The notes under the pieces: model-generated
Told to the model about the DNA's origin: nothing
What the model saw: only the letters and a program-made list of their open reading frames with translations
Databases searched by the model: none
In this document: positions 1 through 37,603 of the stretch, piece after piece
How positions within the stretch are numbered: the stretch's first letter is position 1
Layout: every line of letters begins with the position of its first letter
Virus record (IMG/VR): IMGVR_UViG_3300022752_000186
Location: 1 to 37,603 of that record
From: a virus
Reading direction: 5' to 3' (one strand)
Length of the DNA: 37,603 nucleotides
Program-made: the position numbers and the translations under genes

Positions 1-144
1 ACACTCGTCCTGGAAGGGATATGTCTTGAATGGAATCAATCCCCTCTCAGCGTGTGATATCTTGAGGTACTTGTTAGTGAAGTAAACGGGATCTTTCCCG
101 CACTTCACTATCTCCTCAAGTTGCGCGGCCTTTGATATTGGCAT
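1..144 (-). CDS. Probable terminase large subunit, N-terminal fragment (gp17-like)
   Basis: The 48 visible codons start at ATG 144 and run off the left edge. The peptide carries a CGKDPVYFTNKY stretch (about residues 14-25), then a KISHAERGLIPFKTYPFQDE stretch. This resembles the N-terminus of T4-type large terminases, where a conserved NPVYF..NY..I.HP..G..PF..Y.yQ segment precedes the ATPase Walker A motif. The family protein is the packaging motor: an ATPase plus nuclease that cuts concatemers and pumps DNA into the prohead. The Walker and nuclease motifs lie outside the window, so the call rests on this one segment. The ATG overlaps the TGA of the upstream gene by one base (TGATG), which suggests translational coupling. 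Another helicase/ATPase with a Q-motif-like FQ is the main alternative. Confidence 0.7.
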   Translation of the reverse strand, partial: MPISKAAQLEEIVKCGKDPVYFTNKYLKISHAERGLIPFKTYPFQDEC

Positions 145-509
145 CAGCTAACTTCGTAAACTACGTGTCTTCTGTAGTAAGCAATCTTGCGAGGTGACAT
201 TGCAGAAGCAGAGATAATCTCTATGTTGTCGTTGCTGCTGACTTCCTTGATCTTCAGTGACTTTCCGTAAAGGTCAGAGTACATCGGCTTCACTTTCGTG
301 ATGCAATCGTTGATCATAGTCACAGATCTCTCTGTCTCCCTCTTTGTCTGCTCTCTAAGCGAGTACTCTTCTGCAAAATGCACTACACTCGTGTATGTAA
401 CTACAAGGTTCTCCCCGAGATACTTGTGCTTAACTGAGGTGCTGCCATCAGAATTTCCACAGACAAGTTCAAAAGCCTGTGAAAGGGCAGAAAGCTGTCT
501 AGCGTCCAT
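144..509 (-). CDS. Conserved-looking phage protein of unknown function (121 aa)
   Basis: I do not recognise a named family. The protein is soluble, has no signal peptide or membrane segment, and is rich in charged residues. Its centre (EEYSLREQTKRETERSV, about residues 47-63) looks helical, and its end (SPRKIAYYRRHVVYEVS) looks like a beta-rich basic tail. The ATG at 509 has a good ribosome binding site (TAGGAG, 5 bases away) and overlaps the end of the zinc-ribbon gene by 11 bases. The stop overlaps the start of the terminase gene by one base, so the two are probably co-translated. A role near packaging or recombination is only a guess from position. Confidence 0.8.
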   Translation of the reverse strand: MDARQLSALSQAFELVCGNSDGSTSVKHKYLGENLVVTYTSVVHFAEEYSLREQTKRETERSVTMINDCITKVKPMYSDLYGKSLKIKEVSSNDNIEIISASAMSPRKIAYYRRHVVYEVS

Positions 510-798
510 CGATTCTCCTACTGAGTAAATAGTACCTCTGCGTCTCTATCTCACTTCTCTGTTCAATAACTATGGCCACATCTTCGGACGTAGGCCTCCA
601 CCCTTGGTTCCACTTCACCATATTTCTCTCTACTATGTCATCTTCACATGATCGACAGCAGCCCTTCCTTCTGTATGACTCAGCTGAAGTAGAGTTTCCT
701 ATGACTGTCTCGCATATTGGGCACCACATTGGAATATCAGGGTGAGTCGCACGGTTGTATATGACGTGCTTTCCCCTGTGACTACTCAGAGCAGACAT
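499..798 (-). CDS. Small zinc-ribbon protein (99 aa)
   Basis: The protein has two knuckles, CPIC (residues 26-29) and CRSC (residues 48-51), separated by 18 residues. This is the spacing of a zinc ribbon that could bind nucleic acid or protein. After the second knuckle comes a charged helical tail with the WNQGWRP element. I chose ATG 798 because AAGGA stands 5 bases upstream; an in-frame ATG at 813 has no comparable site. The gene overlaps the end of the gp47-gp46 fusion by 17 bases. Small zinc proteins beside recombination genes are common in T4-like phages. The exact role is unknown; zinc binding is inferred from the cysteines. Confidence 0.8.
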   Translation of the reverse strand: MSALSSHRGKHVIYNRATHPDIPMWCPICETVIGNSTSAESYRRKGCCRSCEDDIVERNMVKWNQGWRPTSEDVAIVIEQRSEIETQRYYLLSRRIDGR

Positions 799-3700
799 AC
801 GAGTCCTTGCCATTGTGAGTGATCTCGATCATGGTGTCAACGGCCTCCTTGACGGCGTCCACATGTGAGATGACGAGGATCGACTTGAAGTACCTCTTGA
901 GGCTACCGAGTAGGCGATTGCAGGCCTCGACGTTGGTATCATCCAGTGCGCCGAATCCCTCGTCAATGATGAGGATGTCGGACTTTGGAAGAGCTGAGAC
1001 GTTTGTAAGTGCAACTCGGATAGCCAACGAGGCGAGCATCTTCTCCATGCCAGATCCCAGCTCGATTGGACGGCGAGAGTCTCCGTAGTCGAGGTAGAGC
1101 TCAAGGTCATTGTTGTCTGGGTCTGCCTCCATGACGACATCGAAGTTGGTGATGCCGTGCAGGATCTTTGATATCTCTGAGTTGATCTTTGGAAGTTCCG
1201 AGGCGATAATCATGAGTGGGATGCCGTTCTTACCATACGCCTGGATGAGAGATTCGTAGACCTTCCACTTCCTACGCTTCTCTTCGAACTCCTCTTTGTT
1301 GGCCTTGAGCTCCTTGGTGCGTGCCTGTAGCATGCCAACATTTCGATTGGAGTCGTCGAGGAGAGACTGTGTCTTCTTGAGAAGCTGCGAAGTCTCATTT
1401 ATCTTGACCTTGACTCTCTCGACTTCCTCTCCTGTGTTGTCGTCGGAAACCCTGAGTCTGAGTGAAGACAGTTCAGACTGCAGCTTGAGTAGCTTTTCTT
1501 CCCTAGCCTCCCTTGACTCACTCAGCAACTTTCTCTCTCTCTCGGAAGAGAGAATCTTCTCATTGAGTAGAGTCTCCTCCTTCAGGAACTTCTCGTACTT
1601 CTCTATCTTCTCAGCAAGGGACTTTTCTCTAAGACCTCGCAGAGAAGAGCTGACACCCTTCAACTCAGTCGCTATGCCGGAGATGACAATCTTCTGCTCC
1701 TCGAGGAGCTTCTTGTCCCTGTGTGAGTCCTTGATGAACTTGCATGTCGGAAAAGAGTCTCCGCAGGGAACTTCGCTCAATCTTGCGACTGACTTTTCCT
1801 GGTTCTTTGCAACAACCTTCTCCTTCTCGAGGCTTGCAGCCAGACGAGCCTCTGACTTCTCAAGGTCGTTCAACAGCGCAAGTTCGGTCCTGAGCTCGCC
1901 TATCGGAAAGTTCTCTCTCAGCTTTGCTATCTTCGCTGACCTTTCTCTTGCGACACTGAGCTCATTAGTAATCTCCTCGACTCTCTTTGAGGTCTTCTCG
2001 ATCTCTGTTGTCTCTTCATCGACCTTGGACTGGCAATTGTCTACGTCACTCTTAGTGACGACTCCCTTGTCCTTGTGTGTGGCAAGCGTGACTGTGAGGT
2101 CGGTGTGTAGCTTTCGAAGAGATTCCACCTTCTCGGCATATCCCTTTATCTTCTCCTGCTCAGAATTCGCCTCCTGAACTGTCCTCTCGATCTCCTTGTC
2201 AAAGTCAACGTTGGAGTTGCCTCTCATTGCACCCTTGAGCATGACCGACTCAGACTTCAGCTTGTTTGCAATCTGCTCGAATACACCGAGGTCAAGGAAG
2301 TTGCCGAGTCTGTTCTTGCGAACCGCAGCTCCAGCCTTGACGAATGTGTTCATCTCACCCTGTGATGCGAAGGAGGTGAGGAGGAAGTCGTCAGAGGTGC
2401 CGATGAGGTTTCGCAGCACCTTGTCGGAATCGCTCCTCTGTTCGCCTGTCAGGTCAAAGACCTCCTCACCTGCCTCATTGAGGAGGTGCATCTTCATCGC
2501 AGTGTAGGCGTTCGTCTGGTTCCTCTTGTTGGTGTGCTTGGTCGTCTGACGAGTGATGCGGTAGGTCTTGCCATCCACCGCAATGTCGATGGAAGTCTTG
2601 CAGTATCCCTTGCGGGCATTCACGATGTGGATGTTCTTGATGGAACCACGATCAGTTGCATTGTAGAGGGCGTACATCATTGTGCCAGGTACAGATGACT
2701 TGCCTGTCCGGTTTGACCCGAACAATCCGACGACACCGTGCAGTTTGCTGAAGTCGATGACGTTGTCCTTGCCGTAGACGAAGGTGTTGTCCCAGGCCAT
2801 CCTCTTGATGGACCACTTCGAGTTCTTTACCTGCTCGTCCTCGTTGATGACAGCGAGGTTCTTCTCGATGAGGTTACCGATCTCCTTCCAGGATGCGTCA
2901 TCAAACTCACCATCAGGAAAGTACTTGCGAAGGAGGTTCATGTGAGTCTTGTGGTCACGAAGACTCTCCTTCTCGATTGAGGTGTCGCTGAAGTTGATGG
3001 TGTTGGAGGACTGCTGAGGTTCGATCTTCCATGCGATCTCGATGGCGCCGCAGTCGTTCTTCAGGACGGAGGCAAGTCCCTTGATCTCCTCCTGCATGAG
3101 GTCGACGTTGGAGGAGATGCGGAATCGGCTTCCCTTTCTCTTCGTGTAAGCGATCTTCGCAGTCTCAGAGACGGAACCCTGCCACTCGATTGTGACGAAC
3201 GGTGGAGGAGAGGTGATGAGGTGCCTCTCAGAGGACCACGTGTCCTTGTCCTCAATGTCCCAGAGGAGGAAGCCCTTGTCCTCTGTCTCACCAAAGTTCT
3301 GTTGGATGGTTGATCCGGGATATGCGATTCTCTTCTGGCGGTCGAGGTACTGGAACTTGTGGATGTCACCGAGAAGGGCAAAGTCAAAACCGTTGAAGAT
3401 GTGACCTTCAACTTCACCTTCGTCCAGGGTCCACTCTGAATCAGTCTCAGCGCCTGATACGGCGCCGTGAAAGATTGCGATGTTGGTCATTCCCTGAATG
3501 GGTTTCAGGTTCTTCCAGTTCTCCTCATCGAAACACGAGAAGTTTGACCACGCTACATTGAACTCCTTGTCCAGGTAGACTGTGGTGTCTCGTAGGTAGA
3601 TGATTCTGTCGTTGTTCAGCGCCTCGATGATAGGAGTGATTGCATCCAATCGAGAACGATTGAGAATGAGACCGTCGTGGTTGCCGAGTGTGACAATTGT

Positions 3701-3919
3701 CGGTGCAACTTCTGCCAGAGTATTGAACCACCAGACGAGGTGCTGAATGAGTTCAGGTGTGATTCCCTGCGTCTTTGAGTGGACTATGTCACCTGCAACG
3801 AGGATTCTATCCACATTCAGCTTCTTTGCCTTTTCTGCAAACTCCTTGAAGGCAAGAACGTACTCATCGTGACGCTTCATTCCGCGCCAGTGCACATCTG
3901 CGATGTGGGCTACTCTCAA
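782..3919 (-). CDS. Single-chain Mre11-Rad50 (SbcD-SbcC, T4 gp47-gp46) fusion
   Basis: One 1045-residue frame carries both subunits of the recombination nuclease. Residues 1-240 are a metallophosphoesterase: DVH 8-10, GDIVH 43-47, GNHD 79-82, FHG 150-152 and GDIH 184-187, the metal ligands of Mre11/gp47. Residues from about 375 are a Rad50/gp46-type ATPase: Walker A GSNRTGKS 401-408, Q-loop Q520, long heptad-rich coiled coils about 550-715 and 730-890, ABC signature LGSGMEKM 954-961, Walker B ILIIDE 982-987 with D-loop to 994, and switch His 1019. The hook at the coiled-coil apex is C719-x6-C726 rather than the usual CxxC. The complex resects DNA ends for recombination-dependent replication. 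The start is TTG 3919, because the first phosphoesterase strand begins at residue 3 and GAGGT lies 5 bases upstream. In T4 the two functions are separate genes 47 and 46. Confidence 0.95.
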   Translation of the reverse strand: MRVAHIADVHWRGMKRHDEYVLAFKEFAEKAKKLNVDRILVAGDIVHSKTQGITPELIQHLVWWFNTLAEVAPTIVTLGNHDGLILNRSRLDAITPIIEALNNDRIIYLRDTTVYLDKEFNVAWSNFSCFDEENWKNLKPIQGMTNIAIFHGAVSGAETDSEWTLDEGEVEGHIFNGFDFALLGDIHKFQYLDRQKRIAYPGSTIQQNFGETEDKGFLLWDIEDKDTWSSERHLITSPPPFVTIEWQGSVSETAKIAYTKRKGSRFRISSNVDLMQEEIKGLASVLKNDCGAIEIAWKIEPQQSSNTINFSDTSIEKESLRDHKTHMNLLRKYFPDGEFDDASWKEIGNLIEKNLAVINEDEQVKNSKWSIKRMAWDNTFVYGKDNVIDFSKLHGVVGLFGSNRTGKSSVPGTMMYALYNATDRGSIKNIHIVNARKGYCKTSIDIAVDGKTYRITRQTTKHTNKRNQTNAYTAMKMHLLNEAGEEVFDLTGEQRSDSDKVLRNLIGTSDDFLLTSFASQGEMNTFVKAGAAVRKNRLGNFLDLGVFEQIANKLKSESVMLKGAMRGNSNVDFDKEIERTVQEANSEQEKIKGYAEKVESLRKLHTDLTVTLATHKDKGVVTKSDVDNCQSKVDEETTEIEKTSKRVEEITNELSVARERSAKIAKLRENFPIGELRTELALLNDLEKSEARLAASLEKEKVVAKNQEKSVARLSEVPCGDSFPTCKFIKDSHRDKKLLEEQKIVISGIATELKGVSSSLRGLREKSLAEKIEKYEKFLKEETLLNEKILSSERERKLLSESREAREEKLLKLQSELSSLRLRVSDDNTGEEVERVKVKINETSQLLKKTQSLLDDSNRNVGMLQARTKELKANKEEFEEKRRKWKVYESLIQAYGKNGIPLMIIASELPKINSEISKILHGITNFDVVMEADPDNNDLELYLDYGDSRRPIELGSGMEKMLASLAIRVALTNVSALPKSDILIIDEGFGALDDTNVEACNRLLGSLKRYFKSILVISHVDAVKEAVDTMIEITHNGKDSYVCSE

Positions 3920-3924
3920 ATTTT

Positions 3925-3929
3925 ACCTC
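3925..3929 (-). promoter_or_regulatory. Ribosome binding site for the TTG-started gp47-gp46 fusion
   Basis: The sequence GAGGT lies 5 bases before TTG 3919 and overlaps the TGA stop of the primase gene (3930-3928). No ATG or GTG is available before the first phosphoesterase motif, so this site decides the start. Ribosomes ending the primase would release on top of it, which favours coupled translation. Confidence 0.6.
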
Positions 3930-4890
3930 AGAGAATTGATCCGGAGGAGATTCTCCGGATCAGAAAAGAAAGTCTATCGTTAGGTGTCCATTCCTTTGCA
4001 TTGTGAAGGCTCTCGAGGAACTCTTCCCTATCCATGTCACCTACATCCTTGGTGGAACCAGTATCCAGTATTCTCACCTTTACGTCGTAAGAGTATAACT
4101 TCTTCGCAATGTCATGACTCTTCTTCCTCATGTCATTGTCTAGCGCTAGAACCACTGGTGTGGAGTTCTCCACTATTCTTCGAAAGAGCAGAGACTCTGT
4201 CGAAAGTGATGAACCGAGGAGTGGAACAGCATTCTCACCTGCATTGAGCATGTCGAATGGTCCTTCAACTACGACAAGCTCCCTATCCCAGTCTACGTCT
4301 ATCTCGTTGAAGACTATACCCCTTCTGTCTGCTTTCGGATTGAGGTATCTCAAGCGTGTGTCAGTGTCAACTGATCTAGCAGTCCAATAGTTGGGAAGTC
4401 CCTCAGAGTCGAAAGAAGGAAAGACCACCCTTCTCCTTGCAGCGCCTCTAATAGAGCCGCATAGTCTGAACCTGTATGCAGTCTCGTAGCTGACCCCTCT
4501 CTTCTTGAGATACGAGAGTATCGCCTTTGCATCAGGGTCTATCATCTCGTGTAGAGCGTCTATCGAGTGCATCTCAGGAAACTCGATCTTCTCCTTTATC
4601 TCTACAGTGTCATCTTCGAAAGAAGACCTACCATGAGTACCGAATCTCTTGTTCCACTCAGGGAGAAGAGAAGGTGAATATTTCCGAAGAAGCCCACCAA
4701 TTGTGCCACCTTTGATGTCACAAACCCAGCAGTGCCACTTTTCTGTGTCTATTCTTACGACAAGCTTTTTCTTCTCAGGTTTCTTGCCACAAGATGGACA
4801 CTTGTAGTATACGTTGACGCCGTCCCTGGAGGTGTGAGACTCTCCGAAGGCTCTAACGAGGAATGTTACTCTTTCGGTTACGTCTAGCAC
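3928..4890 (-). CDS. DNA primase (T4 gp61-like, DnaG-type with TOPRIM)
   Basis: The protein makes RNA primers for lagging-strand synthesis, presumably with a DnaB-type helicase encoded outside the window. Domains in order: a zinc-binding module with CPSC (31-34) and CWVC (54-57); a linker; and a TOPRIM catalytic domain with VVVEGPFD (207-213, catalytic Glu 209) and LALDND (249-253, acidic pair Asp251/Asp253). The length of 320 residues is close to T4 gp61. The start is GTG 4890: an in-frame TAA lies two codons upstream, and no other ATG, GTG or TTG precedes the zinc module. No clear ribosome binding site is visible, and the gene overlaps the RuvC-like gene by 38 bases, so its translation may depend on upstream ribosomes. 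Its last codons form one arm set of a strong hairpin. Confidence 0.9.
   Translation of the reverse strand: MLDVTERVTFLVRAFGESHTSRDGVNVYYKCPSCGKKPEKKKLVVRIDTEKWHCWVCDIKGGTIGGLLRKYSPSLLPEWNKRFGTHGRSSFEDDTVEIKEKIEFPEMHSIDALHEMIDPDAKAILSYLKKRGVSYETAYRFRLCGSIRGAARRRVVFPSFDSEGLPNYWTARSVDTDTRLRYLNPKADRRGIVFNEIDVDWDRELVVVEGPFDMLNAGENAVPLLGSSLSTESLLFRRIVENSTPVVLALDNDMRKKSHDIAKKLYSYDVKVRILDTGSTKDVGDMDREEFLESLHNAKEWTPNDRLSFLIRRISSGSIL
3937..3962 (-). other. Perfect 10-bp inverted repeat at the primase/fusion junction
   Basis: The arms TGATCCGGAG and CTCCGGATCA pair perfectly across a 6-base loop. The element lies in the last codons of the primase gene and ends 6 bases before its stop and 7 bases before the ribosome binding site of the gp47-gp46 fusion. 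No T-tract follows on either strand, so it does not look like an intrinsic terminator. A translational operator, an mRNA-stabilising hairpin or an RNase processing site are possible readings. Confidence 0.65.
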
Positions 4891-5485
4891 GTTTTATTGT
4901 AACATCAAGCTCACCAAGTTCAATGAGCCTCACTGCACGAGCCATGACATATGCATCCGCGGCATCTTCTACACCTTTCTCGTTGACCACTGTTCCCTTG
5001 CCTTTTCCTCTTGTCAAGAGCTTCTGCGGCCACACGTAGTCAGGCTCCTGGATGTTCACCCACTCAAGCACCTTCTTCTTCACATCCTCACCCTTTGCAT
5101 GAGTTATCCCAAGGGCCTTTCTTGCAGATACAACCGGAACTGTGATGGGATCTACTCCAAGGACACTGGCAGCGACGTAGTGGACAACACCATTGAACCT
5201 CGCAAGCGTGATCAGTGTGTTTGCCGAGGAAGCGCCTCGCCTGAAACCGAGGAGGTTCTGCTCTATCGCTATCTTGCGGATTCCAGCGCCTCTGTACTTC
5301 TCTATCTCTCTTCTGACAGCCTCTGCCTTCTCGTGTATCGTAGAGAACTCACTGAGATACACGAAAGACGACTTTATCATCTTCCCTTCCCTGTCTATCA
5401 ACGAGAATCCTGTGCAGGATGTGCTAACGTCAATTCCCAGGTATGTCTCAGTAGTCGAACTTTGTCCTGAACATGATTCTGTCAT
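4853..5485 (-). CDS. RuvC-like Holliday junction resolvase (RNase H fold)
   Basis: The 210-residue protein shows the RuvC/RNase H-fold catalytic set: YLGIDVSTSCTGFSLID (15-31) with first acid D19, then IAIEQNLLG (72-80) with E75, and GVEDAADAYVMA (171-182) with D174 and D177. The family cleaves four-way junctions. Here it would resolve recombination intermediates and branched concatemers before packaging, a job T4 gives to the unrelated endonuclease VII (gp49). The segment GASSANTLITLARFNGVV (84-101) is typical of RuvC-like phage proteins. The start is ATG 5485 with GAGG upstream, although this overlaps the preceding LamG gene by 38 bases; no later start precedes motif I. The basic C-terminus (residues 198-210) may contact DNA. 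Confidence 0.88.
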   Translation of the reverse strand: MTESCSGQSSTTETYLGIDVSTSCTGFSLIDREGKMIKSSFVYLSEFSTIHEKAEAVRREIEKYRGAGIRKIAIEQNLLGFRRGASSANTLITLARFNGVVHYVAASVLGVDPITVPVVSARKALGITHAKGEDVKKKVLEWVNIQEPDYVWPQKLLTRGKGKGTVVNEKGVEDAADAYVMARAVRLIELGELDVTIKRARRNRKSNIPR

Positions 5486-7754
5486 TGGGCCTCTTCACGA
5501 TTGGCTGTGCAAAACTTGCCTTTGCAACTACATTCAGGTTTTCATCATGAAAGTTAATCGCGTTGATGTAGACAAACCCTGGAAGAGAATCGTTGCCGTA
5601 GTTGGATGAAGTGAGAGGAATATAGCTGGGATTCGAGCTACTTGTCAGTGTCCACGCAGGTGCTATTGCTTGTACCTCGAGAACAGGTAAGGTGTGCTCT
5701 CCTCTCATCTCTACTTCAAACCCTGTCTGTCCGAATACTTCTCCGAGGTATGGTGAAGTGACAGTCGCAATACCTTCTGAATACAAACATGAACCAACAA
5801 CCGAACTTAACGAGTGTGAGGAAGAAGCATCTGCCCTATACAAAGTTCCCAGACCGTTGTCTCTAAGCGTTATCCCGAGTGTGCTATCGCTTCCCGTGAA
5901 AGAAGTGTCACGAACAGAGTATGACCCAGGGTGGATTCTGCCACCATAGAACAAGTTAGACGCATCAAAGAACGTGACTGCGTTCGAGCTATTGTCTCTA
6001 GTTCTCTGGAATATCGTGAGAACTGATCCCGGTGCAACACCGGGATCTTCGGGTGTCGATCCCATAATGCTTTCTAGAATGTCAGAGTCTTGTACTAGCC
6101 CTGGGAATAGTGAGGAAGTCACTATCATTTCTGTGAGATTCACGAAAGAGATGTCGGGAGACCCAAGGTCAGTGACAAACTTCTCAGTCGCAGAACCGCT
6201 TATTCCTATCTCTGACCCGCTGAGAAGATATGAGAAATTCTGCGACATCTTGCCGTTGTCACATGGCAAGACAGTTAGATTTCTTCTCTTGATCTCACCA
6301 TTACTGTAGAGATACTGGTTAGCCTCGAGATTGGCCGTAGTCGAAAGATCGTACGAACTTGCAGTCAAGTGAAGAAGGCGCGGGTATGTCCCTTGTACCA
6401 TTTCTCTCACATGATTCTCAAGATTTATGAGGTGCCCTCCAACTCCGAAGCTCAATGAGACGTTGAAGGGATCGTTCGTGGTCGTTGTCGCTCCCTGGAA
6501 TGGCGTCTGTAGAACAAATCTGGATGGTGTCTCTTTCACGAAGAACGGTGGAACGTAGAAGATTAGATCACTCGAACCGGTGCTGGTTCCATGGTGTGCA
6601 CCTGTTAGTATCTCACTGGTGCCGAGGAACTTCTTCCAGATTTTTGTTTCGTGAATCTCACCTCTTAGTGGATGGTTGAGAGCATACTGCGTAGGGTACT
6701 CAGGATACCCAGGTGAGGCGTTGAATCTGTCAGTGACACCTTCATTTATCACAGCATCGTAATTGAAGAAGCCCGAAGGTCTATTAAGGGGCGTAGATTG
6801 TCCCTCGTAGTAGTTGCCAATGAATATCGCCTCACTCGTTCCGCTGGTCACTGTCCCTGATGGGATGTGGAATGTTCCTGCGGAAACTCCGTCTACGTAG
6901 AATGAACCAGTACCGCCATTGTTCTCAGGTCCCCACCTCGCGACTATGTGATGCCAGTGATTGAACTGTAGAACATCTTCCGAGAGAAATATCAGGTCCT
7001 GAGGGAAGGAACGAGAGTTATTCGAGAAACCGAGATTTACTTGGCTGGGCGGGATATCTGCACTGTGGCTCAGCTGTAGCATGACCCTGAAGGTAGAGGC
7101 TTCTCCCCATGAACCTTTCCCAGACCCTGAAACGATAGAGAGTGAGAAAGAGGAAGAGGCGTGCATGATAGTGCCAGCCTTGTAGTCCAGTGAAGTGTAG
7201 CTCGGCTTGAAGTATGTCTCTAGTGTGAAAGAGGATGTAGGTATGTACCCTGAGCTTCCAGAGGAGGGATACACAAGAGAAGCCGAGGTGGGACCCACCC
7301 CGTCAGGAAAGTGGAGACTGAGGTGGTTCGTGAAACCCCAGTTCAACCCGTGATATGACGTTCTGTAGAAGGGGTATAATACATTACGTATGACAGATTT
7401 TCTCAGAGTATCACTGGTGAATCGAAATGATGGTTCGAAACGCAGTACCTCAACATACTTAGAAAATCTTCCTGACACCGAGCTGTTATTGACAGCATCG
7501 AGGTACTCGTTCATCACTCTTGTTATGTTCGAGCCCGACTTTGCTGAGAGATTAGCATCTCTCAGCTTGCCTTCCAGCGTAGAGTCTGCGAACTTGTCAA
7601 CAAAGACACCCGGGTCTTTTTCAACCTCGGATGAACGCTGGTACACCCTTACGCTTCCTGTGATCCCGGAAGAAGAGGAAGCAAAGAATCTCGATGGACG
7701 CGCAATTACGCTGAAAGTGTCAAATGCTTCCTGTGGCAGTCTTACAAAGGACAT
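5448..7754 (-). CDS. LamG-domain virion structural protein (768 aa)
   Basis: A concanavalin A/LamG-type sandwich spans about residues 172-385. It contains FTLETYFKP (176-184), WHHIVARWG (267-275), SFYVDGV (284-290) and the closing HETKIWKKFLG (368-378). Such domains usually bind glycans or act as beta-sandwich spacers. The last 40 residues (from about 730) end in hydrophobic FHDENLNVVAKASFAQPI and a final RTKFDY, closely echoing the end of the next gene upstream. No signal peptide or membrane segment is seen. A location in the baseplate or fibres is inferred from its neighbours. ATG 7754 has GAGG 7 bases upstream. It is the last gene of the structural block. The coding sequence contains a strong inverted repeat at 6025-6047. 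Confidence 0.85.
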   Translation of the reverse strand: MSFVRLPQEAFDTFSVIARPSRFFASSSSGITGSVRVYQRSSEVEKDPGVFVDKFADSTLEGKLRDANLSAKSGSNITRVMNEYLDAVNNSSVSGRFSKYVEVLRFEPSFRFTSDTLRKSVIRNVLYPFYRTSYHGLNWGFTNHLSLHFPDGVGPTSASLVYPSSGSSGYIPTSSFTLETYFKPSYTSLDYKAGTIMHASSSFSLSIVSGSGKGSWGEASTFRVMLQLSHSADIPPSQVNLGFSNNSRSFPQDLIFLSEDVLQFNHWHHIVARWGPENNGGTGSFYVDGVSAGTFHIPSGTVTSGTSEAIFIGNYYEGQSTPLNRPSGFFNYDAVINEGVTDRFNASPGYPEYPTQYALNHPLRGEIHETKIWKKFLGTSEILTGAHHGTSTGSSDLIFYVPPFFVKETPSRFVLQTPFQGATTTTNDPFNVSLSFGVGGHLINLENHVREMVQGTYPRLLHLTASSYDLSTTANLEANQYLYSNGEIKRRNLTVLPCDNGKMSQNFSYLLSGSEIGISGSATEKFVTDLGSPDISFVNLTEMIVTSSLFPGLVQDSDILESIMGSTPEDPGVAPGSVLTIFQRTRDNSSNAVTFFDASNLFYGGRIHPGSYSVRDTSFTGSDSTLGITLRDNGLGTLYRADASSSHSLSSVVGSCLYSEGIATVTSPYLGEVFGQTGFEVEMRGEHTLPVLEVQAIAPAWTLTSSSNPSYIPLTSSNYGNDSLPGFVYINAINFHDENLNVVAKASFAQPIVKRPNDRIMFRTKFDY
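6025..6063 (-). other. Overlapping inverted repeats able to form alternative hairpins
   Basis: GATCCCGGTG (6025-6034) and CACCGGGATC (6038-6047) are perfect 10-bp arms around a 3-base loop. A second GATCCC at 6058-6063 can pair instead with GGGATC at 6042-6047, so two mutually exclusive stems are possible. The element is inside the LamG gene, where it encodes a Pro-Gly-rich turn (EDPGVAPGS). It may be a codon-level coincidence. Confidence 0.5.
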
Positions 7755-7766
7755 CCTTCAGCCTCT

Positions 7767-7779
7767 TGCCCATAGGGCA
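7767..7779 (-). other. Short stem-loop between two structural genes
   Basis: Directly after the TGA of the 425-residue gene, the minus strand reads TGCCC-TAT-GGGCA, a 5-bp stem with a 3-base loop. The ribosome binding site of the next gene (GAGG) follows. There is no T-run, so it is not a convincing terminator. It could modulate initiation or mark an mRNA end. Confidence 0.35.
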
Positions 7780-9057
7780 TCAGAAGTCCAGTCTTACCCT
7801 GACGGTTAGGTCTCTTTCGTCGCTCTTTTCAATGGGACGTGAGAACTTTGCGACAGCCAGCAGGTTGTTGTTTGCATCATAGAGACCAACAGTCGTGGGG
7901 AACGTGAACGTTCTCTGTGAGTCTTCCTGGCCACTCTCTATGACGACAATGTTTCCGTTGTCGTCAGTGAAAGTCGGGTTCGTGGAATAGTTGAACTCGT
8001 CAGCAGATGCCCTGCAGAAGAGCAGTGTGGAGTTTATGTTCGTCTGGTTCTGGAAGGTCATTGCCGTGAAAGAACCTGAGGAGAACCGTGTAGAGGCAAT
8101 GTGGTCCACAATGTCATCTATTGAGGCTGAGACAAAGAGGTCTGGGATGAACTTGGCTTCCGGATTGCACTGATTCAGTGAGCTTCCTATCACTGTGGAG
8201 TTGACAAGAGCATCACCAGCCAGCCCACCAGTAACTGCAGAGATGACTCCTGAAACGTGCTGATCATACCACATGACCTTTCTAGCGTCCAGAACTGCAA
8301 CCCCAGCCTCATAGAACAGAAGGCCTACTTTCTGATTCGTGTTGGCTGAGTTGACTATGTCACCTACGTCACCACCGAAAGTGGAGCGTCTATTGGCTGC
8401 TGCACCAACATCTGTGAAAATGCTTGCACCACGATCTGTGGTGAGAGTGACATTTGAGCCTGTATATGCGTTAGAGATGTTCTTCTCATAAGAAGATGCA
8501 CCAGGAGAACCGTCGATGACGCCTGTAGTGTAGAAGCGCATGGCAAATGTCTCTCTCTTGATCCTGTCACGCATGAACAGTCTCTTGAAGTCGAGAAATA
8601 TTGCTTCTTCTATCTTGTCAGTGGTGACTTGTGAGTCGAAAGGAGCATTGAACACGCCGTCTGGGTCACCCAGCAGCTTGCCTGCGTGCAACCTGTACAT
8701 GTCAACTTTCTCTCTCATCATGAGAGAGTTAGAAGTGAAGAGAAGCTTGCCTGTCTGATCTACTCCCAGTGCAGAGCTCAGTACAGTCGTACCAGAAGAG
8801 TACAGGCCAACCGTCATGTCAACTATGGCATTGGCAGTCTGGAGTGTGTAATCTTGATCGAATATCGTCTGAAACAGCGAAGAAGTGACAGAATACGTGT
8901 CTGCTCCATCCCATCCATTGGATGAGGTGACGAACACTGCGTACCCTCTCCTCGTAGTCGAGCCAGAGACATCATTTTGCACGACGTCTATCAGCTGACT
9001 CAGAGCAGTCCTCGTTGTCTGTATGTCAGCTGCGGTTATTTCCTTGAAAGTTGCCAT
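7780..9057 (-). CDS. Conserved T4-like phage structural protein (425 aa)
   Basis: The start (MATFKEITAADIQTTRTALS), the TSSLFQTIFDQDYTLQTANA segment (about 57-76), the SLMMREKVDMY element (about 112-122) and the KRETFAMRFYTTG element (about 168-180) match my recollection of a virion protein family in uncultured marine T4-like phages. No biochemical role is known to me. Short helical repeats sit in the first half, and a beta-rich C-terminus ends in VGLYDANNNLLAVAKFSRPI and RVRLDF. That tail is shared with the 768-residue LamG protein next door. The residue makeup (no Cys-rich or membrane parts) fits a tail or baseplate component. ATG 9057 is 7 bases after the upstream stop. Confidence 0.8.
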   Translation of the reverse strand: MATFKEITAADIQTTRTALSQLIDVVQNDVSGSTTRRGYAVFVTSSNGWDGADTYSVTSSLFQTIFDQDYTLQTANAIVDMTVGLYSSGTTVLSSALGVDQTGKLLFTSNSLMMREKVDMYRLHAGKLLGDPDGVFNAPFDSQVTTDKIEEAIFLDFKRLFMRDRIKRETFAMRFYTTGVIDGSPGASSYEKNISNAYTGSNVTLTTDRGASIFTDVGAAANRRSTFGGDVGDIVNSANTNQKVGLLFYEAGVAVLDARKVMWYDQHVSGVISAVTGGLAGDALVNSTVIGSSLNQCNPEAKFIPDLFVSASIDDIVDHIASTRFSSGSFTAMTFQNQTNINSTLLFCRASADEFNYSTNPTFTDDNGNIVVIESGQEDSQRTFTFPTTVGLYDANNNLLAVAKFSRPIEKSDERDLTVRVRLDF

Positions 9058-9064
9058 TCTTAGC

Positions 9065-9775
9065 TCACTTCGAGATTGTGATGTTGAAGTCCTTCACTGC
9101 ACCAGACTGTAGACCAACGACAGTCGCGACTGTCTTGATGATTGTCTTATCAGATGATGTGCCGTAAACAGAGAACTGTGTGTCTGTTATCGACTTTAGG
9201 ACGAGTGTGAAGGTGAGAATAGAACCACCAGCAGATGTGGTGGTTGGGCTTCTCACCAGTGTGTAGTACGCAACATTGTCCACGTCGACATAATCTGGTG
9301 CTGCACCTGCAATTTGGACAAACATGTTGGGAACTTTCACAAGGAACTGTTGGTCTCTCAATTCAACATCTACGGTGTTCTCACCGATCACATTTTGTGT
9401 GAAAGTGAGCAATCTTGAAGATGTGTTGGCTGTTGAAGTCATCGAGAGAGTAGTACCACTAGAATCCAACCCTTCACCAGTTATCGTCATACCAGACATC
9501 TTTGTGAGGTTTGGGTTAGATATCGAAACGCAACGGTACTTCAGCGCAAGACCTGCTATGGTCTGCGCCTCAAATACAGGCGTGTTCTTTTCGATCTTCT
9601 CCTTGCCAACGATCCTGCCATACTTCTGGATCATTGTGTAGTCTACTTCGTCGTCAGCGAACGAAAATTTCACAATTGAAAAACTGCCATCGTTCCTGGC
9701 GAGAAACTGTCGCCCTATGTCTGTGAGGACAGCGTCGACAATGATGTTGGATGTTGAGTGGTCTAGAAAGCCCAT
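9065..9775 (-). CDS. Conserved phage structural protein with LD..VDAVLT module (236 aa)
   Basis: The N-terminus reads MGFLDHSTSNIIVDAVLTD, then IGRQFLARNDGSFSIVKFSF and DDEVDY. This is a compact module I associate with a virion protein family of marine T4-like phages. Residues 46-100 (IQKYGRIVGKEKIEKNTPVF and SISNPNLTKMSG) also look family-typical. The rest is beta-rich with many Thr and Ser. The 300-residue protein at 18419-19321 starts with a diverged copy of the same module. The role is unknown; position argues for a tail or baseplate part. ATG 9775 follows a 28-base gap and has only a weak GGAA site. Confidence 0.8.
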   Translation of the reverse strand: MGFLDHSTSNIIVDAVLTDIGRQFLARNDGSFSIVKFSFADDEVDYTMIQKYGRIVGKEKIEKNTPVFEAQTIAGLALKYRCVSISNPNLTKMSGMTITGEGLDSSGTTLSMTSTANTSSRLLTFTQNVIGENTVDVELRDQQFLVKVPNMFVQIAGAAPDYVDVDNVAYYTLVRSPTTTSAGGSILTFTLVLKSITDTQFSVYGTSSDKTIIKTVATVVGLQSGAVKDFNITISK

Positions 9776-9803
9776 GTAAAGTTCCGAGTTGCGTGTTTAA
9801 CTA

Positions 9804-11525
9804 TCAAACAGCACGAAGACGGAGTAAATCTCTAATAGACATGTCAAGCGTTATCTGTTCCGCTCTATCGGTGTCTACCACAGTCACTTTGTATTTCGCC
9901 CTGCCTTCGTATGAGAAAAGCTTGAGATCATTTCCTGACCTGTCAAGCAATTTTAGATATTCGGGATCAAAGTAGACTTTGATCCTTCTCTTGTTCGTGG
10001 TAACTATTGAGTCCAAGAACAAGTCGCCCTTTAGAAAGACATTTGGGTATGGACGAGGTGCTCCACCTGGTGAGATCAACTTGGTCACCAGTCGATTTCT
10101 AGTCTTGTCAAATGTCGCCTCTAGCTGTGTAGAATAGTTTGAGACCATACCTCTCGCATCTACTGAAGCGACAGTGTATATGAACTTGCTGTCTTTCGCA
10201 AACTCGCTGTCTAAGTGAACTGTTATTGGCGAACTAAGCTTTGTCGTGTTGTTCTCCAAAACTTTTTCGTTTCGCAGTGGTTGCAGCAACGAGTCGTTGA
10301 AATCATATTCTACAAGTAGCTCGAATGGATCATCCACCGATTCTCTTCTGAAAACCTGAAAATACTTTATGTCTCTCTGCGGGTTCGGCGGGAAAGACCA
10401 CGAGAGAACCAGTCTCTTTTGTTGGTAGTCCCATCTTAGAGTAAAGTCTGCAGGTGGTGGTGGAGGTACATCATCAACCGTCTTTACCCTATAAGAGTCA
10501 CTGGGAGGAGACTGCATCAGTATCTCAGCTGTCACCACTTGTCCAGTGTTTGCAGTTATGGCAGACGTGCTAACCGAGTAGACAGCATGTGTCCAATAGA
10601 AGTACGTCGATCCCAATTTTACGTTGAAGTCTATGAATGACTGAGCATCACAGGGTAGAACATCCAACAGTCTTGTCTCGAAGTCTCCCTTTGGCAGCAA
10701 CTCTTTTCTGTAGACTAGCAATGCAACCAGCGAAGTATCGTAGTAGAACTGCTTTGCACTGCTCTCTTTGACAGAAACAGGATCTACGAATGTGATGTAG
10801 TCGTTAGAGCTTATCGCCTGGTTTTCTCTTCTTGCATTCGACTGAGGTTTCTTTGTCTCCCTGTCAAGAAGCCCTGCAGCATCAGTCACACCCACGCCAA
10901 GCGTGTCTGCAGCAGAGTTCACGATGTCATTCACAAATTTGTCTGAGATGACAGCAGTGTAGGGATTTTCCCTGATCTGTCCAAACTTCCCAGATCCAAT
11001 AGACGTTCTGTCAGCAATAAATTGAGCTCCTGCAGAAGCATACCTGGTTCCGAGACTCTGTAACAGATCTCTGTCGATTGCATTTCCCAGTGAGTATCCG
11101 AGCTCCATCGTGATGTCTGTAAAGTTTCCGGTTATTCCCCTGAGTGAAGCTGAACGGTTTATCAAGTCGTAGCCTCTGTCAAGAACACCAGTGTCTTGGA
11201 CTGAGATAGTGGTGCAACCTGTGTTTCCTACATCTTCTGAAGAGTATATTCTCGAAAGATTGCCTCTCACGAGACTCACCAGCTTACTGTTCGGCAAAGT
11301 CGATCTCTTAGTTGTTGGCGGGACTATTTTGACAGTCACGTACCTTGGAGAATTGACCTGGATAGACTTGACAGTGTCAGGAGACACTATCTTCTTTGGC
11401 GAAGCTGCCTCAACTAGAGTCTCATCAGGTGTAAAGTACCCGTAGGTGAACTCGGCACTTCCCACAATCGGTGTAGGGAGGTCGACAAGTGACAGAACGT
11501 TTGAGGTGTAAGTAGAGTTTTTCAT
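9804..11525 (-). CDS. Fibronectin-III-like structural protein (573 aa)
   Basis: A proline run (PPPPPA, 354-359) leads into a fibronectin III-like domain at about 359-472: FTLRWDYQQKRLVLSWSFPP (361-380), YFQVFRRE (388-395), FIYTVASVDARGMVSNYS (448-465). The preceding part (about 255-350), with YYDTSLVALLVYRKELLP and TYFYWTHAVYSVS, may be a second, diverged Fn3-like sandwich. The last 100 residues are beta-rich and basic. Fn3 domains in tailed phages usually act as spacers or weak carbohydrate binders on the virion surface. The gene is coupled to the giant upstream gene by an ATGA overlap at 11522-11525. Confidence 0.8.
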   Translation of the reverse strand: MKNSTYTSNVLSLVDLPTPIVGSAEFTYGYFTPDETLVEAASPKKIVSPDTVKSIQVNSPRYVTVKIVPPTTKRSTLPNSKLVSLVRGNLSRIYSSEDVGNTGCTTISVQDTGVLDRGYDLINRSASLRGITGNFTDITMELGYSLGNAIDRDLLQSLGTRYASAGAQFIADRTSIGSGKFGQIRENPYTAVISDKFVNDIVNSAADTLGVGVTDAAGLLDRETKKPQSNARRENQAISSNDYITFVDPVSVKESSAKQFYYDTSLVALLVYRKELLPKGDFETRLLDVLPCDAQSFIDFNVKLGSTYFYWTHAVYSVSTSAITANTGQVVTAEILMQSPPSDSYRVKTVDDVPPPPPADFTLRWDYQQKRLVLSWSFPPNPQRDIKYFQVFRRESVDDPFELLVEYDFNDSLLQPLRNEKVLENNTTKLSSPITVHLDSEFAKDSKFIYTVASVDARGMVSNYSTQLEATFDKTRNRLVTKLISPGGAPRPYPNVFLKGDLFLDSIVTTNKRRIKVYFDPEYLKLLDRSGNDLKLFSYEGRAKYKVTVVDTDRAEQITLDMSIRDLLRLRAV

Positions 11526-14500
11526 ATTGTCACCAGGTCGACCTTTGTAGCGTAAGTTGAACCTTCCAGTATTTTTGCAGCTGTCCCCTCCTTGAAGACT
11601 GCAACGTCAGGATAAACGTCTATTGCTCCCTGAGAAACAAGGAGATCGAACGTTGCCCTTCCACCACTTGTGGCCATCGTATTCGATTTATCTATCACGA
11701 ATTCGTCAGGGTCAATAACGCAATTATACATTCTTTCGAATGGAACAAAGCAGTTATTGAGACTGTAGAGATTCTCTGCAGTGAAAAGAGGGTCAGTGAC
11801 TATCTGTCCGAGAAGCCTGTGGTTTGATTCGTTCGTAAGACTAATGACACCAGGGTTCAAGGAGCTGAACCTGATGAACCTGTAGCCCTCTGTCGTACTT
11901 TTCAGGAAATCCCCCGGACGTAGTCTTCCTCTTGGAAGCAAAGAACCTACTGAGCTTTTCATCATCTTGAGAAGCAATTCTGCAGCTTGAGAACTGATGA
12001 CTCTTTCGCCGGGAGTAGCTGTCGATTCACTAGAGTCGAGTGAACCGAGTGCAAAGTTGGTGAGATTACACAGTGCATCTATGACATGATTTACAATTAC
12101 GACGTAAGAAGACAGCTCATCAAGGCCAGTAGATTCCATAACAAAGTCAAGAGCATCCGAAAGACTCTTCGATTCCCACTCTGAGCCATTGTGACAGAGA
12201 TAGAGGAAATCGTTCATTGCTGTCTGGACGTTGGTTCCTGTCGTGGGTTGAAGTGCTACTTCTAGAACTGGGCAGAATCTGTACGTCGCGCTTCTCAGAA
12301 CAAGGTCAGGGAATTGAATGTCCTGTTTCGTGAAAGTAATCTCAACATACTCTTTTCCGAGGGGTGCTGAGATATTCTCGTCGCTCTGATATTTTCTCCT
12401 GAGAAATTCAAGAGTTCTTGCAGGAATCCCAACACACGCAACGACGGAATCCAGTGCAGACTCATAGGTGTATCCCTTGAGAAATAGTGGCACACACGAG
12501 AGTGCTGTCCTATACTGTCTGATTCTTCTGTCCAGCTTGAGTGGTCCTCTCATTTTCAAGGCAACAAGCTGCGAGTTTGTAACAGTCTCGTAAGTTATCT
12601 CTGAGAGAAGAGAAGATTCTCCCTTTGAGACAATTTTCGAGACAGAATCAGTGATAGACTGGTTCGATGACAAGCTCACTAGCTCTGAAACTGCGGAAGA
12701 GTAACTCGACAAGAAATTTTGTAACACAGCCCATCTGTTCTTTGTCGTTTCAGTAACGTTCTCTGCATATCTCAGACTGTCGAACAGCGTCGTGTCTGTC
12801 GTGTATCCCTCGAATCTCATTATCAGCTCTGAGAGTGAGCCATTGTAAAGTGAGACAGCTAGGATCATGTTCTGTTGCTGTGCAAGAGTGTCAGGCTGCG
12901 GTGTGACTGATATGTCAAAGTCCTGTCTACCTGAACCGACGATACATCTCCCTGTCACACCAGAAAGATAAGAGCACATGCTAATGAACATAGAGAAACA
13001 TAGGAACTCGATTACGTCTCTGCTTATGCTGTAGTTGGATGTCTTTGTTAGGAACTCGGTTTCGTTCCCAGCAAAGATTCCAGCACTTCTCAGTAGCGTG
13101 TCCACAAATTCTCTATACGCGCCAGACAACAGCGTTGCATCATAAACTGTGTCCAGCTTTAGTGAGTCTTTTAGGGAAGACATCGAGATTATCTGAGAGA
13201 GCTGAGAGGAATCAAAGTTCGTGCTAGGGAATAGACGGAGAAAAGACTTGTACGTGGCGCTGATCTCTAGCTCGCCAGAGAAAGGTAGTGCCTGTTTTCC
13301 TATCAGTTTTGGATCGTTGGCAAACCCGTGGTTCTGATTTGTCGCCTTCGAAGTTCTGTTTGACAGTATGCTTGGTGCACTTGATTCGTCTTGCTTTACT
13401 ATGATCGAATCTGATTTTGTTCTTGCATTGCTCCCTGACTCTCTTCCTTGCAGCGAGGACCTTTTTGTCTTGGATATCTCCCTTGAATACTCCTCTATGC
13501 CTCTGCTGTCACTTGACAGACCAAAGAGGCTTTCTGATCTCACAGAGGTTGATGATGATGTCATCATTTTTGGGTTCTCAGGTATGGTGTCCTGCTGCTT
13601 CTTTGCCTTTGGGAGAGGTGTAATTTGACCGCCTTGCTGCTTAGAGATCGTCGAGTAATTCTTGTTAAGAACTGTCGACATTCCTGCAATCCCATATGAT
13701 GTTCTTGCACTCCTGCTCTTGGAAGGCGCGGCGCTGCTGCGTGAAGTTCGTTTGTTGGGAATAGTACCGAATGCAGAAAGTAATCTGCTTCTGGTGTCTT
13801 GTGAAGATGTGTCTGGTAGTGCAATTTCTTGATTTTGTGCAGACTGAGTGTTCGATACTGTCTGACGATCTTGTTCCTCGTTAGTCACACTCGCAGAAGT
13901 GTCGCTAGTGTTCGCGACTACTCCTATCTCGATGAGATTTTCAAGAGTTAGTGTCAGGTCTTCTCCTGACAGTGACCTTTTGGCAATGTCACCTATGCCA
14001 AGCAAGCCTGCAATACCGAGTGTAAGGCCGTACCTCTCGAATATGTCGCTTCTTGTTGTAGAAGCAGAGTTGGTCTCTCCTGAACCAACAAGAAGGTCAA
14101 AGTTTGTCTGATACGTCGAGGAGAGATGACCAGTGCCTCCTCTTCCTGTGAATGTCTCATGTACTTGTTGCGACTCTAAATCAGCAGCAGACTCTGCTGC
14201 TGCTGCTGAAGAGGATGCCGTACCTTGGTCCGCCGCCATGGAACGTGCTCTTTCCATCTCGGGATATGTCTGTGCCTGTGGGTAGTAGGAATTGCGAGGA
14301 CTATTGTACAGCGTCCAGTTTTGGCTCGAAGAGATACTAATGCCCATTCCTGCGCCAACTGAAAGTGTCGTCATTGCACTGATGGATGGCGATGAAATGT
14401 TTGATAGGTCAGCACCTATGAAAGGTTTGTCAACAGCTTGAGATTCTACTTCCAGCTGGATATCTTCTGACCCCTCTATGTTCGACTTGATGCTTACTTT

Positions 14501-16090
14501 GGTCCTCTGTACTTCGCCGCCGCTGTTCCCAGCAGTTCTCTCTGAAGTATTGACACTTCTTTCCTCAGCAGCAGCAGCAGAGTCTTCAACGACAGCAGAC
14601 TCATAATTGACAGAAACTACGTCAAGCAATGTACGAAAACGTGACTCTAAGATTTCACTGCTTCCAGAAGAGTTTGCCAACTCTTTGAAAAGGAGAATCT
14701 GTGAAATTTGCTGCTGGGAAAGTGAGCCAGTTTCTCCTGTCTCAAGATATTTCTCGAGAGAACTCGTTCCCTTTCTTATCACGGCGGCGAGGGCGACTAT
14801 CATGCCTGTCGGTGAAAGCAGCTCGTCTCTGTCATCAAGAAGCCTCAGGACAAGAATGTCCTGAAGAAGCTTTGAGAGCTTCTCACTCATCCCTTGAGTG
14901 AGACTTTGCAAGTTTGCGAAGTCTAGTGTTCCCGTGACTATAGAATTGTCCACCAGCGATGTCAAAGCACCGAGATACTGCACTCCGTCTATGACAGTGT
15001 CTCTAATCTCAAGGGGCAAAATGTTTCCACTTCTGAGAGCAGAGACAACTGTCCCATCGGCAGGCGGGGATGAGACGATGTTCGGAGTTGTCCCTACAGT
15101 CTCCTGTATGTAGGAGATGATACTTTGTATCCCAAGTCTCTTGGTTCCAGCTGAGATGCATAGTTCATATGAAAGCGCCTCGGAGATCAGCGCAATCCGT
15201 GAGACAGGGTCGGACGGTAGGAGTGATTCAGCAGCAAGGTAACCTTCTGCAGTTTTAACGTCAATACCAGCTATTGAGGTCAAAAGTTGGTTGACTGGGT
15301 CGGTCAACACATTTGGGACGCTGAATCTGTAAAGTGAGGGATTCCCTTCTTCGATAGTGGAAAACTTCACCGAACCAGGGTAAAGAAGAGTATAGACGAG
15401 AAGATTGACAAGTGAAGTGTTGCTTAGCCCATACAAACCCTCCATATTTGCAAATGTCTTCTCTATCGTCGGGTTCACAGTCTCGACATTTTCTCCAAAT
15501 CTGCGAGGAAGCTGGGAAAGATATCTCGTGCTACCCTTGTGTATGGAGTAGCTGTTGAGAAGAAAATCGGAGCTGTCTCTAAATTTCTCTATCTTTGAGA
15601 CTATCTCCATTAGAGAGCTATTCAGTTCCTCCAACTCGACTCTTATCTCATCTGCGGTAGCATACCTCTTCTCTATGTCGCTCAGTATCTCACTCTCCAT
15701 CAACCGGGCGTAAATGTACGATATGTCTGATTCGTCCATCGAGGCCTCGAAATTTCTGAGATTGAGAATCTCGCTTATTGCAGATCTTTCGGGTCTGAAC
15801 GGCGCAGAAACCGAGATTAGCTCAGGTCTCTCTGGGTCAGTAGACACAGAAGACGCAAGCTGAGAATCACTTGAGCCTCTACCTGCAAGTGTTATAGAAT
15901 CAGCGCTGTCTGATGTCGGAGGTTCTTGTCGAGTTATTGTAGTTGAGAACCCTACATGCGTCTCGTTATATCCACTACGAGTATTGGGAGATGAAATCTC
16001 ACCAAGTGTGTTCACTGGGGGAGGTGATGTTTCCTCCGGTAGTGGTTGGACGTTGAGAAGAGACCTCTTGAATGGACTCTTGATTGGCAT
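11522..16090 (-). CDS. Very large protein with low-complexity centre, function unknown (1522 aa)
   Basis: I do not recognise this protein. It has three parts. The N-terminal half (about 100-500) is helical and begins after a Pro/Ser-rich leader. A long region, about 500-970, is rich in Ser, Thr, Gln and Ala, with two alanine runs, and looks disordered. The C-terminal half (about 970-1522) is a mixed, probably folded domain with several cysteines. There is no signal peptide; one short hydrophobic stretch (FLCFSMFISMCSYLSG, about 1065-1080) could be buried or membrane-facing. Size and position could fit a tape measure, but it lacks a dominant continuous coiled coil, and T4-like tape measures usually lie elsewhere. 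ATG 16090 is chosen because AGGGAG stands 4 bases upstream; the earlier in-frame TTG at 16111 overlaps the upstream gene. Confidence 0.85.
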   Translation of the reverse strand: MPIKSPFKRSLLNVQPLPEETSPPPVNTLGEISSPNTRSGYNETHVGFSTTITRQEPPTSDSADSITLAGRGSSDSQLASSVSTDPERPELISVSAPFRPERSAISEILNLRNFEASMDESDISYIYARLMESEILSDIEKRYATADEIRVELEELNSSLMEIVSKIEKFRDSSDFLLNSYSIHKGSTRYLSQLPRRFGENVETVNPTIEKTFANMEGLYGLSNTSLVNLLVYTLLYPGSVKFSTIEEGNPSLYRFSVPNVLTDPVNQLLTSIAGIDVKTAEGYLAAESLLPSDPVSRIALISEALSYELCISAGTKRLGIQSIISYIQETVGTTPNIVSSPPADGTVVSALRSGNILPLEIRDTVIDGVQYLGALTSLVDNSIVTGTLDFANLQSLTQGMSEKLSKLLQDILVLRLLDDRDELLSPTGMIVALAAVIRKGTSSLEKYLETGETGSLSQQQISQILLFKELANSSGSSEILESRFRTLLDVVSVNYESAVVEDSAAAAEERSVNTSERTAGNSGGEVQRTKVSIKSNIEGSEDIQLEVESQAVDKPFIGADLSNISSPSISAMTTLSVGAGMGISISSSQNWTLYNSPRNSYYPQAQTYPEMERARSMAADQGTASSSAAAAESAADLESQQVHETFTGRGGTGHLSSTYQTNFDLLVGSGETNSASTTRSDIFERYGLTLGIAGLLGIGDIAKRSLSGEDLTLTLENLIEIGVVANTSDTSASVTNEEQDRQTVSNTQSAQNQEIALPDTSSQDTRSRLLSAFGTIPNKRTSRSSAAPSKSRSARTSYGIAGMSTVLNKNYSTISKQQGGQITPLPKAKKQQDTIPENPKMMTSSSTSVRSESLFGLSSDSRGIEEYSREISKTKRSSLQGRESGSNARTKSDSIIVKQDESSAPSILSNRTSKATNQNHGFANDPKLIGKQALPFSGELEISATYKSFLRLFPSTNFDSSQLSQIISMSSLKDSLKLDTVYDATLLSGAYREFVDTLLRSAGIFAGNETEFLTKTSNYSISRDVIEFLCFSMFISMCSYLSGVTGRCIVGSGRQDFDISVTPQPDTLAQQQNMILAVSLYNGSLSELIMRFEGYTTDTTLFDSLRYAENVTETTKNRWAVLQNFLSSYSSAVSELVSLSSNQSITDSVSKIVSKGESSLLSEITYETVTNSQLVALKMRGPLKLDRRIRQYRTALSCVPLFLKGYTYESALDSVVACVGIPARTLEFLRRKYQSDENISAPLGKEYVEITFTKQDIQFPDLVLRSATYRFCPVLEVALQPTTGTNVQTAMNDFLYLCHNGSEWESKSLSDALDFVMESTGLDELSSYVVIVNHVIDALCNLTNFALGSLDSSESTATPGERVISSQAAELLLKMMKSSVGSLLPRGRLRPGDFLKSTTEGYRFIRFSSLNPGVISLTNESNHRLLGQIVTDPLFTAENLYSLNNCFVPFERMYNCVIDPDEFVIDKSNTMATSGGRATFDLLVSQGAIDVYPDVAVFKEGTAAKILEGSTYATKVDLVTI
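14182..14208 (-). repeat. CAG/CTG triplet tract forming a hairpin
   Basis: CAGCAGCAG (14182-14190) and CTGCTGCTG (14194-14202) are perfect 9-bp arms around ACT, and CTG units continue to 14208. It encodes an Ala-rich stretch (AAAAESAAD) in the disordered centre of the 1522-residue protein. Such tracts tend to change length by slippage. Confidence 0.6.
14566..14580 (-). repeat. (CAG)5 triplet run encoding an alanine tract
   Basis: Five consecutive CAG units on the plus strand encode the DSAAAAEE stretch of the 1522-residue protein. This is the second such run in the same gene, about 360 bases from the first. Confidence 0.6.
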
Positions 16091-16091
16091 T

Positions 16092-18422
16092 TCACTCCCT
16101 GAGGAAGTCAAGCAATGTGCTTTCTTTCACCACTGATACTTTAGCATCTCCAAGAGCTCTCGTAAAGTCTAGTTTCACTGGGACAACATTGTAAGTGACT
16201 CTACCCACCCTATCGTACATCTGAACATCTTCGTACATGTAATTTCCGTCATTGGTGTAGGGATGTGAACACCCTATGAGAGCATTTACACCGTCAGCTT
16301 CAGCGTAGATCTGGTAGTGATCGACGAGACGAGGATCTCCTACAACTTTCCATGTCAGAAGATTGCTCTTAACAAACGTTCGGCGAACTGACAAATCTGA
16401 GATATTTGGTTGGACTTCTTCGAAATTGACTCTCACAGAGCTTTCTACACCAACGTCGATGGTGTCCATGTTCACTTCTACGACTGATCTGCTGGCTCCT
16501 CCTGACATTTCTTGCACAGAGGGAAGATCAGTGCTTGTTCTACGTGATCTGTATTTGTAAGAGTTGTAGACGTATGATCTGCCAGTGTTAGGGTCTACGG
16601 CAACACTGGTCTGAGTTGTGGAGAGTGCAGAAGGCGATCTCAGGCCCAGCTTGACCACGTATCTGTAATTTTCGTAGAAACTCAAGGGATAAACTCCCTT
16701 TACAATCCCACCTGGGACTGCACTGTCATCCAGTATCTCGTTAGTCTCAAACTTTCCGAGATTCTCAACCTGACCTGTCCTCAGATTGAATCTAGTGACC
16801 TCGTATATCGGAAGCAGTTGATACTGTGAAGAATCGTTGACCAGATCACCTAGCAAGGCGGTGTCCAGCCCTTGTGAACTCAGATATTCTTTAGTCCCCT
16901 GTATTCTTCTCTCTACCGTATTTGAGTCTACAGTGATCCTGACAGTGGGAACGCTACCTGTAGGAACTACGACTTCACTCTTTGTCACGCTCACTATAGA
17001 GAGTGAGCAAGCAGTAGCCAAGGCAGAAGAGATATAGTGATACAGTATCGTGTTGCTAGAATTTCTTCTGTTTGATCTGTTATCGATGAATGACAGTCTG
17101 TACTCGTAAGTTGTAGAGTCTCTCATACTTCTGTCAACTAGAGTAATTGAATCTCCTGTCGTTACAAGTCTTGGCTCACCGAGGTTGGTGTAACCCATCT
17201 TCCTGATGACTTCCCTTCTCTGTAGCTGTACGGTGATGACATTCTCAGGAACCTTGGCTATCTTTATCTGAAGCTCGTCCCCATTCCTGTTTATGAAGAA
17301 CGGGATCTCGTTTGTCCCCTGTTGGACGCTTGGTGTGACAGGGTTTTCTCTCAGAATTACCCTGCCAGTGAAGTTAGTTGATATCGAGGTCAAGCTTGAT
17401 GCTATTGACCGTATCACGATGGGATAACCAAACTTGTAGAACGTAACTTGTTCCATCCCACCCTGGTATGGGAGGAAGAAGCTCAAGTTGCTGGATCTCG
17501 GTGGGTATATTTCTCTTGTGTAGTTTGTAACTGCCTGTTGACCGTTCATCCCTGAGATGTCTTGAGAGTTGGCCCTGTATCTATCAACGTCAAGAACCAT
17601 CTGTCTAGTGTCGAATTGTACGACTTCGTAGTCTACAGAAACTTCACCTTTCCCCAAAGCCTCCAGGTGAAAGTACAGCTTTGAGACCTGAGAAACTTTG
17701 GAGTAAGGCATCTGCACAGTGTGTATCACTGTGTAGTAGTTCGTCTTGACAAATGACTTTCTGTACACGCCTGGTCTTCCCACGAGGCTGTATACTTGGA
17801 TCATTCTCTTCTTTGCACCCTCTTCTGGGATATTCTCTCTCTCTGAACTACCTTGCTTTTTTCTGGACTTGGAAACGTCCAAGACAGGAAACTTTGTAGA
17901 GACAGTTGCTGGATCTATGCCTCTGTTGACCAGATCACGCATGAACTTTTCGTCTGCCTGTGCAGAACTGCTTCTGGGTACTTCAGGTGAGATATTTTCA
18001 CCCTTGTCGTCTCTTCTGCTTCCCAGTATGCTGACATACTCTACGATGTTCTTCTTGTCAGCCCTGGTTGACTTCGCAGTTTCGTTCGCTATGAACTTCG
18101 TTACATCAACGTTCTCTTTGTAAAGACAAAGTTCATCTCTTGTTCTCGTTATTCTGTCTTTCTCTTGCGACTCTGTGATTGTTGAGCTAGTCAAACTGTC
18201 GCCAGCTAATTGTGCTACGAACGACCTTGTCCCAAGATACAACTCTTGGTCATACACGCTTATTCTCAAGCTGGTGCCGCCTAACTTGAGAAGTGCAGGT
18301 ATGTTGACACCGAATGTGACAACCATGTCGACCATGGGAACTATCCCTTCACTGTGAGAAGCGCTGGTGACAAAATTGCTGCCTATCTTAATGATGTCTG
18401 AGCGTCTGATGACTACTCTCAT
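16092..18422 (-). CDS. Fn3-like structural protein (776 aa)
   Basis: The protein is beta-rich throughout and has at least two fibronectin III-like stretches. One lies near the middle (ITLVDRSMRDSTTYEYRLSF, then DNRSNRRNSSNTILYHY). The other is at the C-terminus, with LLTWKVVGDPRLVDHYQIYA and VGRVTYNVVPVKLDF. The N-terminal 200 residues contain a charged, possibly flexible segment. The C-terminal domain resembles that of the 573-residue protein downstream in layout, so the two may flank the 1522-residue protein as related surface or spacer parts. It starts at ATG 18422 in an ATGA overlap and ends one base before the next gene. No enzymatic motif is seen. Confidence 0.75.
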   Translation of the reverse strand: MRVVIRRSDIIKIGSNFVTSASHSEGIVPMVDMVVTFGVNIPALLKLGGTSLRISVYDQELYLGTRSFVAQLAGDSLTSSTITESQEKDRITRTRDELCLYKENVDVTKFIANETAKSTRADKKNIVEYVSILGSRRDDKGENISPEVPRSSSAQADEKFMRDLVNRGIDPATVSTKFPVLDVSKSRKKQGSSERENIPEEGAKKRMIQVYSLVGRPGVYRKSFVKTNYYTVIHTVQMPYSKVSQVSKLYFHLEALGKGEVSVDYEVVQFDTRQMVLDVDRYRANSQDISGMNGQQAVTNYTREIYPPRSSNLSFFLPYQGGMEQVTFYKFGYPIVIRSIASSLTSISTNFTGRVILRENPVTPSVQQGTNEIPFFINRNGDELQIKIAKVPENVITVQLQRREVIRKMGYTNLGEPRLVTTGDSITLVDRSMRDSTTYEYRLSFIDNRSNRRNSSNTILYHYISSALATACSLSIVSVTKSEVVVPTGSVPTVRITVDSNTVERRIQGTKEYLSSQGLDTALLGDLVNDSSQYQLLPIYEVTRFNLRTGQVENLGKFETNEILDDSAVPGGIVKGVYPLSFYENYRYVVKLGLRSPSALSTTQTSVAVDPNTGRSYVYNSYKYRSRRTSTDLPSVQEMSGGASRSVVEVNMDTIDVGVESSVRVNFEEVQPNISDLSVRRTFVKSNLLTWKVVGDPRLVDHYQIYAEADGVNALIGCSHPYTNDGNYMYEDVQMYDRVGRVTYNVVPVKLDFTRALGDAKVSVVKESTLLDFLRE

Positions 18423-19321
18423 TCGATCACCATAGTGAAGATATTCACGTAAGTCGGAGTACCGTAGCCGTCTTCGTAGACTTTGCCGAGAAAGTACATG
18501 TAGCTTCTGTTACCCTCCGGTGAGAACCCCACTGCGCCGTAGGGTATTGTGACAAGCTTGCTGACTGATCCATCGGTTTCTTCGAAAACTTGAATGACAA
18601 GAGCATGTCTCTCTGTGAACGAAGATAGCTCAAACGAGACACCCTCCAGATTCGAGAGAGCGGTCGTGGGATCTGAGTTCTCGTAGTCATTTCTCTCTGA
18701 GAAGTCTTGATAGTTTCCCAGTGGAGGGCTTTGCACTGAGATTGATTGGCTTCTTTGGACTGGTGGTAGAAACTTGAAATTAGGGAGCGTAGACAATCTC
18801 TTGTCTGCAAAGAAGCTCTCTACGTCGTCGATGGAAGACACGTGAGGCTCTCCGTCAAACGGTACACCAGTCTTTACTGCGAATGTGTGACTACTGGGAT
18901 AGGCATACAGCCCGGGGTCGTTCACACGTTTCTCAGAACTTGCTATTATCTGCAAGTTTTCAAGAGACTGGAGTGATGAAGAGACGTACTGTTCGGTGAT
19001 GGAAGCATCGCTCCCTATACTTCCACTGACTATAGCTTTTCCTTCTGGCGTCATAGTGAAGTTATCACCGCTGAAGGACAGAATGTAGCCGCTTTCGTCT
19101 GTCTCTACCGTAACGTTGTCCCAGATATTAGAGAATGCCTCAAATCCCAGCGAGGCGCTTGAGTTTATCGCGACGCCGTTCACGTCTCCTTCATACTTCG
19201 CACCTACGTCGCTAAATGTGACGTAGCTGATTTTTAGTCCACCTGAGAAGGCCTGCTTCTTGCCTGCGCTTGTCAGTATTGCATCGACAACTCTTGATTT
19301 CGGATCTAGTAGACCAGCCAT
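18419..19321 (-). CDS. Structural protein with LD..VDA.LT module (300 aa)
   Basis: The N-terminus (MAGLLDPKSRVVDAILTSAG, then KKQAFSGGLKISYVTFSD) is a diverged copy of the opening module of the 236-residue protein at 9065-9775. This points to a shared attachment or assembly function. The middle is Ser-rich, and the C-terminus (FSPEGNRSYMYFLGKVYEDG and a beta end) has no match that I recognise. The start ATG 19321 overlaps the TAA of the upstream gene (TAATG), and the end overlaps the next start by four bases (ATGA), so the three genes are probably co-translated. A tail or baseplate location is inferred from the neighbourhood. Confidence 0.75.
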   Translation of the reverse strand: MAGLLDPKSRVVDAILTSAGKKQAFSGGLKISYVTFSDVGAKYEGDVNGVAINSSASLGFEAFSNIWDNVTVETDESGYILSFSGDNFTMTPEGKAIVSGSIGSDASITEQYVSSSLQSLENLQIIASSEKRVNDPGLYAYPSSHTFAVKTGVPFDGEPHVSSIDDVESFFADKRLSTLPNFKFLPPVQRSQSISVQSPPLGNYQDFSERNDYENSDPTTALSNLEGVSFELSSFTERHALVIQVFEETDGSVSKLVTIPYGAVGFSPEGNRSYMYFLGKVYEDGYGTPTYVNIFTMVIE

Positions 19322-20175
19322 TATAGTGTAACTATGAGACTGTCGAAGGACCCAGAAGGTGGATCGACATCAAAGTAGGGCGCTGTGATAGTGTAGTCTG
19401 CAGTAATGTTCACACTGTCAGTGAAAGAAGGTATCGCAGGAGAAACTCCACTGAAAAATCTCACTGTGACCGGTGACGGTGAGAACTTTGAAGAGTTTGG
19501 ACTGTCCAGCATGTATGTTCTCGTATTGTCTACACCTTGCAAGAGATCCTTGTGCTGTCCATACGAAAATCCGCTAAATTTTGCAGATATGCCAATGGCA
19601 GGTTTCCGCTTGAATGCAGAGTTCCCTCTAAAGATTGTACCAGAGTATATCGGTATTCCACCGACTATTGAAGCAATCCTGTTAGAGATCAGAGAAGAGA
19701 TAGGCACACTGGGCAAATTAGGTGCATTTCTGTAAGCCGAGAGAGGAGACTCGTTCACTCCGCTGAAGTAAGGGTCATAGAGAATTTCTTCTCCGCTGGC
19801 CATCTTCACGAATGACCTGACATTACCTGAACTACCGCTCGTGCTTCTCACAGTCCCATCGTAAGCAACTCTCCTATTTCCATCACTCATTTCACCCGTG
19901 AATGTCAGTGCGAGATATGACCCTCTATAAGAGTCTATCTCAGCTATTCTGAAATCGTCTACTACAGGCGTGTCTCCAACAGGTATACTGATATCTGCAG
20001 AGATAGGATCTCTCATTATCTCAGAAGCTTCATCGTCGCTCACATACTCGCCGACAAGTATGAGCTCAGCATCACCGGGCCGTATCTCCAGGAAAGAATT
20101 TCCTGCAAAATGTATCAGGTTCTCCTTGAATATCGAGGTCGTGTAAGGTCTATTCTTGCTTCTTGGTGTAGCCAT
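19321..20175 (-). CDS. Unrecognised beta-rich structural-region protein (284 aa)
   Basis: No family is recognised. The sequence is beta-rich and acidic, with Gly/Ser turns (VRSTSGSSGNVRSFVKM about 108-125) and a C-terminal strand-rich end (NITADYTITAPYFDVD). There are no cysteines, no membrane segment and no catalytic motif that I can see. ATG 20175 is preceded by a GAGAT site and lies 7 bases after the upstream LamG gene. It is probably a virion part by position, perhaps a partner of the 1164-residue LamG protein before it. Confidence 0.7.
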   Translation of the reverse strand: MATPRSKNRPYTTSIFKENLIHFAGNSFLEIRPGDAELILVGEYVSDDEASEIMRDPISADISIPVGDTPVVDDFRIAEIDSYRGSYLALTFTGEMSDGNRRVAYDGTVRSTSGSSGNVRSFVKMASGEEILYDPYFSGVNESPLSAYRNAPNLPSVPISSLISNRIASIVGGIPIYSGTIFRGNSAFKRKPAIGISAKFSGFSYGQHKDLLQGVDNTRTYMLDSPNSSKFSPSPVTVRFFSGVSPAIPSFTDSVNITADYTITAPYFDVDPPSGSFDSLIVTL

Positions 20176-20182
20176 CTTTATC

Positions 20183-23100
20183 TCAAGGGTTCAGCTTGTC
20201 AGGCACAGGCTCTGAAGTGAGTGGTGATACGTCAGGAGCAGGTGTTACACCTGCATCAAGACCCAGAATGATCTCATCTGTGGGCAACAGTATGTAGTCT
20301 CTGATTATTTGTCTATTCGTGTTAGGGCTAGCAACATTACACCCTACTGTCAAAGAAGAGACAAGGTCTGCAAAGTTAGACCCAGAGAGATTCCCTATGC
20401 TAGTATTTGATTCCATGAGATACAATGGGCTACCTGGTGCTCCTTCGTCGGTTGAACGCAGCTGGTACCGGATTAGATTCGTCCTCTGGAAGACTGAGGG
20501 CAGATCGTACCTGTTGTCTCTAGAATACACGCTGTGTATCGTTCTTCCGTCAGGTGAGATCTCGAACGGTGAACTAAAGGCGTTATTGTCATGACCTGTC
20601 AATGAGATCCCTGTCCTCGCTACCTCTACGTCGAATGTTGGGTCAGAGTAAGAGGCAGAGACATACCCAATGAAGAAACCATTTCTGACAGAATCGTTGC
20701 TGGACCCTCTCTTGTATTGGAAGTACGGCTTGTAGGGCAAGCTTGCTGTCACATTGGAGAGTGACAATGTTCCGTTACCGGCATTGTTCACAAACTCAGG
20801 CTGTCTAGTTCCACCGAGCCACAGGTTCTGAATCCCAGTCGTGATTGGGCCATATCTTGAAGCGTTATTGGGATTGATATACGATCCTGTGTAGGGATAT
20901 CTGTTGAAAAGCAAGTTGAAAGATTGGTCAAGTGAAACAGTCCCTCTCTTCTCTGCGTAAAACAGGGAGGAAGAGTAGTGACCCGTAGTACTTGTAACGT
21001 ACGTCAGCGAAGTGTTGAGAATCCCTCCAGCGACTACTGCAGGATACATCGAGATCTCTAATTTCTCTTCTCTAGAATACGTGGTCGTTCCTTCGCTAAA
21101 GTCTGTTATTCCTGCGTTGAAAGAGTATGCCGGTCCGTGAAGAGGCGAAGAATGTCTCGTGAGAGGCTGAGTACTCAATGGGTCAGTAAGGCTCGAATTG
21201 CAAGAATTGTACATAGAATTGAGACTAGCAGTGACGTACACACCTGGCAACTGTTCATAAACCACAGGTGTGCCAGTACCGAAAACGCTGGAGAACCCAT
21301 CTTCGTAAGCCCTACCGAACGAAGAAGAGTTGTAGACACAAACACTTCCTGAGGCCACAAGAAATCTAACCGAGGAAGAGATATCACTGGGTGAGTCGAT
21401 TACGCTACCTGACTGTCTCCTCTGTCTATAGAGGAAAAAGACGTAGTTATCAATGTCTTTTCTGGCAGGTGTGTTCTTAGTCCACTCTGCACCACCGGCT
21501 CCTCCGAAAACTGTCTCTTGGACGTCGTTCTTTCTTATCATAGTTACCGGCAGTTTCAGTATGACTTTCTTTAGCCTGAACGGTCTGTCAATGTACTTGC
21601 TAAGTTTTATGGTCTCGTAGTCGTATCCATGGTACCTTGGTGCAAACGGTGCACCGAAAGCTACGGTGGGTGAACCAATTGTGGGATAGCCTGCTCTTTC
21701 CAAGTGCTCCTTGAACGGCAGAAAATACCCTAGTTGTGGCGAAGACGTGAACTGTGCAAGTGTCTCGTTGACACCACTTATGAGAGGTTGAGATGATACA
21801 GAGCCAGACCAGTACCAGCCAGCAAGAAGTCTTGAAGCTCCACCGAAACTAGCGCTTGCTATGTCCCAAGGGTATTTTTCTCTACCAGTTGGAGATTGCA
21901 ACAGGAACCCAGCGAATGTAGTAGCATTCGCACTGGCAGTTGAGAATGGTGCAGTGTCAAAGACAACGCTGTTTGTGCTGTCTGAGTACTCAGACTTCTT
22001 CTTCTCAGCAATACTCTTCGTGACCCAGCCTCCCGTTGATCTCTTTTCTAGCCATGTCTTGTAGACAGGTGAGTAATATAGAAATCCGGTACCAGCGATA
22101 CCTACAGGTGCACCAAGGGTTGTCAGTGCGGTGAAACTGGGCACGTCGTCCTTGAACACTGAGCTCATGAATAGAGAGCACTGATCAGTCGGGACGCTAG
22201 TGACAGTCTTGGCGAAGCTGCTATCCGTTCTTCCTGCTATCTGTCTGCTGGCTGGTGAGTACTGTGTGGGAATCCCTATTCTGACTACAGCCTTTGCCTG
22301 TGTACCGTCAAGAAGTGTAGTGTCTACCGTGTCTATCGTCTCACTGTAAGGAGTATTCACTACAGTGTCAGGCAGAGGGTCAACTTCACCGAGAATCAAC
22401 TTTGCTGGGAGTGAAGAATCTACTCCCATATTGGTCAACTTTTCAGTGTAGAACGGAAAGGGAGTTTTTGCTATGTCAAGAACGTAGTTAGAGCCCCACG
22501 AAGCCTTTAGATCTCCTGTGATTGATCTTCTGTCATCGAACGGCTGCTCGCTTCCTACTCCTTGTGAGTCCAAGAACCCTACGTTCACGTTTCTCACTGT
22601 TCTTGACGGAGAAACTCTTGGCTTGCGAGGTGGAGAAGAGTAACTCGTCACCGAGTCAACATACACACCTTGAAGATTCCCCAGGTACAGATCCTTGACC
22701 TCTCTGTCACTCAGTATCCTGTCCCAGGCACAGAACTGGTAGAAGTGTCTATTTCCAGTGGTTGGATTGTAGGGGAACCACAATTTGTCCAGCTGCGAAG
22801 GTGCTATCTGTTCGTACTGCAGAAACCCATACTTTTCGACAGGAGAAGAACCATACGGCTTGATGACTATACCGGGCTCAGAGAACCCTAGATACTTGCT
22901 GAACAGCACACCGTTCACGTATACAGCAGACTGTCCAAAGTATGTGGCATTAGGATCCTGCCTACCAGTTCTATCGTTGGAGTTTCCTCTGCTGGTGCAT
23001 ATTACAATGTGATGCCACACACCATAATCGAGAATGTTAGGAGGCATCTCTGGAGTGAAAGCAGTAGAGATATTGGCTGCGAAACCTCCGAAAGGAGAGT

Positions 23101-23677
23101 TCCCCGGGTAGCCAAAATTGATGTTTTCTCTTCTTTCAGTGCTTCTGGTGGAGAGATACCACTGTATTACAGGAGAAGTACGATTCCACCCGAAGGTCAT
23201 CTCTTCGCCAGAAGAGCCATTTCTCGCACTAAAGGCGGTAAACTTCGAAAATGGAGCTGGGTTGAGTGAACTCACAGACCCTGAGGTGACCACGAACACA
23301 GGTTGGGCAGAGTCTAGCGGGACTGGTGCTACTGAATTGTTCTTGAACCAGAAAGAAACTGTAGAAGCATCTTTCGCGTGACTCACAAAATTTCCGAGAG
23401 GAATGTAAGCGGGTCCAGGTGCTGCCATCGTAGAATTTTTGAGGCGCCAGGCCGTAGGGCTCCCGTAAAGAGACGAGATCGTCTCTGTGTCTATCTCACC
23501 TGCAGTGTGATTTGTGCTAGTGGTTCCAGTTTGGAGATCTTTGACTCTGCTAGTGGGAGCATCGCTAACGAGAAGCATTCGAAGATCGCTACGAAGATCT
23601 GTTATGTGCCCTCTCTCGCTGACAGAGAATGGGAACCTTGGGTCTAGAATGCTCTTCTGTCCACCGAACTTCGCCAT
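20183..23677 (-). CDS. LamG-domain virion structural protein (1164 aa)
   Basis: An N-terminal LamG/concanavalin A-like sandwich spans residues 105-334. It starts at STVSFWFKN, has YGVWHHIVICTSR (218-230) and AVYVNGVLF (251-259), and closes with FCAWDRILSDREVKDLYLGN (315-334). The remaining 830 residues are Ser/Gly/Tyr-rich and probably beta-structured, without a known motif. Such a layout suits a long baseplate or fibre protein exposed to host glycans; this is inference from domain type and place. ATG 23677 overlaps the upstream stop by one base (TGATG), with AAGGA 5 bases before it. It is the second of three LamG proteins in the block. Confidence 0.85.
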   Translation of the reverse strand: MAKFGGQKSILDPRFPFSVSERGHITDLRSDLRMLLVSDAPTSRVKDLQTGTTSTNHTAGEIDTETISSLYGSPTAWRLKNSTMAAPGPAYIPLGNFVSHAKDASTVSFWFKNNSVAPVPLDSAQPVFVVTSGSVSSLNPAPFSKFTAFSARNGSSGEEMTFGWNRTSPVIQWYLSTRSTERRENINFGYPGNSPFGGFAANISTAFTPEMPPNILDYGVWHHIVICTSRGNSNDRTGRQDPNATYFGQSAVYVNGVLFSKYLGFSEPGIVIKPYGSSPVEKYGFLQYEQIAPSQLDKLWFPYNPTTGNRHFYQFCAWDRILSDREVKDLYLGNLQGVYVDSVTSYSSPPRKPRVSPSRTVRNVNVGFLDSQGVGSEQPFDDRRSITGDLKASWGSNYVLDIAKTPFPFYTEKLTNMGVDSSLPAKLILGEVDPLPDTVVNTPYSETIDTVDTTLLDGTQAKAVVRIGIPTQYSPASRQIAGRTDSSFAKTVTSVPTDQCSLFMSSVFKDDVPSFTALTTLGAPVGIAGTGFLYYSPVYKTWLEKRSTGGWVTKSIAEKKKSEYSDSTNSVVFDTAPFSTASANATTFAGFLLQSPTGREKYPWDIASASFGGASRLLAGWYWSGSVSSQPLISGVNETLAQFTSSPQLGYFLPFKEHLERAGYPTIGSPTVAFGAPFAPRYHGYDYETIKLSKYIDRPFRLKKVILKLPVTMIRKNDVQETVFGGAGGAEWTKNTPARKDIDNYVFFLYRQRRQSGSVIDSPSDISSSVRFLVASGSVCVYNSSSFGRAYEDGFSSVFGTGTPVVYEQLPGVYVTASLNSMYNSCNSSLTDPLSTQPLTRHSSPLHGPAYSFNAGITDFSEGTTTYSREEKLEISMYPAVVAGGILNTSLTYVTSTTGHYSSSLFYAEKRGTVSLDQSFNLLFNRYPYTGSYINPNNASRYGPITTGIQNLWLGGTRQPEFVNNAGNGTLSLSNVTASLPYKPYFQYKRGSSNDSVRNGFFIGYVSASYSDPTFDVEVARTGISLTGHDNNAFSSPFEISPDGRTIHSVYSRDNRYDLPSVFQRTNLIRYQLRSTDEGAPGSPLYLMESNTSIGNLSGSNFADLVSSLTVGCNVASPNTNRQIIRDYILLPTDEIILGLDAGVTPAPDVSPLTSEPVPDKLNP

Positions 23678-24531
23678 CAGTATCCTTTCCTGTCGAAAAA
23701 CGTGATAGAGTCAGTCCCGTTCACGTTATCGATGTAAGTATATCCGGCTGCAGAAGAACGGAAACCTGTACCGTACGGAGTAAACCTTGACTGCGTCCCA
23801 GAGAGGGAAAGAACTATCTCACTATCACTGTAGATGCTAGTGGCGGACTCATCCCATAATCCGCTGTCCTTCTCTGTGTAAGAATCAGGTGTCACAGGTT
23901 CGTCAGAGAGATATGAAAACCCGTGGTTAGAATCAGCCAAAGAGTCTATCCCGTATTCCTGATAGGGTCTAGTTTGTCCCTGGTGACCTTGTGAGTAAAT
24001 GATCTGCTGAAGTGGTATGTTATAACCAAACAGATCCTCTCCGTAACCAGAGATACCACCCCTGATTCTGCGTGATGAATAGGGACCTTCCGTGGACTTT
24101 CTTGTTGCTGTATTCCTTATCGAGAAAGGCTCTATGACACCATCGAGATTTCCAGGGTCGACAGGCGAAATGTCGTCTAGTATGACTGGGTATACTGCTT
24201 GCAGGTCTTCTGACTGAATGTAGCCAACAGGTTCAAGTTTGGATATGTCGAAGTAGGGTGTGTCTGAATAGTGAGACTTGGGCATGCCAATGTCTCTTTG
24301 CTCAGAGACGTGGTTTGGAACTACACGAAGTGTGCCAGAAGTCAGTACTGAGACTATAGAGTCGTCGAAAGTTCTTGTGTCTGTCTTCCTACGACCGTCT
24401 ATTATCACAGCTGGAGAAGAGTTAGACAACAAGCGCGGAAGCATCGACGCGTAGACTTGCTGGTAGTCATTTATCTCGACTCCTTGTCGAGAGTTTGATG
24501 CCTCTATGCTACCGCTTATAGTTGTTCCCAT
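23677..24531 (-). CDS. Unrecognised structural-region protein (284 aa)
   Basis: No family is recognised. The protein is polar, Ser/Tyr/Asp-rich, with a first third that could be helical (QQVYASMLPRLLSN, about 24-37) and a Gly/Tyr-rich end (TPYGTGFRSSAAGYTYIDN). No cysteine, membrane or catalytic motif is visible. It sits between two LamG genes with one-base overlaps on both sides (TAATG at its start, TGATG at its end) and has a GAGGA site, so it is made together with them. A linking or adaptor part between the two large proteins would fit but is not shown. Its length equals that of the gene at 19321-20175, but I see no sequence similarity between the two. Confidence 0.75.
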   Translation of the reverse strand: MGTTISGSIEASNSRQGVEINDYQQVYASMLPRLLSNSSPAVIIDGRRKTDTRTFDDSIVSVLTSGTLRVVPNHVSEQRDIGMPKSHYSDTPYFDISKLEPVGYIQSEDLQAVYPVILDDISPVDPGNLDGVIEPFSIRNTATRKSTEGPYSSRRIRGGISGYGEDLFGYNIPLQQIIYSQGHQGQTRPYQEYGIDSLADSNHGFSYLSDEPVTPDSYTEKDSGLWDESATSIYSDSEIVLSLSGTQSRFTPYGTGFRSSAAGYTYIDNVNGTDSITFFDRKGY

Positions 24532-27500
24532 TAGTTCCTCTTCAGGTTTGCCAACAACTGACTGAGCCCTATCGTGCCTCTCAGCCCTCTTCTGTCATTC
24601 TCACCGAGGTATAGATCTCCCCAGTAATACCTCATTCTGTTTCTCTCGAGAACGTGACTCTCGACCACGAAGTTGGTTCCAAAATATCTCGTGTTTGCAG
24701 GGAGAACCTGCTCCACTAGAGATCCCACTGTTCCCTCAAACCATTTTGCGAACAGAAACACGTTCTGAATGTCGAGCTTTCCGGTCAGTCTGTTGAAGTA
24801 AACGTCTCTCATGTCCTCGAGGTCGATGTAGCTTTCTTCGAAAAGTGTGCTTGGTGATCCAACGGCGTTATCAATTGGTGTGTAGTCTGAGAACATTCTC
24901 ATTATGTCCTCGTTGAGACCCTGTACAACACTTATCTCTATGCCGAATCTCGTGTCATCCGAGTTTTCCTCATTGCGAGGAACCTCATACACCCTTCCGA
25001 CTTCTCCACCATACCTCTGGACGTTTTCGAAAGACTGCCACGACCTCACCCTGACCTTGTCAGTCGTGGACCTCTCGTCGAATTTTGGCTCTAGACTGGA
25101 GTAGAGTATGTCTGCGTTGCCTATGACAGTCGAATTGGGGAGAAATCCACTTCCCGAGAGGTGATAGTTGTTCTGTGAATAGTCAAACAGCGCTATCTCA
25201 CCAGAACCGTTTGCTTCCTTAGTCTCCTGGTCCATTGGAACGTCGAGTCTCAGTCTCTCGAAAGAACCTGAGGCTGTGGTCACAAAGTTGAAGTTTCTCA
25301 GCGGATCATTGACACCCAGAGAACTCACGTTTCTCACATGCTCAAACCACTCTATCTCATCCAAGGCCTTTGAGTAGAAACGAACGTTAGCAATATTCCC
25401 GCTAAATGTCCCTGTCAAGGCATTCGAGTAGTTAGTCCCGATGAATTGTGTGCTGCTTGGTATGTTTTGCTCGGTGCCTATCACAAAGAAGCTACCAGAA
25501 GCATTGTACTGCGAGCCAACGTTTGAAAAGACATCGTCATGAGGATTAGAACAGGTGACGAAAGTGACGACCTCTGAGGTGTACTCTATGTCTCCGTTGT
25601 TCTCCTTTCCAGCTCTCAGATACCACTTTGACCTTGTGTCAGAAAGTTTGTCTCTGCCTATTCCCACGTACCATTTCTCACCGCTGTAAAGCTTAGGACC
25701 AGAAAGTGAAGTCATGAACTTTCCGTCAGAGCCAGCCGAGTACGCTCCGTACAATGTTAGCAGCGTTGAACCATCGCCAAGTGTGCCTGACTCATTACAG
25801 ATAAGGTTGAGAACAAGGCTCTGCCCAGAAGAACCCGTTGTGTAGAAACGAACAAATGACTCGTTATTGTTCTTGTCTCTACTGGGTGGGAAAGTGAATA
25901 GGCCTTCCCAGTTCCACGATCCGCTGGTGTGGAGTCCGTCTGATGGTACATTGGAAGGTCCTGCTAGAAGAGAACCAGAAGGTAGGGGTGACCCAGGCTC
26001 TATCCTACTTGAAGAGAGATATGGCGAAGAGGCAACCCATGAACCGGTGTAGTTCAGGTCTCCTATGACGTCTCTTCTTTGCGCACGACCATCGATATAT
26101 CCCGACATTGCGCCGCCGTATTCTCTCACTCTCACCGAAGTGTCGGGGTTGACACCGAAGGATCTGATAAGTCCCTTGACTGAGTAGATCGTTCCCTTGC
26201 TTCTGATAATGTCTGGGAAGTTAGAAACTATTCTTCTCCAGACCTGTGATTGGATCTCAGTTAGAGGGACGCTTCCTGCGCTGGGGTCTATTCCTACGTC
26301 ATCGCCGTATGTTGCTTCTCTGCTGTTGCTCGGCGTAAATAGTTTTGGCAGCTCGAAACCCATAGATCTCGCCTGCGTAGATATGAACGTGTCAGCGACA
26401 GACCCAGTCGAAACAGGGTCTATGCTCTCTAGTTTAGAGAAATGATCGAGAAATATCTTGTATTCGTCAAACTGCTTTGCCCAGACATAGAGAAGACTCG
26501 AAAGTATCTGTGAGGATCCCAACTTGCTTTCTCTTGGCAAGTCTCCGCTTTCCGGGTACGGCGAAGTTATCGTTCCTTGCTCACTTTCTAGACCCTGTGA
26601 GATCTGTCCCTCCAGAAAATAGTGTGGAGGAACCAGCTTCGTTATGACGTTGGGGTTGATAGTGTCATATAGTGAAGCGCTGTAAAGCAGGCTTGTGTTC
26701 AACGAGACCACTTTTTCATAGTCAGGGAAGAGGACAGGAGACTCATTGAGCCTCTCGTAGAAGAATGCAAGTCCGTCTGATCCATTCTTCAGGACAGGCT
26801 GGTAGCCTGTAACCCTAGCATGTAGGCCGTTACCACTTGAATCCAAGACAAGATCTCTCTGTGAATAGGATCCGGATGGCTCATTGAAACGATAGTAGAG
26901 TCTCAGGTCATCCCTGATCCCTGTGCCATATTTTGTGACCTTGAATATGTCAGACTGGTTCCTGTTCCCTATGAAGAACTTGAAGTCGTCTATCGAAGCA
27001 GAAAGGTTCTCTATCGGAGTGAAATCGAAATTTTCACAAGAATGTCTCGATCCGCTCCCTATGGTCAACAGTGATCCCTTCGTCTCGAAGTTCTGAAACT
27101 CGTAGGCGTTAGAGGATGATGAGATCAACCTTCCGTCCAGATGGAGGAAAGCCCTGTTGACAGTGGGTCTCCTGTTCATTTGTGCACAAATGTCGACCCA
27201 TGCTCCCTTGGTGTATCCTGCGCTAACTTGTAGATTAGAGCTACCTGAAGTCAACAGAAACTGGATTGTCCCGGTCGTAGAGTTTGAAGAAGACGAAAGG
27301 ACAAGAGAATATCCTGAGCTACCTGAAATTCTCTGGAATACTACCTGGTTTCCGTTGGACTGAGATGGAACCAGAAGCTTGAACTGCACAGAAAATGATG
27401 ACATCTCTGGGTCAAGAACATTTTCTCCGTCTTTCTTTCTGGATAGAGCTGGTATTGAGACTCCAGCTATGTCGTTTATCTCTAGATGACTGCTGCTGAA

Positions 27501-27860
27501 GTGCAGATAGTTTAGAGACTTTGGGAAGCTGTCGTAGACATACTTCTCGAACCCTGTCAAATCATCCAAGAACTTGTAAACTTCTGACTGTGAACCATCA
27601 AAGGGAAATCCGTTTATGATTTTGTCGAAAGCTACGTTGACAGAGACTTCTGCAGAACCAAAGAACACGTGCTTGGTAAAATCTGACCAGTCAAGTGGAA
27701 CTTGCTGAGTAGATCTCAGAGGTGAACCAGGCGGATCGTACCTGAAAGATGAAGTGTTTGCGTAGCTATCTTGAAAATCTACGCCTCTGTATCTCGTTCT
27801 CGGAGAAGGAGAAATCTCCCTGAGTAGATTCCCTATGCTTCTCTTTGGAGTATTTGACAT
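24531..27860 (-). CDS. Two-LamG baseplate-associated structural protein (1109 aa)
   Basis: Two LamG-like sandwiches are visible. The first spans about 150-300 (SFSVQFKLLVP 155-165, AFLHLDGRLI 237-246, SIDDFKFFIG 289-298). The second spans about 648-840 (WNWEGLFTF 649-657, NIANVRFYSKALDEIEW 822-838). Before the first is DWSDFTKHVFFGSAEV (57-72) with KIINGFPFDGS (80-90). Between the domains is WRRIVSNFPDIIRSKGT (541-557) followed by REYGG (579-583). The end carries FEGTVGSLVEQVLPANTRYF and a LERN element. I associate this framework with large LamG tail proteins of phages. Two genes after gp6, it occupies roughly the place of T4 gp7 (1032 residues), but I see no gp7 similarity. ATG 27860 overlaps the upstream stop (TGATG). 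Confidence 0.85.
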   Translation of the reverse strand: MSNTPKRSIGNLLREISPSPRTRYRGVDFQDSYANTSSFRYDPPGSPLRSTQQVPLDWSDFTKHVFFGSAEVSVNVAFDKIINGFPFDGSQSEVYKFLDDLTGFEKYVYDSFPKSLNYLHFSSSHLEINDIAGVSIPALSRKKDGENVLDPEMSSFSVQFKLLVPSQSNGNQVVFQRISGSSGYSLVLSSSSNSTTGTIQFLLTSGSSNLQVSAGYTKGAWVDICAQMNRRPTVNRAFLHLDGRLISSSSNAYEFQNFETKGSLLTIGSGSRHSCENFDFTPIENLSASIDDFKFFIGNRNQSDIFKVTKYGTGIRDDLRLYYRFNEPSGSYSQRDLVLDSSGNGLHARVTGYQPVLKNGSDGLAFFYERLNESPVLFPDYEKVVSLNTSLLYSASLYDTINPNVITKLVPPHYFLEGQISQGLESEQGTITSPYPESGDLPRESKLGSSQILSSLLYVWAKQFDEYKIFLDHFSKLESIDPVSTGSVADTFISTQARSMGFELPKLFTPSNSREATYGDDVGIDPSAGSVPLTEIQSQVWRRIVSNFPDIIRSKGTIYSVKGLIRSFGVNPDTSVRVREYGGAMSGYIDGRAQRRDVIGDLNYTGSWVASSPYLSSSRIEPGSPLPSGSLLAGPSNVPSDGLHTSGSWNWEGLFTFPPSRDKNNNESFVRFYTTGSSGQSLVLNLICNESGTLGDGSTLLTLYGAYSAGSDGKFMTSLSGPKLYSGEKWYVGIGRDKLSDTRSKWYLRAGKENNGDIEYTSEVVTFVTCSNPHDDVFSNVGSQYNASGSFFVIGTEQNIPSSTQFIGTNYSNALTGTFSGNIANVRFYSKALDEIEWFEHVRNVSSLGVNDPLRNFNFVTTASGSFERLRLDVPMDQETKEANGSGEIALFDYSQNNYHLSGSGFLPNSTVIGNADILYSSLEPKFDERSTTDKVRVRSWQSFENVQRYGGEVGRVYEVPRNEENSDDTRFGIEISVVQGLNEDIMRMFSDYTPIDNAVGSPSTLFEESYIDLEDMRDVYFNRLTGKLDIQNVFLFAKWFEGTVGSLVEQVLPANTRYFGTNFVVESHVLERNRMRYYWGDLYLGENDRRGLRGTIGLSQLLANLKRN

Positions 27861-29359
27861 CAGCTCCCCAGTGTGAACGTGTATCCCTTGCCGCTCACTA
27901 TCTTCTGGTTGCCATTGTAAGTAACGAGAAACTCAAGTGTAACCGGCCTGCCGTATGGCATCATGTCACTATAGAAAGTGAAGAAATTCCCATTTTCATC
28001 GAGTGACATTTTTGTCCCAGTGCTGTCAAAGTCTATGATAACTTTCCCGCTGTTGACATCAATGACCCTGTATAAAGCGTTGACTATCTGAGCAGGTGTC
28101 ACTTTTTGCGAGAATTTCGAAGATTCTTGCTCAAGTGCAAGATCAAAGAATCTCACCCTTACTAAAACCAGCCTGTCAGGAGGAGCACTTGGAGGACCAC
28201 TACAGTGGGCAACAAGTTTCTCTTCGCTGTAGAAAGAGGTTTCACCATCTTCCTTTCTTATCGTGATGCTTCCGCTTCTGAATATGACATTCCCGTCAAG
28301 TGAAGTCCACCTCTCTGTGAAAATTACTGATCCAGAAGCCGCTATGTGATCAGAAAGTTTGGTCGTTCCACTCACTATGCCACTGTCATTTGAGGTGATT
28401 ATGCAGGGTGCATAATACACACCACTGGCATAAGAGGTGTACTTGTCCTGTGAGCCGGTGAAGTAGGCAAAGTATGAACCTGTGCTAAGAGAGAGAAGTA
28501 TGCAATTTTCACCACTGACTGGAGAAAGTGAGCTACCTGAGACAAAGTTTGCCCTAGAGTTTCTGATAGTGTTCGTCAAGTAGAGAGTCCCACTGACGTC
28601 AAAGACCATCCCTTTTCTGTTGTCTTCTCTAGAGTCATCAAAGTAAACGAAGATCTTGGGCCGAATCGTCTCATCTTTGACATGCCTGGATGCAAACCTC
28701 TTCACGAACCTCGTGACATCGTCTGTCTCTTCGCTGCCTGTAAATGACAGTCTAAATCCTGAGACAGGTATCTGGTTTGCAAGAGAAGCTGAGACTAGCT
28801 CAGTTACATCGATCTCCAGGTCTTCGTTTCCAACAAGAAACTTCTGGTTCTTCTCTAAGCTTCTTAGACCGTTCCCATCTGCGAAGTTGCCTGAAGCAAT
28901 GTAGTCGATGTCATTAGATCCAAGAAGGCCACCTGCCGAACAACCTTCGCTGAACCATGGGTTGTCTACAGAGCTTGACAAGTAGTTTGCTGTGCCTACG
29001 TCAGAGAACGAAACAACGTCTCTTCCCATCCCTTCAATAAAGCTGCTGGCAAGAGGAAACAGGGAAAGAGTAAAGTTGCTGGGTACAGGTTGCCCTGTAC
29101 TAACGTTCTTCATTCTCAGCACAGCACGAAAATTAGAAAGATCAAGTGAAGAGGAGGAAAGACTCTTGAGTCTCCCATAATCGAACTCAATGAGAGCTCT
29201 AGACAGCTCTATTGCACCGGTGACTTGATAGCTCTCGTCGTAAAGCTTGAAAATGTCCAGGGTTCCTGCCCTACCAACATTCCCAGAGACTGCTCTCTGG
29301 GAATCAACTAACTTGTCAGTGATGTAAGTGTCAGCCGAGGCTGTTACGACCACAATCAT
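27860..29359 (-). CDS. Phage structural protein, DNRLRE-like start (499 aa)
   Basis: The opening TASADTYITDKLVD and NVGRAGTLDIFKLYDES (about residues 6-43) resembles the start of DNRLRE-type beta domains, in which DTYV is followed by a glycine turn and a strand. The rest of the first 240 residues (LSRALIEFDYGRL, RPKIFVYFDDSR) fits one large beta sandwich. The second half is Ser-rich and beta-structured. Similar proteins directly follow gp6-like genes in marine T4-like phages as I recall, so a baseplate position is likely. ATG 29359 has GGAG 5 bases upstream and starts 2 bases after the gp6 stop. The exact partner and role are unknown. Confidence 0.75.
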   Translation of the reverse strand: MIVVVTASADTYITDKLVDSQRAVSGNVGRAGTLDIFKLYDESYQVTGAIELSRALIEFDYGRLKSLSSSSLDLSNFRAVLRMKNVSTGQPVPSNFTLSLFPLASSFIEGMGRDVVSFSDVGTANYLSSSVDNPWFSEGCSAGGLLGSNDIDYIASGNFADGNGLRSLEKNQKFLVGNEDLEIDVTELVSASLANQIPVSGFRLSFTGSEETDDVTRFVKRFASRHVKDETIRPKIFVYFDDSREDNRKGMVFDVSGTLYLTNTIRNSRANFVSGSSLSPVSGENCILLSLSTGSYFAYFTGSQDKYTSYASGVYYAPCIITSNDSGIVSGTTKLSDHIAASGSVIFTERWTSLDGNVIFRSGSITIRKEDGETSFYSEEKLVAHCSGPPSAPPDRLVLVRVRFFDLALEQESSKFSQKVTPAQIVNALYRVIDVNSGKVIIDFDSTGTKMSLDENGNFFTFYSDMMPYGRPVTLEFLVTYNGNQKIVSGKGYTFTLGS

Positions 29360-29361
29360 CT

Positions 29362-31191
29362 CTACTCCGTGGTCACGACTATGTCGTATTCAGGGTATCT
29401 TAGCTCAAAGATTGAGCCTGGTGGTGGGACTACCACTCCTCTGTTCGTGTTGGTTGGCACGTCGAAATAGACGTCTGAGTACTCTCTGCCGTCTATTTCA
29501 CCCATCACGCTTTGTATCTCGATGTTTGTCACAGAAAGAACACCAGGTACGCTGATCACAGCGTTCACAATCTCTGAAACGAGAAGCCCTTGGTCTATCT
29601 GGCGCTTGCCTATGTCGGTGATGCTCCTGAGTGAAGTGATCACGTCTCTTGAAACGTTGACTGGTACTGAGCTTGGGTCTGGGACTATGTTCACCGACAA
29701 CGTGTAATTGATGATCCTCGCGTCCACTACGTCAATGGCATCTGAGATTAGCCTGTACTCGTTTAGGAAGTTTCGAAGATTGTACTTCAGGGTGTCAGGT
29801 GTCTGTATGAGCTTCCCTTGGTTGTCTCTAGACAACACGAACAACTGAGTTGCGAAAGGATTGTTCTGGTTTGCTCTAACGCCAGCCCTGAAGACCTTGC
29901 CAAACTTTGATGGCAGAGAGTAAACTCTTGCTATTAGATCTGACTTCGTGACTATTCTTGCCTGAGAATTTCTTGTAGAGGGAACAAGTGTTCTAAGTTG
30001 GTCTATGGTGGGAGGTGGTGAACCTCCGCTCGCAGACTCCCTATTTATGACATCCACAGATGCACGGACCGAGGAGGCTACTGATGCGCTGGGATTGTCT
30101 TTGAACTCGATATTCAGTGTCCTAACAGTTCTTATAGCGCCTGCTCCTACATTGTGCGAGGGACCGCCACCTGCTCTGTAAGAAACAGTGAGTGTTGTGG
30201 AAACAGGTGTTTGACCGAAAGTCTTAGAGCGTAGTAGGGAGTTAGGGTCAAGGGTAAACCTGGGTATCGTTGACCTGCCATAAGTGGGAAGTGCAAACTT
30301 TGATGGATCTGGGAAGATATCATCGTCTTCTGCACTGGGATCGCCACCACCGAATCGCAGTTGAGATGCTCTCGTTTGAAGGTCTGTAGTGACAATGAAC
30401 CTTCTTGATGCAGGAACTATCGTCATTACACTGTCAACTACGTCTCTGTCTGCTGAGTAGTTAGGACTGCTCATGAAAACTGTGTCCTGCGTCAAACTCT
30501 CAACTTCGTACCAAGAGTTTCCCTGCGTATCTTTCACTGACAGGACTTCGGTGACATTGTCGTTTGCAAGAGTCACAGAGATGAAAGGGATGTAAGAGTC
30601 ACCAAACGTGAACTGCTCAGTGTAGATTCGGCCAGAAACTCCGACAACGTCTTTGCTGAGAATGTACGTAAGTGGCGTACCGTCTGAAGCTGAGTCTCCG
30701 ACTGTGATTGTCACAGAAAGATTACCCGTCGTATCTTTCTCAGAGAAATCCAGTGGCTCAACAGTTGAGAATGTTACACCACTGTTTGAAGTTACAACTG
30801 TCTCAGTCCCGATAACAGGCAGAGAAGACTCATCAGGTTGTGTCTTGCCATTTACAGTTACTGCAGGAACTTCGATGTAGAACGAAAGTGTAACCGTGCT
30901 GGGTGAAGCTCCAGTGATCTTCACTCCGTTGTTGCGAAGAAGTCTCTCGATGTTAGGTATCTCAACTGCCTCGCTCCAGGAAAGCTCTCTGAACTGATGG
31001 TCGAGATAGTAAGACATGTTATCGCCGACAGCGGCAGCCATGTCCAAGAAAAGTCCACCGACAGAGGCTTCGCTAAAGTCCTGTATCCTGTCTGGGAAGA
31101 ATGTTCTTGCGTACTCTAGAAGACTTGCCCTAAAATCCCCAAAGTCTTTGGCGAGATAGTTCTTGTTAGGATTTCTCTTTGATGCTGCCAT
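29362..31191 (-). CDS. Baseplate wedge protein (T4 gp6-like, baseplate J family)
   Basis: The N-terminus has the gp6 hallmark: NYLAKDFGDFRASLLEYART (11-30), then FFPDRIQDFSEASVGGLFLD and MAAAVGDNMSYYLDHQFRE. The C-terminal half matches the baseplate J layout, with SDLIARVYSLPSKFGKVFRA (about 404-423) and a final alpha/beta domain. In T4, gp6 forms the ring that joins baseplate wedges and drives the hexagon-to-star change. The length of 609 residues is close to T4 gp6 (660). ATG 31191 overlaps the gp25 stop by one base; a GTG one codon earlier (31194) is also possible. It directly follows gp25, the order seen in T4-like phages. Confidence 0.92.
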   Translation of the reverse strand: MAASKRNPNKNYLAKDFGDFRASLLEYARTFFPDRIQDFSEASVGGLFLDMAAAVGDNMSYYLDHQFRELSWSEAVEIPNIERLLRNNGVKITGASPSTVTLSFYIEVPAVTVNGKTQPDESSLPVIGTETVVTSNSGVTFSTVEPLDFSEKDTTGNLSVTITVGDSASDGTPLTYILSKDVVGVSGRIYTEQFTFGDSYIPFISVTLANDNVTEVLSVKDTQGNSWYEVESLTQDTVFMSSPNYSADRDVVDSVMTIVPASRRFIVTTDLQTRASQLRFGGGDPSAEDDDIFPDPSKFALPTYGRSTIPRFTLDPNSLLRSKTFGQTPVSTTLTVSYRAGGGPSHNVGAGAIRTVRTLNIEFKDNPSASVASSVRASVDVINRESASGGSPPPTIDQLRTLVPSTRNSQARIVTKSDLIARVYSLPSKFGKVFRAGVRANQNNPFATQLFVLSRDNQGKLIQTPDTLKYNLRNFLNEYRLISDAIDVVDARIINYTLSVNIVPDPSSVPVNVSRDVITSLRSITDIGKRQIDQGLLVSEIVNAVISVPGVLSVTNIEIQSVMGEIDGREYSDVYFDVPTNTNRGVVVPPPGSIFELRYPEYDIVVTTE

Positions 31192-31667
31192 CACGATGCC
31201 GAGTATAGTGTGACTTCGACAGCTCTTGTCTTGCTGTCGATGAGTGGTACCCTGTATGTGACCCTAACGCCGATCCTTGCTACACCTGTGTCTTCGGAAC
31301 GCAGGTTGAAAGGCTCAAAAGTGTCAAGACTAACAAATGGGAGGTATCTTCCGGCTGCCTGTTTGATACGAGTGACAGCCTCGATGTCTGTGTCTTCATT
31401 TCCAAGCTCGAATGTCAACTCTTTCAAGTTTGCACCAAAGTTGTAATCGAGCAATCTCTCACCCTTATTGGTCATGATGAGATTTCTTAGATTGTCTGCT
31501 ATAGTGTCACCAAGATCGTGACGCATTTTCAACAGACCGTCGTCACCGCTACCGAGCTCTAGTGGGGTGAATATCCCGATAGGGGGAGATGTCAGAGACT
31601 GAGATGATCTCTGTCTCAATTGGCTCGGTGTCTCACCGACTGAAGTGAAACTGTAGCTCCTTGCCAA
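31191..31667 (-). CDS. Baseplate wedge protein (T4 gp25-like)
   Basis: The 158-residue protein has the gp25/GpW-family core: DTIADNLRNLIMTNKGERLL (54-73), then DYNFGANLKELTFE (74-87), and a C-terminal strand (VARIGVRVTYRVPL). In T4 it is the wedge protein that initiates sheath polymerisation. The first 50 residues are a Ser-rich extension. The start is TTG 31667, supported by a strong AGGAGG 8 bases upstream; no ATG or GTG lies ahead of the core. It stands after a 40-base gap, one of the few in the window, so it may have its own promoter. It is coupled to gp6 downstream. Confidence 0.92.
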   Translation of the reverse strand: MARSYSFTSVGETPSQLRQRSSQSLTSPPIGIFTPLELGSGDDGLLKMRHDLGDTIADNLRNLIMTNKGERLLDYNFGANLKELTFELGNEDTDIEAVTRIKQAAGRYLPFVSLDTFEPFNLRSEDTGVARIGVRVTYRVPLIDSKTRAVEVTLYSAS

Positions 31668-31675
31668 CCTTGTCT

Positions 31676-31681
31676 CCTCCT
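31676..31681 (-). promoter_or_regulatory. Strong ribosome binding site for the TTG start of the gp25 gene
   Basis: AGGAGG lies 8 bases before TTG 31667. It is a full match to the anti-Shine-Dalgarno core and decides the unusual start codon. Confidence 0.7.
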
Positions 31682-31686
31682 CGACT

Positions 31687-31694
31687 TACATATA
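31687..31694 (-). promoter_or_regulatory. Weak candidate late promoter upstream of the gp25 gene
   Basis: The minus strand reads TATATGTA in the 40-base gap before gp25. It differs at two positions from the T4 late promoter core TATAAATA, which is read by gp55-type sigma factors. A gp55-like gene is present nearby, but a two-mismatch 8-mer is easily found by chance. Confidence 0.2.
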
Positions 31695-31707
31695 GGGCAG
31701 CTTAAGT

Positions 31708-31953
31708 TTACGACGTACCGGGTGTGACTGTTGATCCTGCACCTCCTAGTGCAGTAACAACAACCTGACCAGGATTTATGGTGACAATACAAGAAGTGAC
31801 ATACGCGTCGATAGCGTTGCTCAAGTCTGTTGCCAGATTTGAGATAATCTGGTCTGGGTCTGCTCCATCCTTCTTACCTTCTTCAAGAGCCTGCTTGAGG
31901 GCACTTCGGATAGAAGACTCCATTATCGACTTTCCAGGTCCAGCTATCGGCAT
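31708..31953 (-). CDS. Small conserved baseplate-region protein (81 aa)
   Basis: The protein opens with MPIAGPGKSIMESSIRSALK, continues as a helical acidic segment, and ends in a hydrophobic strand and Gly/Thr-rich tail (VVVTALGGAGSTVTPGTS). I recall small proteins of this style between hub and wedge genes in T4-like phages, but no function is known to me. It lacks the PAAR-type repeats of spike tips. It begins one base after the gp5-like stop, with GGAG 6 bases upstream of ATG 31953. Position suggests a hub- or spike-associated part. Confidence 0.8.
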   Translation of the reverse strand: MPIAGPGKSIMESSIRSALKQALEEGKKDGADPDQIISNLATDLSNAIDAYVTSCIVTINPGQVVVTALGGAGSTVTPGTS

Positions 31954-31954
31954 T

Positions 31955-33457
31955 CTACTCTCCGAAAATTCTCTTTGACTTCAGGTTGACTATCTCTGAC
32001 TCTCTTGTTGACATTGCACTTTTCAGTGTGGATGCAGCCTGCAAGATTTGAGGAGAAGGTGCACCAAAGCCTGGTGTCGTATGTGTATTGAGTGTGTCAC
32101 AGAATGATTTCACGTCTGCGATGATTGCCTTAAGAAGGTCTTCCAGCTGTTTATATCTCACGTAGGGCTGGAGCTTGCCTGGAGCATCACTGTCACCCTC
32201 TTCTATCCCACCATCTGCAGAAGACTTTCCGATCAGGATTCTTTGGCCAGTGACTATCACAGTGCCGTCTTCCAATAGAGATATAGCGCAATGGTCTCCT
32301 GCGTCAGACTTTTCGCCTTCTTTGACAAGTAGTATGTTGCCGTTGATTGTGTGTTCTTCGTCCTTCCTCGCAACTATCCTGATCTGATCGGCTTTTAGTG
32401 CTATTGCTGACTTGTCTGTCTGCTCTTCTCTTGTCTCACTCTCTCCTGGAACTACTGGAGTCTGCTCAGCCAAGCTAAGTCTGGTGTCTATGGGAGACTT
32501 CATACTGACATAGACCCTTGCAGCGTCAGCGTAGAAATCTGGATCGCCTTCTGAGGGATTAGGACTATTGGTCAGCTCTAGAGCCTTTGATACTTCTACA
32601 AAGCCTCTAGTGTTGGACCTGGTCTCTGGTACAGTTCTTACTTGTTCGCCTGCAGATATCCACCTGGATCTTCCTGCGACTATGTCAACTGTCCCGGAGT
32701 AGTCGATGGGTTTCGTGTTCGCAATAGTGAATCCCGTGAGTGGATCTTCTTCCTTTGTCCATCCCCTGTCTGTTGTAAGCGATATGAGTGTATTGTTGCT
32801 GCCTTGTATCACAAGGTCTTCAGGCTTCTTGAAGTATCTGGGCACCGGCTCAAGTTTCATATTCCTGACTGAATTGCTGTTGGCCAGTGTGTAAAACTCG
32901 TTGTAATCGTCAGGATTCTGTCTAAGTGAGAGGTTTGGAAAATCTTCAGTGGGTGCAACTTTCTCCTTGGGACCCTCAGCCTTCTCTACCGTGCCAGCAG
33001 AGTCTCTATTTGCGATTTTGGGTGTGAATGATCTGTCAAAGTGAGAAAAGTTCACATCTTCAGAAGTGACATCGCCGTGAACTCTGCTGAGCCAATATCC
33101 GATTGATTTGACATTTCTGTCGAAGATGACCCATACTGTCTCGCCTGCCTTCACTGGCATCGATATGTGTGATGAAAAGAAGGGATAGACTAGGGAATAT
33201 GTCGTGTTGGCGTTGTCTGCGCCGCCTGAAATTCTTCTTACTATGCAAGAGTTTCTCGGTATTCTGTCTTGTGGAATCGAGTTATCACTTTCTCCCATAT
33301 ACTCCGCGATATCAGCCTGGTTAAACCCGTCACAGACATCAACTACCACGGCCTTTTCTAGTGGGAAGCTGGAGTCTCCCGTTTCACTCTTGACAGATTT
33401 TCTGGCTGAATTACTCTTGACTACGTCATTCACGCCACTTTTCGAAAAGATTGCCAT
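31955..33457 (-). CDS. Baseplate hub / central spike protein (T4 gp5-like, no lysozyme domain)
   Basis: An OB-fold-like domain lies at about 68-128: CIVRRISGGADNANTTYSLV, then KAGETVWVIFDRN and SIGYWLSRVHG, as in the N-terminus of T4 gp5. After a flexible, charged linker come repeated short strands (TLISLTTDRGW, DQIRIVARKD, GDHCAISLLEDGTVIVTGQR) that could build a beta-prism or spike. A helical C-terminus (PYVRYKQLEDLLKAIIADVK) follows. The lysozyme domain found between the OB fold and the spike in T4 gp5 is absent, as I recall is common in cyanophage and marine relatives. ATG 33457 has AAGGA 6 bases upstream. It is followed directly by the small protein, then gp25 and gp6. Confidence 0.85.
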   Translation of the reverse strand: MAIFSKSGVNDVVKSNSARKSVKSETGDSSFPLEKAVVVDVCDGFNQADIAEYMGESDNSIPQDRIPRNSCIVRRISGGADNANTTYSLVYPFFSSHISMPVKAGETVWVIFDRNVKSIGYWLSRVHGDVTSEDVNFSHFDRSFTPKIANRDSAGTVEKAEGPKEKVAPTEDFPNLSLRQNPDDYNEFYTLANSNSVRNMKLEPVPRYFKKPEDLVIQGSNNTLISLTTDRGWTKEEDPLTGFTIANTKPIDYSGTVDIVAGRSRWISAGEQVRTVPETRSNTRGFVEVSKALELTNSPNPSEGDPDFYADAARVYVSMKSPIDTRLSLAEQTPVVPGESETREEQTDKSAIALKADQIRIVARKDEEHTINGNILLVKEGEKSDAGDHCAISLLEDGTVIVTGQRILIGKSSADGGIEEGDSDAPGKLQPYVRYKQLEDLLKAIIADVKSFCDTLNTHTTPGFGAPSPQILQAASTLKSAMSTRESEIVNLKSKRIFGE

Positions 33458-33458
33458 C

Positions 33459-33824
33459 TCAGTCCTTCGAGATCTTGTTGAAGATATCCTCTGGGCTCAG
33501 TGAAGACTCTTCTTCCTCAGTGGACTTGATCATCTCAGCAAGCTTGATGATCTGCTCGTTTGCCTTTCCCATTCTCTCAAGATACTTAACCAACGTCCCG
33601 CCGTGAGTAGTGTGATCGTTTGAAGAACTTCCCATAGACTGATAGAGACTTATGTACAGCGAGTAGGCATTTTCTCTGTCAGTGACAGCGTTTTGGTAGA
33701 TCTCTTTCCACAGCATCTTTCTCTTCTCGTCTGTGGAGTTGAGAGAATCAAGAAGGTCTCCGAAGTCCTTGACCTTCTTGTCTTTCTCTTCTGCCCTACG
33801 AATCACATCTTCTAGATTACTCAT
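33459..33824 (-). CDS. Small helical protein of unknown function (121 aa)
   Basis: The sequence is almost wholly helical and charged: coiled-coil-like start (NLEDVIRRAEEKDKKVKDFG), then LWKEIYQNAVTDRENAYSLY (38-57), and a second helix TLVKYLERMGKANEQIIKLA (77-96), with an acidic tail. I do not recognise a family. Its size and helices would allow a recombination mediator or a small terminase subunit, but nothing specific supports either. It is coupled to the sigma-factor gene by an ATGA overlap at 33821-33824 and ends one base before the hub gene. Confidence 0.75.
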   Translation of the reverse strand: MSNLEDVIRRAEEKDKKVKDFGDLLDSLNSTDEKRKMLWKEIYQNAVTDRENAYSLYISLYQSMGSSSNDHTTHGGTLVKYLERMGKANEQIIKLAEMIKSTEEEESSLSPEDIFNKISKD

Positions 33825-34552
33825 GAGTTATTCCCTTCAGCGACTAGCTTCTTGTAGTGCTTTCTAATGGAGCTCATTGCTATTGTAAGCTGCTTTTGCG
33901 GCAAGTTCGAGAGGTCTCTGACGTAGATCATGATTGCTCTCTTGTGAAGTATGTCAATGTCCTCAACGTGCTCAAAGACTGACATGATGGCTTGCATGCA
34001 AGCCTTTTCATGATCTTCGTGCAACCTGGACGATATCTTGTCCAGTATTCCCTTGATCTCGTCCCTTCTGCCTTCCTGCAGCATGATATCTTCAGGAGAG
34101 TCCACTACTGAGTGCTTGGCTATTTGTGCCTTGTCCTTCGCAGACAGGGAGTTCATATCACTGAGTGATATGTGCCTACCATTGAACTTTGATCTTCTTC
34201 GAGAGTATAGAAACAGCCAATTTCTCGCTACTACGTTGAAGTAAGAGAACGCCTTCGTGCCTCTCTTTTCGTCGAATTTGCACAAGTTTTCGTAGAGGAA
34301 GCTAACGCAATCACTTTTGATCTCGTAAGAGCTCTCGTAGGGAGAGGTGATCGAATAGATTCTGATGAGATTATCCACTAGCTTGTCAAGTGCAGGCAGT
34401 ATTCTAGTGTTGTAGATCTCTTCCCTCTCCTTGTTGTCTATCGCAGACTTAAAGTCAAAGATAGCAAGCTGAGTGTCAGGACCAAAGTAAAGCTCTTTCG
34501 CCGGAGCACTCTGCTGCTCACCGCTTCTCCTGATTCTCTTTTTACCTTTCAC
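33821..34552 (-). CDS. Late-transcription sigma factor (T4 gp55-like)
   Basis: Residues 47-115 resemble sigma region 2: YNTRILPALDKLVDNLIRIY (47-66), then LYENLCKFDEKRGTKAFSYF (86-105) and NVVARNWLF (106-114). The C-terminal LPQKQLTIAMSSIRKHYKKL (217-236) resembles a short region-4-like helix-turn-helix. T4 gp55 (185 residues) directs host RNA polymerase to TATAAATA late promoters together with gp33 and the gp45 clamp, none of which are in the window. This protein is longer, 243 residues. The start is GTG 34552 with AAGGAGG 6 bases upstream; it overlaps the membrane-protein gene by 11 bases. It stands just before the baseplate genes it would be expected to help express. Confidence 0.8.
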   Translation of the reverse strand: MKGKKRIRRSGEQQSAPAKELYFGPDTQLAIFDFKSAIDNKEREEIYNTRILPALDKLVDNLIRIYSITSPYESSYEIKSDCVSFLYENLCKFDEKRGTKAFSYFNVVARNWLFLYSRRRSKFNGRHISLSDMNSLSAKDKAQIAKHSVVDSPEDIMLQEGRRDEIKGILDKISSRLHEDHEKACMQAIMSVFEHVEDIDILHKRAIMIYVRDLSNLPQKQLTIAMSSIRKHYKKLVAEGNNS

Positions 34553-34844
34553 CGGAGCCCTCCTTTACGTCCTCTATCTTGCTGATGAGATTCGCTACGT
34601 ACAGAATGGCGTCACGTGAGGCCTTCACGTCCTCGTGTACTCTCTTGATCTCAGGTGAATCGTAGAAAAGTGGTATCTGCAACACCTTGCTGATAGAAGC
34701 GTATCTCTTATCTAGTACGTCAAGAGATATCTCGATGCTCTCTTGAATATCTAGCAGAATCCTACCAAATTTCAAGGCGTAGTAACCGAGAAATAGAACA
34801 AGTAGGGTCTCTACAGCCAAGAGACCAAGGAGAAGATATGTCAC
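34542..34844 (-). CDS. Small membrane-anchored protein (100 aa)
   Basis: A single hydrophobic segment (TYLLLGLLAVETLLVLFLGY, residues 2-21) is followed by a soluble helical tail with LDVLDKRYASISKVL and IPLFYDSPEIKRVHEDVK (residues 59-76). I expect an N-terminal anchor in the inner membrane with the tail in the cytoplasm or periplasm. The function is not recognised. The start is GTG 34844, placed by the 4-base GTGA overlap with the glycosyltransferase stop; a longer frame reaching 34934 would overlap that gene by 94 bases. The sigma-factor gene overlaps its end by 11 bases. Confidence 0.7.
   Translation of the reverse strand: MTYLLLGLLAVETLLVLFLGYYALKFGRILLDIQESIEISLDVLDKRYASISKVLQIPLFYDSPEIKRVHEDVKASRDAILYVANLISKIEDVKEGSGER
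34559..34565 (-). promoter_or_regulatory. Strong ribosome binding site for the GTG start of the sigma factor
   Basis: AAGGAGG lies 6 bases before GTG 34552, inside the end of the membrane-protein gene. It fixes the start codon and suggests high translation of the sigma factor. Confidence 0.7.
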
Positions 34845-36001
34845 AGTGACACGCCTATCAAGTTTTCGTAAATTTCCTCGACACTCTTCTGTGTTAGTCT
34901 CTTTTGGATTTCTGCACTGAGATCTGCGGCCCACTCTCTCGGTGTATGATGAGACTCAAACATCTTTCTCATCTTTTTCTTTGCATCTGCCTCTCTCGGC
35001 ATTGCCCACTTTGCTCCACTCACGAATATCTTTTCGTCAAAGAGTTTCTCTGAGACATTGGTGAGGTCGTATGGAACTCTGGAGAACTTTCCGAGGTTGA
35101 GAAAGTCTAGATGGCCTGACCACTCAGTAGCAATTATCGGGAGACCAGCAGCTGCTGCATCAACCAAGGGAAGACCGTATCCTTCTCCTCTCGTGAAAGA
35201 GACCATGCAACCAATCGAAGGGTGCCTGTAAAGAGTGGCACACTCTTCCTGATCCAGCTCACCATTCAGAAGATAAACTCTGGGGTACTCTCCCTTTCTC
35301 ACCTCTTTCAGAAGAGTGTCAAAGACTTGCTTCAACTGTATCCTGTGATAGATGCAGTTCGTTCCCATGTTTGACTTTACGACGAGACCAACGTCCTTAT
35401 TTCCCTTGAACTCTTCGCAAAACCACTTCACTGTGTAGAAGAGATTCTTTCTGTCAGTGTCAGGATGGTTGCCAGTCATCTGTCCAAAAGTCAAAAAGTT
35501 GAACTTTGTCTCTAGCTCCGGGAGGCTAATGGCTCTTGGGTTCTTTCCTGTCTCAAGCCACTCGTTGAAAGACTCGGGGATCACCTCAATCTTCTCACTT
35601 GGGACTCCTGACTTGACAAAGCCTTCCTTCGAGAACTTACTAGGGACTATGACCCTGTCCATTTTCATGACAGATTCTACCCACAGTGTAGACACCTTGT
35701 CAGTCTCTACACCTGCAGTCACTCCAATGTTGAACTTGGCAAGACCAGGTGTCCACTCATGTGGCAACTGTATCTGTATTGACACATCAGGGTTCTCGAA
35801 CCTTGCACCTGATCGTGACATTATCTTTCCGACCAGCCCATTCTCTGCATCGCTGTCGAGATACCAGGGTGTAATGCCCCAAGGAGTTATCTCTGCAGCA
35901 AAATTGCAACCTCTGCTATCTAGCCACTTGGCTATCTGCCTTGCATGCGTTCCGTATCCAGACTTGGAAAGCAGTGGGCCTCTCAGGTGTACGCTCTTCA
36001 T
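34841..36001 (-). CDS. GT4-type (GT-B fold) glycosyltransferase (386 aa)
   Basis: An N-terminal acceptor-side domain begins with MKSVHLRGPLLSKSGYGTHA (the Gly-rich loop of GT-B enzymes, about 12-19). The C-terminal nucleotide-sugar domain has FLTFGQMTGNHPDTDRKNL (169-187) and SFTRGEGYGLPLVDAAAAGL (268-287). In this last motif the family's E-x7-E pair is E273 and D281, a conservative change. The substrate cannot be read from sequence; candidates are host surface glycan, virion protein or modified DNA. ATG 36001 forms an ATGA overlap with the previous glycosyltransferase, with GGGAG upstream; a TTG at 36019 would lengthen it by six residues. It is probably co-translated with its neighbour. Confidence 0.9.
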   Translation of the reverse strand: MKSVHLRGPLLSKSGYGTHARQIAKWLDSRGCNFAAEITPWGITPWYLDSDAENGLVGKIMSRSGARFENPDVSIQIQLPHEWTPGLAKFNIGVTAGVETDKVSTLWVESVMKMDRVIVPSKFSKEGFVKSGVPSEKIEVIPESFNEWLETGKNPRAISLPELETKFNFLTFGQMTGNHPDTDRKNLFYTVKWFCEEFKGNKDVGLVVKSNMGTNCIYHRIQLKQVFDTLLKEVRKGEYPRVYLLNGELDQEECATLYRHPSIGCMVSFTRGEGYGLPLVDAAAAGLPIIATEWSGHLDFLNLGKFSRVPYDLTNVSEKLFDEKIFVSGAKWAMPREADAKKKMRKMFESHHTPREWAADLSAEIQKRLTQKSVEEIYENLIGVSL

Positions 36002-37242
36002 AGCTTCTGTAGCTCCCAATTCTTGCGGTCATTTCTCCAATTCGCAATAAGATCACCGAGTGTCCTATCCCATGCATCTATCGTCTTCTGGTATCCGAAC
36101 TCGTGCTCTGCGTATGACTTTGCCTTCTCGCCAATCCTTCTTCTCTCATCAGGGCCCATTTCGTAGAGCTTAAGATAAGCGTTTGCAGTAGTCTCTACGC
36201 TGACATAGTCCTCGTAGATGTACGGAACCTGCTGTGAACCGACAAGAGTTCTCATCTCGACTGGTAGTGCAACTCCATTCTCTGAGCCGTCCCTGTGATC
36301 AACAACTTGTCTTGTCAGGCCACCTGTCTGTATCGCAACGATCGGATTTCCGACTGTCATAGCTTCTAGAGTAGAAAGTCCGAATCCCTCTGCATACGAA
36401 ATGTTGACGCAGAAGTCGGAGATATTGTGCAAGATGTTCATCTTCTCGTAATCGAGTCTTTCTCTAGAGAAGATTATGTTCGACTCTACGTTGAAGTGTC
36501 TGGATACTTCGACTAGATTAGGGCCTTCTGAGTCAAAGGGATCGGTGTGCATAATCAGCGTTGCGTTCTTGTGACCGTGTCGTTCGTGTAGCCTGTCAAG
36601 GAATATCTTCCAAGACTCTATCACGTCGGAAGGCCTCTTTCTTCTGGCGTTGCGATTTATCCACAGGCCAACAAAGTGATCCTTTCTGTCTTCTCCCAAC
36701 AGCTTGGTCTTGTTGAAAGACTTCATGTAAGGTGCGATCGGTTTGAAAAGATCTGGTGGCAAAGCATGAGGAACAAAGTTAGTCTTCTCTGGGTACTTCT
36801 CGCTGACCATCTTGTAAGTGAGATAAGAGTGACAGTTTAGAAGATCTGTTCCCCTGTAAAAGGGCTCGTTGAATGTCGGCGCAGGAGTATTGTCCCAGAC
36901 ATGCCACCATGCAATAGGACAAATCTGGTGGACTTCGTCCTCCATTTCGAAAAGCCACGTGAAGAACCTTGGATCAGTAAAAATGAGAAGCGCGTCTGGC
37001 TTCTCAGTTGCAAGTGCAACTCTCAAAAGGTTTCTATCACCAAAGCCATCGATCGGCTTGATAACGAAGTCTTCGTTCACTACGACTGTATCATAGTTCT
37101 GGTGCTTTATTGCTGCACCGAACTGCCTAAAAGACCAGCCCCCTTTCGCAAGGAGGCCGTTGATGAGATGTCTTGTCTGATTGCCTACACCGCTTGGGCT
37201 GAGTGCGTGGTCAGAAAGTACTATGACCTTTCTCTTCTTCAA
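35998..37242 (-). CDS. GT4-type (GT-B fold) glycosyltransferase (414 aa)
   Basis: The N-terminal Rossmann strand and loop read RKVIVLSDHALSPSGVGNQT (4-23). The C-terminal domain has FVGLWINRNARRKRPSDVIE (190-209), a sugar-nucleotide site strand (NATLIMHTDP 226-235) and the family E-x7-E motif ISYAEGFGLSTLEAMTVGNP (281-300), with E285 and E293. A VDHRDGSENGVALP end follows (314-327). The start is TTG 37242: AGGTG lies 4 bases upstream and no ATG or GTG is available before the first strand. It follows the nuclease gene after 48 bases and overlaps the second glycosyltransferase. The two enzymes are diverged from each other, so they may add different sugars in sequence. Confidence 0.9.
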   Translation of the reverse strand: MKKRKVIVLSDHALSPSGVGNQTRHLINGLLAKGGWSFRQFGAAIKHQNYDTVVVNEDFVIKPIDGFGDRNLLRVALATEKPDALLIFTDPRFFTWLFEMEDEVHQICPIAWWHVWDNTPAPTFNEPFYRGTDLLNCHSYLTYKMVSEKYPEKTNFVPHALPPDLFKPIAPYMKSFNKTKLLGEDRKDHFVGLWINRNARRKRPSDVIESWKIFLDRLHERHGHKNATLIMHTDPFDSEGPNLVEVSRHFNVESNIIFSRERLDYEKMNILHNISDFCVNISYAEGFGLSTLEAMTVGNPIVAIQTGGLTRQVVDHRDGSENGVALPVEMRTLVGSQQVPYIYEDYVSVETTANAYLKLYEMGPDERRRIGEKAKSYAEHEFGYQKTIDAWDRTLGDLIANWRNDRKNWELQKL

Positions 37243-37246
37243 ATTT

Positions 37247-37251
37247 CACCT
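37247..37251 (-). promoter_or_regulatory. Ribosome binding site for the TTG-started glycosyltransferase
   Basis: AGGTG lies 4 bases before TTG 37242. The context (AGGT, A-rich spacer, TTTG) closely resembles that of the TTG-started gp47-gp46 fusion at 3919. The 48-base gap around it (37243-37290) shows no clear promoter or terminator. Confidence 0.55.
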
Positions 37252-37290
37252 ACCGTTTCAATAATCACTCCGAATACGCAGTAGTAAAAA

Positions 37291-37603
37291 CTATCGTGTA
37301 CAGTGACCGCTCTTTGCGAAGTCACACCACTCACAGTTATACTTGTTCTTCAGAAATTTTCCTCGGCGCACTCCGTTCACCATGTCCTTGACCAGCTTCT
37401 CGCCCTTCTCCATGGGCTTTGGTCCCACCGAGATATCGTATCGAACGATGGTAGAACCAGGCTTTGCTCCCTTCTTCAGGACGACAAAGGCGCAACCGAC
37501 CTCGCGGCTTTGGAGGTCCAGCTTGCGAAGGAGGTATGACTTGTAGAGCCAGAGCTGAGCAAGAACGAGTTCGTTCTCCAGCTTGTCTCTGCGCCATCCA
37601 CCG
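37291..37603 (-). CDS. PD-(D/E)XK nuclease (RecB/Cas4-like), C-terminal fragment
   Basis: The gene enters at the right edge; 103 codons are visible, with TAG at 37293-37291. Visible elements are QLWLYKSYLLRK, typical of the helix after the catalytic core of RecB-like nucleases, and a C-terminal CEWCDFAKSGHC cluster (CxxC-x7-C). That cluster matches the iron-sulfur or zinc cysteines of Cas4/AddB-type nucleases. The catalytic D and E-x-K residues should lie just beyond the edge and cannot be confirmed. The family cuts or resects DNA; in phages such genes often act in replication or recombination. The other reading frame here, starting MAQRQAGE, is a shadow. Confidence 0.7.
   Translation of the reverse strand, partial: GGWRRDKLENELVLAQLWLYKSYLLRKLDLQSREVGCAFVVLKKGAKPGSTIVRYDISVGPKPMEKGEKLVKDMVNGVRRGKFLKNKYNCEWCDFAKSGHCTR

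Follow-up and report, generated by a model that had tools for sequence, protein, structure and literature searches.

Fusions of Mre11 and Rad50 into a single polypeptide were described in 2011 by Yoshida, Claverie and Ogata in Mimivirus R555 and Bacillus phage 0305phi8-36, and the same study reported them in eukaryotes, bacteria and plasmids and found the fused forms not to be monophyletic (PMC3175470). Many R555-like sequences that are abundant in aquatic metagenomes were argued to be phage-derived, and marine viral scaffolds with R555-like fusions carry primases too (PMC3175470). R555 has an Asp in place of the metal-ligand His of motif V and a His in GDxxH (PMC3175470). In the unfused complex of T. 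maritima, the C-terminus of Mre11 lies about 28 Å from the N-terminus of Rad50, a distance for which a linker of 9-12 residues suffices (PMC3175470). T4 gp46/gp47 and E. coli SbcCD are encoded by separate genes, as the first-pass annotation of this locus had noted.

The gene analysed here lies in one 37.6-kb virus contig, the whole of which we refer to as the window. It runs from 3919 to 782 on the minus strand and encodes 1045 aa with no internal stops; the plus-strand frame at 782-3919 has stops throughout. The TTG start at 3919 is preceded by GAGGT 5 nt upstream and, judging from the alignment, is the start position also used by most relatives; the stop codon is at 784-782. Pfam Metallophos covers residues 1-188 with a score above the gathering cut-off (E 7.5e-10), and phrog_77 (SbcC-like, E 2.5e-50) covers residues 306-1042. 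SbcC_Walker_B was found at residues 949-1004 below the Pfam cut-off, and the NCBIfam SbcC and SbcD models each match the expected half of the protein under their own cut-offs. In a phmmer search against the PDB, the first part hit Mre11 chains and the second hit Rad50 chains. The window gene is hence confirmed as a real one-frame fusion of an Mre11/SbcD-like nuclease and a Rad50/SbcC-like ATPase with the nuclease first, which are the features that define R555-type fusions. The first-pass annotation had proposed such an uninterrupted 1045-residue frame, and this order, without naming the strand. Elsewhere in the window, baseplate wedge matches fit a contractile-tailed phage, and two overlapping glycosyltransferase genes (phrog_2170; 34841-36019 and 35998-37242, minus strand) adjoin structural genes.

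To describe the domain layout, we used an AF2 model computed from an alignment of 42 family members, comprising the window protein and loci from our scans (Table 1). The model has a mean pLDDT of 84.8 and contains both folds, nuclease then ATPase; with a pTM of 0.48, it does not fix the relative placement and packing of the domains. The Mre11/SbcD-like part covers residues 1-360 and the Rad50/SbcC-like ATPase residues 368-1045, so that the joint falls close to residue 370, where it had been placed from the sequence. Across the 103 aligned sequences, 6-8 residues separate the end of the last nuclease-side helix from the first strand of the ATPase. Foldseek matched the model to T. maritima Mre11:Rad50, E. 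coli SbcCD and S. aureus SbcD, and the cap-like region to the SbcD nuclease and cap structure 7dog. The Rad50 head aligned to E. coli SbcC (7yzo) with Z 32 and rmsd 3.7 over 352 residues; the VIA-align matches listed comprise Rad50 and SMC heads, and the structural likeness of the nuclease part rests on Foldseek. From their position and the account of Yoshida et al. (PMC3175470), we infer that the two helices at residues 323-360 represent the helix-loop-helix (HLH) by which Mre11 binds Rad50.

Table 1. Features of the fusion gene and its neighbours in the window.
Feature	Residues	Window position	Strand	Basis
RuvC-like resolvase gene, conserved neighbour		4853..5485	-	phrog_159, E 3.1e-14; synteny
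Primase-like gene, 8 nt upstream of the fusion		3928..4890	-	phrog_47, E 3.6e-45; synteny
Mre11-like nuclease core	1-222	3254..3919	-	Pfam Metallophos, alignments, AF2 (2-222)
Nuclease core motifs D8xH10, D44, N80H81, H151, GD185IH187	1-222		-	Alignments
Cap-like domain	228-299	3023..3238	-	AF2 secondary structure, Foldseek 7dog; boundaries inferred
Disordered stretch	302-314			AF2
Predicted HLH	323-360	2840..2953	-	AF2 helices 323-333 and 341-360
Joint linker (7 residues)	361-367	2819..2839	-	AF2 and alignment
Rad50 N-terminal head half	368-541	2297..2818	-	Walker A GSNRTGKSS, Q520
Antiparallel coiled coil with arms of about 170 residues	545-895	1235..2287	-	AF2
Coiled-coil arms	545-716 and 730-895			AF2
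Hook turn, Cx6C (C719, C726)	717-729	1733..1771	-	AF2 and alignment
Rad50 C-terminal head half	900-1045	785..1222	-	GSGMEKM, ILIIDE, D-loop, H1019
121-aa protein downstream of the fusion		144-509	-	No PHROG match, no Pfam match

Scanning with the window protein alone gave 22 viral loci; with a profile, at least 588 related stretches were identified among the 600 pattern matches listed, and the best 80 were kept. The idea of a fusion peculiar to this contig was rejected on this count. Scanning GTDB genomes added 15 further loci in metagenome-assembled genomes (MAGs), several of which are probably stray phage contigs. A match was obtained at 119 loci, 102 of which encode the complete fusion as a single ORF, and relatives aligned to the window protein are 25-57% identical to it. 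The 17 incomplete relatives comprise 14 that are cut by contig ends, one with runs of N (L033), one remote nuclease-only ORF (L041) and L003 (2944-7166 of LR756508.1, a 484-kb uncultured phage), in which a 305-aa ORF breaks the fusion gene shortly after GDIHK. This inserted ORF has a TnsA-like endonuclease domain and a Cys-rich N-terminus, and the insertion has the appearance of an intron or intein that carries a homing-type endonuclease. The fusion copies L027-L039 were binned in MAGs labelled Halobacteriovorax, Methylococcaceae, archaeon, Chloroflexi and others, and include L033, a stretch of a WOR-3 'chromosome' joined through runs of N; they are likely misbinned or misjoined phage contigs. 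Six cultured phages carry the fusion, namely Microcystis phage Mel-JY01, Tenacibaculum phages PTm1, PTm5 and pT24, Sphingomonas phage PAU and Chryseobacterium phage MA9V-1. Megablast against the phage collection detected no close DNA-level cultured relative, and plasmid relatives were distant partial matches only. In 14 related contigs (88-284 kb; not known to be complete records), the sole detected Metallophos match and the sole phrog_77 match fall in the same ORF, and the fusion therefore appears to replace the separate nuclease and ATPase genes. Taken together, the fusion is the normal arrangement in a large family of mostly uncultured phages. The first-pass annotation had presented it as unusual and had named its being standard across the phage family as the finding that would overturn this view; the arrangement is indeed standard there (102 other loci), occurs in cultured phages and was published in 2011 (PMC3175470).

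Among described fusions, the best full-length structural matches in BFVD were 'DNA repair exonucleases' from giant viruses (about 1200-1400 aa), alongside the pT24 and PTm1 phage fusions. A possible kinship with R555 is hinted at by these giant-virus fusions at the top of the BFVD matches and by sequence peculiarities common to both proteins. Like the window protein, R555 has the nuclease before the ATPase in one chain, keeps the HLH region, which is predicted in the window protein, and a short linker, carries Asp for the motif V His and GDxxH in motif II, and belongs to a type associated with primase genes on marine scaffolds. In contrast, the window protein has a shorter coil (1045 versus 1351 aa in total) and a Cx6C hook, and comes from a tailed phage rather than a giant virus. 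The PTm1/PTm5/pT24, PAU gp288 and MA9V-1 proteins from large cultured phages are also single-chain Metallophos and Rad50-like proteins (1301-1326 aa), but they have a longer coil and form a separate clade in the tree, and the PTm1 hook is CxxC; they are annotated only as metallo-phosphoesterase, DNA repair (exonuclease) or gp288. The Mel-JY01 protein WWT39521.1 is a full-length fusion of about the same size and 32% identity, encoded near a primase-like gene, but has a CxxC hook and is annotated only as an AAA domain protein. A hinge-less oceanic SMC clade (PMC12153180) was considered as the same group and rejected, since it is without a CxxC hook and is placed within SMC.

Compared with split systems, the window protein shares with T4 gp46/gp47 and the T5-type D12/D13 of Pectobacterium phage My1 the same two activities by homology, a short coil and an association with phage recombination, whereas those pairs are separate genes and have CxxC hooks. 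E. coli SbcCD has the same folds and the gene order sbcD then sbcC, but consists of two genes and has a much longer coil. A match in a Monoglobus pectinilyticus plasmid was rejected as a fusion, as it represents two adjacent genes; in this plasmid the nuclease and ATPase genes are unfused, keep the same order and are separated by 9 nt, and those of phage My1 are likewise adjacent and in this order, with a 20-nt overlap. A fusion could readily arise from such a layout. In a tree of 26 fused proteins and five split pairs, all fused sequences fall on one side of a branch with support 94/87; because unfused sampling is thin and branches are long, we do not claim a single origin of the fusion.

The gene order RuvC - primase - fusion is conserved. 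In related loci, a RuvC gene lies upstream in 83 and a primase gene in 61, always on the same strand. The 121-aa downstream protein is kept in 92 related loci, and its AF2 model (pLDDT 88) is closest to lambda gpU (Z 8.9, rmsd 3.2, 97 residues). Its top seven structural matches are tail-terminator or neck/tail-cap proteins, with weak Foldseek E-values (best 2.4e-3), and we offer only as a lead that it may be a tail terminator.

We counted motif conservation in an alignment of the window protein and the 102 other full-length ORFs (103 sequences). The ATPase half contains the Walker A and Walker B motifs together with the Q-, D- and H-loops; the signature reads GSGMEKM, and the ABC head is bipartite and divided by the coiled coil, as expected of Rad50/SbcC. 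K407, G957, E959, D986, E987 and C726 are invariant, and Q520, S956, D993 and H1019 are kept in at least 101 sequences. The apex cysteines form Cx6C (PCGDSFPTCKF) instead of the canonical CxxC zinc hook. Both aligned apex positions are Cys in 97 of the 103 sequences, and six relatives have CxxC. A similarly wide apex spacing, PCNDKLKPSC, is present in the unfused SbcC of Moorella phage MTATph1, and we found no description of a Cx6C hook in the literature searched, coverage of which was partial. One relative, L118 (1351-4470), has heads that resemble those of L028 (60-residue blocks are up to 73% identical) and a hook, HEYDPNCTYCCNNEFVK, that resembles the Mel-JY01 hook, HEYDPKCKHCCNNIFVK; this mosaic suggests that the hook segment was exchanged between fusion clades.

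In the nuclease half, D8, D44, N80, H81, H151, D185 and H187 are invariant, and H10 is kept in at least 101 sequences, with Q in two. D185 occupies the place of P. furiosus Mre11 His206, so that motif V reads GDIH in all 103 fusions instead of the canonical GHxH. Of the complete motif sets that had been claimed for both halves, the ATPase motifs and most nuclease ligands are thus present, while the motif V His is an Asp and the CxxC hook is Cx6C. Motif V is GHFH in T4 gp47 and GHIH in the Moorella phage, and since GDLH occurs in the T5-like phage My1, whose D12 is unfused, the Asp is not tied to the fusion. As it is also published for R555, we regard it as a known variation that does not exclude the protein from the Mre11/SbcD group. 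With D185 in every member, the metal preference or rate of the nuclease may differ.

Given the order of the domains, the conserved motifs, the predicted fold, the presence of the fusion throughout the family, the RuvC and primase neighbours and the lack of other copies detected in large contigs, the window protein is very probably a single-polypeptide phage Mre11-Rad50 (SbcD-SbcC) DNA-end-processing nuclease of the R555-like kind. By analogy with the characterized complexes, two fused chains would most likely form the usual M2R2 particle, held together by a nuclease dimer and by the ATP-bound Rad50 heads, in which each predicted HLH would dock on the root of its own coiled coil and the 7-residue linker would join both parts covalently. 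The head would open and close as ATP is bound and hydrolysed, letting the nuclease reach DNA ends or hairpins, and end processing would yield 3' ends for recombination-dependent replication and repair of the phage, as for T4 gp46/gp47. Assembly, metal binding, ATP gating and both enzymatic activities are presumed here from homologues, and from homology and the neighbouring genes we infer the recombination role. The first-pass annotation had suggested that the tether could change how the complex assembles; we favour an ordinary M2R2 complex with a covalent tether because Mre11 appears to have kept every part with which it docks on Rad50.

It is improbable that the tether instead imposes a stoichiometry or geometry that is not canonical, such as nuclease and head acting strictly in cis, and so confers a functional novelty over SbcCD. 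The covalent link does fix a 1:1 stoichiometry, the linker is short and conserved in length, and D185 and the Cx6C hook diverge from canonical complexes; however, unfused M2R2 is already 1:1 and the motif V Asp is also found in unfused T5-type D12. As the cap and predicted HLH are kept and the linker is roughly long enough to bridge the T. maritima distance (PMC3175470), standard geometry is possible. Improbable, too, is a nuclease half that is dead or altered, leaving mainly a Rad50-type DNA tether. D185 replaces the motif V His throughout the alignment, but the other ligands are invariant or nearly so, which would be unexpected if the site were dead, Asp is capable of binding divalent metals, and T5-type D12 carries the same Asp. 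That two genes were merged by an assembly or frameshift error at the joint, conceivable for one contig, is ruled out for practical purposes by the 102 other full-length single-ORF loci, by cultured phage genomes from independent laboratories that share the fusion and by the uniform linker region across all aligned sequences.

Collectively, these data extend the metagenomic fusions of 2011, then confirmed in few long sequences, to more than 100 phage loci, and within this family the fusion is the only Mre11/Rad50 copy detected. Otherwise little is changed, as the fusion was already known and common. As a single-chain 1045-aa Mre11-Rad50 with a short coil, the protein could suit structural and single-molecule work. 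We consider it possible, if rather doubtful, that the main clade is a distinct biochemical subtype of Mre11-Rad50, defined by a Cx6C hook (PCGDxxPTCKFIKD) that is evolutionarily interchangeable with CxxC and by the fixed His-to-Asp ligand. The fixed Asp and the Cx6C hook are the only part that might interest specialists and, if the proposal is true, would give the main clade its own joining and metal chemistry.
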